NCBI RefSeq assembly: GCF_013282155.1
Contig: NZ_BLWI01000005.1
Span: 1-64,000 of the forward strand
Source: Sulfitobacter sp. HGT1
Lineage (GTDB): Bacteria > Pseudomonadota > Alphaproteobacteria > Rhodobacterales > Rhodobacteraceae
DNA length: 64,000 nucleotides
Direction of reading: 5' to 3'
The position numbers and the translations under genes were made by a program. Under the pieces are notes generated by a model. It was not told the origin of the DNA, searched no databases, and was given only the letters and a program-made list of their open reading frames with translations. Shown here piece by piece: positions 1-64,000 of the stretch (within the stretch, counting starts at the first letter, position 1; every line of letters begins with the position of its first letter).

Positions 1-93
1 GATTTACTTGGGGAATGCGGGATAAAAAATATTGCTATTTATTTGCAAGGCGAATGTTAGCTGGCTGAATAGGGCATAGCTGTGTGCCTTGTT

Positions 94-357
94 CTATGCT
101 GTACCGTTGTTTTCAACGTATTTTTTGAAAAAGGCCATGAACGAGGCTTCCACGCTGTCAGGGATGAAGCCGCTATCAAGCAACCATTCCCGCCACTTGC
201 CCTCTAAAACGAACGTATCCCAACCGCCCGCATGTTTGTGCGCTTTCTCGTGGGTTTTCATATGCACAATGAGATCATACACGCCTAGCGGTTTGGCTTC
301 TTTGCGGGGCCTGAAAGTCACAAGGTCTTTGTCGTCAATGCTGATCGAATAGAACGG
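94..357 (-). pseudogene. C-terminal fragment of an unrecognised gene, cut by IS3 remnant
   Basis: On the minus strand an open frame ends at position 94 with the C-terminus KKYVENNGTA. Its last ~85 residues have the composition of a real soluble protein, with many charged and aromatic residues (DAPFYSISIDDKDLVTF, KWREWLLDSGFIPDSVE). Upstream, at about position 357, the same frame runs into sequence that is homologous on the opposite strand to an IS3 transposase. The 5' part of the gene is therefore lost at the junction. I do not recognise the family. A plasmid-borne replication or maintenance gene is possible, but nothing seen supports that directly. The frame can be read on to 678, but that part is the antisense of the transposase and should be ignored. 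Confidence 0.45.
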
Positions 358-767
358 CGCGTCATCGGTTGGGCAGTAAGCAATCGTATGAATCGCGACC
401 TTGCGATCCGAGCGCTGAACATGGCTATGGCGTTCCGTGCGCCGCCTAAAGACTGCATCCACCACACGGATCGCCCCTCTCGAGACATTGCTCTGCAATG
501 CACTGCCAGGCAGTGGATGAGCGGCAAGGGCAATTGTTATGACAATGCTGTCGTTGAAACGTTCTTCAAAACCATCAAGGCCGAGCTGATCTGGCGGGAC
601 ACATGGAACACACGCAGACATGCTGAGATGGCGATCTTCCACTACATCAACGGCTTCTACAATCCACGCCGCCGTCACTCAGCACTGGGCTGGAAAAGCC
701 CCATCGCTTTCGAACGGAAGGTGGCTTGAACGAGCGCTTGGGGCGGCACTAAAGCGGGACAGGTCCA
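358..767 (+). pseudogene. IS3-family transposase orfB remnant (copy 1)
   Basis: The translation from about 358 (RVIGWAVSNRMNRDLAIRAL) to the stop at 729 is the C-terminal part of an IS3-family OrfB integrase: the HHTD segment, SGKGNCYDNAVVETFF with the catalytic Glu region, and the closing RRRHSALGWKSPIAFE. It is the same IS type as the copy at 38959-39879; both end identically at GACAGGTCCA, here at 767. The N-terminal half and all of orfA are missing, so the element is dead. Between the DR of the HHTDRG motif and MSGKG, about 64 bp of normal transposase sequence is replaced by a 43-bp hairpin element (473-515); the reading frame happens to survive. Confidence 0.85.
473..515 (+). repeat. Hairpin element copy A
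   Basis: This is a 43-bp segment starting GCCCCTCTCGAG and ending ACTGCCAGGCAGTG, with the inner hairpin CATTGC-TCT-GCAATG. It shares its layout (pyrimidine-rich left flank, palindromic stem with 3-nt loop, right flank CTGCCxGGCA-TG) with copies at 38497, 38901, 39027, 39089 and 39621. It lies inside an IS3 transposase gene and replaces native sequence. Confidence 0.6.
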
Positions 768-926
768 AGTGGATTCTGATACCCTCAAGTTCCACATCGC
801 TCCCAGACGAAACACGAATGCCAATATTGGTGGGAATTCTAACGATTTTGATGAGTTGCCTGCTTCGTGGGGTGCCAAGTCGGTCTGTAGTACTCCCACA
901 GCGTTTTTGTGTGGTAAAGCATTTGC

Positions 927-1358
927 TCAAGTGTCAGAAGACAGTCTCGGAAGTGCGATGTCGGCAAGCGTCGCGTTGTCGAGACTTGCGAGGAACACCG
1001 TTTCCGCTGTTCGCAAACGTGCTTTTAACCGACAGCTACCGTCAAGTGAGCATGTGTTTGTCTCGGCCTGGAAGCACTCCACAAGCGGCTGATCCTCTTC
1101 AAGAAGGCGTACAATATCGCCCAGTCGGATGTCCCGCGGAGGGCATGCCAGCGTCGCACCACCGCCTCCGCCTCTGCGGGTCTCGACGATCCCGCCGCGT
1201 GACAGGCGTTGAATGATCTTGCTCAGATGATTGCGCGAGAGGCCAAATTCCTCGGCCAACGTGGCTGTGGAATGAGCCCGCTCAGGGGCGCTGGCCATGC
1301 GCATCAGCATGCGAAGACCATAGTCCGTGAAAGAAGTCAGGCGCACGAAACCCTCCAT
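927..1358 (-). CDS. nsrR: Rrf2-family transcriptional regulator, NsrR-like
   Basis: This 143-residue protein begins (M/V)RLTSFTDYGLRMLMRMA, the standard N-terminus of NsrR-type Rrf2 regulators, followed by a winged helix (LAEEFGLSRNHLSKIIQRL, residues ~35-55). Three cysteines in VECFQAETNTCSLDGSC (~93-108) match the Fe-S ligands of NsrR, an NO-sensing repressor. It is divergent from a truncated haemoglobin gene with only 76 bp between them, and the intervening palindrome at 1369-1383 is a plausible operator for both. The neighbours (haemoglobin, hemerythrin, NnrS) fit NO sensing. A GTG four codons downstream of the ATG would give the more usual VRLTSF start. The NsrR assignment rather than another Rrf2 subgroup is inferred from the cysteines and context. 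Confidence 0.82.
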   Translation of the reverse strand: MEGFVRLTSFTDYGLRMLMRMASAPERAHSTATLAEEFGLSRNHLSKIIQRLSRGGIVETRRGGGGGATLACPPRDIRLGDIVRLLEEDQPLVECFQAETNTCSLDGSCRLKARLRTAETVFLASLDNATLADIALPRLSSDT

Positions 1359-1368
1359 GTATTGAATT

Positions 1369-1383
1369 GGTATTTACAATACC
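1369..1383. promoter_or_regulatory. Palindromic operator candidate between nsrR and haemoglobin gene
   Basis: GGTATTTACAATACC is a perfect 6-bp inverted repeat around TAC. It lies 11 bp upstream of the regulator start and ~50 bp upstream of the haemoglobin start, in the only intergenic space between them. Position and symmetry suit a dimeric Rrf2 regulator; binding is inferred. Confidence 0.5.
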
Positions 1384-1434
1384 TATTAACAGGTCTACGC
1401 AGTAATACAACGCGAAATGCTTCAGGAGGCGGCT

Positions 1435-1899
1435 ATGGCCGACACGCAGGCTGACACACTGCGGATACCCTCCGCACGACCCGAGATGACCCGGGCGATT
1501 ATTGACAAGACCGACCTCGACCAAGGGATGCTGGCGGATTTGGTACATCGATTTTACGGTAAGTTTCGCGCGGACATTGTTCTCGGACCGATCTTCGCAA
1601 GCCGCATCACCGAATTGGAGCCACATCTCGAGCGGATGGTAGCCTTTTGGTCTTCCGTCGCGTTGATGACAGGGCAATGCCACGGTGCACCGGTGCCAAC
1701 GCATGCGCTTTTGCCCGTAACACGGTCGCATTTCGACCATTGGCTGAGCCTGTTTCGCGGGACCGCATATGATGAGACCTGCCCGCCTGCCGGTGCTGCG
1801 CATGTCATCGAACGCGCCGAGCGGATTGCACGCTCTTTGCACATGGCCGTGGAGGACATGGTCCTCACCAATTTAAAAACCATTCCCAACTTGCGCTGA
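1435..1899 (+). CDS. Group III truncated haemoglobin
   Basis: A 154-residue cytoplasmic haem protein expected to bind NO/O2 and contribute to NO detoxification. The sequence shows the group III trHb pattern: an N-terminal helix, LVHRFYGKFRADIVLGPIF (~residues 37-55), then HLERMVAFWSSVALMTG and HALLPVTRSHFDHWLSLF, which contains the likely proximal His. I chose the ATG at 1435 because AGGAGG lies 6 bp before it; an upstream in-frame ATG at 1417 has no such site. It is first in a rightward run with the hemerythrin gene 15 bp downstream and is divergent from nsrR, so NsrR control is likely. Confidence 0.85.
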   Translation: MADTQADTLRIPSARPEMTRAIIDKTDLDQGMLADLVHRFYGKFRADIVLGPIFASRITELEPHLERMVAFWSSVALMTGQCHGAPVPTHALLPVTRSHFDHWLSLFRGTAYDETCPPAGAAHVIERAERIARSLHMAVEDMVLTNLKTIPNLR

Positions 1900-1914
1900 T
1901 GAAAGGATGCTGAA

Positions 1915-2388
1915 ATGACCGAAACGAGCCCTCCACAAGATCCTGTTCAGCTGGCCCGGTACATCGAAACGCGTTACCATGCGCTGCATCGTGAACAGCT
2001 TCCCGTGCTTGCCCGGATGGCTGAAAGGGTCGAGACGGTGCATTTCGGCGACGACCATGTGCCTGAAGGTCTGTCTGACCTGTTAGAGCGGATGATCGGC
2101 GAGATGGAAATCCACATGAAAAAGGAGGAACTGATCCTCTTTCCCGCCATCCGCAAGGGTGGGATGCCGGGCATCGAAAACCCAATTGCGGTCATGCGTG
2201 CTGATCATGATGATCACGCCACCGGAATTATAGAGATCCGCCGCCTGACTGGCAATTTGACCTTGCCGGAGGGGGCTTGCGGAACCTGGACTGCACTTTA
2301 CACTGGGCTGGCTGAGTTTCTGAGAGACTTGGAGGAGCATATGCGCTTGGAAAACGATGTATTGTTCCCACAGTTCAAGCCGGCTTAA
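1915..2388 (+). CDS. Hemerythrin-domain iron-centre repair-type protein (RIC/DnrN-like)
   Basis: A 157-residue all-helical protein with the spaced His/Glu pattern of hemerythrin-like di-iron proteins: HALHRE (~21-26), HMKKEELILFP (~62-72), HDDHATG (~91-97) and EEHMRLENDVLFP near the C-terminus. YtfE/ScdA/DnrN proteins repair NO- or oxidant-damaged Fe-S clusters. This one corresponds to their hemerythrin domain only and lacks the ~70-residue ScdA_N (DUF1858) front domain. Interestingly, a free-standing DUF1858 protein is encoded at 7792-8004. Operon position between truncated haemoglobin and the folate gene supports an NO-stress role. Confidence 0.82.
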   Translation: MTETSPPQDPVQLARYIETRYHALHREQLPVLARMAERVETVHFGDDHVPEGLSDLLERMIGEMEIHMKKEELILFPAIRKGGMPGIENPIAVMRADHDDHATGIIEIRRLTGNLTLPEGACGTWTALYTGLAEFLRDLEEHMRLENDVLFPQFKPA

Positions 2389-2401
2389 GGGCAAATCCGA
2401 T

Positions 2402-3097
2402 ATGGCTATCACAGACGCTGGAGGCCGTTTCGCCTCGCCGCCGAGCTTCGCGGGAGAGATCGCGCCGGGCTATTTTGATCCGATGGCGGTGGATCCCGAA
2501 CAGGGGCGGGACGTGGCGCGATGGCGAAAGTCGGAACGTGCCCGATTGCGCACCGAACGCCAAGCGCTCAGTGTAGAGGACCGTGAAACCGTGGGAACGG
2601 CGGTAGCCGGGCACCTGCGAGAGTTTCTGTTCACGCGCTTTGACGGCGCGCAGCGCAGGGTGGTCTCGGGCTATTGGCCAATCAAGGGTGAGCCTGATCT
2701 TCGGCCACTGATGGCCGACCTGCACGCGGCAGGTGTCACAATTGCTTTGCCATTGGTCGAACACAAGGCCGCGCCGCTTATCTTTCGCCGCTGGACCCCA
2801 AACACAACTATGATCCGAGGGGACTGGAACATTCCCGTCCCGCCGCCGGAGGCAGACGCGCTCACGCCCGACATAATGCTTGCACCTTTGGTTGGCTGGG
2901 ACAGCGAAGGTTTCCGACTTGGCTACGGAGGTGGCTATTTCGACAGAACGCTGGCGGCGTTGTCCCCGCGGCCTTTTACCATCGGTATCGGGTTTCACTC
3001 CGCCCGCTTGACAACGATCTTCCCGCGGCCTCACGATATCCCGTTGGACGTCATCCTGACCCAAGAGGGCGCGCAAGTTTCGAGGAAAACACCATGA
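2402..3097 (+). CDS. 5-formyltetrahydrofolate cyclo-ligase
   Basis: A 231-residue cytoplasmic enzyme (5-FCL/YgfA family) that converts 5-formyl-THF to 5,10-methenyl-THF with ATP. The family signature LGYGGGYFDRTLA is present near residue 185, preceded by DIMLAPLVGWDSEGFR. The N-terminal basic helix KSERARLRTERQAL matches the family start after a ~35-residue leader that is longer than usual. The ATG at 2402 is 13 bp after the hemerythrin stop. The gene overlaps nnrS by 4 bp, so it is cotranscribed with NO-response genes. Such a placement hints at a link between folate one-carbon metabolism and nitrosative stress, which is an inference. Confidence 0.88.
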   Translation: MAITDAGGRFASPPSFAGEIAPGYFDPMAVDPEQGRDVARWRKSERARLRTERQALSVEDRETVGTAVAGHLREFLFTRFDGAQRRVVSGYWPIKGEPDLRPLMADLHAAGVTIALPLVEHKAAPLIFRRWTPNTTMIRGDWNIPVPPPEADALTPDIMLAPLVGWDSEGFRLGYGGGYFDRTLAALSPRPFTIGIGFHSARLTTIFPRPHDIPLDVILTQEGAQVSRKTP

Positions 3098-4305
3098 GCA
3101 GTACGGCAGAACAAATGCGCGCTTGGAGTGGTCCGGCACTTCTCACATTCGGCTTTCGCCCGTTCTTTCTCGGGGCGGCAGTCTGGGCCGTGCTGATCAT
3201 GGCGCTCTGGGTGCCAATGCTGTCTGGCGCGATGACTTTGCCTACGGCATTCGACCCGGTTTCGTGGCATGCGCATGAATTCTTGTTCGGTTACCTTTCA
3301 GCTGTTGTTGCGGGTTTCCTGCTCACGGCAGTGCCGAACTGGACAGGGCGGTTGCCGATTGTGGGCTGGCCGCTGGCCGGTCTTTTTGCGCTCTGGGTGG
3401 TGGGCCGTGTTGCTGTTGGTCTCTCGACGCTTCTGCCACCTCTTGTGGTAGTGGTCCTGGATCTCGTGATGCCTGTCGCCCTTGGTCTCGTGATTGCGCG
3501 CGAAATTGTTGTGGGAAAGAACTGGAAAAACCTCATCGTTCTGGCCCTGTTGGCCGTGTTTGCGTTCGCAAATGCGCTGTTCCACTGGGAGGCCGCAAAC
3601 GGTTTTTATGCCGCGCGAGGCTACGGGCTACGCTTGGGGGTTGGCACAGGTGTGATGATGATCGCCGTGATCGGGGGGCGGGTTGTGCCGTCGTTCACCC
3701 GCAACTGGCTTGCCAAGCGTGGTGAAGGGCGACTGCCGACACCACCGATGCAGAAGTTCGACAAGGTTGCGCTTCTGATCCTGCTGATTGCTCTGCTGCT
3801 TTGGGTCCTCTGGCCTGACCGCTGGGGAGTAGGTGCCGCCCTTCTTTTGGCTGGAATTGCGCACGCTGTTCGTCTGGCACGATGGGCAGGGCATCGCACG
3901 GGGTCAGAACCGCTGGTTGCAGTTTTGCACGTTGCATTTGCCTTCGTCCCACTCGGAGCAATTGCAATCGGGGCAGATGCTCTCTGGCCCGGCATCTTTG
4001 GGGCTGCGGCGGCACAGCACTTTTGGATGGCGGGGGCAATCGGTCTGATGACGTTGGCTGTGATGACCCGTGCTACTCTGGGGCATACGGGCCAGCCACT
4101 GACTGCGGGGATCGGGACCATTGGCATCTATGTCGCCGTGATCGTGGCGGTTCTGGCGCGGTTGGGTGCAGGATTCTTTCCCTCCGAGGCAGACTGGCTG
4201 CATCTGCTCGCGGGCTTTGGATGGTTCGTGGGCTTTGGCAGTTTTGTCCTGATCTACGGACCAATGCTCCTGCGCTTGCCGGCAGATAAGCGGCCCGGAG
4301 GATAG
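3094..4305 (+). CDS. nnrS: NnrS family membrane protein
   Basis: A 403-residue integral membrane protein with about twelve hydrophobic segments. NnrS proteins are haem- and copper-containing membrane proteins that relieve NO stress. Family features visible include FGFRPFFLGAAVWA near the N-terminus, WHAHEFLFGYLSAVVAGFLLTA (~52-73), RVVPSFTRNW and the C-terminal MTRATLGHTG. The start ATG overlaps the stop of the preceding folate gene (ATGA). NnrU follows 4 bp downstream, the classic pairing in denitrifiers. Length is typical of the family. Confidence 0.93.
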   Translation: MSSTAEQMRAWSGPALLTFGFRPFFLGAAVWAVLIMALWVPMLSGAMTLPTAFDPVSWHAHEFLFGYLSAVVAGFLLTAVPNWTGRLPIVGWPLAGLFALWVVGRVAVGLSTLLPPLVVVVLDLVMPVALGLVIAREIVVGKNWKNLIVLALLAVFAFANALFHWEAANGFYAARGYGLRLGVGTGVMMIAVIGGRVVPSFTRNWLAKRGEGRLPTPPMQKFDKVALLILLIALLLWVLWPDRWGVGAALLLAGIAHAVRLARWAGHRTGSEPLVAVLHVAFAFVPLGAIAIGADALWPGIFGAAAAQHFWMAGAIGLMTLAVMTRATLGHTGQPLTAGIGTIGIYVAVIVAVLARLGAGFFPSEADWLHLLAGFGWFVGFGSFVLIYGPMLLRLPADKRPGG

Positions 4306-4309
4306 GACC

Positions 4310-4978
4310 ATGGGCTGGCTTGAATTCGCTGCAGCTTGGGCGGCTTTCTTCTTTACCCATTCGTTGCCTTTGCGCCCGCCAATGCGTCCGTGGCTTCAAA
4401 CCCGGTTGGGCCAGCGCGGATTCACATTTGCGTACTCTGGCCTTTCGCTCGCAGCGCTGGTCTGGTTGATCGGTGCTGCCGGGCGCGCACCTTTCGTGTC
4501 TTTTTGGGACTGGGCCCCTTGGCAGGCGCATGTGCCTTTGGTCGTCATGCTGCCGGTCTGTGTGGTCCTCGCCCTTGCTATTGGTCGGCCGAATCCGTTT
4601 TCCTTCGGGGGCGCAAGGAATGACCACTTCGATCCGGCGCGTGCTGGTATCGTCCGGTTGACGCGGCATCCGTTGCTTCTGGCATTGTCGCTTTGGGCCT
4701 TGGCGCATGTCGTGCCCAATGGTGATCTGGCGCATGTGATTTTGTTCGGAGTTTTCGCGATCTTTGCTGCATTTGGGGGACGCCTCGTCAACAGGCGCCG
4801 ACAGCGCGAAATGGGCGCAGAGTGGCAAAGGTTGCTTACTGAGGTCACTTCGAGCGCCGGGAATGCCAGGCCAGTGTCGTGGGTTGCGGTAATTGTCCGC
4901 GTTGCGATCGGCGTCGCGCTTTACGTTGGCCTGATTTGGGTACATCCGTGGCTGATTGGTGTTAGCCCTCTGAGGTGA
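4310..4978 (+). CDS. nnrU: NnrU family membrane protein
   Basis: A 222-residue membrane protein with six predicted hydrophobic segments and the NnrU-type motifs FFTHSLPLRP at the start and RLTRHPLLLALSLWALAHV (~115-133). NnrU/isoprenylcysteine methyltransferase-like proteins accompany denitrification genes, but their reaction is unknown. It starts 4 bp after nnrS, so the two are translationally linked. It closes the NO-response operon that begins at the haemoglobin gene. Confidence 0.9.
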   Translation: MGWLEFAAAWAAFFFTHSLPLRPPMRPWLQTRLGQRGFTFAYSGLSLAALVWLIGAAGRAPFVSFWDWAPWQAHVPLVVMLPVCVVLALAIGRPNPFSFGGARNDHFDPARAGIVRLTRHPLLLALSLWALAHVVPNGDLAHVILFGVFAIFAAFGGRLVNRRRQREMGAEWQRLLTEVTSSAGNARPVSWVAVIVRVAIGVALYVGLIWVHPWLIGVSPLR

Positions 4979-4993
4979 CAGGGAAAGCAGCGA

Positions 4994-5007
4994 TTGATCC
5001 TGATAAA
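4994..5007 (+). promoter_or_regulatory. FNR/NNR-type box upstream of CBS gene
   Basis: TTGATcctgATAAA matches the FNR consensus TTGAT-N4-ATCAA at 9 of 10 positions. It lies 42 bp before the TTG start of the CBS-domain gene and just after the nnrU stop, suggesting a separate anaerobic or NO-responsive promoter. Confidence 0.5.
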
Positions 5008-5049
5008 TAAGCTTTTGATGGGCCCAACTACAATACAACTGATATTTGA

Positions 5050-5454
5050 TTGGGGGCTCATTTCGCAACGGAAACGCTTCGACAAATTATGGATGAGAAA
5101 GGCGCAAATGTTTTCAGTGTAGCGCCCGATGGTACTGCCCTTGATGCAATCAAGGCGATGGCCGATCACGATATCGGAGCGCTTGTTCTTTTGGATGGCG
5201 ACATTCTGGCCGGAATTGTTACCGAGCGCCATTATGCCCAAAGAGTCTTCTTGCAGGGCAAATCCTCTCCAAAACCCAAAGTGAAAGACATCATGACCAC
5301 ACCAGTTGTCTGTGCTGACCCCAATCAATCAACAGATCAGGGTCTGGCGTTGATGACTGAAAGGAAGATACGTCATTTGCCGGTCATCAGCGAGAACCAG
5401 ATCATTGGCATTGTGTCGACCGGCGACTTGTTGAAAAGCAAGATCAGCGACTAG
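5050..5454 (+). CDS. Tandem CBS-domain protein
   Basis: A ~134-residue protein consisting of two CBS motifs: residues ~12-65 (DEKGANVFSVAPDGTALDAI, DIGALVLLDGDILAGIVTER) and ~78-134 (VKDIMTTPVVCADPNQS, KIRHLPVISENQIIGIVSTG). CBS pairs bind adenosyl ligands and act as regulatory modules; the partner here is unknown. The start is uncertain: TTG at 5050 gives the full first motif, while the first ATG (5089) would clip it, and neither has a strong ribosome-binding site. Stand-alone CBS proteins of this length occur near denitrification genes, and the FNR-like box at 4994 fits that. Confidence 0.8.
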   Translation: MGAHFATETLRQIMDEKGANVFSVAPDGTALDAIKAMADHDIGALVLLDGDILAGIVTERHYAQRVFLQGKSSPKPKVKDIMTTPVVCADPNQSTDQGLALMTERKIRHLPVISENQIIGIVSTGDLLKSKISD

Positions 5455-5462
5455 AAGTGCGA

Positions 5463-5603
5463 ATGGCGCTTAGGCGCAGGATGTTCAACATCACCGGCGT
5501 CAAGCTGTCGAAACGACGCCGGCCGCAAGATGCGGAAGACAAAATTCGTGACAGCATCATCAATTGCTACGAATGCAAGAGCGGCGATACCTGTGCTAGC
5601 TGA
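5463..5603 (+). pseudogene. Small Cys-rich protein (DUF6455-like), truncated by IS21 remnant
   Basis: The frame from ATG 5463 encodes ~46 residues beginning MALRRRMFNITGVKLS, with a closing Cys cluster NCYECKSGDTC. This resembles the front part of small Cys-rich DUF6455-type proteins of Rhodobacteraceae that sit by redox and denitrification genes. After the last Cys the frame stops at 5603, exactly where antisense IS21 istA sequence begins, so the natural C-terminus is lost. Family assignment rests on the cysteine pattern and context only. Confidence 0.4.
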
Positions 5604-5935
5604 GCGCGCACATAATCTTTGACGATGGTGTCGCCGCCGACAAACCCGCATTCATCACGGAGCCGTATAAAAATACGCTTGGAAGTGTGCCGCTGCTTGC
5701 GTGGGCGCATCTTGTCTTCCGCCAACCACTGATCAATCTGACCGATATAAGTATTCAACTTCGGGCGTTTGATTGCTGCCGTCCGCCGGTATCCAGGCGG
5801 CTCAGAATACGGCAACATCTTCAAAACACTGTCCCGGCTGATCCCAAAATCCCGAGCTATCTGTCGCCCGCTCAACCCATCCTGAAAATGGGCGCGACGC
5901 ACCTTCAAATATAATTCCACGGTGAATATCCCCAA
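5604..5935 (-). pseudogene. istA: IS21-family IstA transposase, N-terminal remnant
   Basis: The minus-strand translation starting at 5935 reads MGIFTVELYLKVRRAHFQDG, then the helix-turn-helix LSGRQIARDFGISRDSVLKML, and ends in GGDTIVKDYVRA. This is the N-terminal ~105 residues of IS21-type IstA; the DDE domain and istB are missing. On the upstream side (5936 to ~6050) two copies of a GTGGCCGA(C/G)T-type terminal repeat of IS21 elements can be seen (CAAAGTGGCCGACTTTT and CCGTGGCCGAGTACTTTT), so this is the left end of the element. Confidence 0.8.
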
Positions 5936-6050
5936 GCCCTCCCATCAAGTGAATATGCCAAAGTGGCCGACTTTTAAGCCGCCCGCGACAGCACAATGCC
6001 GCCGCTACCGTGGCCGAGTACTTTTCCGCCGATTACAAATCTCTGCACCT
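5936..6050 (-). mobile_element. IS21 left terminal region with repeated binding motifs
   Basis: Two related direct repeats, AGTGGCCGACTTTTAAGCCG (~5960) and CCGTGGCCGAGTACTTTTCC (~6008), resemble the multiple terminal repeats bound by IstA. The exact outer boundary cannot be set by eye. From here to 6347 no gene is supported. Confidence 0.45.
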
Positions 6051-6365
6051 TATCGCCTCTACACCCTGGCGCTCATGCATAGAGAGGGTAGGGGGCGGTC
6101 GATCTTATTCCATGATGTTTGGAGTACCAAAAGGTGACTGGCATGTCTTGAAGACAGTTTGTTCTGAGTTTGATCTTGCACAATGTTGGATGGATTAAAG
6201 CAGCCTAGGCTTGGAGTAACATGACGCAACGGAGCAGAGGCTGATGTGCCGATGAAGGCCTTTATCTCGATAGGAGCGATTATCGCAGATCAGCATTTGA
6301 CCTTTTCCAAATCTCGCTTTGGCGCGATCGGTTAAATTGCGCGCACTATGGCAGGAGCCGTTGAG

Positions 6366-7616
6366 ATGGAATTTTCACATTCGATCCGATGCAGAGATTA
6401 TCTGCGACTAGTGTCCGATTTCATGGATACTTACATCGTGCCACGCAACGCATTGTGGCGCGCTGAGGTTGCTGCTGGGAACTTTCCAGTCTCTTTCATG
6501 GCAGACCTAAAGGCTTTGGCAAAATCTGAAGGACTGTGGAACCTGTTTTTGCCTAGCCTCAAAGACGATGAGCCGGGGCAAGGGCTAAGCACATTGGATT
6601 ATGCGCCCCTTGCAGAAGTGATGGGCCGGATCTCATGGGCGTCGGAGGTGTTCAATTGCAGCGCACCAGACACGGGTAACATGGAACTGCTGCATATGTT
6701 TGCCACACCCAAACAGCGTGAAGACTGGCTGATGCCGCTGCTGGAAGGCGAGATCAGATCTGCTTTTGCCATGTCCGAGCCGGATGTGCCTTCCTCCGAT
6801 GCGAAAAATATCCAAACCTCAATCAAAAGGGTCGGCAACGAGTATCTGATCAGCGGGCGTAAATGGTTCATCACCAATTCGGCGCACCCTGACTGCAAAT
6901 TATTGATTGTCATGGGGAAAACAGACACGGACGCGCCGCGCCATCTGCAACAAAGCATGGTGCTGGTGCCCATCGACACCCCGGGTGTGGAGATCAAGCG
7001 AAACATTCCGGTGCTCAACCACCAGACGCCTGAGGGCCATGGCGAAATCCTGTTCCGGAATGTGAAAGTGCCAGCCGACAATTTGCTGGGTGCCGAAGGC
7101 GAGGGGTTCAAAATGGCACAGGCCCGTCTTGGGCCGGGCCGCATCCATCACTGTATGCGCTCCATTGGTCAGGCCGAACTGGCGCTGGAACTGATGTGTG
7201 ACCGCGCCAAGGAGCGTAAAACCTTCGGGAGCTATCTGAGTGATCGTGCCAATGTGGGAGATTGGGTCGCTCACTCTCGGCTTGAGATCGAACAGGCGCG
7301 GCTGCTGGTGCTAAAAGCAGCATGGATGATCGATACGGTCGGGATCGAAGGGGCGAGGGCGGAAATCGCCATGATCAAGGCGCTTGTACCGTCCATGCTA
7401 TGCCGTGTAACGGACCGCGCCATGCAGACATTTGGTGCGATGGGGATGTGCCCCGACACCCCACTGGCCGAGATCTATACATTTGCGCGGGCATTGCGGT
7501 TTGCGGATGGTCCTGACGAGGTGCATCTGCGCTCGATTGCCAAGGGTGAGTTTAAAGCGAGCTCAGAACGTTTCGGTGCGTCGGCAAGTTACATGACGCC
7601 ACCAACCACCGGTTAA
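6366..7616 (+). CDS. Acyl-CoA dehydrogenase
   Basis: A 416-residue FAD enzyme of the acyl-CoA dehydrogenase family, which oxidises acyl-CoA to enoyl-CoA and passes electrons to ETF. The order of elements is normal: an N-terminal helical domain, then the substrate/FAD motif FAMSEPDVPSSDAKN with RKWFITN (~130-170), then the C-terminal helical domain with RIHHCMRSIGQAELALEL and QTFGAMGMCPDTPLAEIY. The sequence is closest in style to the ACAD10/11-like group. I chose ATG 6366 (MEFSHSIRCRDYL) because GGAG lies 9 bp before it. It stands alone between an IS21 remnant and the NO/N2O regulon; its substrate is unknown. Confidence 0.9.
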   Translation: MEFSHSIRCRDYLRLVSDFMDTYIVPRNALWRAEVAAGNFPVSFMADLKALAKSEGLWNLFLPSLKDDEPGQGLSTLDYAPLAEVMGRISWASEVFNCSAPDTGNMELLHMFATPKQREDWLMPLLEGEIRSAFAMSEPDVPSSDAKNIQTSIKRVGNEYLISGRKWFITNSAHPDCKLLIVMGKTDTDAPRHLQQSMVLVPIDTPGVEIKRNIPVLNHQTPEGHGEILFRNVKVPADNLLGAEGEGFKMAQARLGPGRIHHCMRSIGQAELALELMCDRAKERKTFGSYLSDRANVGDWVAHSRLEIEQARLLVLKAAWMIDTVGIEGARAEIAMIKALVPSMLCRVTDRAMQTFGAMGMCPDTPLAEIYTFARALRFADGPDEVHLRSIAKGEFKASSERFGASASYMTPPTTG

Positions 7617-7754
7617 GCGACCGGTCATTCTCTGTCCGTATGGTTGGGCAAGCATGTAAAGTTTGTCGCAGGGACTTTGGGGCTCGAAAATAGCCACCAC
7701 GCGACACCCAGTTCAAAGAGAGAAGTTTACGCTTCCACAACGTCTGAGCAGAAG

Positions 7755-7768
7755 TTTACTGATATCAA
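7755..7768 (+). promoter_or_regulatory. FNR/NNR-type box upstream of DUF1858 gene
   Basis: TTTACtgatATCAA has a perfect right half-site and 8 of 10 consensus positions. It is centred about 30 bp before the GTG start at 7792. It follows the acyl-CoA dehydrogenase gene across a 170-bp gap with no other gene. Confidence 0.45.
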
Positions 7769-7791
7769 CGTGCTATAGTGGAGGGCTGCCC

Positions 7792-8004
7792 GTGACGAAA
7801 AAGCCAGATATCAACGATCCAGATATGTCTTTGGACATGCTGATGTCTATCTGGCCTGAAACGATCACGGTTTTTCTGCAGCACAGGATGTTATGTGTAG
7901 GCTGTATGGTAAATTCGTTTCACACGATCATTGACGCTTGTCGCGAATATCGCCTCGATGAGGTGCTTTTCCGCGCAGAACTCCAACTGGTCATCGAGAC
8001 CTGA
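7792..8004 (+). CDS. DUF1858 (ScdA_N-type) mini-protein
   Basis: A 70-residue protein from GTG 7792, which has GGAGGG 6 bp upstream. The sequence MSLDMLMSIWPETITVFL, then MLCVGCMVNSFHTIIDACREY, is the DUF1858 fold with its CxxC (CVGC) motif. This domain is the front domain of ScdA/YtfE iron-centre repair proteins. Here it is free-standing, while the hemerythrin part is encoded separately at 1915-2388; a two-protein split of the repair function is an inference. Its stop codon abuts the stop of the convergent nnr-type gene (8004/8005). The FNR-like box supports anaerobic expression. Confidence 0.8.
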   Translation: MTKKPDINDPDMSLDMLMSIWPETITVFLQHRMLCVGCMVNSFHTIIDACREYRLDEVLFRAELQLVIET

Positions 8005-8694
8005 CTACGCCTCGCCGAGAATGGCCAATTGATGTGGATTGCAAATAATTATCTTCTTTCGTTTGCTGGTCACGAGTCCGTTCTTTTCCCATGAGCTCAG
8101 CAGACGGCTTACGGTCTGCAGGGTTGTCCCTGTCATTTCAGACACATCTTTGCGCGTTATAGGAAAGCTTATTTCTATTCCCTGCTCAACTTGTCGACCT
8201 GATTGGCTGATGAGCCGCAAGAGTGCCCTCGCGATGCGCTGTTCCACGTGCTGTGTCGACATCTCAATAACGCGAGTGTTCAGCTCTCCTAGACGATCGC
8301 CGACAGTCTTATATGTCTCTGTGGCAAAGCCTGAATATTCGGTGACAAAATTATCCCAGAGCGTTGTAGGCCAAGATAGTGCTAGCGCCTCCGAGGCTGC
8401 TCGTGCCGTCGCCGGGTAGGTTGTCCGACTTAGTGCTTTTGCAATCCCGAACAGTTGGCCAGCGGGAATGTGTATCGAGGTGACCTGCTCGCCATCTGCA
8501 GTGGTCTTTACCACCCTGATGGTACCATCCAGCAAAAGGAAAAACCGCTCCGCGAGGGCACCTTCATGAAAAACTGCTGCGCCGGATTCGATGCGCCGAC
8601 TCGTTGCCTGATCCAGAATGGTTCTGATCTGCGTTTTTCCCAATTTGGAGAAAGGCGGCAGCGGCGACAACAGGCTTTCGTCGAGTTTGTGCAA
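8005..8694 (-). CDS. nnr: Crp/Fnr-family regulator, NNR/DNR type
   Basis: A 229-residue regulator with an N-terminal cyclic-nucleotide-binding-like beta barrel (residues ~15-120, AERFFLLLDGTIRVVKTT, PAGQLFGIAKAL) and a C-terminal winged helix (RKDVSEMTGTTLQTVSRLLSSWEKNG, ~176-201). The N-terminal cysteine cluster of FNR is absent, which fits the NNR/DNR/NnrR subgroup that senses NO, probably through haem. It is divergent from pseudoazurin and close to the nos genes. NNR-type boxes in nearby promoters are its expected targets. Confidence 0.85.
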   Translation of the reverse strand: MHKLDESLLSPLPPFSKLGKTQIRTILDQATSRRIESGAAVFHEGALAERFFLLLDGTIRVVKTTADGEQVTSIHIPAGQLFGIAKALSRTTYPATARAASEALALSWPTTLWDNFVTEYSGFATETYKTVGDRLGELNTRVIEMSTQHVEQRIARALLRLISQSGRQVEQGIEISFPITRKDVSEMTGTTLQTVSRLLSSWEKNGLVTSKRKKIIICNPHQLAILGEA

Positions 8695-8784
8695 AGTTTT
8701 ATCCTGTTTCAGAACTGCTCCCCTCCTAAAGGCGTTTCAGTTGAACCACCAGCGCCGTCTGATCAGCACAAAACGAATAGAAGG

Positions 8785-8798
8785 TTAATCTTGCGCAA
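8785..8798 (+). promoter_or_regulatory. NNR-like box upstream of pseudoazurin
   Basis: TTAATcttgCGCAA resembles NNR/FNR sites (left half TTAA-type, right half ending CAA). It lies 63 bp upstream of the pseudoazurin start in the gap shared with the divergent nnr gene. The match is partial (about 7 of 10). Confidence 0.4.
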
Positions 8799-8861
8799 CG
8801 TTTGGTGCTGCAGGTGGGGCTAGGAGTGCTTTTGACAACGATCCATTTGAAAGGAAATACG

Positions 8862-9293
8862 ATGTTTCGCACCCTGGTTACCTCTGCTGTAGTCATGTTG
8901 TCTCTCGGCGGTGCAGTCGTCGCAGAAACGTTCGAAGTTAAAATGTTGAACAAGGGAGAAGGCGGTACAATGATTTTTGAACCGGCCTCGTTGCGCATTG
9001 CCGTGGGAGACACAGTGAAGTTTCTCCCCGCTGATAAGGGTCACAATGCTGAATCTGTCAAAGGCATGATCCCTGAAGGAGCGGAAGCTTTTGCAGGAAA
9101 GATCAACGAAGAGATTGATGTAACTCTCACAGAGCCAGGACTTTATGGCGTAAAGTGCAAGCCACACTGGGGTATGGGTATGGTAATGGTCGTCGCTGTT
9201 GGAGAGGGCGATGTTGACGCTGACAGTTTTCTTTCAGGCAAGATGCCGAAGAAAGCCAAAGCGCGTTTTGAGAAAAGCCTTGGTGGCCTTTGA
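8862..9293 (+). CDS. Pseudoazurin (type 1 blue copper protein)
   Basis: A 143-residue precursor with a clear signal peptide (MFRTLVTSAVVMLSLGGAVVA) and a mature domain starting ETFEVKMLNKG. The type 1 copper ligands are visible: the His in DKGHNAES, then CKPHWGMGM, which provides Cys, His and Met. Pseudoazurin is a periplasmic electron carrier that donates to nitrite and N2O reductases, in keeping with the adjacent nos cluster. ATG 8862 is preceded by AAGGAA at good spacing. A hairpin at 9334-9352 terminates the unit. Confidence 0.93.
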   Translation: MFRTLVTSAVVMLSLGGAVVAETFEVKMLNKGEGGTMIFEPASLRIAVGDTVKFLPADKGHNAESVKGMIPEGAEAFAGKINEEIDVTLTEPGLYGVKCKPHWGMGMVMVVAVGEGDVDADSFLSGKMPKKAKARFEKSLGGL

Positions 9294-9333
9294 GAGTTAT
9301 CAAACGGACGATCCCCCAACAATCATACCTTGA

Positions 9334-9352
9334 GCGCGCAGATCTGGCGCGC
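9334..9352 (+). terminator. Terminator-like hairpin after pseudoazurin
   Basis: GCGCGC, a 7-nt loop AGATCTG, GCGCGC, followed by ATTTCTT. It lies 40 bp after the pseudoazurin stop and directly before the FNR box of nosC, separating the two transcription units. Confidence 0.6.
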
Positions 9353-9357
9353 ATTTC

Positions 9358-9371
9358 TTGAGTTAGATCAA
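9358..9371 (+). promoter_or_regulatory. FNR/NNR box of the nos operon
   Basis: TTGAGttagATCAA matches 9 of 10 positions of TTGAT-N4-ATCAA. Its centre is ~42 bp before the nosC ATG (9407). A class II FNR-type promoter would therefore start transcription at or next to the start codon. Confidence 0.65.
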
Positions 9372-9406
9372 AGTGCCTTGTTTAATCTGGAGCTAATCGT
9401 TTACGC

Positions 9407-9862
9407 ATGAAAGCCGTATCCACCGTTGTCCTCGGCGTTTTGCTGACCGTGTGCCTTACTTTGTATGGCTCTTTCGGCATGGCCAGCGCCGGGGAGGTCT
9501 TTTCGATGGAGATCTGTGCAGACGGTGTTGCGAAAACGGTTCTGTTCGATGCGGATGGCAATCCTGTCGAGCCTGCTGCGAACTGCCCTGAATGTCTGAC
9601 CTGTTGTCGGGCCATCGGGTCGCTTGTTCCTGTGAGTTGTCCGGCGAACGCGTCCTTTGCCACTATCGAAATTCTACTGGAGCACCTTTCTGCCCAGCAA
9701 CCACTTACCAATAGACGACATTCATTCCCCGCGCCGCGTGGCCCGCCTGTTGTGCAAGCAACTATGGTCACTCAAAAAGGGTTGATCATTGCCGACCATC
9801 CTGAGTTTGGTCAAACTACGAACGGCGACGGGCGACTTTTGTTTAAGGACGCCATCACATGA
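9407..9862 (+). CDS. nosC: NosC-like protein with CxxCxxC motif
   Basis: A 151-residue protein of unknown function at the head of the nos operon. Residues 1-28 are a hydrophobic signal or anchor (VVLGVLLTVCLTLYGSFGMA). The mature part has ICADGVAKTVLFDADGNPV followed by NCPECLTCC, a CxxCxxC motif. Paracoccus nos clusters have the order nosCRZDFYLX, and NosC there also carries such a motif, so position and motif support the name. The C-terminal half is less ordered. The stop overlaps the nosR start by 4 bp. The start is uncertain: GGAG lies 14 bp upstream of the ATG, and the FNR box suggests a very short leader. Confidence 0.72.
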   Translation: MKAVSTVVLGVLLTVCLTLYGSFGMASAGEVFSMEICADGVAKTVLFDADGNPVEPAANCPECLTCCRAIGSLVPVSCPANASFATIEILLEHLSAQQPLTNRRHSFPAPRGPPVVQATMVTQKGLIIADHPEFGQTTNGDGRLLFKDAIT

Positions 9863-12060
9863 ATGTTCTGCGCTCTCGCCTCAGATGTTTAGCGATGCTT
9901 GCGGCGATGCTCCTTATCGGGCTGCCTGTTGCTGCCGATACAATTCTGTCCAAGCTACTGCCCGACCTGAATGCCTCAGAGTTGGTCGAGGGTGCGGATG
10001 GCTTTGGCTCAATTCATCCCGATATTCCGGTTGTGCAGGTCCTCCAAGGCACCGAGCGGATCGGCTGGGCCTATATCACTTCTGACTTCGTCTCCACGAC
10101 TGGCTATTCGGGCAAGCCCATTCACACGATGGTTGCGATTGATGACGCAGCACAGGTGATTGGCGTGCAATTGGTCAAGCACTCCGAGCCGATCGTGCTG
10201 ATCGGTATTCCGGATGCGAAGGTTAAGGCGCTGGTTGCGGGCTATCGCGGTCTTGATCTGGTGGCAGAGGCGGAATCGGGCGGCACCGCACACCAGCTTG
10301 ATATTATCTCCGGCGCGACCGTCACGATCATGGTGATCGACGATTCTATCGTGCGGGCGGGTTTGAAAGTGGCGCGGCGGCTGGGCTTGGGCGAACTGGC
10401 TGCCGAGGTTGCAGGCACAGGTCCGCAGTTGGAGATCAACCCCGACGCCGAAGCCTCAAATGACTGGATGACGCTGGAGGGGGATGGCACCTTGCGCCGT
10501 CTCTCATTGGATGTGGGCCAGATTAACGCGGCCTTTGCCGCGATGGAGGACGTGCGCGCAGGCAAACGTGCGCTGACCGAAGCGCCAGAGACAACCTTCA
10601 TCGAAATGCAGGCCGCCCTTGTGTCCCACCCCGCCATTGGTCGCGCTATTCTCGGTGAGGCTGTTGCCGAAAATATCGAAGCATGGATGGACGAGGGTGA
10701 TCACGCCATCGCGATTGTGGGCCGTGGCCTCTACTCCTTCAAAGGGTCTGGTTATGTACGGGGCGGCATTTTTGACCGGATATTTCTGATCCAGGATGAC
10801 GTGTCCGTCCGCTTCCGTGATCGTATGCACAAACGGATCAACACCATCGCTGCTGAAGGTGCGCCAGTCTTTGCCGAAGCCGACCTGTTTAAAATTCCCG
10901 CCGACAGCGGCTTTGATCCGACAAAACCGTTCCGCATTCAACTGTTGGTGCAGCGCGAAGTGGGCGCAATCGAGAAGGTCTTTACCACCTTCGATCTGGG
11001 CTACCAGCTGCCGTCAAAATACATCCGCACCATCGCGGCGTCCCCTTCGGCGGAGGTGCCTGCCAGTGTCGCAGCGATGACCTCGCAATCCGAACTCGAT
11101 GCACAACAAGCTATGTGGAAAAAGATCTGGATGGGCAAAAAGGTCGAAATTGTCGTACTTAGCATCATGCTGACCATCCTGACTGGCGTATTCTTTTTCC
11201 AGAATTTGGCTGTGCGCAACGAGCGTGTGTTCTACTGGTTCCGCATCGGTTTTCTGACGGTCACGTTGGTCTATCTCGGCTGGATGTCCAACGCACAGTT
11301 GTCGGTGGTCAATTTGATGGCGTTGTTCGGCTCCTTGGTCTCCGGCTTTAGCTGGCAGGCGTTCCTGTTGGATCCGCTAACCTTCATCTTGTGGTTCTCG
11401 GTAGCAGCGGCCCTGCTGTTCTGGGGGCGCGGTGCCTATTGCGGTTGGTTGTGCCCGTTCGGCGCGCTGCAAGAGCTTCTCAATCAGGTGGCGCGCAAGC
11501 TGCGCATCCCGCAATGGACCCTGCCATGGGGCCTGCATGAGCGCCTGTGGCCGCTGAAATACATGATCTTCCTCGGTCTGTTTGGCGTTTCGCTGACAAG
11601 TATCGAGCAGGCGGAGCGGCTGGCAGAGGTCGAGCCGTTCAAGACCGCGATCATCTTGAACTTTGTTCGTGTCTGGCCGTTTGTGGCATATGTTGCCGCC
11701 TTGTTGATCGCTGGTTTGTTTGTCGAGCGTTTCTTTTGCCGCTACCTGTGCCCGCTTGGCGCGGCGCTGGCAATTCCGGCGCGCCTTCGAATGTTCGACT
11801 GGCTGAAGCGCTATAAGGAATGTGGCAACCCGTGCCAGACCTGCGCACATAAATGTCCGGTTCAGGCAATCCATCCGACGGGTGAGATTAATCCCAACGA
11901 GTGTATCAACTGCCTGCATTGTCAGGTGCTTTACCAATCAGAATCAACCTGTCCCGTTGTTATCAAAAAGATGAAGCGGCGGGCAAAAGATGGTGCCGGA
12001 CCAGACCTTGACCGGTTTGTCGGGCATCCCAATCAAAAACTCAAACTACCTACAACATGA
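9859..12060 (+). CDS. nosR: NosR, flavo-Fe-S membrane protein for N2O reduction
   Basis: A 733-residue membrane protein needed for nosZ expression and activity, passing electrons towards NosZ in the periplasm. The sequence has a signal peptide (to VAA, ~26) and a periplasmic FMN domain with the flavinylation motif SGATVT (~147-152). Several transmembrane helices follow between ~430 and ~640, with the [13 protein letters not shown] and [15 protein letters not shown] cysteine motifs. The C-terminal ferredoxin part, [13 protein letters not shown] and CINCLHC, would carry two 4Fe-4S clusters. The ATG overlaps the nosC stop. FMN attachment is expected to be done by the ApbE-like NosX of this operon. 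Length is typical. Confidence 0.96.
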
Positions 12061-12071
12061 AAGGAAAAGAC

Positions 12072-14009
12072 ATGTCTGAGGAAAGAAGATTGCCAATTTC
12101 ACGCAGAAGCCTGCTGGGTGCAACGGCGGGCGGTGCCGCTCTGGCCGGAACCTGGGGAAGCAGGGCTCTGCTGGTCGGCGGAACCGCTGCGGTCGCAACA
12201 GTCGCAACGACCACCAGCGCACGGGCAGCAGCCGGTGCAGAAGTCGGACCTGGTCAGCTGGACGAATTCTATGGCTTCTGGTCTTCGGGCCAGTGTGGCG
12301 AGATGCGCATTCTGGGTATTCCATCCATGCGCGAGCTGATGCGGGTCCCTGTCTTCAACACCTGTTCTGCAACAGGCTGGGGCATTACGAACGAGTCCAA
12401 GAAGATTCTGACCGAAGGGCTTCTGCCGAAAACCAAGGCCTACCTTGCCGCCAACGGTCTTGAGTTTCCGCCCAACGGCGATTTGCACCACCCGCATATG
12501 TCGTTCACCGAAGGCACCTATGACGGGCGCTATCTGTTCATGAATGACAAGGCCAATACCCGTGTTGCCCGTGTCCGGTGTGACGTGATGAAGTGTGACA
12601 AGATTATCGAGATCCCCAATGCCAAGGCGATCCACGGTCTGCGTCCGCAAAAATGGCCCCGCACGGACTATGTCTTCTGTAACGGCGAAGACGAAGTGCC
12701 CATGGTCAATGACGGCAAAATTCTTGATGAGCCAGAGCAGTACGTGAACTTTTACACCGCGATCAATGCCGATGAGATGACAGTGGCGTGGCAGGTGATG
12801 GTCAGCGGAAACCTTGACAACACCGATTGCGACTACGATGGGAAATATGCCTTCTCGACCTCGTATAACTCGGAAATGGGCATGACGCTTGCCGACATGA
12901 CCGAGGCAGATATGGACCATCTTGTCGTGTACAACATCAAAGAGATCGAGGCTGGCATCGCGGCTGGTGATTTCATTGAATTGAACGGCGTGAAAGTGCT
13001 GGACGGGCGTAAGGGCACGACCAACAAATACACCCGCTATATCCCGATCCCGAACAACCCGCACGGCTGTAACATGGCACCGGACAAAATCCACTTGTGC
13101 ATCGCGGGCAAGCTGTCGCCGACAGTGTCGGTGATTGACGTGCGTAAACTGGACGCTGTCTTCAACGATGGTGCCGACCCGCGCAGCGTTGTCGTGGCAG
13201 AGCCTGAACTGGGCCTTGGGCCGCTTCACACAGCATTTGATGGCAAGGGCAACGGGTATACGACATTGTTCCTCGACAGCCAGGTTGTGAAGTGGAACAT
13301 TGAGGACGCGATCAAGCTCTATAACGGCGAAAATGTCGATCCGATCCGCGTCAAGAAGGACGTTCATTACCAGCCGGGCCACAACTCAACCGTGATGGGC
13401 GAGACGCTGGAAGCAAACGACAAATACTACATCACGATGAACAAGTTCTCGAAAGATCGGTTCCTGAACGTGGGTCCGCTGAAGCCCGAGAACGAGCAGC
13501 TGTTCGCGATTGATGGTGACAATATGACCTTGATCCACGACGGCCCGACTTTTGCCGAGCCACACGATTCAATCATCGTTGATCCGTCCAAATTGAACCC
13601 GAGATCGGTCTGGGATCGCAACGATCCGATGTGGGCCGATGCGCGCACGCAGGCAGAAGCGGATGGTGTGAACCTCGACGATTGGCAGGACACAATCATT
13701 CGCGACGGCAACAAAGTGCGGGTCTATATGTCCAGCAACGCGCCGAACTTCTCGCTTGAGAGTTTCACCGTGCAGCAAGATGATGAAGTGACCGTCTATG
13801 TGACCAACCTTGATGACATCGATGATCTGACCCACGGCTTCACCATGGGTAATCACGGTGTCGCGATGGAAGTGGGACCACAGGCCACGTCATCGGTCAC
13901 ATTCGTTGCCGCGCAGGCTGGGGTCTACTGGTACTATTGCCAGTGGTTCTGTCACGCCCTCCACATGGAGATGCGCGGCCGGATGTTTGTCGAGCCGAAG
14001 GCGAGCTGA
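12072..14009 (+). CDS. nosZ: Nitrous-oxide reductase NosZ (clade I, Tat-exported)
   Basis: A 645-residue periplasmic multicopper enzyme that reduces N2O to N2. The twin-arginine signal [15 protein letters not shown] is at the start. The seven-bladed propeller carries the CuZ histidines (for example [27 protein letters not shown]). The C-terminal cupredoxin domain has the CuA motif [12 protein letters not shown]. The Tat signal marks it as a clade I enzyme. I prefer ATG 12072, with AAAGGA just before it, over ATG 12057, which overlaps the nosR stop. The accessory genes nosDFYLX follow directly. Confidence 0.97.
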
Positions 14010-14011
14010 AC

Positions 14012-15343
14012 ATGTTGCGTGCCCTGATCTTTGCGCTGTCCCTGCTGATCGCGCCGCCTGTCTGGGCGGACGAGAGACATGTGATGGCAGGTCGGGGCAC
14101 GCTTGCAATTGCCATCGCCGGGGCCAACCCCGGCGATGTTCTTGTTCTTCAGCCGGGTCTGCATCGCGGTCCGGTTGTCATCGACCGCCCTTTGACCCTG
14201 ACCGGTGAGCCCGAGGCAATCATTGATGGCATGGGTCAAGGCACGGTTGTGAGCATTGATGCGCCTGACGTCACCATTCGCAACCTGACCGTGATCGGTT
14301 CGGGCCTGAACAGCCAAGAGACGGATGCAGGAATCAAGATACTCAGGAAGGCAGACCGGGCCATCGTTGAGCGCAACCGCGTGCTGGGAAACCTGCACGG
14401 CGTTGATGTGCATGGGGGCCGTGACGCGCGGGTTAGCAACAATATTATCGAAGGTACCCGCACCCCGCGCATGAATGATCGTGGCAACGGTATTTATGTC
14501 TGGAACTCGCCGGGTACTGTCGTCGAGGGCAACTCGGTTCGTTGGGGCCGCGACGGGATTTTTTCGAACACATCCCGCAAGGGTATCTATCGCAACAACC
14601 TGTTCCGCGATCTGCGGTTCGCTGTGCATTACATGTATACCAACGATTCCGAGGTGTCTGGCAACGTGTCCATCGGCAACCACCTTGGCTATGCGATCAT
14701 GTTCTCGAACAAGGTGATCGTGAAAAACAACCTGAGCCTGTCGGACCGCAGTCATGGCGTCATGCTGAATTTCGCCAATAACGCCGACGTCTCGGGCAAT
14801 CTGGTGCGCGGCGGGGCGGACCGCTGTACATTTATCTACAATGCGCACAAGAACCTCATCTACGGGAACCGCTTTGAGGGCTGTAACATCGGCATCCATT
14901 TCACTGCGGGGTCAGAGCGGAATGTACTTACTGGCAACGCCTTTGTGGGCAACCGCACGCAGGTGAAATATGTGGGCACGCGTGATATCGAATGGAGTTT
15001 TGAGGGCAGGGGCAACTACTGGTCCGATCATGCCAGCTTTGATTTGGGTGGCGACGGTATCGCTGACAGCCCGTTTCGCCCCAATGACCTGATGGATCAC
15101 ATTCTCTGGTCCCAACCTGCTGCCGGACTCCTGACGGGCGCACCCGTGGTGCAACTCATCCGCTGGGCACAATCGAGCTTTCCTGCCACGTTGCCCGGCG
15201 GTGTTGTGGATTCCAGCCCGCTTATGACAGCGCCAACCATTAATATTCCCTCTAAGTATCTGCCGATGGAGGTCGAAGCGGCCGCTCGGTGGAGTGAAAG
15301 TGAACCCGATGACTTCGACGTTAACGATCTCTCATCTCACTAA
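14012..15343 (+). CDS. nosD: NosD, periplasmic copper-site maturation protein
   Basis: A 443-residue exported protein with a signal peptide ending VWA-DE at ~20. The body is made of short repeats of right-handed beta-helix type (NRVLGNLHGVDVHGG, NNIIEGTRTP, GNGIYVWNSPG, YRNNLFRDL). NosD works with the ABC proteins NosF and NosY to mature the tetranuclear CuZ site of NosZ. It starts 2 bp after the nosZ stop. Its 3' end overlaps the nosF start by ~35 bp. Confidence 0.95.
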   Translation: MLRALIFALSLLIAPPVWADERHVMAGRGTLAIAIAGANPGDVLVLQPGLHRGPVVIDRPLTLTGEPEAIIDGMGQGTVVSIDAPDVTIRNLTVIGSGLNSQETDAGIKILRKADRAIVERNRVLGNLHGVDVHGGRDARVSNNIIEGTRTPRMNDRGNGIYVWNSPGTVVEGNSVRWGRDGIFSNTSRKGIYRNNLFRDLRFAVHYMYTNDSEVSGNVSIGNHLGYAIMFSNKVIVKNNLSLSDRSHGVMLNFANNADVSGNLVRGGADRCTFIYNAHKNLIYGNRFEGCNIGIHFTAGSERNVLTGNAFVGNRTQVKYVGTRDIEWSFEGRGNYWSDHASFDLGGDGIADSPFRPNDLMDHILWSQPAAGLLTGAPVVQLIRWAQSSFPATLPGGVVDSSPLMTAPTINIPSKYLPMEVEAAARWSESEPDDFDVNDLSSH

Positions 15344-16205
15344 GACCTTTGGCGGGGTCAACGCCCTGTCAGATGTGTCCTTGCACGTGGCCGCAGGTGA
15401 GCGAGTCGCGCTGCTGGGCCATAATGGTGCGGGCAAATCGACCTTCATGAAGGTGATTTTGGGGCTGATCGCAGCAGACAGTGGCGAGATTTCTGTCTGT
15501 GGTGAAGCACCAGGTGGTGCCGCTGCGCGGGCAAAGGTCGCGTACCTGCCAGAGAATGCGACTTTCCATTCCGCGCTGACAGGGTTGGAGCAGATCACCT
15601 ACTATCTGCGCCTTCGCGGTGAGGATACATCGGAGGCTATGGTGCTCCTGGATAAGGTCGGCCTGGGCCACGCGGCCAAGCGGCGGATCGGCACCTATTC
15701 CAAAGGCATGCGGCAGCGCGTCGGACTGGCCCAAACCCTGATCGGGCATCCCGACCTGTTGGTGCTTGACGAGCCGACAAGTGGTTTGGACCCTGTCTCG
15801 CGCCGCGATTTTTATGAGCTGCTGGACGGGCTTGCGGCGGAGGGTGCGGCAATTCTGCTGTCCAGCCACGCCTTGACAGAAGTGGAGGCGCGCACAGATC
15901 GCCTGTTGATCCTGTCGGGCGGGAAGATGGTGGCGACGGGAACTCTGCCGGAGTTGCGGCGTGAAGCGGCCTTGCCTATTGCGATGCACATCACCGCGAT
16001 CAACGGCTATGACGGAGACATCCTCACTGCTTTCCCAGACGCCATCCGCGTGGGCAGCGCCTTGCACTTAAACTGCAGCCAAGAGGACAAACTCACCACC
16101 CTCTCGCAAATTGCCGGCCTCAAAGACAAAGTGGCGGACATCGACGTCATCCCGCCCAGCCTTGAAGATATCTACAGTCATTTCAGTCGGAGGGATGGCC
16201 AATGA
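15309..16205 (+). CDS. nosF: NosF, ABC-type ATPase for NosZ maturation
   Basis: A 298-residue ATPase with Walker A GHNGAGKST (~residues 35-43), signature YSKGMRQRVG and Walker B LLVLDEPTSGLD. It energises the NosDFY complex. The start is uncertain: ATG 15309 is the first ATG, while GTG 15294 and GTG 15300 are possible, the latter closely following GGAG. All overlap the end of nosD. The stop overlaps the nosY start (ATGA). Confidence 0.93.
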   Translation: MTSTLTISHLTKTFGGVNALSDVSLHVAAGERVALLGHNGAGKSTFMKVILGLIAADSGEISVCGEAPGGAAARAKVAYLPENATFHSALTGLEQITYYLRLRGEDTSEAMVLLDKVGLGHAAKRRIGTYSKGMRQRVGLAQTLIGHPDLLVLDEPTSGLDPVSRRDFYELLDGLAAEGAAILLSSHALTEVEARTDRLLILSGGKMVATGTLPELRREAALPIAMHITAINGYDGDILTAFPDAIRVGSALHLNCSQEDKLTTLSQIAGLKDKVADIDVIPPSLEDIYSHFSRRDGQ

Positions 16206-17026
16206 TCGCCCGCATCCTTGCCACCGCCATGACCGAGGCGCATATCGCGCGGCGCAACCGCTGGGTGCTTATCGCGGTGGTGCTGATGGTCGTTTTCTCG
16301 CTGGTTCTTTCCGCCGTTGGCTCCGCTCCCAGTGGAGGTCTTGGTGCGGACAGGCTGTCGATTACGGTCGCGTCACTGACTTCCCTTTCGGTCTATTTGG
16401 TCCCTTTGGTGGCTCTGCTGATGTCATTCGATGCCGTCGCGGGCGAGGTCGAGCGGGGCACGCTGCCCTTGCTATTGACCTATCCGGTTGCGCGCTGGGA
16501 AATCCTAGCAGGTAAACTGGTCGCGCATACTGGTATTCTAATCATCGCCCTTGTCGCGGGGTACGGCGCAGCCGCTATAATTGCAGTGGCCAGCGATCCT
16601 GCCGCCGATGCCGGTTTCGGCGCGCTATGGCGGCTGACTTGGACTTCGACGTTTCTGGGTGCCACTTTCCTCGGGATTGGTTATGCGCTGTCATCGTTGG
16701 CACGGCGTGCATCGGGGGCTGCGGGTCTCGCGATCGGGCTTTGGTTAGGGCTGGTAGTGCTGTATGATTTGGCGCTGTTGGCTGCTGTTGTTGCGGACGA
16801 TGGCGGCACGTTTACCACGCAGGTCTTTCCTGCGGCCCTTCTTGCCAATCCAGCAGATGCCTTTCGTCTGTTCAATTTGACGGCTTCGCAGGCCACGGCG
16901 GCGGCGTCTGGTATCGGCGCTGCGGCGGCCTCAATCGGGCTCTGGAAATCGCTGGCGTCCGTCTTGGTCTGGCCCTTGGTCGCCCTTGGCCTCGCCACAC
17001 TGGCGTTCAGAAAGGTCGAGCCATGA
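16202..17026 (+). CDS. nosY: NosY, ABC-type membrane subunit
   Basis: A 274-residue integral membrane protein with six hydrophobic segments, including RRNRWVLIAVVLMVVFSLVL and VYLVPLVALLMSF. The motif AGEVERGTLPLLLTYPVARW (~75-95) matches the ABC-2/NosY family. It forms the membrane part of the NosDFY system. Overlaps of 4 bp on both sides (nosF, nosL) indicate tight translational coupling. Confidence 0.94.
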   Translation: MIARILATAMTEAHIARRNRWVLIAVVLMVVFSLVLSAVGSAPSGGLGADRLSITVASLTSLSVYLVPLVALLMSFDAVAGEVERGTLPLLLTYPVARWEILAGKLVAHTGILIIALVAGYGAAAIIAVASDPAADAGFGALWRLTWTSTFLGATFLGIGYALSSLARRASGAAGLAIGLWLGLVVLYDLALLAAVVADDGGTFTTQVFPAALLANPADAFRLFNLTASQATAAASGIGAAAASIGLWKSLASVLVWPLVALGLATLAFRKVEP

Positions 17027-17589
17027 TCCGATTATCGAGCATTATTGCCATCGTTTTATTGGTGGGATGCAAGCAAGAGGTGGTGCAAGACACTTCGCCG
17101 CTTCCGTTGACGGTCGAGGCAGTCGGGCATTATTGCCAGATGAACCTGTTCGAGCATGAAGGCCCGAAGGCGCAGGCACATTTGGGCGGGCTGCCGCAGA
17201 TGCCGCTATTTTTCAGTCAGGTGCGCGATGTTGTTGCTTACGTGCGCCTGCCTGAGCAGACCCATGAAATTCTGGCGATCTGGGTCAATGATATGGGTGC
17301 GCAGGATGCCACTTGGTCCGCGCCCGGAACCACCAACTGGATCGCTGCCGATGAGGCACATTATGTTGTCGGCAGCCGTGTGATCGGCGGGATGGGGGCA
17401 CCGGAACTTGTGCCCTTTTCGGATGCAGTCAAAGCGCTGGAATTCGTCGCAGAAAATGGCGGAACAGTCATGCGATTGGCTGAGATACCCGATGATGCCG
17501 TGCTGGCCCCCGTGGCGCTGGAAGGTGACAGCGATGATGCCGATTTTGAACAACGCCTGCGCGCCCTGTCGCGCGCATCGGGAGATTAA
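17023..17589 (+). CDS. nosL: NosL, copper-chaperone lipoprotein
   Basis: A 188-residue lipoprotein: the signal SSIIAIVLLVGC ends in a lipobox Cys at ~16. The metal-binding motif HYCQMNLFEHEGPKAQ (~41-57) is typical of NosL, which binds Cu(I) and supplies copper to NosZ. It overlaps nosY by 4 bp, and nosX follows 4 bp downstream. Confidence 0.94.
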   Translation: MIRLSSIIAIVLLVGCKQEVVQDTSPLPLTVEAVGHYCQMNLFEHEGPKAQAHLGGLPQMPLFFSQVRDVVAYVRLPEQTHEILAIWVNDMGAQDATWSAPGTTNWIAADEAHYVVGSRVIGGMGAPELVPFSDAVKALEFVAENGGTVMRLAEIPDDAVLAPVALEGDSDDADFEQRLRALSRASGD

Positions 17590-17593
17590 GACC

Positions 17594-18502
17594 ATGACAA
17601 CCCGCCGCCGTTTCCTTGCCATCAGTGCCGCCGCTGCTACCTTCCCAAGCATTGGCAGCGCCGCACCCGTCTACACTTGGCAGGGTGTTGCCCTTGGTGC
17701 CCGCGCAACGTTGCGCCTTGCACATACGGATGCAAAAGCGATCAGCAAACGTGTGGCTGCCGAGATTTCGCGGCTCGAAGACATCTTTAGCCTTTACCGT
17801 CCCGACAGCAGCTTGATGCGATTGAACCATACGGGCAGGTTGGATGCCCCGCCTTTTGAATTGCTCGAATGTCTCTCCCTTGCGGGGGCCGTGCATAAGG
17901 CAAGCGACGGACGGTTTGATCCAACTGTTCAGCCACTGTGGGCTTGTTATGCGGAGGCTTCAGCGTTGGGGCAAGCGCCTGAAAGCGATGTGCTGGGCGT
18001 TGCGCTTTCACATGCGGGCTGGGCGCGTGTGCGGTTCGACGCCGCCGCCATTGAAATAGATCCAGACATGGCGCTCACGCTTAACGGCATCGCACAGGGA
18101 TATATCGCGGACTGCGTGGCGAGGATGCTGGAGGCTGAGGGGCTTACGAATATCCTTATCGACACAGGCGAATTTCGTGCAGTGGGAAGTCATCCTGACG
18201 GGCGCGCATGGCCGGTCAAATTGTCAGCAGGCGGCGAGGTCCCTCTGATCACCCGCGCGCTTGCCACCTCTGCCCCGTTGGGGACCACCTTTGATGCGGA
18301 TGGGCAAGTCGGGCATATTCTTGATCCGCACACGGGCTTGCCTTCGCCAGCTTTGTGGCGTGAAATCTCGGTTTCGGCAGGCTCTGCGGCTTTAGCGGAT
18401 GCACTCTCGACTGCGGCCTGCCTGTGCGAGAGCCGCAATGGGGTAGAGCAGCTTACCGGGCAGTTTGTGGACGCTCGTATTGAGGCGGCTCTCTTTATCT
18501 AG
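17594..18502 (+). CDS. nosX: NosX, ApbE-like FMN transferase
   Basis: A 302-residue protein of the FAD:protein FMN transferase (ApbE) family, starting with a Tat-type signal (MTTRRRFLAISAAAATFP). Family motifs include LEDIFSLYRPDSSLMRLN, SDGRFDPTVQPLW, LNGIAQGYIAD and the metal-binding ATSAPLGTTFD region. It would flavinylate the periplasmic FMN domain of NosR. The start at 17594 gives the twin-arginine signal; longer in-frame extensions run back into nosL. It is the last gene of the nos operon, and no strong terminator is visible after it. The stretch to 18675 holds no supported gene. Confidence 0.93.
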   Translation: MTTRRRFLAISAAAATFPSIGSAAPVYTWQGVALGARATLRLAHTDAKAISKRVAAEISRLEDIFSLYRPDSSLMRLNHTGRLDAPPFELLECLSLAGAVHKASDGRFDPTVQPLWACYAEASALGQAPESDVLGVALSHAGWARVRFDAAAIEIDPDMALTLNGIAQGYIADCVARMLEAEGLTNILIDTGEFRAVGSHPDGRAWPVKLSAGGEVPLITRALATSAPLGTTFDADGQVGHILDPHTGLPSPALWREISVSAGSAALADALSTAACLCESRNGVEQLTGQFVDARIEAALFI

Positions 18503-18675
18503 TCGCAGGGTTTTTCGAATGTGGGACACGGACATTTCTTAAATCAGTTGGCCAAATGGGCATGCAGGCCAACGGTGGCCCGTATCTGCGAACTGACCAA
18601 CGACCCATCAAAGTTTCACTTCGACTGCGCTGATTACAGCCCGATGTCTTCTGCCAAGCTATGCGTCCGTACGCC

Positions 18676-19130
18676 TTAATTTCGGAAATTTAATGATCGC
18701 GGATTGTCGGATTCCGGGCGGCGTCCGAGCTCAGCATCGCGTTCTTGGGTGGTGGAATCTCCGACGTCATCGGTGGTCAAATCGGAGCAGACGATCTCGC
18801 CGCTGACAAGATCGAGACCGAGGTGCAGCTTGCGCCAGGACCGCCGTTTGCGCTTGGTTTTATGCTTCTCCTCTAGCCACTCGCACGCATCGTGGATCTT
18901 CAACCCGGTGCTATCCCTTGTCTGGCAGGCGATAAATATCGCCGAGAAGGGACGACCAACTGGATTCCCGCTTGGCCGTTGGTCTGCGGCTGAGCGCGCA
19001 ATGTCAGGCCGCTGCCCCAGTGCTACAAGGTGGGGAAACTGGGCACCGCGATTTCGACCCCCGGCAGCTTGGAAAGCGACCACATCAAGCCTTGAATCTG
19101 GCGCAGCGGTTGCGAGAGTTCTTGAGATGG
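18676..19130 (-). pseudogene. IS5-family transposase remnant, frameshifted
   Basis: The minus strand encodes DSTGLKIHDACEWLEEKHK and RSWRKLHLGLDLVSGEIVCS, the DDE domain of IS5-family transposases. Upstream in another frame is GLMWSLSKLPGVEIAVPSFP, matching the preceding part of the same family. The two halves are separated by a frameshift near 18990, and the C-terminus after TTDDVGD is missing. The element is therefore inactive. It separates the nos operon from the sugar region. Confidence 0.75.
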
Positions 19131-19207
19131 ATATTTGCATAATTGCCCATATCATCACCCTAGGTTGATAATTGAGATATCGTGTTCCAAAAAAGTATCT
19201 GTCAACC

Positions 19208-19645
19208 ATGGATGATGAAAGAATTTTCGAACCCGAGCAAAACAACATTCATGGGCTTGTTCAAGATCTGTCTGAACGTCTCGATGCCAAATCCAACGAA
19301 CTGCGGTCTGACACTGCTTTTGCGTCAACAAGGCCTGCGGACGCTAAGACATTCATGCTTATTTCCCGGCATCCCCGCAGGTTAACGGAACTTCCCAAAG
19401 CACTGAAAATATCAAGGCAAGCCGCGCATAGATCCGTTCTCCGACTAGTTGAGGCCGGCGTTGTTCAGTTTGACTACGCCGAAGGATCACGCCGCGACAT
19501 GATTGCAAATCTTTCACAAGAAGGTCTGAAAGCACGCAAAGTCGGATTGGAAATTGCGGCCGCTGTCGAAGAGATGGTTCGCGAAAAAGTCGGGAGTGAT
19601 GATCTGGAGACACTGCGGCGTATTTTGATCAATCTAAGCCAATAA
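19208..19645 (+). CDS. MarR-type winged-helix regulator
   Basis: A 145-residue regulator from ATG 19208. The winged helix is RRLTELPKALKISRQAAHRSVLRLVEAGVVQFDY (~residues 58-91), with a wing RRDMIANLSQEG, flanked by long dimerisation helices (NNIHGLVQDLSERLDAKSNE and EEMVREKVGSDDLETLRRI). Ligand and targets are unknown. It points towards the sugar operon but is separated by 784 bp. An upstream in-frame ATG at 19172 is possible. Confidence 0.75.
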   Translation: MDDERIFEPEQNNIHGLVQDLSERLDAKSNELRSDTAFASTRPADAKTFMLISRHPRRLTELPKALKISRQAAHRSVLRLVEAGVVQFDYAEGSRRDMIANLSQEGLKARKVGLEIAAAVEEMVREKVGSDDLETLRRILINLSQ

Positions 19646-20429
19646 GTAACAGGATCTTTCTGGTGCCAACTACTTCGCAAACGAAAAGAAAAGCCGACGG
19701 GTGTCTATCAGGAGGTGACGGCAGGGCTCAAAGGGAGTCACCCTTTTGGCACTCGGTCTCAAGGCGTTTCACCCTTCGACCTGCAAATTGGATGGGGAAA
19801 AATGCCCACATGACCCGCTGGGCAACGTTAAGACACCCCCTCCAAAAACCTACATGCAGATCCACACTTTCTAGAACACGCCTAAATGCTGAAATTTTCA
19901 GATCTATATCAGCGTGACAGCACTGTCGAATTTGCCCGATGCCGAGCTGCCACTCCAAAAAGACATAACAAAAATGATATGGTAAGTGCAAAATTCTTAA
20001 TTTGACTGAAATGATGCAATATTGGCAATTCAATCATGCGAGTGAGGTTTCTTCGAAAATTCTGCCGGTCTCCGTTGGGATGGAAGGTAATTTCTTAATT
20101 ACCGTCAGAAATGGAAATTTGGTAAATAGGAGGCGATCAAGCTTCGTAAAGTAAACGTCAATTAAAATCGATCAGCAACCGAATGCGTATGAAGCTGACA
20201 AATGATAACGTGCGTGTGTTAAAAAGAGGAGTTCAATCAAATAGATTTATTTGGCTTTCACCGAACCTAATATTTAAGTGAATGCTTGTTGCTTAATGAT
20301 TTACTCCAAAACGCGAGGAGTGTGATTGGGAGTAATACACGCGTCAAATCTATCGCGTGTATATTTGGTTGGATTATCTAATAAATATCAAAAACAGCAT
20401 TTGTGCTGGTACCGTCTGGGAGGACAAAC
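19646..20429. other. Long AT-rich intergenic region before the ytfQ-type operon
   Basis: This 784-bp stretch contains no gene I can support. It becomes markedly AT-rich after ~19960. Two structured sites stand out: a small hairpin AAAGGG-AGTCA-CCCTTTT at 19730-19747, which may end the MarR transcript, and the operator-like inverted repeat at 20335-20362. Confidence 0.6.
20335..20362. promoter_or_regulatory. Inverted repeat, operator candidate for sugar importer
   Basis: ATACACGCG and CGCGTGTAT form a perfect 9-bp inverted repeat with a 10-bp AT-rich spacer (20344-20353). It is 67 bp upstream of the binding-protein start at 20430. Centre-to-centre spacing of about two helical turns suits a dimeric repressor. 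No LacI-type gene is adjacent, so the regulator is unknown. Confidence 0.55.
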
Positions 20430-21383
20430 ATGAAACTCAAAACCCTTATGATGACAACCGTTGCAGCGTTAGGGATTGCTGCAATGTCTGAAGCACAGAC
20501 CGTTGGCTTTTCGCAAATTGGCTCCGAGTCGGGCTGGCGTGCCGCTGAAACTACAATCACAAAACTACAAGCGGAAGAGCGTGGAATTGACCTGCGATTC
20601 TCCGATGCGCAACAGAAGCAGGAAAATCAAATTGCAGCAATGCGTTCGTTTATCGCGCAGGGCGTTGATGCTATCCTGATCGCACCTATTGTTGCTACTG
20701 GCTGGGACTCGGTCCTGGAAGAAGCGCAGGAAGCGGAGATCCCTGTTGTTTTGCTTGACCGGTTGGTCGACAGTTCTGACGATCTGTATTTGACGGCCGT
20801 TGGATCCGATCTCGTTCATGAGGGTAAGGTTGCCGGGCAATGGTTAGCAAAAACAGTAGGGGACGCTCCATGCCGCGTCGTTGAACTTCAGGGTACCACT
20901 GGTTCTTCTCCTGCAATCGACCGCAAAGCTGGTTTCGAAGCGGGTATCTCTGGCCACGCCAATATCGAGATTGTCCGCAGCCAAACAGCCAATTTTACGC
21001 GCTCGCTTGGCAAGGAAGTCATGGAGAGTTTTTTGCAGGCTGAAAGTGGTGGTGCTGACATTTGTGCTCTTTACGCTCACAACGACGACATGGCTGTGGG
21101 TGCCATTCAGGCCATCAAAGAAGCGGGCCTGAAATCAGGGACGGATATCCTTGTTGTGTCAATTGATGCGGTTCCAGATATCTTCAAAGCGATGTCCGAA
21201 GGCGATGCAAATGCCACCGTGGAGCTGACGCCGAATATGGCAGGCCCCGCGCTTGATGCCCTCGCGGCATATTGGAAAGACGGCACAATGCCACCTAAAT
21301 TCATCCAAACAGAGTCAGCGCTTTACACTGTGAATGATGACCCATTGGGTGAATACGAAGCCCGTAAAGATTTGGGCTATTGA
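20430..21383 (+). CDS. ytfQ: Sugar ABC transporter substrate-binding protein, YtfQ-like
   Basis: A 317-residue periplasmic binding protein: signal peptide MKLKTLMMTTVAALGIAAMS, then TVGFSQIGSESGWRAAET, QQKQENQIAAMRSFIAQGVD and VELTPNMAGPALDAL. These match the E. coli galactofuranose-binding protein YtfQ very closely. It delivers furanose sugars (galactofuranose, possibly arabinofuranose) to the importer encoded downstream. ATG 20430 is preceded by GGGAGGA. A strong hairpin at 21402-21430 follows the gene. Confidence 0.92.
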   Translation: MKLKTLMMTTVAALGIAAMSEAQTVGFSQIGSESGWRAAETTITKLQAEERGIDLRFSDAQQKQENQIAAMRSFIAQGVDAILIAPIVATGWDSVLEEAQEAEIPVVLLDRLVDSSDDLYLTAVGSDLVHEGKVAGQWLAKTVGDAPCRVVELQGTTGSSPAIDRKAGFEAGISGHANIEIVRSQTANFTRSLGKEVMESFLQAESGGADICALYAHNDDMAVGAIQAIKEAGLKSGTDILVVSIDAVPDIFKAMSEGDANATVELTPNMAGPALDALAAYWKDGTMPPKFIQTESALYTVNDDPLGEYEARKDLGY

Positions 21384-21401
21384 TCTGAATAGAAAAGTAG
21401 A

Positions 21402-21430
21402 GGCCGGGAGGGGTATCGTCCCACCTGGCC
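21402..21430 (+). terminator. Intra-operon attenuator hairpin after ytfQ-like gene
   Basis: GGCC-GGG-A-GGG pairs with CCC-A-CC-T-GGCC around a short loop (GTATCGT), with one mismatch and one G.U pair. There is no strong T-run. It probably raises the binding-protein transcript level relative to the ATPase gene 43 bp downstream. Confidence 0.5.
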
Positions 21431-21473
21431 ATATTAATATTCGCTACTTTGAAATATTCAGACAGGCCTGCTT

Positions 21474-22991
21474 ATGCTTCTTACAATTCAATCGCTCTCC
21501 AAATCATTCCCAGGCACAAAGGCGCTTGATGGAGTTGATTTTGAACTGGCCTCAGGCGAGGTCCACGCTCTGCTTGGCGAAAATGGTGCGGGCAAGTCTA
21601 CCCTGATAAAATGTTTGACCGGTGCCTATAATCGCGATGGGGGCGAAATCAGGTTGGGTGGAGAAACCATCTCACCCAGCTCGACAGCTGAAGCGCAAGA
21701 CTTGGGAATCGGCACTGTCTACCAAGAGGTCAACCTCCTTCCCAATTTGACCGTTGCCCAGAATCTCACATTTGGTCGTGAACCGCGTCGATTTGGCATA
21801 ATTAATTCTCGATTACAGAAACTCGAAGCACGCGAAATGTTGCAGGGCTATGGGCTCGAGATTGATGTTGGGCGTGATCTGTCCAGTTATTCCCTAGCAA
21901 TTCAACAGATTGTCGCCATCGCCCGTGCGGTAGCGGTGTCAGGCAAAGTGTTGATCCTGGACGAGCCGACTGCCAGCTTAGATGCCGCTGAAGTAAAGAT
22001 GCTGTTTGATGTGGTGCGAAAACTACGTGATCAGGGTTTGGGCATCGTCTTTGTGTCGCACTTTCTGGACCAGGTGTTTGACCTTTCTGACCGCATGACA
22101 GTGTTGCGCAACGGTAAATTGGTAGTCACCGAGCGGGCAGAAAATCTAAACCGAATGAGCCTGATCCAGCATATGTTGGGGCGTGAGCTGGAGAGTGTCG
22201 AGGCTAAGGAGCGTGTAGATGACGTGACCGAAACCCGCGGTAAGGAATTGATTTATTTTAATGACATGGGCCATTCTGGAGTTGTCGAACCCTTTGATCT
22301 AACCATTTACGAAGGGGAGGTGCTCGCCTTTGCCGGGCTGCTCGGTTCTGGTCGAACTGAAAGCGCGGAACTGCTTTTTGGTCTTCGCCGTTCGCAAAAG
22401 GGAACTGTATCTGACACAAACGGACCATTAACCATAGACACATCTCGTGCCGCAATCGGTGCGGGCTTTGGATTTGCACCAGAAGACCGCAAGACAAGTG
22501 GCATTGTGGCCGAGTTGTCTATCCGCGAGAATATAATTTTGGCACTTCAGGCGCAACGGGGATGGGCGCGCCCGATGCCGCGTTCTGAGCAGGATCGTTT
22601 GGCAAGCTATTTCATCACCAAACTGGATATCCGCACATCAGACGCTGAGAAAGCAATTGGCGATCTCTCCGGCGGAAATCAACAAAAGGTCGTACTTGCC
22701 CGTTGGTTGGCAATGAACCCCCGGTTCTTGATTCTTGATGAACCGACACGCGGGATTGATGTGGGAGCACATGCGGCGATCCTTGAATTAGTGGACCAAC
22801 TGACAGCCGAAGGTATGGCCGTTCTCATCATCTCTTCTGAGTTGGATGAGCTCGTTGCGGTTGCAGATCGTGTCATTGTGGTTCGAGATCGGTGCCATGT
22901 GACAGAGTTAACGGGCACTGCAGTCAAAACAGACACTATTTTGCAGGCAATTGCCGGATCGAATGCCCCAAATAAAGAGGCCCACTCATGA
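21474..22991 (+). CDS. ytfR: Sugar ABC transporter ATPase, YtfR-like
   Basis: A 505-residue double-ATPase of the carbohydrate CUT2 class. The first domain has Walker [10 protein letters not shown] (~36-44) and Walker [12 protein letters not shown]. The second has the usual degenerate P-loop LLGSGRTE, signature [15 protein letters not shown] and [13 protein letters not shown]. It sits between the YtfQ-like binding protein and two permeases, overlapping the first permease by 4 bp. The whole set matches ytfQRT-yjfF. Confidence 0.92.
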   Translation: MLLTIQSLSKSFPGTKALDGVDFELASGEVHALLGENGAGKSTLIKCLTGAYNRDGGEIRLGGETISPSSTAEAQDLGIGTVYQEVNLLPNLTVAQNLTFGREPRRFGIINSRLQKLEAREMLQGYGLEIDVGRDLSSYSLAIQQIVAIARAVAVSGKVLILDEPTASLDAAEVKMLFDVVRKLRDQGLGIVFVSHFLDQVFDLSDRMTVLRNGKLVVTERAENLNRMSLIQHMLGRELESVEAKERVDDVTETRGKELIYFNDMGHSGVVEPFDLTIYEGEVLAFAGLLGSGRTESAELLFGLRRSQKGTVSDTNGPLTIDTSRAAIGAGFGFAPEDRKTSGIVAELSIRENIILALQAQRGWARPMPRSEQDRLASYFITKLDIRTSDAEKAIGDLSGGNQQKVVLARWLAMNPRFLILDEPTRGIDVGAHAAILELVDQLTAEGMAVLIISSELDELVAVADRVIVVRDRCHVTELTGTAVKTDTILQAIAGSNAPNKEAHS

Positions 22992-24007
22992 GGCGTACAT
23001 TTAAGCGTATCGCACCCCAAATAATCACCCTTATTGTGTTGGCTGGCCTTGTGAGTTGGTTCTTTCCCAGTTTTCTTCAGGTCGAATTGGTGGACGGCCG
23101 TTTTGTTGGCCCGGTTATCGATATCTTAAAACGCAGCGCACCCATTGCCATATTAGCCGTCGGCATGACGTTGGTGGTAGCAACGGGTGGGATCGACCTT
23201 TCGGTTGGTACAATTATGGCGATCACGGGGGCTGTTGCAGCTTTCGCAATTGTCAGTGGCTGGGGCGTTACAGCGGCGCTCTTACTTGCCATCGCAGCAG
23301 GATTACTTGCTGGGTTCTGGAATGGGATGTTAGTTTCTGTCCTTGGAATACAGCCCATCGTCGCCACTCTGATCCTAATGACATCTGGGCGTGGCATTGC
23401 GCAGCTGATTACCGAAGGGCGCATTCTGACATTCACGGATCCCGGCTTTGCCTTCATTGGGTCTGGGAGCCTGCTCGGTATTCCGTTCTCAGCTGTGCTT
23501 TGGATGCTGACCGGAGCATTGGTTGCAATGCTCATGCGCTACTCTGCCCTTGGCCTGCTGGTCGAGGCCGTTGGGATCAACAAGCGCGCGAGTGCGCTTT
23601 CGGGTGTCAACGCTCGGGCGTTGATCATATCGGTCTATATGGCATCTGGCTTTTGCGCTGCCATTGCTGGAATTATCGTTACCGCAGATATTCGTGGGGC
23701 AGACGCGAACAATGCAGGCCTATGGCTTGAACTTGACGCGATCCTCGCTGTTGTGATCGGCGGTAATTCCTTATTGGGAGGGAGGTTCTCTATTGCTGCG
23801 GCAGTACTTGGAGCGATGATCATCCAGACCATTGATACAGGTATTTTGCTGGCCGGATTTCCGTCTGAATATAACCTTGTCATCAAAGCGGTGCTGATAT
23901 TGGCGATATTGATGATCCAGTCCCCACATCTTGCACAGGAATGGGCGTTAATCCGGGCTAAAATAGGCCAGGGTCGTGCCTCCGGGCGCTCAGGAGATAT
24001 CGCATGA
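22988..24007 (+). CDS. ytfT: Sugar ABC transporter permease, YtfT-like
   Basis: A 339-residue CUT2 permease with about nine hydrophobic segments. The conserved loop ILAVGMTLVVATGGIDLSVG (~53-72), GIQPIVATLILMTSGRGIA and the EAA-like region AIAGIIVTADIRGADANNAG are visible. It overlaps the ATPase and the next permease by 4 bp each, so the genes are translationally coupled. Confidence 0.9.
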   Translation: MRRTFKRIAPQIITLIVLAGLVSWFFPSFLQVELVDGRFVGPVIDILKRSAPIAILAVGMTLVVATGGIDLSVGTIMAITGAVAAFAIVSGWGVTAALLLAIAAGLLAGFWNGMLVSVLGIQPIVATLILMTSGRGIAQLITEGRILTFTDPGFAFIGSGSLLGIPFSAVLWMLTGALVAMLMRYSALGLLVEAVGINKRASALSGVNARALIISVYMASGFCAAIAGIIVTADIRGADANNAGLWLELDAILAVVIGGNSLLGGRFSIAAAVLGAMIIQTIDTGILLAGFPSEYNLVIKAVLILAILMIQSPHLAQEWALIRAKIGQGRASGRSGDIA

Positions 24008-24975
24008 ACCCCAGAACTTTTCCGCTCCTGGCGACCATCGCTATATTTGTGATTGCTTACACGCTTTGTGCAGCCCAGTTCCCCACACTGTTTTCGACGC
24101 GTGTCGCGGGTAATCTGCTGACGGACAACGCTTATCTTGGCATTGTCGCAGTTGGAATGACACTGGTCATCCTGTCTGGGGGGATCGATTTGTCTGTCGG
24201 TTCAGTTATCGCATTTTCTGGTGTGTTTATCGCAGTATTGCTGCGTGACACTGGGCTACATCCTATCGCTGTATTTGCACTGCTTTTAGGTCTAACCACA
24301 CTCTTCGGTGCTGCCATGGGTGGGGTGATCGATTGGCTGGCTATGCCACCCTTTATCGTAACGTTGGCTGGCATGTTCTTGGTACGAGGCTTGGCGTACA
24401 TGCTGTCAATTGAATCGGTGCCAATTGATACACCCATGTACGATATGTTACAAAAAGCCTATTATTTGATGCCGGGCAAAGGCCGTCTGACCTTTATTGG
24501 TGTGCTCATGTTGCTGGTGGTAGCAATAGGCACGGTGGTTGCCCATAGAACACGATTTGGCGCTTCGACGTTTGCCTTAGGTGGCGGGATCGCCACTGCG
24601 CGCTTAATGGGTGTCAATGTCCGTCAAACAACGGTGCAAATCTACGCTTTCTCGGGCTTTATGTCCGGCCTCGCAGGAATAGTTTTCTCTATCTACACTG
24701 GGTCTGGATATCCACTGGCAGCGGTAGGGACGGAACTTACCGCAATTGCTGCAGTGGTGATTGGTGGCACATTGTTGTCAGGCGGAGCAGGTTATGTTTT
24801 TGGCACCCTGATCGGTGTACTAACAATGGGCCTGATTCAGACCTATATTGTCTTCGACGGAACCCTATCGAGCTGGTGGACAAAAATTGTAATTGGTGCA
24901 CTGTTGTTGACCTTTATCCTTTTGCAAAAAATGTTAGTGCACCTGTCAAACCGAAACCGGAAGGCGTTAGGATGA
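24004..24975 (+). CDS. yjfF: Sugar ABC transporter permease, YjfF-like
   Basis: A 323-residue CUT2 permease, paralogous to the preceding one: IVAVGMTLVILSGGIDLSVG (~48-67), WLAMPPFIVTLAGMFLVRGL and AGIVFSIYTGSGYPLAAVG. Two different permeases behind one double ATPase is the hallmark of the YtfQRT-YjfF furanose importer. The stop overlaps the start of the aldose 1-epimerase gene. Confidence 0.9.
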   Translation: MNPRTFPLLATIAIFVIAYTLCAAQFPTLFSTRVAGNLLTDNAYLGIVAVGMTLVILSGGIDLSVGSVIAFSGVFIAVLLRDTGLHPIAVFALLLGLTTLFGAAMGGVIDWLAMPPFIVTLAGMFLVRGLAYMLSIESVPIDTPMYDMLQKAYYLMPGKGRLTFIGVLMLLVVAIGTVVAHRTRFGASTFALGGGIATARLMGVNVRQTTVQIYAFSGFMSGLAGIVFSIYTGSGYPLAAVGTELTAIAAVVIGGTLLSGGAGYVFGTLIGVLTMGLIQTYIVFDGTLSSWWTKIVIGALLLTFILLQKMLVHLSNRNRKALG

Positions 24976-25979
24976 GTTTTCCAAACGTCATGCCATTTGG
25001 CCAGCTTCCTGATGGTCGGCAAGTCGAGCGCATCACCTTACGGGGCGGGGGGGTGACATTGTGTCTCCTGACACATGGGGCCCGAGTGCAAGATCTGCGT
25101 CTGGCCGGTGTCGATCATCCACTTGTTATAGGCTCTGATACAATCGCCCCTTACCTGAATGAAATGATGTATCACGGAGCGATCGTTGGACGGTGTGCAA
25201 ACAGAATTGCGCAAGCCCGTTTTGATTTGGATGGGGGCACCTTTTACACCGACCCAAATGAATGGGGTCTACAGACTTTACACGGGGGTGCTGACGGAAC
25301 TTCCAGTCAGATCTGGCAAATTGCGGCAGTGTCTCATGATCGTGCCTCTCTAATCTGCGAGCTTCCAGATGGGCACATGGGTTTTCCGGGCGCTATGAGT
25401 ATCACTGTGACATATTCTGTGCTTTCCGGTGACACGGTGACTATAGATATTTCAGCAAAGACCGACCGGGCCACGCTTTGCAACTTTACACATCATGGGT
25501 ATTTTTTCCTGGACGGGAAAAAAACGATCACGGATCACGCCCTTTGGATCGATGCAGATTTCTATCTGCCTGTCGACAACACCCTGATCCCGACACAAGA
25601 AGGACCCGCACCGGTGCAGGATACACGGTTTGATTTTCGCGTACCGAGGGTTATTGGAACAGCGGGGTTAGATCACAATTTCTGCCTCAATAACTCTAAT
25701 GGTAAGTTGCGACCCGTGGCGAGTCTGACTGCGCCTGGCGGCCTGACGATGGAAGTGCAGACCGATCAGCCAGGTCTCCAAGTATATGACGCAGGGCAAC
25801 AATCTATTGTTGTTGGGCTAGGCGGACGTAAACATGGAGCATTTGCGGGCATTGCGATGGAAACACAAATTTGGCCTGACGCGGCAAATCGCCCAGATTT
25901 TCCATCTGCGACTTTGTTTCCACATCAGACTTATCGCCATTGTGTCAGCTATTCTTTTCAAAAGGGTGCTTTACAATGA
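24972..25979 (+). CDS. galM: Aldose 1-epimerase (GalM family)
   Basis: A 335-residue cytosolic mutarotase that interconverts alpha and beta anomers of aldoses. Motifs include GAIVGRCANRIAQARF (~74-89), LHGGADGTS with the catalytic-type His, NFTHHGYFFLDG, GLDHNFCLNN and a Glu in FAGIAMETQIWPDAANRPDFPS near the end. It starts inside the ATGA overlap with the permease and ends the importer operon, which suggests that the imported furanose is converted for the oxidative pathway downstream. Confidence 0.92.
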   Translation: MSFPNVMPFGQLPDGRQVERITLRGGGVTLCLLTHGARVQDLRLAGVDHPLVIGSDTIAPYLNEMMYHGAIVGRCANRIAQARFDLDGGTFYTDPNEWGLQTLHGGADGTSSQIWQIAAVSHDRASLICELPDGHMGFPGAMSITVTYSVLSGDTVTIDISAKTDRATLCNFTHHGYFFLDGKKTITDHALWIDADFYLPVDNTLIPTQEGPAPVQDTRFDFRVPRVIGTAGLDHNFCLNNSNGKLRPVASLTAPGGLTMEVQTDQPGLQVYDAGQQSIVVGLGGRKHGAFAGIAMETQIWPDAANRPDFPSATLFPHQTYRHCVSYSFQKGALQ

Positions 25980-26079
25980 GACCACAGACTTCTTAGCTGA
26001 TGGAAAGTGTGGTTTGTGCTTAAATCGCAGCAATCCGGCTTTTGTTGCCGGTAACATCCGGAAAGAGATCCCGCACCCA

Positions 26080-26997
26080 TTAAAACCTGGATAACACAGC
26101 GTCCAAAAGGTGTTCGGCGGCTCGAGACAGCTGTTTATCTTTTTCCATTATGACAAAATACGGTGAGACCGTGATTGCGCGGTCTAGGTTCAGTGCAATA
26201 AGATTGGCACCCAACGCGGCACTCGTAAGGACGTTGGCAACTTCTTCGGCCAATGTTGCGATGGTATCGGATTGCTCCAGAAGCCCCAACATCACCAGAA
26301 GTGAAGACGTGTTTGTAATGTGAGAAGGGATTTGTGTTCCATTGGCCGCAAAGGCTTCTTCGACCGCGGTGCGTATCGGCGATCCTCGCTCTTGAATTGC
26401 CCATTCAAATTGGGCGAGATCCTCAAGTGATACCTTCGCCTTCTTGACTAGAGGGTGGGAGGCGCGCACCACCAAGGACACCACTTCGGACCGAGCAGGA
26501 CGGATGTAAAAGGCCCGGCTATCGTACTCATGTGGTAACCTAGCAATAATGAAGTCAAAATGACCTTTCTCCAGCCGACGCACAAGTTCTGTCGAAGGGC
26601 CAACCTCAATCGTGGCTTCGAGTTTTGGCGTCGCTTTCTTGATTTCAAGAATAGCGGGCACAAGACAACAAATGGCCGGCCCCGTGACCGACCCAACTTT
26701 GACCTCACCCATTTCTCCCCGCCCCAGGCCCTTTACTTCTGCCTCCAGAGTTTCGAACCCTGAAAGAATTGATTGGGAGTGGCGCACAAAAGCCTCACCG
26801 ATTGGAGTTGGGTACATTCCCTTTGCGGAGCGGATGAATAGGGGAGCCCCAATATCGGTTTCAATTTCAGCTAATGTACGCGACGCCGCCGGCTGTGAAA
26901 GACCGATCGATTCAGCAGCAAATTGCAGCTTCGCAGTCTCAGATATTTTGACAATCAGCTTAAGTTGGTGCGGTTTCAGTTTGCGGGCAAAATTCAC
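26080..26997 (-). CDS. LysR-family regulator, GbpR-like
   Basis: A 305-residue LysR regulator: an N-terminal helix-turn-helix (LKPHQLKLIVKISETAKLQF, FAAESIGLSQPAASRTLAEIE, residues ~7-47) and a periplasmic-binding-like effector domain. The HQLxLI...LQFAAxxxGLSQPAASR style matches GbpR, which controls the chvE/gbp sugar-binding gene in Agrobacterium and Azospirillum. It is divergent from the chvE-type gene with 151 bp between them, the standard arrangement for a LysR activator. The expected effector would be arabinose, galactose or fucose. Confidence 0.88.
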   Translation of the reverse strand: MNFARKLKPHQLKLIVKISETAKLQFAAESIGLSQPAASRTLAEIETDIGAPLFIRSAKGMYPTPIGEAFVRHSQSILSGFETLEAEVKGLGRGEMGEVKVGSVTGPAICCLVPAILEIKKATPKLEATIEVGPSTELVRRLEKGHFDFIIARLPHEYDSRAFYIRPARSEVVSLVVRASHPLVKKAKVSLEDLAQFEWAIQERGSPIRTAVEEAFAANGTQIPSHITNTSSLLVMLGLLEQSDTIATLAEEVANVLTSAALGANLIALNLDRAITVSPYFVIMEKDKQLSRAAEHLLDAVLSRF

Positions 26998-27148
26998 TTT
27001 AAAGACATACCATTATTGTGATGATGAATGTTGTTAGTAGAATTTGTTTGATATGTCGACTGTTGATAGCGTTTTACTTGGGTTCAGTGGGCCCGCAATA
27101 TCAAAACACGCACGTCCAGTAACGATGCGATGTGTCAGGGAGGACACC

Positions 27149-28201
27149 ATGAAACTCACATCACTTTTGGTTTCGGCAACAGCCGCGATTACCTTGGCTA
27201 CCGGGGCTTTTGCGGAAGGTACAGTTGGCATCGCCATGCCTACCAAATCTTCGGCACGTTGGATTTCTGACGGGAATTCAATGGTAAAGCAGTTCGAAGC
27301 AGCTGGTTATTCGGCTGATCTGCAGTATGCCGAGGATGACATTCCCAACCAGTTAGCGCAGATCGAAAACATGATCACCACAGGTGTTGATGTGCTGGTC
27401 ATTGCTGCCATTGACGGGACAACACTGTCGAACGCGTTGGAAAACGCCCATTTCGCCGGCATCAAGGTCATCGCCTATGACCGCCTGATCCGTGACAGCG
27501 CTTATGTCGATTACTATGCGACATTCGACAACTTCAAGGTTGGCGTTCAGCAGGCCTCGTCTCTGGTTACTGGTTTGAAAGAAGGCTTTGGCGACGCACC
27601 TTACAATGTTGAACTTTTTGGTGGTTCGCCCGACGATAACAATGCGTATTTCTTCTACAATGGCGCAATGTCGGTTCTGCAGCCACTGATCGATGACGGT
27701 TCAATCAACATTGTATCTGGCCAGCAGGGTATGGATACTGTGGGTACGTTGCGTTGGGACGGTGCAGTTGCACAGGCCCGCATGGATAACCTGCTGTCAG
27801 CCCACTACACCGACAAAGTACTGCACGGCGTTCTGTCGCCCTATGACGGGTTGTCGATTGGCATCCTCTCGTCGCTGAAAGGCGTCAGCTACGGATCTGG
27901 TGATCTAAAAATGCCCATCGTTTCTGGCCAGGACGCCGAGGTCCCCTCGGTCAAATCCATGCTGGCCGGCGAACAATATTCGACAGTCTTTAAAGACACC
28001 CGTGAATTGGCGCGAGTCACTGTAGGTATGGTTCGGGCCGTGCTGGAGGGTGGCACACCCGAGATCAACAACACCGAAACCTATGACAACGGTGTCAAGG
28101 TCATTCCGTCCTATCTGCTGGAACCGGTATCGGTTGATATCTCCAACTGGGAAGAGACGTTGATTGGGTCCGGTTACTACACCGAAGATCAGATCAAGTA
28201 A
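27149..28201 (+). CDS. chvE: ChvE-type multiple-sugar-binding protein
   Basis: A 350-residue periplasmic binding protein with signal peptide [22 protein letters not shown] followed by [40 protein letters not shown] and [11 protein letters not shown]. These are diagnostic of ChvE, which binds L-arabinose, D-galactose and related aldoses. ATG 27149 has GGGAGGA upstream. The ATPase and permease (gguA/gguB type) follow after a hairpin at 28222-28248. Confidence 0.94.
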
Positions 28202-28221
28202 TCTGACTTCTTGATCCCCGT

Positions 28222-28248
28222 CCTGCCTGGACCTTTGCACTAGGCAGG
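28222..28248 (+). terminator. Intra-operon hairpin between chvE and gguA
   Basis: CCTGCCT (28222-28228) pairs with AGGCAGG (28242-28248) around a 13-nt loop. There is no clear T-run after it. It probably acts as an attenuator or stabiliser so that the binding protein exceeds the transporter subunits. Confidence 0.5.
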
Positions 28249-28268
28249 GCACCACTCTTTCATTGAGT

Positions 28269-29795
28269 ATGACTATGAACACTCTTCTTGAAATGCGCGA
28301 TATCACTAAGACTTTTCCGGGTGTAAAGGCACTGGATTCGGTCAACCTCGCGGTGCGCGAAGGTGAAATTCACGCAATCTGCGGTGAAAATGGTGCCGGA
28401 AAATCGACCTTGATGAAAGTCCTGTCTGGTGTTTATCCGGCAGGTAATTTCGAAGGCGACATTGTCTATGACGGAACAGTGGCCCAGTTCCACAGTATCG
28501 CCGATAGCGAAACCAAGGGCATTATCATTATCCATCAGGAACTCGCGCTTGTGCCTCTGATGTCAATTGCCGAGAATCTGTTTCTGGGCAATGAAAATGC
28601 TACCAACGGCGTTATCCAGTGGCAACGAACCTTCAAGGAAACAGAACGGCTGTTGGCCAAAGTCGGGCTGGCCGAAGCGCCGGGCACGTTGGTCGACTCT
28701 CTTGGTGTGGGCAAGCAACAACTGGTGGAGATTGCCAAAGCGCTGTCGAAGAAAGTGCGGCTTCTAATCCTGGATGAACCCACGGCCGCCCTTTCTGAGT
28801 CTGACAGTCAGGCGCTTTTGGATCTGATCCTGGAGCTGAAGACACAGGGTGTGACCTCGATCATCATCAGTCACAAGCTGAACGAAGTGCGGCGGGTGGC
28901 TGACACGGTGACGGTTATCCGGGACGGAGCAACCGTTTCAACGCTTGATGCCCGCACTCAGGATATCTCAGAGGATCACATTGTGCGGGACATGGTTGGC
29001 CGGGATATGGCTCATCGTTACCCGAAACGAAAACGCCGTGCCGGTGACGTCCTGATGGAGGTGAAAGACTGGAACGTCTGGCACCCGGAACATGCGGAAC
29101 GGCAAATGGTTCGAGACATCGACCTTACGGTGCGCGCCGGTGAGGTCGTTGGAATTGCAGGCCTTATGGGGGCAGGTCGAACCGAATTGGCGATGAGCAT
29201 TTTTGGCCGCAGCTATGGTCACAATATCTCGGGCAGTGTCGAGATCGACGGTATGCCAACCAATGTCAGCACCGTCAGTCGGGCGATTGACGCCGGATTG
29301 GCCTATGTAACCGAAGACCGGAAATCTCTGGGTCTGATCCTGGATGAAACCATCCAGCGTAATATCACTTTGACCAATCTGGCCAAGGTTTCGTCGAACG
29401 GTGTGATTGCCGAAGCCAAAGAATCCCAGGTGGCTGAAAAGTACCGCAAAGCGATGAACATCCGTACTCCAAGCGTGTTCCAGAAAGTCACCAATCTCTC
29501 AGGCGGCAACCAGCAAAAAGTAGTGCTATCCAAGTGGTTGTTCGCGGAACCCAAGGTGCTGATCCTGGACGAACCAACGCGCGGAATCGATGTCGGCGCA
29601 AAATTCGAAATCTACAACATCATCAATGATCTGAGTGCTGAGGACAAAGGAGTCATCATGATTTCTTCCGAACTGCCCGAACTGTTGGGGATGTGTGACC
29701 GTATTTACGTAATGAACGAAGGCGCTTTTGTCGGGGAACTAACCGCCGAAGAAGCAAGCCAAGAGCGCATCATGTCGCTCATTGTGACCAACTAG
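28269..29795 (+). CDS. gguA: Multiple-sugar ABC transporter ATPase, GguA-type
   Basis: A 508-residue double ATPase of the CUT2 class. Domain one has [14 protein letters not shown], Walker [13 protein letters not shown] (~residues 37-48), [15 protein letters not shown] and [11 protein letters not shown]. Domain two has [31 protein letters not shown] and [13 protein letters not shown]. The start could be ATG 28269 or 28275; no strong ribosome-binding site decides. It lies between chvE and the permease gene, as in Agrobacterium. Confidence 0.93.
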
Positions 29796-29807
29796 GAGGT
29801 CGAACCA

Positions 29808-31007
29808 GTGGAACTTGCAGAGATAAAAACACAAGAAAATCAACCAGCGGGAATTGGCCACTACCTTTTGGGGCACTTGCGCGAATTCGGGCTGCTGTTT
29901 GCACTGATTGCGATCATGGGGTTTTTCCAGATCGTTACCGGCGGCACCATGTTGAAAGCGATCAATATAACCAACCTGTTCCTGCAGAATAGTTATATTA
30001 TCATCATGGCTCTGGGTATGCTGATGGTCATTGTTGCAGGCCATATTGATCTGTCGGTTGGCTCGGTCATGGGATTTGTAGGTGCCTTGGCCGCAGTCAT
30101 GATCGTCAACTGGGACTGGCCAATGGCCATGGCCCTGCCGGTCTGCCTGATCGCAGGGGGATTGATTGGTGCCTGGCAGGGCTATTGGGTGGCCTATTGG
30201 AAAATCCCCTCCTTTATTGTCACCTTGGCCGGTATGCTGGTTTTTCGCGGCATGTCGCTGTGGTTGCTTGAAGGTCAGTCCGTTGGCCCGTTCCCCCGTG
30301 AATTTCAGGCTCTGTCGACCGGATTTGTACCAGATCTTATAGGGAGTGGTCGTCCCAATGTTACCGCACTGGGAACCGGTATTATCGCCGCCATTCTGGT
30401 GGTTTGGATGGGGTTTCGGTCGCGTGCTCGGGATCGTCAGTACGGGATCGAGGGTGAGCCGATACTGTTCTTTGCGATCCGCAATGCAATTGTGGCAAGC
30501 GCGCTGGTTTTTGTTTCTTACAAGCTGGCTAACTTCCGCGGCCTGCCAAACGTGCTGATCTCGATGGTTGTGTTGACCATAGTCTACACTTTCGTGACCG
30601 AGAACACTGTGCTGGGTCGCCGTGTCTATGCCTTAGGAGGCAACGAAAAGGCCGCCAAACTGTCGGGAATCAAGACTGAGCGCCTTGCCTTCTTGACGTT
30701 CGTCAACATGGGGGTCCTAGCGGCACTGGCCGGGCTGATCTTTGCGGCACGACTAAATACCGCAACACCAAAGGCCGGCTTTGCGGTTGAACTGGATGTG
30801 ATCGCGGCCGTGTTTATTGGCGGGGCGTCTATGTCGGGTGGCGTTGGTAAAATCGTCGGTGCGGTAACCGGGGCTTTCATCATGGGCGTGCTGAACAACG
30901 GTATGTCGATCATGGGAATTGGCATCGATTATCAACAGGTTATCAAAGGTTTGGTGCTGCTCGCGGCAGTGTTCTTTGATGTCTACAACAAAAACAAACA
31001 GGGTTGA
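29808..31007 (+). CDS. gguB: Multiple-sugar ABC transporter permease, GguB-type
   Basis: A 399-residue permease with ten or so hydrophobic segments. Family landmarks are ALGMLMVIVAGHIDLSVGSV (~66-85), WKIPSFIVTLAGMLVFRGMS and the C-terminal VELDVIAAVFIGGASMSGGVG. The GTG start at 29808 has AGGAGG 9 bp upstream and lies 12 bp after gguA. The long periplasmic insert around residues 160-230 is typical of GguB/XylH-like proteins. Confidence 0.92.
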   Translation: MELAEIKTQENQPAGIGHYLLGHLREFGLLFALIAIMGFFQIVTGGTMLKAINITNLFLQNSYIIIMALGMLMVIVAGHIDLSVGSVMGFVGALAAVMIVNWDWPMAMALPVCLIAGGLIGAWQGYWVAYWKIPSFIVTLAGMLVFRGMSLWLLEGQSVGPFPREFQALSTGFVPDLIGSGRPNVTALGTGIIAAILVVWMGFRSRARDRQYGIEGEPILFFAIRNAIVASALVFVSYKLANFRGLPNVLISMVVLTIVYTFVTENTVLGRRVYALGGNEKAAKLSGIKTERLAFLTFVNMGVLAALAGLIFAARLNTATPKAGFAVELDVIAAVFIGGASMSGGVGKIVGAVTGAFIMGVLNNGMSIMGIGIDYQQVIKGLVLLAAVFFDVYNKNKQG

Positions 31008-31017
31008 GGAGCGGACA

Positions 31018-32760
31018 ATGACATTTTTACCCGCAAAATGGCCTCGAAAACTGCGTAGCCAAGAGTGGTATGGAGGGACGTCACGTGATGTGATTTATCA
31101 CCGTGGCTGGATGAAGAACCAGGGCTATCCTCATGACCTTTTCGACGGCCGCCCGGTCATCGGCATCATGAACACCTGGTCGGATTTGACGCCCTGCAAC
31201 GGGCACCTTCGCGAGTTGGCCGAGAAGGTAAAGGCGGGGATCTGGGAGGCCGGTGGCTTCCCTGTCGAAGTTCCGGCGTTTTCAGCGTCGGAAAATACGT
31301 TTCGCCCCACTGCTATGATGTTCCGAAACCTTGCTGCGCTGTCTATCGAAGAGCAGATGCGAGGCCAGCCGATTGATGGTGCCGTTCTGTTGGTGGGTTG
31401 TGACAAGACCACCCCCAGTCTGCTGATGGCGGCGGCGTCCACCGATTTGCCATCCATCGTGGTGACCGGTGGCCCAATGCTGAACGGGTATTTTCAAGGG
31501 GAGCGTGTCGGATCAGGTACCCACCTGTGGAAATTCTCAGAAGCGGTCAAGGCCGGGGAAATGACCCAGGATGAGTTCCTTGAGGCTGAACAATCGATGA
31601 GCCGGTCGTCGGGAACCTGCAACACGATGGGCACTGCTTCTTCGATGGCTTCGATGGCCGAAGCACTGGGCATGGCCTTGTCCGGGAATGCTGCCATTCC
31701 GGCTGTGGACAGTCGTCGTCGTGTGATGGCGCAACTGTCGGGGCGGCGGATTGTTCAGATGGTCAAGGACGACCTGAAACCTTCGGATATCCTAACCAAG
31801 CAGGCCTTTGAAAACGCGATCCGCACCAACGGAGCAATTGGGGGATCAACCAATGCGGTTGTGCACCTTCTGGCCATTGCCGGCCGTGTTGGCATAGACT
31901 TGTCTCTGGACGACTGGGATCGTTGTGGTCGCGACGTCGCCACCATCGTGAACCTGATGCCTTCGGGTAAATACCTGATGGAAGAATTTTTCTATGCTGG
32001 CGGCCTGCCAGTGGTTCTCAAGCGGCTTGCTGAATCCGGGCTATTGCACAAGGAGGTCTTGACCGTTTCTGGTTCGACTATGTGGGACGAGGTAAAAGAA
32101 GCCGTCAATCACAACGATGATGTTATCTTGCCGTTTGAGCAGGCGTTGACCGATCAGGGTGGCATCGCTGTGGTCAAAGGCAACCTTGCACCGGCTGGTG
32201 CGGTTCTGAAACCCTCTGCCGCCTCGCCGCATCTGTTGCAGCACAAAGGCCGTGCCGTGGTGTTCGAGGATATCGACGACTACAAGGCGCGGATCGAGGA
32301 TGATGATCTGGACATCGATGAAACCTGCGTCATGGTGCTGAAAAATTGCGGCCCCAAGGGGTACCCTGGTATGTCCGAAGTCGGCAATATGGGATTGCCG
32401 CCAAAAATTCTGAAACGGGGCATCACCGACATGGTGCGCATTTCTGATGCCCGCATGTCTGGCACCGCTTATGGCACTGTGGTTTTACACATAGCACCCG
32501 AGGCTGCTGCTGGTGGCCCTCTGGCGGTGGTGCGAAATGGCGACATGATTGAACTGGATGTACCCGCACGTCGCCTCCATCTGGATATCACGGACGAGGA
32601 ACTGGCCGCTCGGCTAGAGGCTTGGGAACCGTCGCATGATCAAGCGCCAAGTGGTTACGCTTGGTTACACCAGAAGCACGTCGAAGGGGCTGACACCGGA
32701 GCTGATCTTGATTTCCTAAAAGGCTGTCGTGGGTCGCCTGTCGGAAAGGATTCACATTGA
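31018..32760 (+). CDS. L-arabonate dehydratase (IlvD/Edd family)
   Basis: A 580-residue Fe-S dehydratase that converts L-arabonate to 2-keto-3-deoxy-L-arabonate. Family motifs: PVIGIMNTWSDLTPCNGHLR with a cluster Cys, VGCDKTTPSLLMAA with a second Cys (~128), SGTCNTMGTASSM with a third (~200), and NCGPKGYPGMSEVG near the C-terminus. Compared with IlvD, the NTWSDLTPCN and SRSSGTCNTMGTA segments are those of sugar-acid dehydratases. It lies directly after the gguB gene with GAGGAG before ATG 31018. The D-fuconate/D-galactonate type is the alternative substrate. Confidence 0.88.
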   Translation: MTFLPAKWPRKLRSQEWYGGTSRDVIYHRGWMKNQGYPHDLFDGRPVIGIMNTWSDLTPCNGHLRELAEKVKAGIWEAGGFPVEVPAFSASENTFRPTAMMFRNLAALSIEEQMRGQPIDGAVLLVGCDKTTPSLLMAAASTDLPSIVVTGGPMLNGYFQGERVGSGTHLWKFSEAVKAGEMTQDEFLEAEQSMSRSSGTCNTMGTASSMASMAEALGMALSGNAAIPAVDSRRRVMAQLSGRRIVQMVKDDLKPSDILTKQAFENAIRTNGAIGGSTNAVVHLLAIAGRVGIDLSLDDWDRCGRDVATIVNLMPSGKYLMEEFFYAGGLPVVLKRLAESGLLHKEVLTVSGSTMWDEVKEAVNHNDDVILPFEQALTDQGGIAVVKGNLAPAGAVLKPSAASPHLLQHKGRAVVFEDIDDYKARIEDDDLDIDETCVMVLKNCGPKGYPGMSEVGNMGLPPKILKRGITDMVRISDARMSGTAYGTVVLHIAPEAAAGGPLAVVRNGDMIELDVPARRLHLDITDEELAARLEAWEPSHDQAPSGYAWLHQKHVEGADTGADLDFLKGCRGSPVGKDSH

Positions 32761-33695
32761 TGCATATTGCTCTTGTAGGGATAGGCAAAATTGCCCTCGA
32801 CCAACATGTTCCTTCTATCACCGCATCGTCAGACTGGGAACTCTCAGCCACTGTGTCACGGGCGGGGTCTGTTGACGGGGTTCCAGCCTATACGGATTTT
32901 GCGCAGATGCTGGACGAGCGTCCTGACATCCGCGTTGTCTCGCTGTGTTTGCCGCCGGTGCCGCGCTTTGACTTTGCAGCTATGGCGATCGAGGCTGGCC
33001 GTCATGTCATGTTGGAGAAACCACCGGGAGCAACCTTGTCCGAGTGTCATACGCTCGAAGTTATGGCGCGTACCAGACGGCTTTCGCTCTATGCTACCTG
33101 GCACTCACGTGAGGCTGAAATGGTGGCTCCGGCCAAGGCTTGGCTTAAGGACAAGAAGCTGCGCCACTTCCACGTCACATGGAAAGAAGACGTGCGCCGC
33201 TGGCACCCCGGTCAGGACTGGATCTGGGAGCCGGGAGGACTGGGCGTGTTTGATCCGGGCATCAACGCGCTGTCCATCGTGACCGAGATTCTGCCGGATT
33301 CAATTCACCTTAGGTCTGCAAATTTGCTGGTGCCGGAGAACCGGCAGGCCCCGATCGCGGCCAAGTTGGACTTCTATCACCCACAGGGTGCCGTGGTCAC
33401 AACTGATTTCGACTGGCGACAAGAGGGGGAGCAGATCTGGACCATCGATGCAGAAACCGACGAAGGGACACTGCGACTTTGGAACGGCGGCGCGAATATG
33501 GCGATTAATGGGGCCGAGGTTAAAGCCGCAGACAGCGCTTCTGCTGAGCTATCAGGGGAATATCCAAGGTTGTACCAAAAAATGGCCCGACTGGTCGAAA
33601 GCGGCAACGTGGATGTCGACCTATCTCCGCTGCGCCATGTGGCTGACGCCTTTGCACTTGGCCACCGGGCAACCGTTGCGCCATTTATTGAATAA
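32760..33695 (+). CDS. Aldose 1-dehydrogenase, L-arabinose/D-galactose type (Gfo/Idh/MocA)
   Basis: A 311-residue NAD(P)-dependent enzyme that would oxidise L-arabinose (or D-galactose) to the lactone. It has an N-terminal Rossmann motif ALVGIGKIALDQHVP (~4-18), the EKPPGATL motif (~85) and a downstream substrate domain with TWHSREAEMVAPAKAW and DPGINALSIVTEILP. These features match the bacterial galactose/arabinose 1-dehydrogenase family. The ATG overlaps the stop of the dehydratase gene, with GGAAAGGA upstream. It provides step one of the pathway encoded around it. Confidence 0.88.
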   Translation: MHIALVGIGKIALDQHVPSITASSDWELSATVSRAGSVDGVPAYTDFAQMLDERPDIRVVSLCLPPVPRFDFAAMAIEAGRHVMLEKPPGATLSECHTLEVMARTRRLSLYATWHSREAEMVAPAKAWLKDKKLRHFHVTWKEDVRRWHPGQDWIWEPGGLGVFDPGINALSIVTEILPDSIHLRSANLLVPENRQAPIAAKLDFYHPQGAVVTTDFDWRQEGEQIWTIDAETDEGTLRLWNGGANMAINGAEVKAADSASAELSGEYPRLYQKMARLVESGNVDVDLSPLRHVADAFALGHRATVAPFIE

Positions 33696-33730
33696 ATTCC
33701 CAAAATAGACTTGTCTGGAAAGGACAGTAA

Positions 33731-34648
33731 ATGATTACTCCGTTGACGGGCATATTCCCGGTTGCCCCGACCCCGTTTCATGCAGACGGCCAGATCGACG
33801 AAGAAGGCATGTGCCGCGTACTGGATTGCATTATCGACCAGGGTGTCGATGGCATTTGTATTCTGGCCAATTATTCCGAGCAGTTCGTGATTTCAGATGA
33901 GGAGCGGGCTCTGTTGATGCGGCTGTGTCTGGAGCATGTTGCTGGCCGGGTGCCGGTAATCGTAACGATCAGCCATTTCGCGACTGAAATTGTGGTAGCA
34001 CGCGCCCAGGCCGCCCAGGCGCTTGGGGCTTCGATGGTGATGATGATGCCACCCTATCACGGGGTTGGCCTGGTGCCTGCCGAGGCCGGAATATTTGAAC
34101 ATTTTCAGGCGGTGAGTGATGCAATCTCCATCCCGATCATGATCCAGGATGCACCGCTATCTGGAGTCACACTGTCGGTACCGTTCTTGGTGAGGATGGC
34201 GCGCGAAGTAGAGAACGTCAGCTATTTTAAAATGGAAACTCCGTTTGCGGCCGACAAACTAGCAGCACTGATTGAGCAAGGCGGCGAGCACATTGTCGGG
34301 CCATTTGATGGCGAAGAAGCGGTGACGCTACTGGCCGACCTTGATGCTGGTGCGCGGGGGACAATGACCTCTGGTATGTTCTGCGAAAAACTGCGGCCCA
34401 TCGTGACTGACTATCTGGCTGGTAACAAGGATAGTGCCTTGTCGCACTGGCAGAAATGCCTGCCGCTGATCAATCATGAAAACCGTCAATGCGGGTTGCG
34501 CGCTTGCAAGACAGTATTTGCGGCGGGCGGCGTAATTAAAAGCGATCAAGTCCGCCACCCCCTTGCACCAATGTCCAGTCGCACCAAGACACGCCTCCTG
34601 CAGCTCGCCACCGACCTTGACATTATGGCCCTGTCATGGGGCAAATAA
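33731..34648 (+). CDS. 2-keto-3-deoxy-L-arabonate dehydratase (DapA family)
   Basis: A 305-residue TIM-barrel enzyme of the dihydrodipicolinate synthase/NAL superfamily. It starts TGIFPVAPTPFHADGQIDEEG and has the Schiff-base Lys in the strand VSYFKMETPFA (~160-170). In non-phosphorylative arabinose pathways such proteins dehydrate 2-keto-3-deoxy-arabonate to 2-oxoglutarate semialdehyde, and the neighbouring dehydratase and aldehyde dehydrogenase genes support that role. An aldolase function is the alternative. A good GGAAAGGA lies before ATG 33731. Confidence 0.86.
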   Translation: MITPLTGIFPVAPTPFHADGQIDEEGMCRVLDCIIDQGVDGICILANYSEQFVISDEERALLMRLCLEHVAGRVPVIVTISHFATEIVVARAQAAQALGASMVMMMPPYHGVGLVPAEAGIFEHFQAVSDAISIPIMIQDAPLSGVTLSVPFLVRMAREVENVSYFKMETPFAADKLAALIEQGGEHIVGPFDGEEAVTLLADLDAGARGTMTSGMFCEKLRPIVTDYLAGNKDSALSHWQKCLPLINHENRQCGLRACKTVFAAGGVIKSDQVRHPLAPMSSRTKTRLLQLATDLDIMALSWGK

Positions 34649-34659
34649 GGATAACTAAC

Positions 34660-36180
34660 ATGACCTATAAACCCCATGGCTGCCACTTGATTGCAGGCGA
34701 TCGCGTAGCCTGCGAAGACACGTTTATTTCTAGCCCGGCCGAAGGGCCTTCCTATGCATATTCCGCGGGCACTGCGGCCCATGTTGATGTGGCCTGCCAG
34801 TCGGCCGAGGCAGCTTTCTGGGACTACAGCCAAACAACCCGGCAAGAGCGGGCTGCGTTTTTGAATGCTATCGCCGATGAAATCGAAGCACGAGGTGATG
34901 ACATCACCACGATAGGTGCGCAGGAAACCGGATTGCCCAAAGCGCGGCTTGAAGGTGAGCGCGGACGGACAACTGGGCAGTTGCGTATTTTTGCAGCGCA
35001 TATTCTTGCCGGCGATTATTTGGATTGCCGTCACGACGAAGCACTTCCAGACCGTCAGCCTTTGCCTCGAACTGAAATGCACATGATTCAGCGACCGATT
35101 GGTCCGATTGCTGTGTTTGGGGCATCCAATTTTCCATTGGCTTTTTCGACTGCTGGAGGGGATACCGCCTCGGCACTGGCGGCGGGCTGTCCGGTTGTGG
35201 TCAAGGGCCATCCTGCTCACCCCGGAACAGGTGAAATTGTTGCAGACGCCATCTGCGCCGCAGTCAAAAAGACAGGCATGCCTGCCGGCGTCTTCTCGTT
35301 TGTGCAGGGTAACACAATCGAAGTCGGGCAGGCCCTTGTCCAGCACCCCTTAATTTGCGCTGTTGGCTTTACCGGAAGCTTGCGGGGTGGTCGGGCTTTG
35401 TTCGATCTTTGCGCAAGCCGCCCTGAACCGATCCCATTTTTTGGGGAATTGGGCAGTGTGAATCCGATGTTCTTGTTGCCGGACGCTATTGCGGCGCGAG
35501 GCGCAGAGATCGGGGCTGGCTGGGCCAACTCGCTGACAATGGGGGCAGGGCAATTCTGCACCAATCCCGGCATTGCAATCGTCATTGATACCCCCGCAGC
35601 GAATGTTTTCGTAAAGGCGGCATTGGATGCGTTGCAGAACGTGGCCGCACAGACGATGCTGACCGTCGACATCGCCTCCGCTTACCGAGCGGGTCGTGAT
35701 CGGATCGCAGCAGTATCAGATGTGCAGGGCTTGTTGACCTCGACATGTGATCAGCGCGGTGCAGAGCCAAACTTGTTTGAAACAACTGGCAAAACTTGGC
35801 TGTCAAACTCTGACCTTGCCGAAGAGGTCTTTGGCCCCTTGGGTTTAGTTATTCGCGTTGCAGACCAGAATGAGATGATTGAGTTCGCCAAAAACCTACA
35901 AGGACAATTGACCTGCACAATGCATCTAGATGCGGGGGACGACCAATTGGCGCAACAACTGATGCCAGTGCTTGAACGCAAGGCGGGTCGGGTTCTAGCC
36001 AATGGCTTTCCGACGGGAGTCGAGATAAGTGACAGTATGGTACACGGTGGACCCTATCCCGCCTCGACCAATTTTGGTGCGACATCGGTTGGTACGATGG
36101 CCATCCGCCGCTTCCTGCGGCCTGTCTGTTATCAAAACATTCCAGAATCGCTTCTTCCTATAGACACGCAAACTCGTTGA
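34660..36180 (+). CDS. 2-oxoglutarate semialdehyde dehydrogenase
   Basis: A 506-residue NAD(P)-dependent aldehyde dehydrogenase that would oxidise 2-oxoglutarate semialdehyde to 2-oxoglutarate. Visible motifs are FGASNFPLAFSTAGGDTASA (cofactor and oxyanion region), the general-base Glu in PFFGELGSVNP (~255-265) and the catalytic Cys in AGQFCTNPG (~290). The ASNFPLAFS...GDTASALAAGCPV arrangement is that of the type III KGSADH group found in sugar-acid pathways. ATG 34660 follows AAGGA. It is the last oxidative step of the operon. Confidence 0.9.
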   Translation: MTYKPHGCHLIAGDRVACEDTFISSPAEGPSYAYSAGTAAHVDVACQSAEAAFWDYSQTTRQERAAFLNAIADEIEARGDDITTIGAQETGLPKARLEGERGRTTGQLRIFAAHILAGDYLDCRHDEALPDRQPLPRTEMHMIQRPIGPIAVFGASNFPLAFSTAGGDTASALAAGCPVVVKGHPAHPGTGEIVADAICAAVKKTGMPAGVFSFVQGNTIEVGQALVQHPLICAVGFTGSLRGGRALFDLCASRPEPIPFFGELGSVNPMFLLPDAIAARGAEIGAGWANSLTMGAGQFCTNPGIAIVIDTPAANVFVKAALDALQNVAAQTMLTVDIASAYRAGRDRIAAVSDVQGLLTSTCDQRGAEPNLFETTGKTWLSNSDLAEEVFGPLGLVIRVADQNEMIEFAKNLQGQLTCTMHLDAGDDQLAQQLMPVLERKAGRVLANGFPTGVEISDSMVHGGPYPASTNFGATSVGTMAIRRFLRPVCYQNIPESLLPIDTQTR

Positions 36181-36211
36181 GCGTTCGTTCTCTGAATAGT
36201 GGAGTTTGACT

Positions 36212-37063
36212 ATGTCGACTGTCTTTGACGCGCGTATATGTGAGTTGGGGGAAGGGCCGTTTTGGCATCCGGGTCGTTGCCAACTGTTCTGGTTCGACAT
36301 ACTCGGAAAGCGGATGCTTTCGCGTAGGGATGGTGCCGATCTTGAATGGAAATTCAACGAATACGTCTCGGCCGCTGGGTGGATTGATAATGACACCCTG
36401 CTAATCGCATCGCAATCTGGGCTCTACCAGTTTGAGATTGCATCTGGCCTTCGCGTCCTGCTCCACTCTTTTAACGCCGAAAAATGCGCGACCCGCACAA
36501 ACGATGGTCGCGCAGACCCTCAGGGTGGGTTCTGGATCAGTACCATGGGCACTTCTGCTCAAGAGGGTGTCGGAGCCATCTACCGTTTTCATCGCGGTAA
36601 GTTGACCAAGCTGTATTCTGGCCTGACGATCCCAAATTCTATTTGTTTCTCTCCCGATGGACATACTGCCTACTACACCGACTCGCCGACCGGTGTGATC
36701 ATGCGTCAAACGCTGGACGCAGAGGGGTGGCCCGTTGGAGCTGCCAGTGTATTCGTTGACATCTCGGGTGAAGGCATGCTGCCTGATGGATCCGTAGTGG
36801 ATGCCAATGGCGGGCTTTGGAATGCTAGATGGGGGGCTGGGCTTGTCGCGCGTTATTTTCCGAACGGTGATTTCGATAGAACTGTTAAAGTCCCGGGCCT
36901 ACTATCGTCCTGCCCAGCCTTCGGGGGTAAGGATTTTTCGTCGATGTTCGTAACTACCGCACGGGAAGGTCTGGACACTCCGTCTCCAAACGACGGAAAG
37001 GTTTATGAACTGATCCTCGACGTATGCGGCATTCCAGAGCACCGTATTCAAGTCGGCGCGTAA
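36212..37063 (+). CDS. Sugar lactonase, L-arabinolactonase type (SMP-30 family)
   Basis: A 283-residue six-bladed propeller hydrolase that opens sugar-acid lactones. The start CELGEGPFWHPG supplies the metal-binding Glu, RTNDGRADPQGGFWISTMG (~93-111) includes the Asn/Asp ligands, and PNSICFSPDGHTAYYTDSP plus LPDGSVVDANGGLWNARWG complete the SMP-30 pattern. It hydrolyses the lactone made by the dehydrogenase at 32760. ATG 36212 has GGAG 7 bp upstream. It closes the sugar operon, and decayed IS sequence begins right after. Confidence 0.9.
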   Translation: MSTVFDARICELGEGPFWHPGRCQLFWFDILGKRMLSRRDGADLEWKFNEYVSAAGWIDNDTLLIASQSGLYQFEIASGLRVLLHSFNAEKCATRTNDGRADPQGGFWISTMGTSAQEGVGAIYRFHRGKLTKLYSGLTIPNSICFSPDGHTAYYTDSPTGVIMRQTLDAEGWPVGAASVFVDISGEGMLPDGSVVDANGGLWNARWGAGLVARYFPNGDFDRTVKVPGLLSSCPAFGGKDFSSMFVTTAREGLDTPSPNDGKVYELILDVCGIPEHRIQVGA

Positions 37064-37127
37064 AGTGTAGGGCACTGGTGCATCAACCGTCTCTGGTCTG
37101 CGACTTGGCTTTGAAGGAGACCTTCAT

Positions 37128-37258
37128 GTCCCGCAATCGCTGTTCAAGCACCGTCGTTTTCCAGCCGTCGTTATTCTGAGCGCCGTGCGGATGTGTTTGC
37201 GCTACCCGTTGTCTTACGCCAAGGTCGTCGACTTGTTGTCGGAGCGGGGCAGGACGGG
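37128..37258 (+). pseudogene. IS6-family transposase, N-terminal remnant
   Basis: In one frame the plus strand reads VPQSLFKHRRFPAVVILSAV then RMCLRYPLSYAKVVDLLSER, the first ~45 residues of an IS6/IS26-type transposase. The helix-turn-helix remainder and DDE domain are gone. It marks the right edge of the sugar operon. Confidence 0.6.
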
Positions 37259-37786
37259 AGGGTGATGTGCAGGAGCAGCCAAGAGCGCCGCAGGCCCACA
37301 ATGCGCGAACGAAGGCCAATGTGAGAGGCTGGAAAATCGATCGGGACCGCTAGGAGAAGGGCAAAAAGTAGGAGCCGGAGGAACAGAAGGAGAAGTCACG
37401 TCAGCGGGATTGAGGACTCGATGGTGATTTCGGGCTGTGAGAGATGAAAACGTGGATCGATGCTCAGGTGGACCTGTCGCGGTTTGATGCCGCTCCTTTG
37501 ATAGCATTTGCTGCATGTATGGATGCCCCATTGGTGCAAGTGATTTTTGAACGGCGCGAGCGTGTGATCGGGTGCGGTCATGTATCAGGCCTCTGTGTGC
37601 GGTGATATTTTGACCGCGGGCCGGTATGGCGATGCGCGGACCAGAGGCATATCAACAAACCGAGCTCGGTGGCTCCTGCACAAATGCTGCTTTCTCTGAC
37701 CCGGATCTGATCGATCCTTTGCCCTTGCTGTTCAGTGACCTCCTCACACCCCCAACTTACCGGGACGTCGTGACTTGCAATCTTCG
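37259..37786. other. Decayed intergenic sequence
   Basis: Between the IS6 and IS110 remnants I see no gene I can support. Short open frames exist on both strands, but none shows a recognisable motif or a ribosome-binding site. Confidence 0.5.
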
Positions 37787-38856
37787 CTACGCCATCGTCG
37801 CCATCGGATTCCGGTAATTCTCTTGTTTCGTCATCATGGCCCAGAGGCCACGCGCCATCTTGTTGGCCAGCGCAATCGCGGCGACCATTCGTGGCTTGCG
37901 GGTCAGCAGGCGCTTCAGCCAGCCATTGTTCGGTGTGTCAAACCGCTCGACAGCCTGAAGGACCGCCATGGCTCCAGAGACCAAGAGGGTGCGGATGTCG
38001 CGGTGACCCATCTTCGAGGTCTTCCCGGGCCGGACCTTGCCGCCCGTCGAGTGCTGCTTGGGCACAAGCCCAAGCCAGGCGGCAAAATCACGACCGCGCC
38101 GGAAAGTGGCCAGGTCTGGTGCAAATGTCTCGATCGCAAGCGCCGTGACAGGGCCCACGCCCGGCATGGTCTGTGCGCGGCGCACCACTTCGGCTTTATT
38201 CGCGGCACACCTCATCCTCGCGTCAAGCTCAGCGACACGCGCATTCAGGCCCTCGATCTGCTCCAGATACATCCGACTGAGTTCCCGCACCTCGGTGTGC
38301 AGCGCGGTGTCATCATCTGCGATTGCATGCGCGAGCGTTTTGAGATGAGCAGGCCCCCACGCTGCGACCAGACCGTGTTCCGCGAGGTGGCCGCGTAAAG
38401 CATTGATCATCTGGGTGCGCTGGCCGACGAACATCTGCCGCGTGCGAAACAGCATGGCACGGGCCTGTTGATCTTCCGTCTTCACCGCAACAACACGCCC
38501 TCTAGGGACATTGCTGCGCAATGCCCTGCCGGGTAATACATGGTTTGACGCAAAGCGGCCTCTACGATGGCCTCTGCATCGGCCACATCGTTATTTTGGC
38601 GTTTGATGAATGGCTTCACATAGACTGGCGGGATCAGGCGCACATCGTGCCCCGCCTCCTCGAATGCCCGCCCCCAACCATGCGCCGTCGCACAAGTCTC
38701 CATGGCGATCAGGCATTTGGGCTGCTGTGCCACGAATGCGAGTAACTGACCGCGTGACAGCTTCTTGCGAAACGCGACCGAACCGTCGCTGCGCGCGCCG
38801 TGCAACAGGAAAACGCGCTTTGCCAAGTCGACACCGATAATAGTGACTTCGGACAT
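37787..38856 (-). pseudogene. IS110-family transposase split by a hairpin element
   Basis: The N-terminal part (from 38856: MSEVTIIGVDLAKRVFLLHG, IAMETCATAHGWGRAFEEAG, KRQNNDVADAEAIVEAAL) is the RuvC-like DEDD domain of IS110. The C-terminal part (to 37787: MPGVGPVTALAIETF, WLGLVPKQHSTGGK, TRKPRMVAAIALANKMAR) is the Transposase_20 domain. Between them, at 38497-38538, a 42-bp hairpin element breaks the frame, so no full protein can be made. Without the insert the two parts would join as one ~340-residue transposase. The element ends are not defined. Confidence 0.88.
38497..38538 (+). repeat. Hairpin element copy B, inside IS110 transposase
   Basis: A 42-bp copy starting GCCCTCTAGGGA and ending CCCTGCCGGGTAATA, with the hairpin CATTGC-TGC-GCAATG. 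It matches copy A along its length with differences mainly in loop and flanks. It splits the IS110 transposase frame. Confidence 0.65.
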
Positions 38857-38900
38857 GGATGCTCCTTCCTTATGTGATTGCGTTTAACACTCATCATAGT

Positions 38901-38929
38901 GGCACATTGCTATGCCGTCGGGAGGGGGC
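38901..38929 (-). repeat. Hairpin element copy E (short), between IS110 and IS3
   Basis: Read on the minus strand it starts GCCCCCTCCCGACGGC and ends AGCAATGTGCC. It has the same left flank as copy C but a shorter hairpin part. It lies 45 bp upstream of the IS110 start and 30 bp before the IS3 orfA start. Confidence 0.4.
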
Positions 38930-39026
38930 ATCCACGCCATCAACAAAGGAGACTGACTATGGGACCTGGAAGAACGGACGAACTCCGGCAAGATGCGGTG
39001 CGCATCGCGCTGACCAGCGGGCTGTA

Positions 39027-39067
39027 CTATTGCCCGGCAGTCGATACGCAGTATCGATGAGAGGGGC
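39027..39067 (-). repeat. Hairpin element copy D
   Basis: On the minus strand: GCCCCTCTC, then the stem ATCGATAC-TGC-GTATCGA, then CTGCCGGGCAATAG. The flanks match the other copies, but the stem sequence differs on both arms while still pairing. It interrupts orfA of the IS3 element. Confidence 0.6.
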
Positions 39068-39088
39068 GCAAGCAGGTGGCTGACGATC

Positions 39089-39131
39089 CATTCCCTGACA
39101 GGGTATTGCGCAGCTATGTCCCGAGAGTGGC
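39089..39131 (-). repeat. Hairpin element copy F
   Basis: On the minus strand: GCCACTCTCGGGACATAGC, loop TGC region, GCAATACCCTGTCAGGGAATG. It is close to copy B. It occupies the junction of a large deletion joining early orfA to orfB of the IS3 element. Confidence 0.6.
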
Positions 39132-39620
39132 AGGCCCCGGATGACCGAAGAGCTGAAGGAGATCGGATTGGATATCGGTCACCGCCGTGTTGGCCGTTTG
39201 ATGCGCCAGAACGGCATATCGGTGGTGCGAACGCGCAAACATAAAGTCACAACGGATAGCAACCACAAGTTCAACATTGCACCAAACCTGCTAGATCGCG
39301 ACTTTGTGGCTGAGAGCCCGAACCAGAAATGGGCTGGTGACATCAGTTACGTCTGGACAGGTGAGGGGTGGCTGTATTTGGCCGTGATCCTGGACCTGCA
39401 TTCCCGACGCGTTATCGGCTGGGCCGTTAGCAATCGCATGAAACGCGACCTGGCGATCCGGGCGTTAAACATTTCTATAGCATTCTGCTCACCGCCCAAA
39501 GGCTGCGTCCATCACACAGATCGTGGGTCGCAATATTGCTCTCACGACTATCAGAAGATCCTGCGCCAACACGGGTTCACCGTGTCCATGAGCGGCAAAG
39601 GGAATTGTTATGATAATGCC

Positions 39621-39664
39621 GCCCCCTCCCGGCAGCATGCTTTGCATGCGCCTGCCGGGCAATG
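39621..39664 (+). repeat. Hairpin element copy C
   Basis: It starts GCCCCCTCCCGGCAGC, has the stem GCATGC-TTT-GCATGC and ends CCTGCCGGGCAATG, with an outer stem CCCGGCAG/CTGCCGGG. Compared with the uninterrupted copy 1 of the IS, it is a clean insertion of about 41 bp with no visible target duplication. Confidence 0.65.
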
Positions 39665-40013
39665 GTCGAGACGTTCTTCAAAACCATCAAGGCTGAACTG
39701 ATCTGGCGGAGGTCATGGGAAACACGGCGGCAGGCCGAGATGGCGATCTTCGACTACATCAACGGCTTCTACAAACCGCGCTGCCGCCACTCAGCACTGG
39801 GCTGGAAAAGTCCCGTCGCTTTCGAACGGAAAGTGGCTTGAACGAGCGCTTGGGGCGGCACAAAAGCGCGACAGGTCCAGTGAACGCCAGCTCTGAAGAA
39901 ACCGTGATCTATACTGGATCGCGGTCCTTAGCTTTGGGGTGGGGAGAGAATAGACCTCATCTTTGATTTTGTCTCTCAGCGAGATCTGTCAACGCTAAGG
40001 CATCTCGGCCTCG

Positions 40014-41660
40014 TTAAACCCGTCCCACGGGCGCTAGGTCGTCGAATGCGATACCAGTGGTGTCTTCATATTCCTTCTCATCCCAGAAACCGATCAGAAT
40101 GCCCCCTTCGGCTGCCTTTTTCTGCCGTGCCAAGACTGCAGGCGTCGCTGTGATCCTCGTGTGATGGCGCGTGGCCCAATCCAGCAGAGCCGCTTCCATA
40201 CGGGTGCGGACGGCGGCGTGCTTTGCCTTCTTTGATGCGCCCAAATCAGTCAGTTCATGCGGATCAGAGTGCAGATCAAACAGAACCGGCCGGAAGCCTT
40301 CACAGCGGATATACTTCCAGCGCCCATCAAAGATCATCGTCGTATGGGCATGTTCCTGCGGTTGATCCAGCAGACGGGCCATATCAGACCAATGATAATC
40401 ATGCTGACTGATTGCATAGCTGCGCGAAAACCCATCTGTACCCTGCAAGATTGGCGTCAGGTCGCGCCCCTCGATCACGTGGGGTTTGGGCGCGCAGCCA
40501 AGCGCGTTCATGAATGTCGGTGCCAAGTCGATCATCTCGACAAGCGCCTCTGACGCAAGTCCACGTGTCGCGTCCGCGTCGGGACGCGGATCGGCGATGA
40601 TCAGCGGTACCTTTACTGCCATCTCGTGATAGAAATCCTTATCACCCATCCAATGGTCCCCCATGTAGTCGCCGTGGTCCGAGGTGAACGCGATGATCGT
40701 ATTGTCGCTGAGGCCGGCCTCATCCATCCACGCAAACAGTCGCCCGAGATTGTCGTCGAGCTGTTTAATTAGCCCCATGTAGGCGGGGATCACGTGTTCG
40801 CGCACCTCGTCACGCGCGAAGCTTTGGCAGACCCGCGCCTTAAGGTAGGCCTGCATCAGCGGGTGGTCGGTGTCATGCTCTGTCGCAGAACGGATTGGCG
40901 GCACGATGTGACTTTCGTCATACATGTCATGATAGGGGGCGGGCACGATGTAGGGCCAATGCGGCTTGATATAGGAAAGATGACACATCCACGGCCGCCC
41001 ATCCGCCTTGGCCTCTTCCATGAAAGCGATGGCGCGGTCGGTCATATAGGCTGTTTCCGAATGCTCCTCAGGGACATTCGCCGCCAGACGGGAGTTCTTC
41101 AAAAGCCAAGCCGAGAGCAGGTCGCCGTCTTCTCCGATACCCGAGTTTGCAAAGTCTTCCCAAGGATTGTCAGAAGCATAGCCCTGCGACACAAGATAAT
41201 CGTCGTAGGCGGACCAGTTTTGCCGCGCGCTGTCGGGGTGAAGGCCGTCGTCACGCTCGAAAGGCTCGAACCCGCATTCAGACACGCGCACCCCGATCTC
41301 GCTGGCTGGATCAATGCCAAGCCAAGCCATCCCTTCGGCGTCAGCTGTCATGTGGGTCTTGCCCACAAGTACGGCGCGTGCGCCGACTTCGCGCAAGTGG
41401 TCGCCTAATGTCGGCTCCCCGACACGCAAAGGCATGCCGTTCCATGTCGATCCGTGACTGCGAACGTAACGCCCCGTATAAGCCGACATCCGCGATGGGC
41501 CGCAGACTGGTGATTGCACATACGCATTGGTAAAACGCACGCCACGGGCGGCCAATGCATCAATGTGGGGGGTCTGCAAATGCGGATGGCCGTAGCAGCT
41601 GAGGTAATCGAACCGAAGCTGGTCTGCCATAATCCACAAAACGTTGGGTCGGTCGGTCAT
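40014..41660 (-). CDS. Sulfatase / phosphonate monoester hydrolase-type enzyme
   Basis: A 548-residue alkaline-phosphatase-superfamily hydrolase. The formylglycine motif is SPVCGPSRMSAYTGRY (C-x-P-x-R, ~residues 50-66), with metal-binding residues in MADQLRFDYLSCYGHP (~11-26) and SDHGDYMGDHWMGDKDFYHE (~325-345). The ADQLRxD...QSPVCGPSRMS...GRYVRSHG style is that of phosphonate monoester hydrolase and related arylsulfatases rather than choline sulfatase. No signal peptide is seen, so it is cytoplasmic. It overlaps the MarR gene start by 4 bp. Substrate choice between phosphonate and sulfate esters is unresolved. Confidence 0.85.
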   Translation of the reverse strand: MTDRPNVLWIMADQLRFDYLSCYGHPHLQTPHIDALAARGVRFTNAYVQSPVCGPSRMSAYTGRYVRSHGSTWNGMPLRVGEPTLGDHLREVGARAVLVGKTHMTADAEGMAWLGIDPASEIGVRVSECGFEPFERDDGLHPDSARQNWSAYDDYLVSQGYASDNPWEDFANSGIGEDGDLLSAWLLKNSRLAANVPEEHSETAYMTDRAIAFMEEAKADGRPWMCHLSYIKPHWPYIVPAPYHDMYDESHIVPPIRSATEHDTDHPLMQAYLKARVCQSFARDEVREHVIPAYMGLIKQLDDNLGRLFAWMDEAGLSDNTIIAFTSDHGDYMGDHWMGDKDFYHEMAVKVPLIIADPRPDADATRGLASEALVEMIDLAPTFMNALGCAPKPHVIEGRDLTPILQGTDGFSRSYAISQHDYHWSDMARLLDQPQEHAHTTMIFDGRWKYIRCEGFRPVLFDLHSDPHELTDLGASKKAKHAAVRTRMEAALLDWATRHHTRITATPAVLARQKKAAEGGILIGFWDEKEYEDTTGIAFDDLAPVGRV

Positions 41661-42178
41661 TGCGTGTCCTCTTCTGTGATTTGGCTTGCAAGAAGTTCGG
41701 CTGCGGGGATCCGCAGAAACACTTCCAGCCGGTCAAGAAATCCGGCGAAGGCGTGAATTTCATCTTGGGAAAAAACCTCTCTCAGCGCTGCGCGGCGTTG
41801 GGCCATGACAGGGGCTGCGCGGTCATAGGCAGCGCGGCCGGATTCGGTCAGGGCGACAACGGTTTTTCGGCCATCCCGCGTGTCCTTGTACATCGTGACA
41901 TACCCTTTTTTGCACATATCCGGCAGGGCACGGCTGAGCAGAGAATGATCTGCCCGCTGGATCGCCGCAAGGTCGCGTATCGTGAGAGGTCCGGCCTCTG
42001 CCAAATCCCAGAGCGTTCGCCATTCCACGACCGACAGATCACCGGCGATTTCAAGGAAGTTGCGGCTTTGCGTACGGGACGCGGCGTAGACAGCTGGTAG
42101 GCGCGCAAAGATGTTGAAACCTTCCCGTTCCATGCGAGCCCGTATCTGCTCGGCGTCCACTTTTGGATGTTCCGTCAT
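41657..42178 (-). CDS. MarR-family regulator
   Basis: A 173-residue MarR protein from ATG 42178, preceded by GGGAGGACAGCCT. The winged helix lies at AGPLTIRDLAAIQRADHSLLSRALPDMCKKGYVTMYK (~residues 62-98), followed by the wing DTRDGRKTVVALTESG. It overlaps the hydrolase gene by 4 bp, and it is divergent from the TRAP transporter operon with 140 bp between. It therefore probably controls both hydrolase and transporter in response to the substrate. Confidence 0.85.
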   Translation of the reverse strand: MTEHPKVDAEQIRARMEREGFNIFARLPAVYAASRTQSRNFLEIAGDLSVVEWRTLWDLAEAGPLTIRDLAAIQRADHSLLSRALPDMCKKGYVTMYKDTRDGRKTVVALTESGRAAYDRAAPVMAQRRAALREVFSQDEIHAFAGFLDRLEVFLRIPAAELLASQITEEDTQ

Positions 42179-42318
42179 AGGCTGTCCTCCCTTGGGTACT
42201 ATAATGGCCGTAAGGAAATTACGTGACAAGTCATATATTTTCTGCAAACCTAAGATTGGGTCAACCAGTTTTGACCTACGCGTCTTTGGAGGAAGGTGCG
42301 GGATCAAGGGAGGATATC

Positions 42319-43374
42319 ATGATCAAAACAGCAATTTTTGGTGTGGCCGTTGCACTCGCCCCTCTGGCGGCATCCGCTCAGGCGACCCTGACCGCAGAAA
42401 CCACCACACCGGGGTCGACTCCCCATTACATTGACACAACACTGGCCGCGATCCTTAATAGCGCGGGCGTTGCCACTGTGCAGATTACCGAAGGGGCGAC
42501 ACTGACAAATTCCGTTCAGGCCGTTGCCGAAGGGCGGTTGGACATGGCACCTGCGCCTCTGATCCTGCCGTTTCTTCTGTCACGTGGCATCGGTCCCTAC
42601 AGCGGTGTCGGGCCCGAAGACGGCGCTGAAATGGCAAGCAACCTGCGCGTGCTGTTCTGGAACTCCGGTTCTGCCCAGATTTTCGCTTACTACAACAATA
42701 ATCCCGTCGAAGACATCCGGTCGCTGGACGGGTTGCGTATCTGGAACGGCCCGCCACGGGGCGCGGCTCTGACCTCTGGACGGGCGATGATCCAACTGTT
42801 GTCTGGCGCAAAGGACGGCGAGGATTACGAAGGCATCCAGACGCCTTGGCCTGATACAGTGTCGAGCATCACCGGCGGTGGTGCAGATGCATGGACCATC
42901 CCCGAAGGCCTGCCATCCGGTCGCGAGATCGCAATTGCAGCCGCAGGCGGGATCACAATCCACGACGTCCCCTCTGACCTTTTGGCCAGCGAATTGGGCC
43001 AGCAGATTCTCGCGGCACCGGGCCATGCACCCTATTCCGTTCCGGTTGAGGCGTTCAAGGCAGCCTATGCGGGCAACGACATTACCATTGTCACCGACGA
43101 TGATACTTTTGATAGCTTCGCAACGGCCTTTGGCCAGATCGTGAATGCCTCGATGGACGAAGAGCTCGTCTACCAGATCACCAAGGCCTACCTCGAAGGC
43201 GAGCAGCGCTTTATCGAAGGGTCACCGCGCGGTCCATTCGCCATGCTCAGCTTCGGTGACATTGACGGTGTGTCCCAGGGTGCCTGCGGGGCTGTGCAGA
43301 TCAAGATGCACGAGGGTGCGATCCGTGCCTTTGAAGAGGCGGGTCATAGCGTCGCTGACTGTCTGCGTCCTTAA
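42319..43374 (+). CDS. TAXI-family TRAP transporter solute-binding protein
   Basis: A 351-residue periplasmic protein with signal peptide MIKTAIFGVAVALAPLAASAQ. The body shows the TAXI-type pattern (SVQAVAEGRLDMAPAPLIL, LRVLFWNSGSAQIFAYYNNN, DIRSLDGLRIWNGPPRGAA). It binds a small anionic solute for the TRAP permease downstream. ATG 42319 follows GGGAGGA. A perfect 10-bp hairpin (43386-43411) separates it from the permease gene. Confidence 0.85.
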   Translation: MIKTAIFGVAVALAPLAASAQATLTAETTTPGSTPHYIDTTLAAILNSAGVATVQITEGATLTNSVQAVAEGRLDMAPAPLILPFLLSRGIGPYSGVGPEDGAEMASNLRVLFWNSGSAQIFAYYNNNPVEDIRSLDGLRIWNGPPRGAALTSGRAMIQLLSGAKDGEDYEGIQTPWPDTVSSITGGGADAWTIPEGLPSGREIAIAAAGGITIHDVPSDLLASELGQQILAAPGHAPYSVPVEAFKAAYAGNDITIVTDDDTFDSFATAFGQIVNASMDEELVYQITKAYLEGEQRFIEGSPRGPFAMLSFGDIDGVSQGACGAVQIKMHEGAIRAFEEAGHSVADCLRP

Positions 43375-43385
43375 GAACTGATCAC

Positions 43386-43411
43386 GGAAAGGCCAGACCT
43401 TTGGCCTTTCC
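43386..43411 (+). terminator. Perfect hairpin between TRAP binding protein and permease
   Basis: GGAAAGGCCA pairs perfectly with TGGCCTTTCC around the loop GACCTT. It lies 12 bp after the binding-protein stop and 19 bp before the permease GTG. No T-run follows, so an attenuating or RNA-stabilising role is more likely than full termination. Confidence 0.6.
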
Positions 43412-43429
43412 AATAGGGAGGCTCCATCC

Positions 43430-45730
43430 GTGACGTCGCAATCCCCCAATCTGCCCCTAGGCCGGCGTATCGCTGTGTCCCTCGCCTTGGTCTTGGTGTT
43501 TTTTGGAATGTTAAACACCATGCCCGAGATACCGGGACTTCAGGACTTGGCGCGCGATCTGACGGGTCGGCAGTTTTTCAGGGTGGCAAACTTCCCGCCC
43601 GAATATTTCTACCCTCCGATATTCCTTTTGATGATGACGATTGTGGCACTGGATGCCTCGGTCTATCGGGCATGGCGTAAGGACAAGCCCCATTTGGCGT
43701 GGCTCGGGTTCTTGCTTGATGCGGGGCTGTTGCTTGCTGCATTTCTTGCGGCCTTCGGATACCTCGTCGAAATCGATTCCATCTGCCTGATTGACCAGAT
43801 CACAGGCGAAAGAGCCCGCCTTATTCAGGACGCGGCCGAACGATCTGCAGGTGTTATCCCCGGAATGTCTTTCGAGGCCGAGGTGCCCGCCTGTCAGGCC
43901 CGTTTCGGGATCTGGATCATTCCCCTGCTGTTCACCATTATCACGCTATTCTTCCTCTATAACATCCGTGTCTGGGGGCTGCCCTTGGTGGCCGTCGCCA
44001 GTGTCGTGGTGCTTTATACCGTTGGCACGACCCTGATCTGGATCTTCGATCTTTCGGACAACAATTTCCTGCTGACCAAACTGGGGGCCGATGGGGGGGA
44101 CGTTACCGCGGCGGCGATCCAGAAAGCTACGAACGTCTTTGTCACGCCGGACGGGTTCATGGGCCGTTTCATGGATATTGTCGTCAATCAGGTCTTTCCC
44201 TACGTGGTTCTCGGGGCGCTCTTTGGCACTTCGGCAGGGGGCACATCCCTGATCAAGCTCGCCGTGCGCGCGACGCGCAACCTGCGCGGCGGACCGGCCC
44301 ATGCGGCCATCGTGTCCTCGGCGATGTTTGGCACAATCACCGGCGGGCCCGTCACCAATGTGCTGTCCACGGGGCGGCTGACGATCCCGATGATGCGGCG
44401 CAACGGCTTTTCGAAAGAATTTGCAGGCGGAGTCGAAGCCGCGGCCTCCTCGGGCGGGCAGATCATGCCGCCGGTCATGGGGGTTGCAGCCTTTGTGCTC
44501 GTGGCGCTGACGGCGGTGCCCTACACCAAGGTAATCACGGCGGCTTTCCTGCCTGCGATGTTCTTTTTCTTTTCGATCTTTCTCGCGGTGATGTTCCAAG
44601 CCCGTCGCGAACGCGTTGTGGCCGTAGGTGAGGTCCCCGAGGACCTTGTGATGGAGCGTCAGGACTGGTGGAACCTGATCATCATCGTGGTGCCGATCCT
44701 CACAATCTTGTTCCTGCTTCTGGGCAGCAAGGACGCCAGCGGCAGCGGGTGGATTGGGGCAATCATGCCCGACGCGGTGACGCGCACGGTCATCAATTCC
44801 ACAGGGGATGCGGTATCCGCCGGTTGGTGGGCGGTTGCGGTTCTGATTCCGCTGCTGCTGCTTGACCCTGAAACCCGCGCCAAACCGTCCAAGATTTTTG
44901 TGTCACTGGCCGACGGTGGGCTGCTGATTTCAAGGCTGTTCCTGCTGCTCTTTGCTGTGTCGATCATTTCGGCATTCCTCAATGAAAGCGGTCTGACCGG
45001 AGAATTGACCCGCGCCGTGACCTCGTGGCTGGAACAGGCCCAAAGCATCCAGCTTTTCGGCTATGAGGTGCAGATCGTCGGGGGCGTCTATCTGATGCTG
45101 GCCCTGACCTGTGCGATGCTCTGCGCGATCCTGTTGGGCATGGGAATGCCGACAGTTCCTGCATATGTGAACGTCGCCCTTTTGCTCGGCCCCTTGCTGG
45201 CCAACCTTGGCGTCAGCTTTTTCACCGCCCATATGTTCGTCTTCTACTTCGCCGTGGCGTCAGCGATCACACCGCCCGTGGCGGTCGCCGCCTTTGCAGC
45301 CGCCTCGATCACCGGAGCCGAGCCGATGCGCACCGGCGTCGCAGCCGTGCGCATCGGGATTGTGATGTTCACGATTCCCTTCATCTTTGCATGGTACCCA
45401 GAGCTTTTGCTGATCCCCGAAGCTGTCACAATCACCGACGATTCCGGTGCCAAAGCCCTGATCGAAGGCTACAGCGGCGAGGTCGAAATCGCTGCGCTGG
45501 CAATGCTGTCCGCTCGATTGATCCTCGCGCTGTACCTGATGGCGTCGGCCTTGGCACGGTATGACCGTGGCCCGATGGGATCTGTGGAAATTGCGGCACG
45601 CCTTGGTCTGGCAGTCCTGATCATGTGGAAAACAGCACCGGTCATGTGGTTTGGAATCAGCGCCGGACTGGCTGTGATTGTTGTGCACAATGTTCTTTTA
45701 AGGAGAGCCGATGAGCGCGCCACAGCTTGA
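43430..45730 (+). CDS. TRAP transporter fused permease (small and large membrane subunits)
   Basis: A 766-residue membrane protein with about sixteen hydrophobic segments: an N-terminal four-helix DctQ-like part (residues ~15-180) fused to a DctM-like part with the motifs GGPVTNVLSTGRLTIPMMRR, AAASSGGQIMPPVMGVAAF (~335-353) and CAILLGMGMPTVPAYV. Fused permeases of this kind pair with TAXI binding proteins. GTG 43430 has AGGGAGG upstream. The 3' end overlaps the DUF3237 pseudogene by 20 bp. Confidence 0.9.
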   Translation: MTSQSPNLPLGRRIAVSLALVLVFFGMLNTMPEIPGLQDLARDLTGRQFFRVANFPPEYFYPPIFLLMMTIVALDASVYRAWRKDKPHLAWLGFLLDAGLLLAAFLAAFGYLVEIDSICLIDQITGERARLIQDAAERSAGVIPGMSFEAEVPACQARFGIWIIPLLFTIITLFFLYNIRVWGLPLVAVASVVVLYTVGTTLIWIFDLSDNNFLLTKLGADGGDVTAAAIQKATNVFVTPDGFMGRFMDIVVNQVFPYVVLGALFGTSAGGTSLIKLAVRATRNLRGGPAHAAIVSSAMFGTITGGPVTNVLSTGRLTIPMMRRNGFSKEFAGGVEAAASSGGQIMPPVMGVAAFVLVALTAVPYTKVITAAFLPAMFFFFSIFLAVMFQARRERVVAVGEVPEDLVMERQDWWNLIIIVVPILTILFLLLGSKDASGSGWIGAIMPDAVTRTVINSTGDAVSAGWWAVAVLIPLLLLDPETRAKPSKIFVSLADGGLLISRLFLLLFAVSIISAFLNESGLTGELTRAVTSWLEQAQSIQLFGYEVQIVGGVYLMLALTCAMLCAILLGMGMPTVPAYVNVALLLGPLLANLGVSFFTAHMFVFYFAVASAITPPVAVAAFAAASITGAEPMRTGVAAVRIGIVMFTIPFIFAWYPELLLIPEAVTITDDSGAKALIEGYSGEVEIAALAMLSARLILALYLMASALARYDRGPMGSVEIAARLGLAVLIMWKTAPVMWFGISAGLAVIVVHNVLLRRADERATA

Positions 45731-46168
45731 ATTCGCATTCCGTCTTGAGGTGAACCTCGGTCCGATTCGCGAAATTGGTGCCAGTCGGGCCGGTCATCGG
45801 CGGATCGTCCAGATTATTGGCGGCACGGTTAGCGGCCCAAGGGCGTCCGGGCGTATTTTGAATCTTGGTGCCGATTGGCGAAACTATCTTCGCAGACCGG
45901 ACAGCTGAACTTGATTTCCGCTATGCGTTCGAGACCGACTACGGTGCTTTGATCGAGGTCTGCAACTACGGCTTTCGGCATGGTCCAGCGGAAGTTATTG
46001 CGGCCATTGCACGGGGCGAAGATTTCGCCCAAGAAAGCTATTACATGCGCACCCATGCACGGCTACAGAGCACAGACTGGCGATATGACTGGTCAACCGC
46101 CCCTGTTTGTCGGAACTGGCCAGCGCAAAGAGTCCAGCGTCGTGATGGATCTTTGCGCGGTTACCTGA
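45711..46168 (+). pseudogene. DUF3237-family gene with two frameshifts
   Basis: Three successive frames encode one DUF3237-type protein: MSAPQLEFAFRLEVNLGPI...RIVQIIGGTVSGPRASGRIL from 45711, then AELDFRYAFETDYGALIEVC, GFRHGPAEVIAAIARGEDF to about 46100, then PLFVGTGQRKESSVVMDLCA to 46168. Frame changes near 45880 and near 46100 break it. DUF3237 proteins are ~150 residues, and the sum of the parts is right. It overlaps the permease gene, so it once belonged to the TRAP operon. A sequencing error could mimic one shift, but two are less likely. Confidence 0.8.
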
Positions 46169-46219
46169 ATTAGGCGCTAAAGACCAAAAAAGCAGCTTAA
46201 TTCGTGTTGCAATTGTCTT

Positions 46220-46375
46220 TTAGAGTGATCTTGTGGAAAAAATTCGAACTGGCAATTCAACCCGAGTGTTTCCTTTGAATTCAATCGTAATCACTTGATC
46301 ACCATCCACAGTCCTCTGCGTTGAATCTGCACCTGTCGCGAATGATTGCTTGGCCTCCAAGCGACTTTTCAGGGC
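46220..46375 (-). pseudogene. C-terminal fragment of an unknown protein
   Basis: The minus strand reads LKSRLEAKQSFATGADSTQR, then TVDGDQVITIEFKGNTRVEL, ending FSTRSL at the stop at 46220. The alternation of charged and hydrophobic residues looks like genuine protein. Upstream it dissolves into the dispersed repeat near 46476. No family is recognised. Confidence 0.3.
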
Positions 46376-46475
46376 GCTCGCGCCATAGGGAAAGCAGCCG
46401 TTGTTCTGGAAGGTCCCAACGTCCGCTGTGTCCGCAGAGCTGCCCTTAATCCATCTATAACGCCTGATCTTCTAT

Positions 46476-46509
46476 CTGCGGCGCAGCGAAGGTCGGCTTC
46501 CCGCCCTTT
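46476..46509 (-). repeat. Dispersed repeat copy a
   Basis: On the minus strand GGGCGGGAAGCCGACCTTCG followed by CTGCGCCGCAG. It matches the core GGCGGRWWSCRGACTTTCGC found at 48694, 50406, 52798 and 56301. Confidence 0.5.
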
Positions 46510-47084
46510 GCATCTTGGAAGAATAAAAACCAGAGAGACGCAGGTCTCACTTCGAAACCGCCGATAGAGAATGCTTTTGTAAGTTTATAGCACTGAATAA
46601 AAAAACTTATTTGAGACGTAGAGGTTATAAACCAAGTGTGGCTGTCATGGGCAATTGCCAGATACTGACCGAATGTCAATTTTAAGATTCACTCGGGTTT
46701 GAAATGTAAGCGGCGAACTTGGCGCAAGCCCCTAAGTCGGGTGTCTTGAGGAAAATCACGTAAGCTATTGAATAAATAATTTTTTTATTTCAAGGCATCA
46801 TCGGCGACGCGCAAAGTTTTACGCGCCGCGCAATTTTATGTGCTTCCCTACACCTATTGTAGGGCAGCGCGAAGCACTTCATTTCCGCTACTGAACTTAA
46901 AGAAGAAATTATCCACTTGCCGCCCAAAGAGTTTCGCAGCGATTGCGCATAGTATTTCGCAACTGCCTCATACTTCTTCGCCACAGACCACTGGATTTAA
47001 TCGTTTCTCCCATCAGAGAACGAACCAATATTCTTGATCACTGGATAGCACAGCTGTTGGTTATCTGGAAGAAAAAATCGGTAT
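46510..47084. other. Intergenic stretch without supported genes
   Basis: This is an AT-richer region with no recognisable coding sequence on either strand. Only short frames without motifs or ribosome-binding sites occur. Confidence 0.5.
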
Positions 47085-47292
47085 TCAATCATCCTCACCC
47101 CCGAGCGAAAGAAGTTTAGAGTCGAAAACTTCCGCAGGATTATGGACTAATTTTTCGTCCAGAAGTTGATCAGACTGGCAAGCGGCAAGCATGATTGCAA
47201 CCCAGTGCGCGGTGCCGTCTGTAACCACACAATCAAAGAGGTCGCGACCGACGGCAGCTAAGCAGACAAGAAGCTTATCGATGTTCGTTGCG
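47085..47292 (-). pseudogene. C-terminal fragment of an unknown gene, cut by IS110 remnant
   Basis: The minus strand from ~47292 to the stop at 47085 encodes NIDKLLVCLAAVGRDLFDCV, VTDGTAHWVAIMLAACQSDQ, ending LLSLGGEDD. This reads like a real acidic protein C-terminus. Just upstream the frame enters the antisense of IS110 transposase sequence, so the rest of the gene was removed by the insertion. Confidence 0.4.
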
Positions 47293-47688
47293 ATGCGGTT
47301 GATGACCATCCCCGGCGTTGGCCCTATTGCAGCCCTCACATTCAAGGCGGCTGTCGACGATCCGAGCCGGTTCAAACGTTCGCGTACAGATGGAGCACAC
47401 TTTGGCCTGACTCCAAGGCGCTTTCAGTCTGGAGAGCATGACAATCCCGGGAGAATATCAAAGGCTGGGGATAGAGATGTTCGCGCAACTCTTTACGCCG
47501 CTGCCAACGCATTGCTCATGCGAACGATGGCAGGGTCACAAATCAAATCATGGGGCATGCGATTGATGCGCACCAAAGGTCGCCGACGCGCTGTAGTTGC
47601 CGTCGCCCGCAAGCTCGCCGTTCTGCTCCACCGTATGTGGATCGACGGCAGTGAATTCCGTCAGGAATCAGTTGGAGGTACGGCATGA
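47281..47688 (+). pseudogene. IS110-family transposase, C-terminal remnant
   Basis: The frame encodes RLMTIPGVGPIAALTFKAAV, FKRSRTDGAHFGLTPRRFQS, SKAGDRDVRATLYAAANALL and ends GTA at 47688. This is the Transposase_20 domain of the IS1111/IS110 family. The catalytic N-terminal half is absent. A diverged piece of the same subfamily lies at 59444-59644. Confidence 0.85.
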
Positions 47689-47985
47689 ACAAGTAGCCTA
47701 CCAACTAACCTGACGGGATCGTCCAATCCGGACGAGGTTCGTGGATGAAGCCGAAAATGTCTGCTGCGCAACTTGAAGCGCGCCGGAAAGCGGGGCTCTC
47801 CACTTCCGATCCGACACATGCATGCAGCGGTGCCATTTCGAGCGCCAAACCAGACTGCGAAGAGAAGCGTGACCCGGACAAACGATCCTTGATCATTCAA
47901 AAGAAGGAAAACGAGCTTGACCCAGACACCCAATTAGATAAGCGGTCGTTCGCTGCATCTGCACGACGATTGCAAGCATGGGATG

Positions 47986-48525
47986 TTAAGGCCGAGGCGG
48001 GACTTCGAGCTGCGGGCTGATCAACTCTGACCGGTACAGCGTTGCGAATTCATCCAGTACCATTTCCAACGTTGCGACGAAGGTGGTTAAGTTGAATGAT
48101 ATCCCGTGCTCTCGCTTTTCATGAATGTATCGCCATTCAACGAAAGCGTTGGCATGCTGGTATAGCACGTCTCTGATCCCATAGTCCGATCTCAAGCAAT
48201 CTGGGTGGTGCGGTGCCACATTTTTCCTAAATTCGAGATCAAGACGTTCCTTACTGGTGTCGCCAAGTAGCTCGAAAAGCTTCAAAAGATCATGGATTCT
48301 CTTGGTTTTGAGCGTGTTGTGATCCCAAACGAACCAAGCCTTCAGCGCAAATTCCATCGACAGCGCCAAAAGCATTGGTTCGACGCCGGTATGTTCCTCA
48401 TGAAGCATACCAAATTCACGCGCATTGGCTTTCGCCATTGCATGGGTCTGCTTAAGGATGGATCGCGCCTGTTTTTCAAGCTTTACACCTGTAGAGAGAC
48501 CGTGAAACTGAGGCGATTTCTGCAT
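47986..48525 (-). CDS. HEPN-like hypothetical protein
   Basis: A 179-residue helical protein starting MQKSPQFHGLSTGVKLEKQA. The segment GVEPMLLALSMEFALKAWFVWD, then KRIHDLLKLFELLGD (~50-90), followed by RKNVAPHH (~100-107, an R-x4-6-H type motif), resembles HEPN domains, many of which are RNases of toxin-antitoxin or defence systems. It faces away from the FRG-domain gene at 48936, with 410 bp between them holding a dispersed repeat. It is bounded on the other side by IS110. Function is inferred from pattern only. Confidence 0.6.
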   Translation of the reverse strand: MQKSPQFHGLSTGVKLEKQARSILKQTHAMAKANAREFGMLHEEHTGVEPMLLALSMEFALKAWFVWDHNTLKTKRIHDLLKLFELLGDTSKERLDLEFRKNVAPHHPDCLRSDYGIRDVLYQHANAFVEWRYIHEKREHGISFNLTTFVATLEMVLDEFATLYRSELISPQLEVPPRP

Positions 48526-48693
48526 GAATAGAAGGTAGGCTAATCATAGAGCAACGGCAACGCGCATATGCAAGGTGATTTGGCCGGGCATGGCTGGCTG
48601 TAAATTGGGAGGGCAGCCGCCGAATGTGCTCGCAGGATCGGCAGTAAATCTCACAACCGGCAAAGGGCGGTGGGCTCAACTGGTCGACGCAGC

Positions 48694-48743
48694 GGGCGGA
48701 TTGCAGGCATTCGCTGCGCAGGCGACGAACGTCAGCTGTGCAG
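48694..48743 (+). repeat. Dispersed repeat copy b
   Basis: GGGCGGATTGCAGGCATTCG, then CTGCGCAGGCG, sharing the core seen at 50406 and 52798. It is the main feature of the HEPN/FRG gap. Confidence 0.5.
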
Positions 48744-48935
48744 CAAAACAGCCTTTCACGGGTGTTTAATATATCCTTTGTCATTAAGAGCTACGTCTTT
48801 CATATTCGTCTGCACAGAGGAATCTGTTGTGCAGGCAAATGCATATGGCGGCCGTTAATAATTTTTCGACAAGAGATAGCGAGAAAAATCTCGCATGGGC
48901 TTAAGCCGAGCGTTAATTTGATAAAGGCATAAGAA

Positions 48936-50309
48936 ATGAGCGAAAACTTCAATTATATCTCTATTACCGATAAAGACCGTATTAACGATAATATGACCAT
49001 ACTCAGGGGCCGCTTATTTGAGTCCACTCCGGTTGCCATCGAGAAACGGCTTGAAGGCCTCAGTGATAAATCCGTTACCTTTCTCAAGAGCCTGCCTACC
49101 TTCGTGTGCAGCGAGATAGACTCGCATGCAGACGGCAACTCCATGGTCATAAAATATGGGAGAATCGCCGACCTAAAGCATTCTGATTTGACGGTTTCCA
49201 TTACCTTCGACACGCTGATGGACTTTGGTGAAGTGAATTTCGATAACGTTGAAGATGCCCATAAAATATTCAGTGTGGACAGAATCCAGCTCTACCGCGG
49301 ACACTGGGCGGTACGTGAAGGAGACTCTGTAGAAGTGTTGCGCCGTTTGAGCGATTTCTTCCCGAAGTTTTCTGAAGGGATCGATAGGCTCATAGAACAA
49401 CCTGAAGTCGATGCAGAGATCGAGCCACCGCCTCGGGAGAAAAAAATACTTGGCACCGCTACCGATGTCGCATCTTTCTTAAAATTACTCTACGAAGCCC
49501 CTCTCGAAGAAGATCCCGAGACTTTTTTTCGAGGGCATGGCACAGCTAAGTATGAACTTTCACCGTTCCTGCTGAGAAAATGGGAGAATGGCGATTGGAA
49601 ATTCTTGCCGAATGAGGACCGCCTTTGCAAAGAGTTGCTGATCGCGCATTATGATGAGTTCCAGAGTGACCAGTATTGTTTCGATCGCCTTGTGCGCATG
49701 CAGCACTTTGGACTGCCAACGCGGATGCTTGATATCACTGGAAATCCGCTGATGGCGCTGTTTTTTGCTTGCTCGAGCCAGCCTCAAGACGACGGTGAAG
49801 TCATAATATTTCAGGTTACCTCTGATGCTGTGAAATACTACGATTCGGATACCGTCAGTTGTCTTTCCAACCTTTCTAACTTGACGTACGAACAAAAGAA
49901 CACAATTGACGTCAGCCTCGAACAGGGCAAATTCAATAAATCTGAAGTCGTCGGAAAACTGCTTCACCATATTAAGTCAGAGAAGGGATTTTTCGAAGGA
50001 CGAATTATCCCGAAAGATCTTAGCTCAATCGTCTGCGTGAAGGCTAAGCGCACCAATTCGCGTATCAAATCGCAATCAGGCGCATTCCTATTGTTCGGGC
50101 ACGAGGCGAAATTGCCGGATGTTGGGCAGAAAGGGATCAGGATCAGTCGCATCACGGTTAAAGCGGAAGAGAAGATAAAAATCCTCGCTGAACTTGATCG
50201 GATCAACGTCAACGATGCAACTGTATATCCGAGCATCGGTCAGACGGCAGATCATCTGCGGGAACAGTATCAGTCCAAGGTGCGGGAAACAGAATACGAG
50301 GGCAGATAA
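48936..50309 (+). CDS. FRG-domain protein
   Basis: A 457-residue cytoplasmic protein. Residues ~1-150 form an N-terminal region I do not recognise. The FRG domain lies at about 190-290, with the signature FFRGHGTAKYELSPFLLRKW, then FDRLVRMQHFGLPTRMLDIT and GNPLMALFFACSS. FRG proteins are found in phage-defence islands and abortive-infection-like loci, but their activity is poorly known. Start ATG 48936 has only a weak ribosome-binding site. It is divergent from a HEPN-like gene and flanked by IS pieces on both sides, typical of a mobile defence cargo. Confidence 0.82.
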   Translation: MSENFNYISITDKDRINDNMTILRGRLFESTPVAIEKRLEGLSDKSVTFLKSLPTFVCSEIDSHADGNSMVIKYGRIADLKHSDLTVSITFDTLMDFGEVNFDNVEDAHKIFSVDRIQLYRGHWAVREGDSVEVLRRLSDFFPKFSEGIDRLIEQPEVDAEIEPPPREKKILGTATDVASFLKLLYEAPLEEDPETFFRGHGTAKYELSPFLLRKWENGDWKFLPNEDRLCKELLIAHYDEFQSDQYCFDRLVRMQHFGLPTRMLDITGNPLMALFFACSSQPQDDGEVIIFQVTSDAVKYYDSDTVSCLSNLSNLTYEQKNTIDVSLEQGKFNKSEVVGKLLHHIKSEKGFFEGRIIPKDLSSIVCVKAKRTNSRIKSQSGAFLLFGHEAKLPDVGQKGIRISRITVKAEEKIKILAELDRINVNDATVYPSIGQTADHLREQYQSKVRETEYEGR

Positions 50310-50405
50310 TAAGAAGCGTTTTGAAGGTTTGAAGAAAGTCTGCAGCAGACCTTCGCATTAGAGGGCTCAGACGGCGGCTTTGAGTTGGACGAGAGATCCC
50401 TCATT

Positions 50406-50433
50406 AAAGGCGGATTCCAGACTTTCGCTGTGC
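50406..50433 (+). repeat. Dispersed repeat copy d
   Basis: AAAGGCGGATTCCAGACTTT followed by CGCTGTGC, matching the core of the family. A second module GAAAGCCGACATTCG follows at ~50459. Confidence 0.5.
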
Positions 50434-50515
50434 GTGCGAAATTCAGCTTGTGGCCATGCGAAAGCCGACATTCGGGTGAGTGTGATTCCAGCGAGTCGTT
50501 GGAACTGCAAACTCC

Positions 50516-50668
50516 TGACCTGCCCCCCGAAACTTCCCTCAGTTTAATGTAGAGTTTGCTCAACCTTTGAAGGAGCAAACAAATGCGACAGAGCCGTTTT
50601 ACTGAAGCCCAAATTATCGGAATGATCAAAGAACAAGAAGCTGGGATGCCGACAGCTGAGGTGTGAGT
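50516..50668 (+). pseudogene. IS3-family left end with orfA start
   Basis: TGACCTGCCCCCCGAAA at 50516 is the inverted-repeat start of IS3-family (IS407-like) elements. At 50583 the frame MRQSRFTEAQIIGMIKEQEA is the start of its orfA, which stops at 50668 after PTAEV. The rest of the element is gone. Confidence 0.75.
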
Positions 50669-50762
50669 CCTAACTTTACAACATCAAGGAACCTGCTGTG
50701 CCTTAACAGGGTTCTGGATTTGTAAACTGCTTCGTGACATAAAAAGAAGTCAGGAGATCGTC

Positions 50763-50963
50763 GTGAAACCGAAAGTTTCAAATTTCTCATTCAAAAAACG
50801 CGCAGCTGAGAAGGCTGTCGCGCGCGCGAACGATGAAGAAAGACTTCAGTCCGGTCAGGTTTCGCCTGCCGTGATGGCACGCGTCAACTGCGGTCATCTG
50901 CGCGGAGTGCGCTATAAAGGCCCCTCAAAGCGCATTCAGACTATGGTTGCTGAAATGGATTAG
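50763..50963 (+). CDS. Small basic hypothetical protein
   Basis: A 66-residue basic protein from GTG 50763 with GGAGA 6 bp upstream: KPKVSNFSFKKRAAEKAVAR, then NDEERLQSGQVSPAVMARVN and YKGPSKRIQTMVAEMD. Good start signals and even codon use argue for a real gene. No family is recognised. It precedes the tandem antitoxin-like genes by 300 bp. Confidence 0.5.
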   Translation: MKPKVSNFSFKKRAAEKAVARANDEERLQSGQVSPAVMARVNCGHLRGVRYKGPSKRIQTMVAEMD

Positions 50964-51054
50964 CATTTTGCTTTCAGGCAGGACTGATCCAAAATCAAGC
51001 GCTCTAACCGATCGGGCGAAGGTCACGACATGATCTGGGCTTTAGTCTCGCAAA

Positions 51055-51081
51055 GCCACAAGCTTCTGCCATAGCTTGTGG
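51055..51081 (+). promoter_or_regulatory. Hairpin with motif repeated before the second antitoxin-like gene
   Basis: CCACAAGCT pairs with AGCTTGTGG around TCTGCCAT. The 19-mer GCCACAAGCTTCTGCCATA at 51055-51073 recurs with one change at 52053-52071, just upstream of the second gene of the pair. A shared operator is possible. Confidence 0.4.
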
Positions 51082-51266
51082 TGCCGCACCTTGAGGAAAT
51101 TATTGGGGGTCGGAATTTCTGCGTGTGGACGGCGGAGACGCCGGCCTGAGCGCCAGCAGAACGACACTGCTCGTGGTCGCCGTTACGCCGGTGTTGATCT
51201 GATTTTGAAGATTTATGCTATAAGTGCTATCCAGTAATTTGTGCTAACCAATGTAGGAGTTGGGAT

Positions 51267-52031
51267 ATGACGCGTGCATCAGAAGGTCTGGCGGGCTGGC
51301 CGACGGTCGCAGATCTGCGGCAAGATGATAGCCATCCTGTTTTCAGGTCGCGCAAGAGCGCTGTGTCTTCATCTGGCTCTGTTGATGTGAGCGTGGATGT
51401 CAAACTCGATGCCAACGACATCGATCTCAGTGACACGCTTCGAAAACTCCAATCCATAATCGATCAGCAAGGTGGGCCTGCTCTCGATGCCGAGACAGTG
51501 CGGGCAAGCCTGCAGCAGGCGTTGGAGACGACCCTCCAAAAGGGGTTTGCCAGGGAGCTCGACAGGATCGTTGCTGCGTACCGGGATATGCTGGAGCGAC
51601 GGATGGCTTCTGGTCAGGACGAGGCGATTTCACGAGCCCTGACTCGGGCGAAATTGCAGACGGAGGTTCTTTCGTCGGTCCCCATGGTTGATCAGTCCCA
51701 AGCCTGCTTGCTGCTGGGATTGTCGGATACGAACCCGTCCGCCACGCTAAAACGATACGAGAGTAAGGACAGGATTCTGCGGTTCGACTTGAGGGGAAAA
51801 GCGGCTTATCCGCTGTTTCAGTTTGACGTGGCCGAGCGCCGCATTCATCCGATGCTCCTCACGATCATGAAATTGCGGAGCGATGACTGGGGAGGCAAGA
51901 TGGCTTTATTGCATTGGCTGACGCGTCCCAACCGCAGTCTCGGTGGTGCGAAGCCGTGCGCTATGCTGGCCGAGGATGCAGATGGGGTACTGAAGTCCTT
52001 CACCGCCGAGATCGCGGAGCCGCTCAACTGA
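51267..52031 (+). CDS. MbcA/ParS/Xre-type antitoxin-like protein, N-terminally extended
   Basis: A 254-residue protein. The C-terminal half carries SQACLLLGLSDTNPSATLKR, AYPLFQFDVAERRIHPML and HWLTRPNRSLGGAKPCAML. This is the YPxFQFD...WL..PN..LGG..P..L pattern of antitoxins with the MbcA/ParS/Xre toxin-binding (DUF2384) domain, normally partnered with a RES toxin. The N-terminal ~120 residues are an extra, mostly helical and polar segment (VDVSVDVKLDANDIDLSDTL, ALETTLQKGFARELDRIVAA). RBS TAGGAG precedes ATG 51267. No RES gene is next to it; a second, related gene follows 73 bp downstream. Confidence 0.68.
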   Translation: MTRASEGLAGWPTVADLRQDDSHPVFRSRKSAVSSSGSVDVSVDVKLDANDIDLSDTLRKLQSIIDQQGGPALDAETVRASLQQALETTLQKGFARELDRIVAAYRDMLERRMASGQDEAISRALTRAKLQTEVLSSVPMVDQSQACLLLGLSDTNPSATLKRYESKDRILRFDLRGKAAYPLFQFDVAERRIHPMLLTIMKLRSDDWGGKMALLHWLTRPNRSLGGAKPCAMLAEDADGVLKSFTAEIAEPLN

Positions 52032-52052
52032 TGACTGCAGATGTCGGCTTTG

Positions 52053-52071
52053 CCACAAGCTTTTGCCATAC
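52053..52071 (+). promoter_or_regulatory. Second copy of shared upstream 19-mer
   Basis: GCCACAAGCTTTTGCCATA differs by one base from 51055-51073. It lies 33 bp before the start of the second antitoxin-like gene, a suitable place for an operator or promoter element. Confidence 0.4.
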
Positions 52072-52104
52072 TATGAAAGAAGGTGCTTCAGAACGGAGAT
52101 GACC

Positions 52105-52512
52105 ATGGCGTCACATACACCCCTCGCAGGCGCTATTGAGCGTTCGGTCGAGCACAGCGAAAAACTTACTAAGATGGCAGGTGATTTTCTGACAAGCGCT
52201 CAGGTCTGTGACCTCCTGCGCATCGAACAGGCGGAACTTGTGGAGCGCCGCAAGACCGGCAAACTCATCGCCGTCCAAGTTGATTCAAACTGGCGGTACC
52301 CGGCATTCCAATTTCAAGATCGGGCAGTCTTGCGTGGGATTGAGACTGTACTGGCCGCGCATAAAGGCTACGATTCCTTTGTCGTAATCGACATACTGCT
52401 CGCGCCAGATGCTGTCTTCGACGGCCGCAATCTACTCTCTGTGATCCAAGATGGCGATGATGACGCTGTCAGGCGTTACGCAGCACAGATTGCAGGAAGC
52501 GGCTTCACATAG
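52105..52512 (+). CDS. Short MbcA/ParS/Xre-like antitoxin homologue
   Basis: A 135-residue protein from ATG 52105 (GGAG 6-7 bp upstream). Core: FLTSAQVCDLLRIEQAELVE, RRKTGKLIAVQVDSNWRYPA, FQFQDRAVLRG, then VVIDILLAPDAVFDGRNLLS. The helix-plus-YPAFQF layout parallels the gene at 51267, and the C-terminal toxin-binding segment appears in modified form. Stand-alone function is unknown; it could replace the missing partner or form a hetero-oligomer with the first. A strong terminator follows at 52526-52557. Confidence 0.65.
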   Translation: MASHTPLAGAIERSVEHSEKLTKMAGDFLTSAQVCDLLRIEQAELVERRKTGKLIAVQVDSNWRYPAFQFQDRAVLRGIETVLAAHKGYDSFVVIDILLAPDAVFDGRNLLSVIQDGDDDAVRRYAAQIAGSGFT

Positions 52513-52525
52513 CTCCGATAGGCCT

Positions 52526-52557
52526 CATACCCTACAAACTATTTGTTGTAGGGTATG
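52526..52557 (+). terminator. Perfect 12-bp hairpin terminator
   Basis: CATACCCTACAA (52526-52537) and TTGTAGGGTATG (52546-52557) pair perfectly around an 8-nt loop, 13 bp after the stop of the short antitoxin-like gene. It lacks a long T-run but is the strongest stem in the region. Confidence 0.65.
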
Positions 52558-53053
52558 CCGGCAAACAGGCGGCCCCATGGGGCGCTTATCCCAAGGCCTC
52601 GGGCTGTTCACGCTCTGAAGTCGTGAAAAGGTGAGACTTGGCCCGGCACCTGTCCAACTGATGGGTGTCGGTTCCATTTTGGGATTGAGCTTCGCATGTT
52701 TGCTCGGTCTGGGCGATGATCCAAGGCTGCATTTCGGCACCAAATTTCCGAGAGAATGTTTCTCATGGGCCATTCGTGTTGTTGGGAAACGCCGACAGGG
52801 AGGGCGGATTGCAGACTTTCGCTGCGCTAAGCGCCGAGGTCCGCAATGCGGAGCCTTCCCGCCGTCCGTAGCATAGTAGATGGATAGCAATTAAGCCCGA
52901 AGAATTTCCTTCTCGGCGCGGGGGGTAGGTCGCATTTATACATCGTCGAGGACGAATTGGCACAGCGCTATTGCTTGCTCAACCCCGAACCAATCAGTGG
53001 ATTTTCATTCGCCATTGCCGTGGCGCTCGCAACCGGGTCACGGTCAAACGGTC
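52558..53053. other. Intergenic stretch with repeat copy c
   Basis: No gene is supported here. The region contains dispersed repeat copy c and low-quality open frames on both strands without motifs. Confidence 0.5.
52798..52829 (+). repeat. Dispersed repeat copy c
   Basis: GGGAGGGCGGATTGCAGACT then TTCGCTGCGC, the cleanest copy of the core. It is followed by an imperfect complement (CCGCAATGCGGAGCCTTCCC at ~52841), so the unit may be able to fold into a longer hairpin. Confidence 0.55.
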
Positions 53054-55513
53054 TCACCGCTTTACACGCTCCATAGCAGGATCAAGCAAAGGTTTCAGCG
53101 AGGCGTCTGCTGAGATGTGGCCGTCCGCGATTTCAATCGTCCATCTGCCAGTCTTTACGACCTCTGCTGTCACTGGTTCGTCAGTCTCGACAAAGCCGAG
53201 TCCGACTGCGCCCCCCAAGGTGTGACCGTAAGCTCCGATCTGAATATATCCCACCGGCATGCCATCCAAATGGATGATTTCGTTTCCATGCATCAGCGGT
53301 GCGGGATCGTTCAGCAGAAACTGGAGCATGCGACGCTTTGGTGTGCCTGCGGCTTTGATCTGTGCAAGGGCATCACTCCCAATGAACCCGTTTGACTTAT
53401 CCAACTTCACCGCAAAGCCAAGCCCAGCCTCGATTGGGTTGTCGGTATTGTCCACATCGACACCGAAATCGCGATAGGCTTTCTCCAAGCGCAGCGAAGA
53501 CAGCGTTTGCATCCCGGCGTTGCGCAGGTCGTAATCTTTGCCAGCGTCGACCAGCAGGTCGTAAACCTGAACCGCATGCAGGCTGGGCACATGCAATTCC
53601 CAGCCCAACTCGCCAATATAGGTGACCCGCAGCGCAAAGACGCGGAACAGGCCGACGTCGATATGGGCGGCCGACATGAAAGGGAAGGTGTCGTTTGACA
53701 GGTCCGCATCGCTAACCTTGGCCAAAATATCGCGGGCCTTAGGGCCATGCAGGTTGATCTGGGTGATGCCATCAGTCACATCGGTGACTGTCACGAATTC
53801 ATCTGGGCCGATGTGCCGCCGCATCCACGCCTCTGTATGGCCGTGACTGTTTTCGCCGACCACGACCATGAAGCGGTCTTGCGCCATGCGGGTAACGGTG
53901 AGATCGGCCTCAAATCCGCCCGCCTCGTTCGTCCAGGCGGTATAGACGACGCGGCCCGTTTTCACGTCGACGTTGTTGCAACTGATCCGGTTTAGCAGCG
54001 GGCAGGCGTCGCGCCCTTGGACGAGGAATTTTGACATCGAACTCATGTCCATCAAGATCGCATCTTCGCGCGCGGCGCGGTGTTCTTCGGCGTGCCAGTC
54101 AAACCAGTTCTGGCGGCCCCAACTGTAGGCGTCGATCTGTGCGGCCTCTGGTGTCGGCGCGAACCAATCGGGAAGCTCCCAGCCGTGGCTCTCGCTAAAA
54201 TACGCCCCGGCGGCCTTGAGGCGGTCATAGAGCGGCGAACGCTTCAGTCCGCGCGCTGTTTTGAAGCTGTCGTTGGGGAAATGTGCGCCAAAGCTTTTCG
54301 CCAGCAATTCAGGCGTCCGGGCGCGGCGAAACGCAGGCGTATTGTGGCTGCCATCGGCAAATCGGTCTACGTTGAAGGCGGTGTGATCGACCGGGCAGCG
54401 GCCATCGGCGATCCAATGTGCCAGCGTCTTGCCAATGCCGGGGCCGTACAGGATACCCAGCGAGTTCATCCCCGCAGCCACCCAGCAATTGCCTAACCCG
54501 GGCGCTTCGCCCACCAGCGGCGCGAGGTCTGGGGTAAAGCTCTCCGGGCCGCAGAAGAACTTGCGCACACCTGCCTCTGCAACTGAAGGCACGCGCTTGA
54601 AGGCCGCTTCCAGATGGGGTGCCATGCGCTCCCAATCGGGCTCAATCTCGCCAAAGGAGAACCCCTCGGGGATTGCGTCAACCATCCACGGGGCTGCGTC
54701 CGGCTCGAACAGACCTACCAGCAAACCGCCGACCTCTTCACGGTAGTAGGACCAGTTGTGCGGGTCTTCGAGCAGCGGTAGATCTCGTGACAGGCCGTCT
54801 ATCTGCTCGGTGATAAGATAATAATGCTCCGCCGCCTGAAGCGGCAGATTCAGCCCTGCCTGTGCGCCGATCTGGCGCGACCACATGCCCGCGGCGATGA
54901 CAACATGTTCGGCTGCGATGTCACCCTGATTTGTTCGCACGCCGACCGCACGTCCACCACGGGTTAGAATGTCCCGCACCGCGACTTCCTCAATCAACTT
55001 TGCGCCACGATTGCGCGCGCCGCGCGCCAGTGCCATCGTGGTATCAACAGGATTGGTGCGGCCTTCCTTGGGGTACCAAAAGGCGGCCAGCGTGTTAGCG
55101 AAGTCTCCGATTGGGAAACGCTCTGCGGCCTCTTTGGGCGAGATCTCATGCACTTCGATCCCATGCAGCCTCATGAAGGCCGCACCGCGGCGCATTTCCT
55201 CCACCCGCTCAGGAGTGTCGGCTGGCTGGATATAGCCAACCTCGCGCCAGCCGGTTGCCTGACCGGTTTCTGCCTCAAGCCCGGCAATAAGGTTGCGCCC
55301 ATGCAGGTAAAGCTCACATTCCCATTCGGCTCCTAAAACCGCTGGTACGATCTCCCCTGCCGCATGCCAAGTGGTGCCCGAGGTCAGTTTGTCTCTCTCC
55401 AGAACCACCACGTCGGTCAGTCCAAGTTCAGTCAGATGGTAGGCAATATTACAGCCAATAGAACCGCCACCAATAATGACGACCTTCGCTTGGCTCGGAA
55501 GGGATATAGTCAT
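53054..55513 (-). CDS. FAD-dependent sarcosine/dimethylglycine dehydrogenase-like protein with GcvT domain
   Basis: An 819-residue two-part enzyme. Residues ~1-430 form a DAO-type FAD oxidoreductase (dinucleotide motif VVIIGGGSIGCNIAYHLTEL, covalent-FAD-type site SGTTWHAAGE). Residues ~440-819 are a tetrahydrofolate-binding aminomethyltransferase (GcvT) domain (WFDWHAEEHRAAREDAILMD, ELGWELHVPS, EKAYRDFGVDVDNTDNPIEAG). Such enzymes demethylate dimethylglycine or sarcosine, passing the one-carbon unit to THF. The start at 55513 gives the dinucleotide fold near the N-terminus. It is divergent from a TetR gene and near a BCCT carrier, consistent with betaine-derived substrates. Confidence 0.9.
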   Translation of the reverse strand: MTISLPSQAKVVIIGGGSIGCNIAYHLTELGLTDVVVLERDKLTSGTTWHAAGEIVPAVLGAEWECELYLHGRNLIAGLEAETGQATGWREVGYIQPADTPERVEEMRRGAAFMRLHGIEVHEISPKEAAERFPIGDFANTLAAFWYPKEGRTNPVDTTMALARGARNRGAKLIEEVAVRDILTRGGRAVGVRTNQGDIAAEHVVIAAGMWSRQIGAQAGLNLPLQAAEHYYLITEQIDGLSRDLPLLEDPHNWSYYREEVGGLLVGLFEPDAAPWMVDAIPEGFSFGEIEPDWERMAPHLEAAFKRVPSVAEAGVRKFFCGPESFTPDLAPLVGEAPGLGNCWVAAGMNSLGILYGPGIGKTLAHWIADGRCPVDHTAFNVDRFADGSHNTPAFRRARTPELLAKSFGAHFPNDSFKTARGLKRSPLYDRLKAAGAYFSESHGWELPDWFAPTPEAAQIDAYSWGRQNWFDWHAEEHRAAREDAILMDMSSMSKFLVQGRDACPLLNRISCNNVDVKTGRVVYTAWTNEAGGFEADLTVTRMAQDRFMVVVGENSHGHTEAWMRRHIGPDEFVTVTDVTDGITQINLHGPKARDILAKVSDADLSNDTFPFMSAAHIDVGLFRVFALRVTYIGELGWELHVPSLHAVQVYDLLVDAGKDYDLRNAGMQTLSSLRLEKAYRDFGVDVDNTDNPIEAGLGFAVKLDKSNGFIGSDALAQIKAAGTPKRRMLQFLLNDPAPLMHGNEIIHLDGMPVGYIQIGAYGHTLGGAVGLGFVETDEPVTAEVVKTGRWTIEIADGHISADASLKPLLDPAMERVKR

Positions 55514-55586
55514 TGTGAACCTTTTCTCGAATCTGTTCGATTTGATCAAAAGCCTGACTTGACCTGCGCTAAAAAGCAAGGAAATG

Positions 55587-55604
55587 ATTGAACGAACATT
55601 CAAT
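55587..55604. promoter_or_regulatory. Operator candidate upstream of TetR gene
   Basis: ATTGAACGAACATTCAAT has 6-bp inverted arms (ATTGAA/TTCAAT) separated by 6 bp, in the 101-bp gap between the divergent dehydrogenase and TetR genes. It resembles BetI-type operators. It ends 10 bp before the chosen TetR start, so binding would block its transcription. Confidence 0.55.
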
Positions 55605-55614
55605 GGAGCCGCTG

Positions 55615-56268
55615 ATGTCTGCCCCTGTATCAAGCAAAGCACCCGCGCGGACGGCCTCCCCCGAGATCAGACGCCAGCAACTGATCGACGCGACTATTGC
55701 CTCGATATGCAAGTTTGGCATTTCCGGCACAACGCTCAATCGGGTTACTCAAGAGGCGGGCCTGTCCCTTGGGCTGGTGAATTTTCACTTCAAGAGCAAG
55801 GACGCGCTTCTGCTGGCCGCCTTGCGGTATCTTGCGGATGAACATCGCGACCTGTGGATCAACAAATCGTCGAGAGGTGATCTCGACCCCATGGCGAAGC
55901 TGCGCGCCATCGTAGAAGCGCAGTTTCACCCTCGCATCTGCAACCGCCGCAAGCTTGCCGTTTGGTTCGCCTTCTTCGGCGAGAAGCGACATCGGGAGGC
56001 ATACCGGAAGTCCTCTGGTGAAGTGGATTTGGAACGACAGCGGATTACAATGCGATTGTGTGCTGAGATTGTAGACGAAGGGGGCTACGAAGATGTTGCC
56101 CCTGACGAGGTTTCTCGCACTCTTGAGGGATTGTTTGACGGATTATGGCTGAACATTCTGACATATCCAGATCGGTTTAGCCGACAAACCGCCCTCCAAG
56201 ACGTTTTGGGCTACCTTTGCAGGTGTTTTCCGAAGCATGTCGACATTTGCTGCGAAGGTCTTGAATGA
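55615..56268 (+). CDS. TetR-family regulator, BetI-like
   Basis: A 217-residue regulator: helix-turn-helix at RRQQLIDATIASICKFGISG, TTLNRVTQEAGLSLGLVNFHFKSKD (~residues 18-63), then a helical ligand domain with RKLAVWFAFFGEKRHREAYR, the region typical of BetI. BetI-type proteins repress betaine-metabolism genes and respond to choline. ATG 55615 has GGAG 6 bp upstream. It is divergent from the dehydrogenase and upstream of a convergent BCCT gene, so it probably controls both. Confidence 0.86.
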   Translation: MSAPVSSKAPARTASPEIRRQQLIDATIASICKFGISGTTLNRVTQEAGLSLGLVNFHFKSKDALLLAALRYLADEHRDLWINKSSRGDLDPMAKLRAIVEAQFHPRICNRRKLAVWFAFFGEKRHREAYRKSSGEVDLERQRITMRLCAEIVDEGGYEDVAPDEVSRTLEGLFDGLWLNILTYPDRFSRQTALQDVLGYLCRCFPKHVDICCEGLE

Positions 56269-56300
56269 CGGCTTAGGGCCGGTCGCGTTCTTCGACACAG

Positions 56301-56331
56301 GGGGCGGGAACCGGACTTTAGCTGCACCCGC
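56301..56331 (+). repeat. Dispersed repeat copy e
   Basis: GGGGCGGGAACCGGACTTTA followed by GCTGC, a diverged copy of the core, with a second module GCTGACATTCGCC at ~56356. The stretch 56269-56679 holds no gene I can support. Confidence 0.4.
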
Positions 56332-56679
56332 AAACCCGCAAGGCTGCATTGCTGGAGCTGACATTCGCCTGACGCGATTTTTGGGCTACAAGCTGCGTCG
56401 CCAGAGGTCCGATCCAAGGCCAAATTGACCGACGTCGGTGCCTTGGATGTTGCTCCTGCATTCGGTTGTTGCCAGCCCTTTGCCGCCGATCGTATTGGTT
56501 TCTGTGTGCCACGGATACTGCAGATGCGAAGTATCGTCATCGCCTCACTCAATGATGCTGCAGGTCGGAACTGCGGCGATAAAGTGCAAATTCCGAGCAT
56601 TGCAAAATTGGACGCATTCAGCCCGCCGCACTGAATGGTGTTACTGTGCAAATTTGATAGCATATACCATGTTACGATC

Positions 56680-56713
56680 AAAAAAAATCCCGGCACCGCA
56701 CAGGGCGGCACCG
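56680..56713 (-). terminator. Rho-independent terminator of the BCCT gene
   Basis: On the minus strand CGGTGCCGC and GCGGTGCCG pair (two G.U pairs) around CCTGT, followed by GGATTTTTTT. It lies 13 bp beyond the BCCT stop at 56726. Confidence 0.75.
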
Positions 56714-56725
56714 AGATCGTTTGTG

Positions 56726-58384
56726 TCAGCGTGGTTCGTTCATCAACCCACGCACGACGGCGTAGCAGGCCGCCAGTAGGACGAAAGTGAACGGCAAGCC
56801 CGTTGATACAGACATAGCTTGCAACGCTGCCAGACCACCGCCCAACAAAAGCGCAATGGCAACCGCGCCTTCAAAGCTGGCCCAGAAGATCCGCTGGATA
56901 ACGGGCGCATTGGTCTTGCCGCCTGCTGCAATTGTGTCGATCACCAGCGAGCCCGAGTCTGACGAGGTGACAAAAAACACCACTACCAGCACGATACCGA
57001 TGAAGGAGGTAATTGAGGTCAGTGGCAGTTGCGTCAACATCTGAAACAGCTTCAGCTCGAGCGCGGCGTCCTGCACTGCTGTGTAGCCATCATTGACCAC
57101 TTGCCCGATGGCCGTGCCGCCCAACGCCGTCATCCACAGAACTGACAAAAGGGTTGGCACGATCAGCACGGCAATCAGGAACTCACGCACGGTCCGGCCA
57201 CGACTGACGCGGGCGATGAACATGCCGACAAACGGTGACCAGCTGATCCACCACGCCCAGTAGAAGGCTGTCCATCCCGAGGTGAAGTTTGCATCTTCTC
57301 GGCCGAAGGGCATCGACAATGCAGGCAGATTTTTAGCGTATGCCAGCAGGTTGTCAAAGAACCCAGTGATGATCGCCAACGTCGGTCCGGCAACGATTAT
57401 AAAAAACAGCAAAAGTGCTGCAAGACCCATGTTGACCTCGGACAGAACCTTGACGCCGCCGTCAAGGCCGCGAAGGATCGAACCGATTGCGATCAGCGTG
57501 ATCAGGATGATCAGCAGGATCAGCATCGAACTTCCAGTACCCAGACCGAACAGGAAATTCAGACCCGCTGCTGCCTGCTGTGCGCCGATGCCCAAAGAGG
57601 TTGCCAAGCCAAAGACCGTGGCAAACACGGCAAGGATGTCAACGATATGGCCAGGCCACCCCCAGATGCGCTCGCCAAAAATCGGGTAGAAGGCCGACCG
57701 CAAAGTGAGCGGCAAGCCCTTGTTATAGCTGAACAGCGCCAGTGCCAGTGCCACCACCGCATAGATCGCCCAAGGGTGAAGACCCCAATGGAAGATCGTC
57801 GCGGCCATGCCCAGACGTGTGGATTCAAGCACGTTACCTTCTGCCCCCCCCAAGGGTGCCCAATCTGTGCGCAAACCGTCTTCACCGAAAACAACGCCAC
57901 CAAAAGAAGACGAATAATGCGACATCGGTTCGGACACGCCAAAGAACATCAAGCCGATGCCCATACCGGCGGCGAACAACATCGAAAACCACCCGATATA
58001 GCCGTAATCAGGAGTTGCATCCGGCCCGCCCAGGCGCACTTTGCCCAGAGGCGACAGGATCAACCCAAAACAGACGAGTACAAAAATGTTACCCGACAGA
58101 AGGAAAAACCAGTCCAGATTGCCTGTCAGCCAATCGCGTAGTCCCACGAAAAGCGGTTCGGCGTCATTCTGAAACGCAAGCGTCAGGAATGTGAACAGCA
58201 TGATCCCGACTGCAGAGATCGAAAAAACAATCTTGTGGATATCCAAATCCATCGACACTGCACCGCTGAAGTTGTCCTGACCAATGTCAAAATCGGTCTC
58301 GATGATTTCCGTATCACCCTCGGGTTCCGGAATGGCTTCGACATCGGGCTCTTCAACCGGATGCTCTTGTTTGTCTTCATTCAT
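56726..58384 (-). CDS. BCCT-family betaine/choline/carnitine transporter
   Basis: A 552-residue membrane transporter with an acidic N-terminal tail (~50 residues) and twelve hydrophobic segments. Family motifs include the MFFGVSEPMSHYSSSFG region (~145-165), HWGLHPWAIYAVVALALALF (~200-220) and the signature WTAFYWAWWISWSPFVGMFIARVSRGRT (~355-385, aromatic-rich). These import quaternary ammonium osmolytes or nutrients. A universal stress gene lies 42 bp upstream on the same strand, and a terminator follows. Confidence 0.93.
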   Translation of the reverse strand: MNEDKQEHPVEEPDVEAIPEPEGDTEIIETDFDIGQDNFSGAVSMDLDIHKIVFSISAVGIMLFTFLTLAFQNDAEPLFVGLRDWLTGNLDWFFLLSGNIFVLVCFGLILSPLGKVRLGGPDATPDYGYIGWFSMLFAAGMGIGLMFFGVSEPMSHYSSSFGGVVFGEDGLRTDWAPLGGAEGNVLESTRLGMAATIFHWGLHPWAIYAVVALALALFSYNKGLPLTLRSAFYPIFGERIWGWPGHIVDILAVFATVFGLATSLGIGAQQAAAGLNFLFGLGTGSSMLILLIILITLIAIGSILRGLDGGVKVLSEVNMGLAALLLFFIIVAGPTLAIITGFFDNLLAYAKNLPALSMPFGREDANFTSGWTAFYWAWWISWSPFVGMFIARVSRGRTVREFLIAVLIVPTLLSVLWMTALGGTAIGQVVNDGYTAVQDAALELKLFQMLTQLPLTSITSFIGIVLVVVFFVTSSDSGSLVIDTIAAGGKTNAPVIQRIFWASFEGAVAIALLLGGGLAALQAMSVSTGLPFTFVLLAACYAVVRGLMNEPR

Positions 58385-58426
58385 CTGGTGTCTTTCTTGT
58401 TGTTGGCGCTGATCATGTTTCTTGGC

Positions 58427-58840
58427 TCAGCGTACGACGAATACCGAGATCTCTGCATGCTCCGCAACATGTCCGCCATGCGACGCGAGTATCCAGTCCA
58501 GCATTCGGGGCGGATGGCTGGCCATCACCACCAGATCGGCACCGCAATCGCTCACCGCCCTCAGGATTAGCTTGTTAATCTCTACAGCCGGATCAGTGCT
58601 GACGACCGGCAGCGCCTCGGTCTTGATGCCGTGCGTGCTGGCTTGTTCTGCGGAAAAGGCCGCAAGTTTAGCCTCGTATTCCTTGGGGTTGTGGGCTACG
58701 TCACCAGGCGTCTCCTCGGTCACGCCCATGTAGACGACACTCGCGCCGTGCTGCCGGGCTTCTGTCGCGGCCACGGTCAATGCCTTTTGCAATCGATCGA
58801 GATGGCCGAGATCGACGGGGACCAGAATTTTCTTGAACAC
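58427..58840 (-). CDS. Universal stress protein (UspA family)
   Basis: A 137-residue single-domain Usp: KKILVPVDLGHLDRLQKALT at the start and a C-terminal ADLVVMASHPPRMLDWILAS, HGGHVAEHAEISVFVVR, which lies where the nucleotide loop G-2x-G-9x-G(S/T) is expected but lacks the full glycine motif. It is transcribed with the BCCT gene 42 bp downstream. Coupling of Usp proteins to TRAP and BCCT transporters is common in marine alphaproteobacteria; its role here is likely regulatory. Confidence 0.88.
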   Translation of the reverse strand: MFKKILVPVDLGHLDRLQKALTVAATEARQHGASVVYMGVTEETPGDVAHNPKEYEAKLAAFSAEQASTHGIKTEALPVVSTDPAVEINKLILRAVSDCGADLVVMASHPPRMLDWILASHGGHVAEHAEISVFVVR

Positions 58841-59213
58841 AACTATTTCTCCTGTCTGATGCTGTTCGTTTCGATCCGCGGTGCCGCATGTTGGACCGCA
58901 AGAGCTGGTCGTGATGGACTTCGAAAATCGATACGTTGCTCAACACTTCCTAAAAAAAGACGCCGCAGACTGAGTATGCGACGCAAAAATACCTTTATTC
59001 GCCACGTAGAACCATAATGTTACTGATAGACGTCATTGGAGTAAAACGCATTTTTCTTGTTGCCGGTCTGATGCACTGCGCCCCGAGTCGGTGGGAGGCA
59101 AGAAAAGAAGGGGCAAGTATCCTAAGAAGAAATCCATCCATCGGTTGAATTGCTGAGTCTCGACCTGAGCTGAGCGAAGCTGTTCCTTGCAAGAGGGGCG
59201 AAGCTCTATAAGT
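58841..59213. other. Intergenic stretch without supported genes
   Basis: No coding sequence is supported between the Usp start and the VOC remnant. The segment should contain the promoter for usp-BCCT near 58850-58950, but no clear consensus boxes were picked out. Confidence 0.45.
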
Positions 59214-59285
59214 CTATTAGACGTAAGTCTGACTGCGCGCGACACTAAAGCACTCGGGACGTTCTACAAACAGGTCCTCGGTATT
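59214..59285 (+). pseudogene. VOC/glyoxalase-type fragment
   Basis: LLDVSLTARDTKALGTFYKQ followed by VLGI is the typical start of a VOC-superfamily (glyoxalase/bleomycin resistance-like) protein. The frame is lost after about 24 residues. It is a short relic only. Confidence 0.35.
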
Positions 59286-59443
59286 GTTGATCGGCGTCCA
59301 CCGATCCGGTTAAGCTGCATCCGCAGTGAACGGCGAGAAGACCTGCACTGCCGCCATCCACTCATCGAAAATGCTGCACGATGCACGGACGGCCGGTCAG
59401 GGGAAGCCGCGCTGCGGCATTGCAAGGCTGGTTCAATGGCCGG

Positions 59444-59680
59444 TTAGGGCCGGAAGCTGCATTCGACAGTAAGGGCGGATATCCGACCGGGATTGTCATG
59501 TTCACCTGACTGGTATCGTCTCGGCGTCAGGCCAAAATGCGCGCCAACAGTCCGTGATCGTTTGAAACGCGTCGGGTCGTCGACAGCGGCTTTGAATGTA
59601 AGTGAAGCGATTGCGCCGACGCCTGGAGCTGTCATCATGCGCACCCTTATAAACGAGATGGAAAGACGACGCCTCCCTCA
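59444..59680 (-). pseudogene. IS110-family transposase remnant
   Basis: The minus strand encodes RMMTAPGVGAIASLTFKAAV, then DDPTRFKRSRTVGAHFGLTP, RRYQSGEHDNPGRIS, and breaks off. It is the same subfamily as the remnant at 47281-47688 but diverged. Towards higher coordinates the frame stays open to about 59680, where the transposon end candidate begins. Confidence 0.75.
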
Positions 59681-59700
59681 TGTCACAGATTATTGCGAGA
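59681..59700. mobile_element. Candidate end of the Tn5053/Tn7-like transposon
   Basis: TGTCACAGATTATTGCGAGA begins with TGTCA, as the ends of Tn5053/Tn402-class elements do, exactly where IS110-type sequence stops. Within the next 100 bp are partial repeats (GATTATTGCGAGA, GTTGTCTACAGC, GATTATCTACAAC) that could be transposase sites. The other end is outside the window, so this cannot be confirmed here. Confidence 0.4.
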
Positions 59701-59791
59701 CGGGCTCCCCCTGAAATCTCCTTCGTGAAAATAGGTCAGGCCCGTCTTTCAAGAAGAAGGTTGTCTACAGCGTGGCAAGCTAAACGATTAT

Positions 59792-61645
59792 CTACAACAC
59801 ATCTGGTAACTGGCTTAATTCTCGACGGACCTGCTTTTTCATCGTGGATGATAGGGGAGCAATTTGGGCCAGGTCGGAAACTCTAAGCAGATGGCCACGC
59901 GACGTATCGCCTTCATTTTTCGCCCCAACCGTAGGAATGCCCAACTTGCGAAGATGATTAAGCATATGTCGCCCGGTCGTGCCGCCTTGCTTGGCGAAAT
60001 CTGCGACGGGGATATAGCAGGACTGGAAATGGACCAGATCCTCGGGGAGGACGCTTTGCTGCCCTCGCTCTCCATGAGAGGGTGGGGTTACCTTAAGCAG
60101 GCCTACTTTGCACCAGTGCACGACGACTTCATGCTTCCATCCAGTCATCTTCGCAATATCATGTGCGGTCCATGCTGATGAATGGCCGTTCGCTGCAAGC
60201 ATCGCCTCCAAGTCCGCTTTGAGGAACTGAAATTCACCCAGTTTCCCTTCCGTGCTTACCGGGAGCAGACCTCCAGAGAATATCAAGCGGATGACTTGGA
60301 GGATGGCGTTTCGATCCGTGGTTCGCCGCAAATTGATGTCGGAGAACGAAAGTGTGTCACCAGTTTGATCCAACGCTGTGTCCTTGAAGCGGTCAACCAT
60401 TGCAATCAACGCCTCGCTGTCAAATCCACCTTCGACGAGTGGCGGACGGTCACTGGTGTCGACCGGTGTGATGGCTCCTGCCTCGCCAATCATGTTGAAT
60501 TGCTTTCGACTGACGCCAAGGAATTCGGCAGCGGCTAAAGCTGTCACAAACCGCTCTCGGGCTGATACGACCTCTTGAACTACAGTTCTGCGGACTTGCG
60601 TGTGCCTGTGGCCTGACCCTGAAAGCCGTTGAACCCCGTCTATCGTTCCATTGGCAACCGCTGCGACAAGGCGTTCCGCGCGGACACCGATCATTTTCGC
60701 GGCCTCGGTCGCAGAGACCCACTCTCGTTTGATCCCAGTATTGGTAAGTTGTGATGCATAGCCGCCATCGAAGGCATCAGCGCCAATTAGCATGATCCGC
60801 CTACGGAATTCAGCGTAGCCATCGCCCCTGAACCCCATGATGGTTTGATACCAACGACCCAAGCGACCTGGAATTGAATTTGCGGTCAGATCACCCGCTG
60901 AGAAACGCTCAGTCACGTGTTGATCAAAGCCGTTCGGCCAGTTGCTGAGCATTCCTCCGACCGGGTCCATGAACTCCAAGGTTTCCTGAACCGTTTGGGG
61001 AATTGAATACTTGCCGGACTTGCCTGTCCTGCTTCGGCGCGTATCTGCTGCCAAGAATGCAAGAAATCGACAAAGATCTGGTGGAGCGGCGGTGGTCCAC
61101 GCCGCTGGCAACGGGACGGTCCTTTTCGGGGTGCCATTGGCCACGAGAGAGGCGATTATTATTGCCCGATCTGGAGCATTCTCAATCTGGAATTCGGCAA
61201 GCGGCAACCCGCATTCACATGTTCGAAACCCGCCATTATTGGGTTTGAGCGGGGAGGTGCATCTTGGGCAGGTATCTTGAAGCAATATTTCGTGGTGTTC
61301 GCACGCGGCGACAAGTGCGCTCCGCCAACTCTGACGCCTGAACTTTCCTTCCGCCATGCAACTGGGACAGATGGGATCTCTGTGGTGCCGCTCGAAGCGC
61401 CAGTCCAGCACTGGGGTAGATGGAGCGGCCGACGGCGAAATGGCGCAAAGTTCGCTGTTCGCCAGTCTCAATTTTGCTTCGAGGGCTTCGACGTTCTCGA
61501 CGAGGTTTCGACCATACCGATAGCCGAGGGCGGTCAAAAAGTCGGATGACTGTGCGTAGCCGTTGAGGTCACCGATCCGTCGAAAGTAGCCCAACAGACT
61601 TTCGCCGTTTTCGGGACGCATGATCCTATAGCAGTCGAACATCAT
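59792..61645 (-). CDS. tniQ: TniQ/TnsD-type target-selection protein
   Basis: A 617-residue protein with the TniQ pattern: ENGESLLGYFRRIGDLNGYA (~12-31), then a zinc-binding block with CPSC (~93-96), ACEHHEILLQDTCPRC (~114-129) and CECG (~143-146). Several helix-turn-helix-like segments follow (ATEAAKMIGVRAERLVAAVA, AAEFLGVSRKQFNMIGEAGA, HDIAKMTGWKHEVVVHWC). TniQ proteins choose the insertion target for Tn5053/Tn7-like elements. At 617 residues it is closer to long TnsD-like forms than to the short Tn402 TniQ. Its start overlaps the tniB stop by 4 bp. Confidence 0.85.
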   Translation of the reverse strand: MMFDCYRIMRPENGESLLGYFRRIGDLNGYAQSSDFLTALGYRYGRNLVENVEALEAKLRLANSELCAISPSAAPSTPVLDWRFERHHRDPICPSCMAEGKFRRQSWRSALVAACEHHEILLQDTCPRCTSPLKPNNGGFRTCECGLPLAEFQIENAPDRAIIIASLVANGTPKRTVPLPAAWTTAAPPDLCRFLAFLAADTRRSRTGKSGKYSIPQTVQETLEFMDPVGGMLSNWPNGFDQHVTERFSAGDLTANSIPGRLGRWYQTIMGFRGDGYAEFRRRIMLIGADAFDGGYASQLTNTGIKREWVSATEAAKMIGVRAERLVAAVANGTIDGVQRLSGSGHRHTQVRRTVVQEVVSARERFVTALAAAEFLGVSRKQFNMIGEAGAITPVDTSDRPPLVEGGFDSEALIAMVDRFKDTALDQTGDTLSFSDINLRRTTDRNAILQVIRLIFSGGLLPVSTEGKLGEFQFLKADLEAMLAANGHSSAWTAHDIAKMTGWKHEVVVHWCKVGLLKVTPPSHGERGQQSVLPEDLVHFQSCYIPVADFAKQGGTTGRHMLNHLRKLGIPTVGAKNEGDTSRGHLLRVSDLAQIAPLSSTMKKQVRRELSQLPDVL

Positions 61646-62616
61646 GAAGCCTTCATCGCGGCAAATTCAACCAGGTTTGTCGGATCAACGGCAAGTTCTG
61701 CGTCATGCATCACACGAGCGTATGACCGAACCAATGACTCGTCGGTTGGCGCAGCATCCTGGAAATAGATGTCCGTGTGACCGCTATCCTGGATTGTCAG
61801 CCTTGCCGCACGTGCCACCGTATCAAAAGTCAGGGTACCATCCTGGACCCGCTTGGCAGCGGCCCGGAGGACATCAAGCACTCGGCCGACGCGTCCGCCT
61901 GAGATCCCATAGAGGCGTCGGGACATGTCGAGGTCATCGAAGTCGATTGATACGCCCTCTGCCTGAAGGATCTGCAAGCACGCGAGGACAGCCCCAACGA
62001 ACCCCGGGTGGTCTTTTTCAGAACCCCAGTTGTATGGAAGAAACTGAACAGTTCTGAAAGCGCGATCCCTAAATTGCTCATTGCCATCGATAAGATGCTG
62101 GAACTTGGGAAGTCCTGCGAGAATGAGTGTGACCCCTGTTTCATCGACAAAGGTCTTGAAGTGATCTGTTGCCCCGCGCGCGGAAAGATTTGCGCCTCGC
62201 TCAGCACAATGACTGCATTCATCGAGTGCGATGAATTTAATCCCCTGGTCACGCACGGCTTTCAGGAGCCTGTCTCGGACGAGGGCAGTCGTTTCCTTGC
62301 CGTGAAAGCTCAATCCAATTGCCGTCAGCATTGAGCGGTAGAGCTCACGATCATTCGGTTTCGGCGGGATGGTCGAAAGGCCAAAGTCCGAAGATGGAAA
62401 TAGATGCCCAGACGGAGCCGCAACAGTTTGCAATTGCTCTTGCATATCCTTCAACAGCTCCGATTTGCCGCATCTTGTCGGACCAAGAAATGGAATGATC
62501 GAGCCGCCGCGGTCCTCAGCGAGTTCGATCAACTCCCGTACATTTGCGCTGACTTGATCATATCGCTCATGCGCGACATGGACATCCAAGGCCTTGGAAA
62601 AATCAACGATAGTCAT
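61642..62616 (-). CDS. tniB: TniB/TnsC-type AAA+ ATPase
   Basis: A 324-residue ATPase with Walker A FLGPTRCGKSELL (~44-55) and Walker B FIALDECSHC (~128-137), then a sensor-like LILAGLPKFQHLID and the helical SRRLYGISGGRVGRVLDVLR near residue 230. It links the TniA transposase to the TniQ-marked target through ATP-dependent polymerisation. The 4-bp overlaps on both sides make tniA-tniB-tniQ one operon. Confidence 0.9.
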   Translation of the reverse strand: MTIVDFSKALDVHVAHERYDQVSANVRELIELAEDRGGSIIPFLGPTRCGKSELLKDMQEQLQTVAAPSGHLFPSSDFGLSTIPPKPNDRELYRSMLTAIGLSFHGKETTALVRDRLLKAVRDQGIKFIALDECSHCAERGANLSARGATDHFKTFVDETGVTLILAGLPKFQHLIDGNEQFRDRAFRTVQFLPYNWGSEKDHPGFVGAVLACLQILQAEGVSIDFDDLDMSRRLYGISGGRVGRVLDVLRAAAKRVQDGTLTFDTVARAARLTIQDSGHTDIYFQDAAPTDESLVRSYARVMHDAELAVDPTNLVEFAAMKAS

Positions 62617-64000
62617 GACTTTGTCCGTTGTCTGACTGTCGGCAGGATAGCGGGTCGTTCCAACGGTCTTGTAGGCAGTTGAACTTCAATGACACTCTCA
62701 GACTTTGAAGTTGACCGGCGCGAATTCCTCACGATCTCTGATGTTCGGCCTTTCTGAACTGCGCTCCGTTTCGCCTCCTTGAGCTTTGTTCCTGGCTTGC
62801 GAACCTTAATGGCGTGCCCGTTCGAAATCGCCGCCAGGATCTCACTGGCGCTCAGATCCTGCGCTGCGTCATGCCCAAGTTTCGTTCGTATTCTTTTGAG
62901 TTCTTCAAATGTGATGGCAGGCATATCCGGATCTTTCGCAGAAACGAAAAAAGTGTGGCCCGTCGTCGGGTCACTGACCGCGATCTCCCTAATATCGGTG
63001 GGATCTATGCTGATATCGACCAACTGCCCCGGACCGACCGATTTTACATACTCGCGCAACTCCGGTGAGGAATACTGGATTTTCTCATATTCGATACCGT
63101 ACCGCTGCACCTTTCTGGTGCCCTTACGAAGATAAAACATCTGCCTGAGCTGATGGCGGCTGGGCGGCTCGATAATCAGATGTTCTTCGGCCAGCCGTTG
63201 CCAGCAATCATAGGGTGCTTCACGAGTTCTTAAGGCGCTTTGAATGCGTTTTCTGGACTTGCGCGCGTAGACATCGTAGCGCCACTTCTGGATGGCTGAC
63301 TCCAGATCCTGACAAGTGAGCTGTGCCTCCCGCTGTGCCTTCTTGGTCCGTTCTTTGGCTCCAATCAAATCAGTTTGCGTCGCTCCGGGAAGAGTTCTCA
63401 GGAAGCGGTTCAGCTCCAGAAAAAAGCGTTCAATGAACGGCTTTCGATCCGGTTGTCCCGGGATATTCTTGCGAAGTTCGAAGCTGGCATTCTTCAGGCA
63501 GGCCTCGATTAGTTCGCCAGAGTTCTCACTGCCTTGGTCAGTAACGACCACCCGCAAGCGTCCACACGTTTGCATCGGATACTCGATATCGTGTTTTTCA
63601 AAGAAAGCAGCATCCTTGACCGTCATCGTCTCTTTGAGCGTTTTGGCCACCATGATCGAATTGGGATCTTCGAGGGAAACTGTAATGCCAACAATAACCC
63701 CCGTCGCACAATCGATCGCAGCACATATCGTGGGCCGACCAAGGACTACCCACTCCTCGTCTACGACGAAGATATCGGCGACGGTACAGTCCAACTCAAC
63801 GCGCTCCAAAGGTGCGGTCACTGTTTGGAACTCCGCAGCTTGAAGTACAGCACGACGTCCCTCCGGACCACCGATCCTGGCCTTGATGATGTCCGCATGT
63901 GGAAGCCGCTTCACAATTGTACGAACGACCTTTTCGCCATGAGGGCTCGGCTTCATGCCGTTCTCTTCACATCTCGCAGTATAAATACTGCCCGCTTCCG
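62613..64000 (-). CDS. tniA: TniA/TnsB-type DDE transposase (partial, runs off window)
   Basis: The frame is open from the window edge (64000) to the stop at 62613, giving at least 462 residues. Counting from the internal Met at 63956, the catalytic residues are D56 (ERVELDCTVADIF), D140 (VVVTDQGSENSGE) and E176 (KPFIERFFLELN), the DDE triad of Mu/Tn7-type rve transposases. A Mu-C-like beta domain follows (~290-345). The N-terminal DNA-binding part lies beyond the window. The Met at 63956 is therefore probably not the start, as EAGSIYTARCEENG continues in frame upstream of it. Confidence 0.9.
   Translation of the reverse strand, partial: EAGSIYTARCEENGMKPSPHGEKVVRTIVKRLPHADIIKARIGGPEGRRAVLQAAEFQTVTAPLERVELDCTVADIFVVDEEWVVLGRPTICAAIDCATGVIVGITVSLEDPNSIMVAKTLKETMTVKDAAFFEKHDIEYPMQTCGRLRVVVTDQGSENSGELIEACLKNASFELRKNIPGQPDRKPFIERFFLELNRFLRTLPGATQTDLIGAKERTKKAQREAQLTCQDLESAIQKWRYDVYARKSRKRIQSALRTREAPYDCWQRLAEEHLIIEPPSRHQLRQMFYLRKGTRKVQRYGIEYEKIQYSSPELREYVKSVGPGQLVDISIDPTDIREIAVSDPTTGHTFFVSAKDPDMPAITFEELKRIRTKLGHDAAQDLSASEILAAISNGHAIKVRKPGTKLKEAKRSAVQKGRTSEIVRNSRRSTSKSESVIEVQLPTRPLERPAILPTVRQRTKS

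Follow-up and report, generated by a model that had tools for sequence, protein, structure and literature searches.

The window, the 64-kb stretch of DNA analysed here (positions 1-64000 of contig C5 in a 3.82-Mb genome of 34 contigs), contains what is apparently a nested block of insertion sequences (ISs): an IS110-type transposase gene (37787-38856, minus strand) seated in an IS3 that would be bounded by 37469-37496 and 39852-39879. These two plus-strand segments are 86% complementary and are the likely terminal inverted repeats of the IS3, the one at the outer left end of the block and the other at its right end. The IS110-type gene is split by a hairpin at 38498-38538 (plus strand, in common with the hairpins at 475-515 and 39624-39664) into open reading frames 38482-38856 and 37787-38521; its domain matches, DEDD_Tnp_IS110 (E 9e-5, below the cut-off) and Transposase_20 (E 2.5e-21), flank that hairpin. 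What remains of the IS3-type transposase (38959-39851, plus strand) is the start of orfA and most of orfB, with an internal deletion and three hairpins, the last of which, at 39624, is preceded by rve and HTH_21 matches. Near the start of the window, at approximately 300-780 on the plus strand, lies the 3' part of another IS3-type transposase gene, recognised by repeat identity (553-767 is 88% identical to 39665-39879) and by an rve match at 304-480 that falls below the Pfam cut-off; it holds the hairpin at 475-515.

Five hairpins in the window are matched by R1, a covariance model built from 41 hand-picked copies. They are situated in an IS3 orfB remnant, at an internal deletion (475-515, 54.8 bits; the host carries an IS3 label), in the IS110 (38498-38538, 53.9 bits), in IS3 orfA (39028-39065, minus strand, 34.6 bits), at the internal deletion between orfA and orfB of the IS3 (39089-39129, minus strand, 40.7 bits), and in IS3 orfB (39624-39664, 57.5 bits). 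Searched for in 434 kb, they have E-values between 6e-9 and 3e-4; four of the five are R1 training sequences, and 39089-39129 is the sole independent match. A short look-alike at 38901-38929 (minus strand) is unconfirmed as a member: it is absent from the R1 matches at E<=0.05 and from the script scan. The sequence-only reading had described six copies of one design; five fit R1, and the short one falls out. That the copies interrupt IS3 and IS110 transposases, as the same reading stated, is confirmed by IS110 domains on both sides of 38498 and by IS3 domains or blastx labels at the other four.

When the hairpin is left out and its flanks are joined, 15 spanning matches are obtained at 39624 and 13 at 39028, some of them from overlapping loci; in the two spanning matches shown per site, the junction differs by 0 nt (exact) at 39624 and by 1 nt at 39028. 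None spans the joined flanks of 475, 38498, 39089 or 38901-38929. The IS3 sequence is incomplete at the hairpins 475 and 39089; around 475-515 the orfB remnant aligns as two HSPs separated by a 15-residue gap, with ~15-20 codons missing. The location of these two hairpins at internal IS3 deletions is what would be expected if two hairpins in one IS had recombined. Elsewhere the window has a 166-nt inverted repeat (47294-47459 and 59478-59643, 75% complementary, with 12 kb between the arms) and four 35-nt direct repeats within 8 kb (48685, 50399, 52793 and 56293; 66-83% to the reference). No Rfam 15 model matched in the window at gathering score, and the sole hits in one element-bearing locus were two microRNA matches, both sub-threshold and outside the elements.

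Anatomy and spread of the hairpin family

A score-filtered scan yielded 338 hits, which reduce to 232 copies distinct by their flanks; the loci were collected around mostly high-scoring copies, making this a non-random sample. The hairpins are about 37-45 nt in size, with 143 of the 232 at 41 nt (scanned range 35-45), and have fixed ends, CCCTCTC on the left and CTGCCGGGCARTG on the right. The plan is best described on the bottom strand: 5'-CARTG, a 3-bp closing helix (CCC/GGG), a fixed 4x4 internal loop (GGCA/GAGA), a variable stem of 8-10 bp that most often carries a single unpaired base, and a short loop. The stem irregularity seen most often, in 101 of the 196 distinct elements, is one unpaired A in the left arm; 54 of the 196 have none. 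Calculated with RNA energies, the exact plan of 5-nt tail, closing helix, 4x4 loop and stem folds on the bottom strand in 127 of these 196 elements, versus 54 on the top strand.

Pairing is conserved while the stem letters change. There are 152 distinct middles among the 232 copies, and 30 of 33 are distinct within a single genome (G067). All nine stem pairs (9/9) show changes on both sides, and the covariation score is 0.322. Shuffled alignments score 0.083, none of the 500 reaching the observed value, and slid registers give 0.013-0.044. Fitting the alignment to the R1 structure favours pairing, but the shuffled and slid controls still lie far lower. With the closing helix included, 11 of 12 pairs covary, the helix itself contributing four both-side changes. 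The contention that the stem arms change together is thus upheld.

That the hairpins reflect random similarity is a practically negligible possibility. In its favour, parts of the element are unremarkable in isolation: within the window, the CTGCCGGGCAATG core alone is weakly above chance (8 matches versus 3.2 expected) and the left flank alone is at chance (27 versus 21 expected). It is refuted by the stem covariation, by the R1 E-values and by controls with reversed DNA: the raw script hits number 382 in 1.51 Mb versus 15 in the same DNA reversed, and a 21-base core is present in 23 of 295 genomes, with the reversed pattern in 0. Chance resemblance lacking covariation, which the sequence-only reading had named as fatal to its proposal, is therefore not what was found.

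An exact search with the ATTGC stem retrieved 24 stretches from the genome collection, all of them in records titled as Rhodobacterales. Among 295 sampled genomes of the Rhodobacteraceae, the family to which the window belongs, 119 have R1 matches when at most 22 candidates are scored per genome; a class-wide draw found them in 6 of 240 genomes, three of these six outside that family. Deeper scans of six genomes, scoring at most 150 candidates in each, gave 12 R1 copies in G000, 9 in G055, 35 in G262, 42 in G067, 20 in G075 and 43 in G007; the window's own genome, one of the six, is the one with 12. Matches are also present in 108 plasmid records, most commonly of Pseudosulfitobacter, Sulfitobacter, Leisingera and Phaeobacter. 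The exact 21-base core occurs in 0 viral contigs, and phage records contributed nothing beyond two partial weak matches. Searches of open-licence PMC papers listed no earlier description of such an element, and PMC13386836, which deals with the mobile elements of Sulfitobacter (2026), does not mention palindromes or hairpins.

Junctions, target site and host genes

Insertion is precise, without target duplication, and immediately 5' of RAYGR (YCRTY on the other strand). An insert-free homologue could be aligned across the junction for 150 of the 232 copies; in 107 of these cases at least one homologue shows no gap in the 8 nt around the junction, and in a further 39 one shows a 1-nt gap. The target logo reads R A Y G R in the 3' flank, with C as the preceding base in 68%. 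At the protein level, 96 of 149 blastx-labelled copies are spanned by one in-frame match (containing stops in 31 of the 96), 11 by two matches with a gap of 1-44 residues between them, and the other 42 have a one-sided match. Because of the 11 two-match and 42 one-sided copies, deletions or further damage may have occurred at a share of the sites. The length of the hairpin is not divisible by 3 in 201 of the 232 copies, and is divisible in 31.

No core evidently common to junctions and element ends is seen, and this would argue against ordinary site-specific recombination. A clean junction, a fixed short motif and a folded strand with an unpaired base are, by analogy, the outcome that HUH single-strand transposition would leave.

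The host genes are overwhelmingly transposases. Blastx against 21 reference transposases finds a match at the junction for 149 of the 232 copies, with one of the 149 (at locus L047, whose flank is among the 21 references) being a self match, whereas control points 1.5-3 kb and 3-6 kb away are transposase-like in 2.8% of 681 and 1.6% of 798 cases. The corresponding figures are 38.7% at 100-500 nt, 9.4% at 0.5-1.5 kb and 9.3% (15/161) beyond 6 kb, this last bin being, we take it, made up of IS-rich long stretches. When weaker evidence is added, 223 of the 232 copies lie in IS genes: 13 are added by Pfam (some below cut-off), 36 by their similarity to copies already labelled at other loci, and 25 by cluster membership, the weakest ground; overlap between loci may have helped the last two kinds of label. 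Of the sequence-only proposal, both the structure-defined mini-element and its preferential location in transposases are borne out. The nine copies outside recognised IS genes are in two phage-type integrases, beside a RelE gene (one), in a DUF2169 gene (one) and in five settings of unknown type; because there are just nine of them, at most a handful of copies can be intergenic.

The hosts bear the labels IS3, IS5, IS21, IS30, IS66, IS91, IS110 and IS1182, together with Mutator-type and DDE_3-type transposases, which we take to be IS256 and IS630. First Pfam passes, in doubtful frames, had already given almost exclusively transposases among the families listed (25 of 40 in one pass). Orientation relative to the host gene is even (78 to 71); insertions occur all along the genes, and some sites are used repeatedly, with different stems in different genomes. 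Another hairpin lies within 1 kb of 139 of the 232 copies. In the window's own genome all nine flank-distinct script copies are labelled IS (seven directly, two by similarity); its transposase domains, counted for rve and DDE_Tnp_1, amount to 10 and 3 matches, respectively.

Movement and its explanation

The hairpins have moved recently, as is evident from one IS30 gene that is intact in Sulfitobacter sp. SK025, has one hairpin in S. pontiacus BL28 and has two in S. pontiacus S1704, the rest of the compared IS30 copies being ~99% identical. The second hairpin of S1704 has a different stem and the opposite orientation, and it entered a gene already broken by the first. Filled and empty sites and this strain polymorphism bear out the designation of the element as mobile. 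Hairpins also travel with their hosts. One S. pontiacus plasmid has two identical 1241-bp IS3 copies (L207:19643-20883 and 26898-28138), each with a hairpin at the start of orfB and each still annotated as an IS3 transposase; in the window's own genome the 39624 hairpin is common to a second IS3 copy, with 39135-39879 being 98.7% identical over 745 nt. A transposase in G007 (L182:4149-5150) contains three hairpins, and leaving them out restores one open 294-aa frame; other IS copies in this genome share some of the same hairpin sites. Translational bypass or splicing of the hairpins is disfavoured: some other G007 copies are decayed, and hairpin lengths vary.

Such co-travel might suggest that the hairpins are ordinary built-in parts of ISs, spreading with them, and the same hairpin does recur at the same IS position within the genomes of G007, Leisingera aquimarina, S. 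pontiacus W028 and the window's own strain. As the main explanation this is refuted, and we consider it very improbable: insert-free homologues exist for the 150 copies noted above, the intact IS30 has no hairpin, an IS family is entered at many sites, and one site can hold different stems across genomes. The sequence-only reading had itself offered to give way if the hairpin were a normal part of related elements; related IS3, IS5 and IS30 genes without it do exist, and positions and stems vary.

As a candidate mover, Y1_Tnp is encoded by 29 of the 295 genomes, and the hairpin is carried by 20 of these 29 versus 99 of the 266 others (Fisher p=0.001, possibly confounded by IS load). However, of the 11 genomes with 12 or more matches, 9 have no Y1/RAYT genes, among them G067, G262, G075 and G000; the two that have Y1_Tnp are G007, the most loaded with 43 copies, and G064. 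At 12 fetched Y1 loci, clear hairpin copies lie near one and a borderline copy near another. The suggested RAYT/Y1 connection is not supported. The sole clear case is a consensus hairpin in G089 (L094:1983-2023), ~0.6 kb from a Y1 (IS200-type) gene. As the resident mover, RAYT/Y1 is unsupported for most high-copy genomes, yet G007, at the top of the copy-number range, has Y1.

Nor were autonomous, parent or half elements recognised among the lone ends inspected. Lone right ends number 30 versus 18 in reversed DNA, and those listed are full elements with imperfect left ends. Lone left ends number 604 versus 459 reversed (432 versus 350 distinct), of which a small part was looked at individually; exact lone left ends number 17 versus 10 reversed, and the 14 shown include several full elements with variant right ends, the rest being chance-like. 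The nearly all-different stem-loops in each genome are unlike the products of a few recently copied sources.

The reading that we prefer, at a probability of roughly 55%, is that of a non-autonomous mobile hairpin family of Rhodobacteraceae, REP-like and recognised by its structure, that is directed to ISs or retained almost exclusively in them. Its folded single strand would be recognised and joined after a CRTC-like tetranucleotide, much as REP and IS200/IS605 ends are handled, by a putative single-strand-specific enzyme acting in trans. Some cue other than the short motif may steer insertion towards IS DNA, and this is the least certain of the steps; no such cue was found, with the motif equally dense in IS and non-IS DNA and the stems unlike their targets (stem letters match the target neighbourhood with no excess over shuffles, and no guide is visible). 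The consequences would be, in most cases, a transposase frameshift, then repeated insertion into an IS that is already dead, and perhaps deletions where two copies recombine.

Direction towards IS DNA is only moderately favoured over survival. The latter holds that insertion is untargeted, at any RAYGR site, and that copies persist almost only in ISs, where 41 bp of extra DNA would do no harm or even be of use. This is possible, if distinctly less probable than the family described above. The density of RAYGR-type motifs (2.64% in IS flanks versus 2.59% in non-IS window DNA) speaks for it, as do the frequency of close neighbours (139 of 232) and the second hit on a broken IS30, both expected of neutral DNA. 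Marine bacteria are under strong purifying selection, and the survival account fits that general knowledge as well. Against it stands the count of nine copies outside IS genes, although bacterial MITEs normally reside in intergenic DNA (PMC10969869); moreover, the intergenic DNA of the window's own genome, at an assumed ~10%, should far exceed all of its ISs. An account by survival only implies that nearly all intergenic DNA, about a tenth of the genome on that assumption, is intolerant of a 41-bp insert, unlike what that paper reports for MITEs (PMC10969869). A host or plasmid might instead defend itself against transposons by inserting hairpins into ISs, through recognition of transposases or of transposition intermediates. 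The breadth of IS families and positions and the frame-breaking length of most hairpins would suit such a defence, but already broken ISs are hit repeatedly, hairpin-bearing ISs still multiply (the two identical 1241-bp copies in one plasmid), and no linked gene was identified; we judge it unlikely. The same multiplication, and the many copies with a neighbour within 1 kb, tell against the killing of transposases as a purpose of the element. A novel type of hyperparasite or defence, whose machinery recognises ISs as a class, irrespective of family, and repeatedly writes into them hairpins with diversified stems, is possible but doubtful.

For the preferred family, what matters is location. Small palindromic repeats of bacteria are normally found between genes, and this family is the reverse, lying in IS genes and in other genes just a few times. 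Either a small DNA is steered to ISs as a class, or the hairpins document with unusual clarity where bacterial DNA tolerates insertion.

Comparison with known systems

The ends of IS200/IS605 elements, and the miniature forms derived from them, insert without target duplication, have a fixed short flank and form an imperfect hairpin with an unpaired base. The hairpins, too, insert without target duplication beside a fixed short target on one side, and they share the imperfect hairpin with its unpaired base; they differ in that no Y1 gene was found in most high-copy genomes and no left/right end pair was recognised, and in being confined to ISs. Integron attC sites have the core RYYYAAC/GTTRRRY at their ends, and the end letters of the hairpins do not fit this identity.

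Like the REPs of the REP/RAYT (GTAG) system, the hairpins are short imperfect palindromes (~37-45 nt, with covariation, versus 20-40 nt for REPs), non-autonomous, presumably recognised as single strands, and with an unpaired terminal tag. Unlike them, the hairpins have mostly the tag CARTG, and the end CCCTCTC, with the GTAG tag absent; they lie in IS genes (223/232) whereas REPs are extragenic; a cognate flanked Y1 is missing in most genomes; and stems are diverse within a genome. REP copy number usually exceeds 100 per genome (PMC2817692), compared with 9 to 43 hairpins in the six genomes scanned. Tag, location, copy number and RAYT association all fail to agree, and because of this the hairpins are not filed as REPs despite their REP-like anatomy.

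Rickettsia palindromic elements resemble the hairpins as palindromic inserts inside alphaproteobacterial genes; as described in PMC10969869, they are ~150 bp long and make in-frame fusions in metabolic genes, in contrast to hairpins of ~41 nt that are mostly frameshifting (31/232 divisible by 3) and in transposases. Bacterial MITEs, normally intergenic according to the same source (PMC10969869), are likewise small, non-autonomous and mobile, but the hairpin ends are complementary in a 3-bp helix alone, there is no target duplication, and the location is not mainly intergenic.

The CGTC-tagged REPs of Alphaproteobacteria, which according to PMC3733652 apparently have no dedicated transposase, offer a further parallel: both occur in Alphaproteobacteria, both have a CRTC tetranucleotide beside a hairpin, and no mover is identified for either. 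Six roseobacter-type names are absent from the main text of that paper (PMC3733652). For the hairpins, CRTC is target DNA, whereas in CGTC REPs it is part of the element as characterised there; the hairpins are longer, with a closing helix and a 4x4 internal loop, and their ends and stems lack the CGTC tag, the stem starting with AT and the CCA tail. The clean junctions and covarying stems of the present family provide a handle on its mover, perhaps the very one that is missing for the alphaproteobacterial CGTC REPs.
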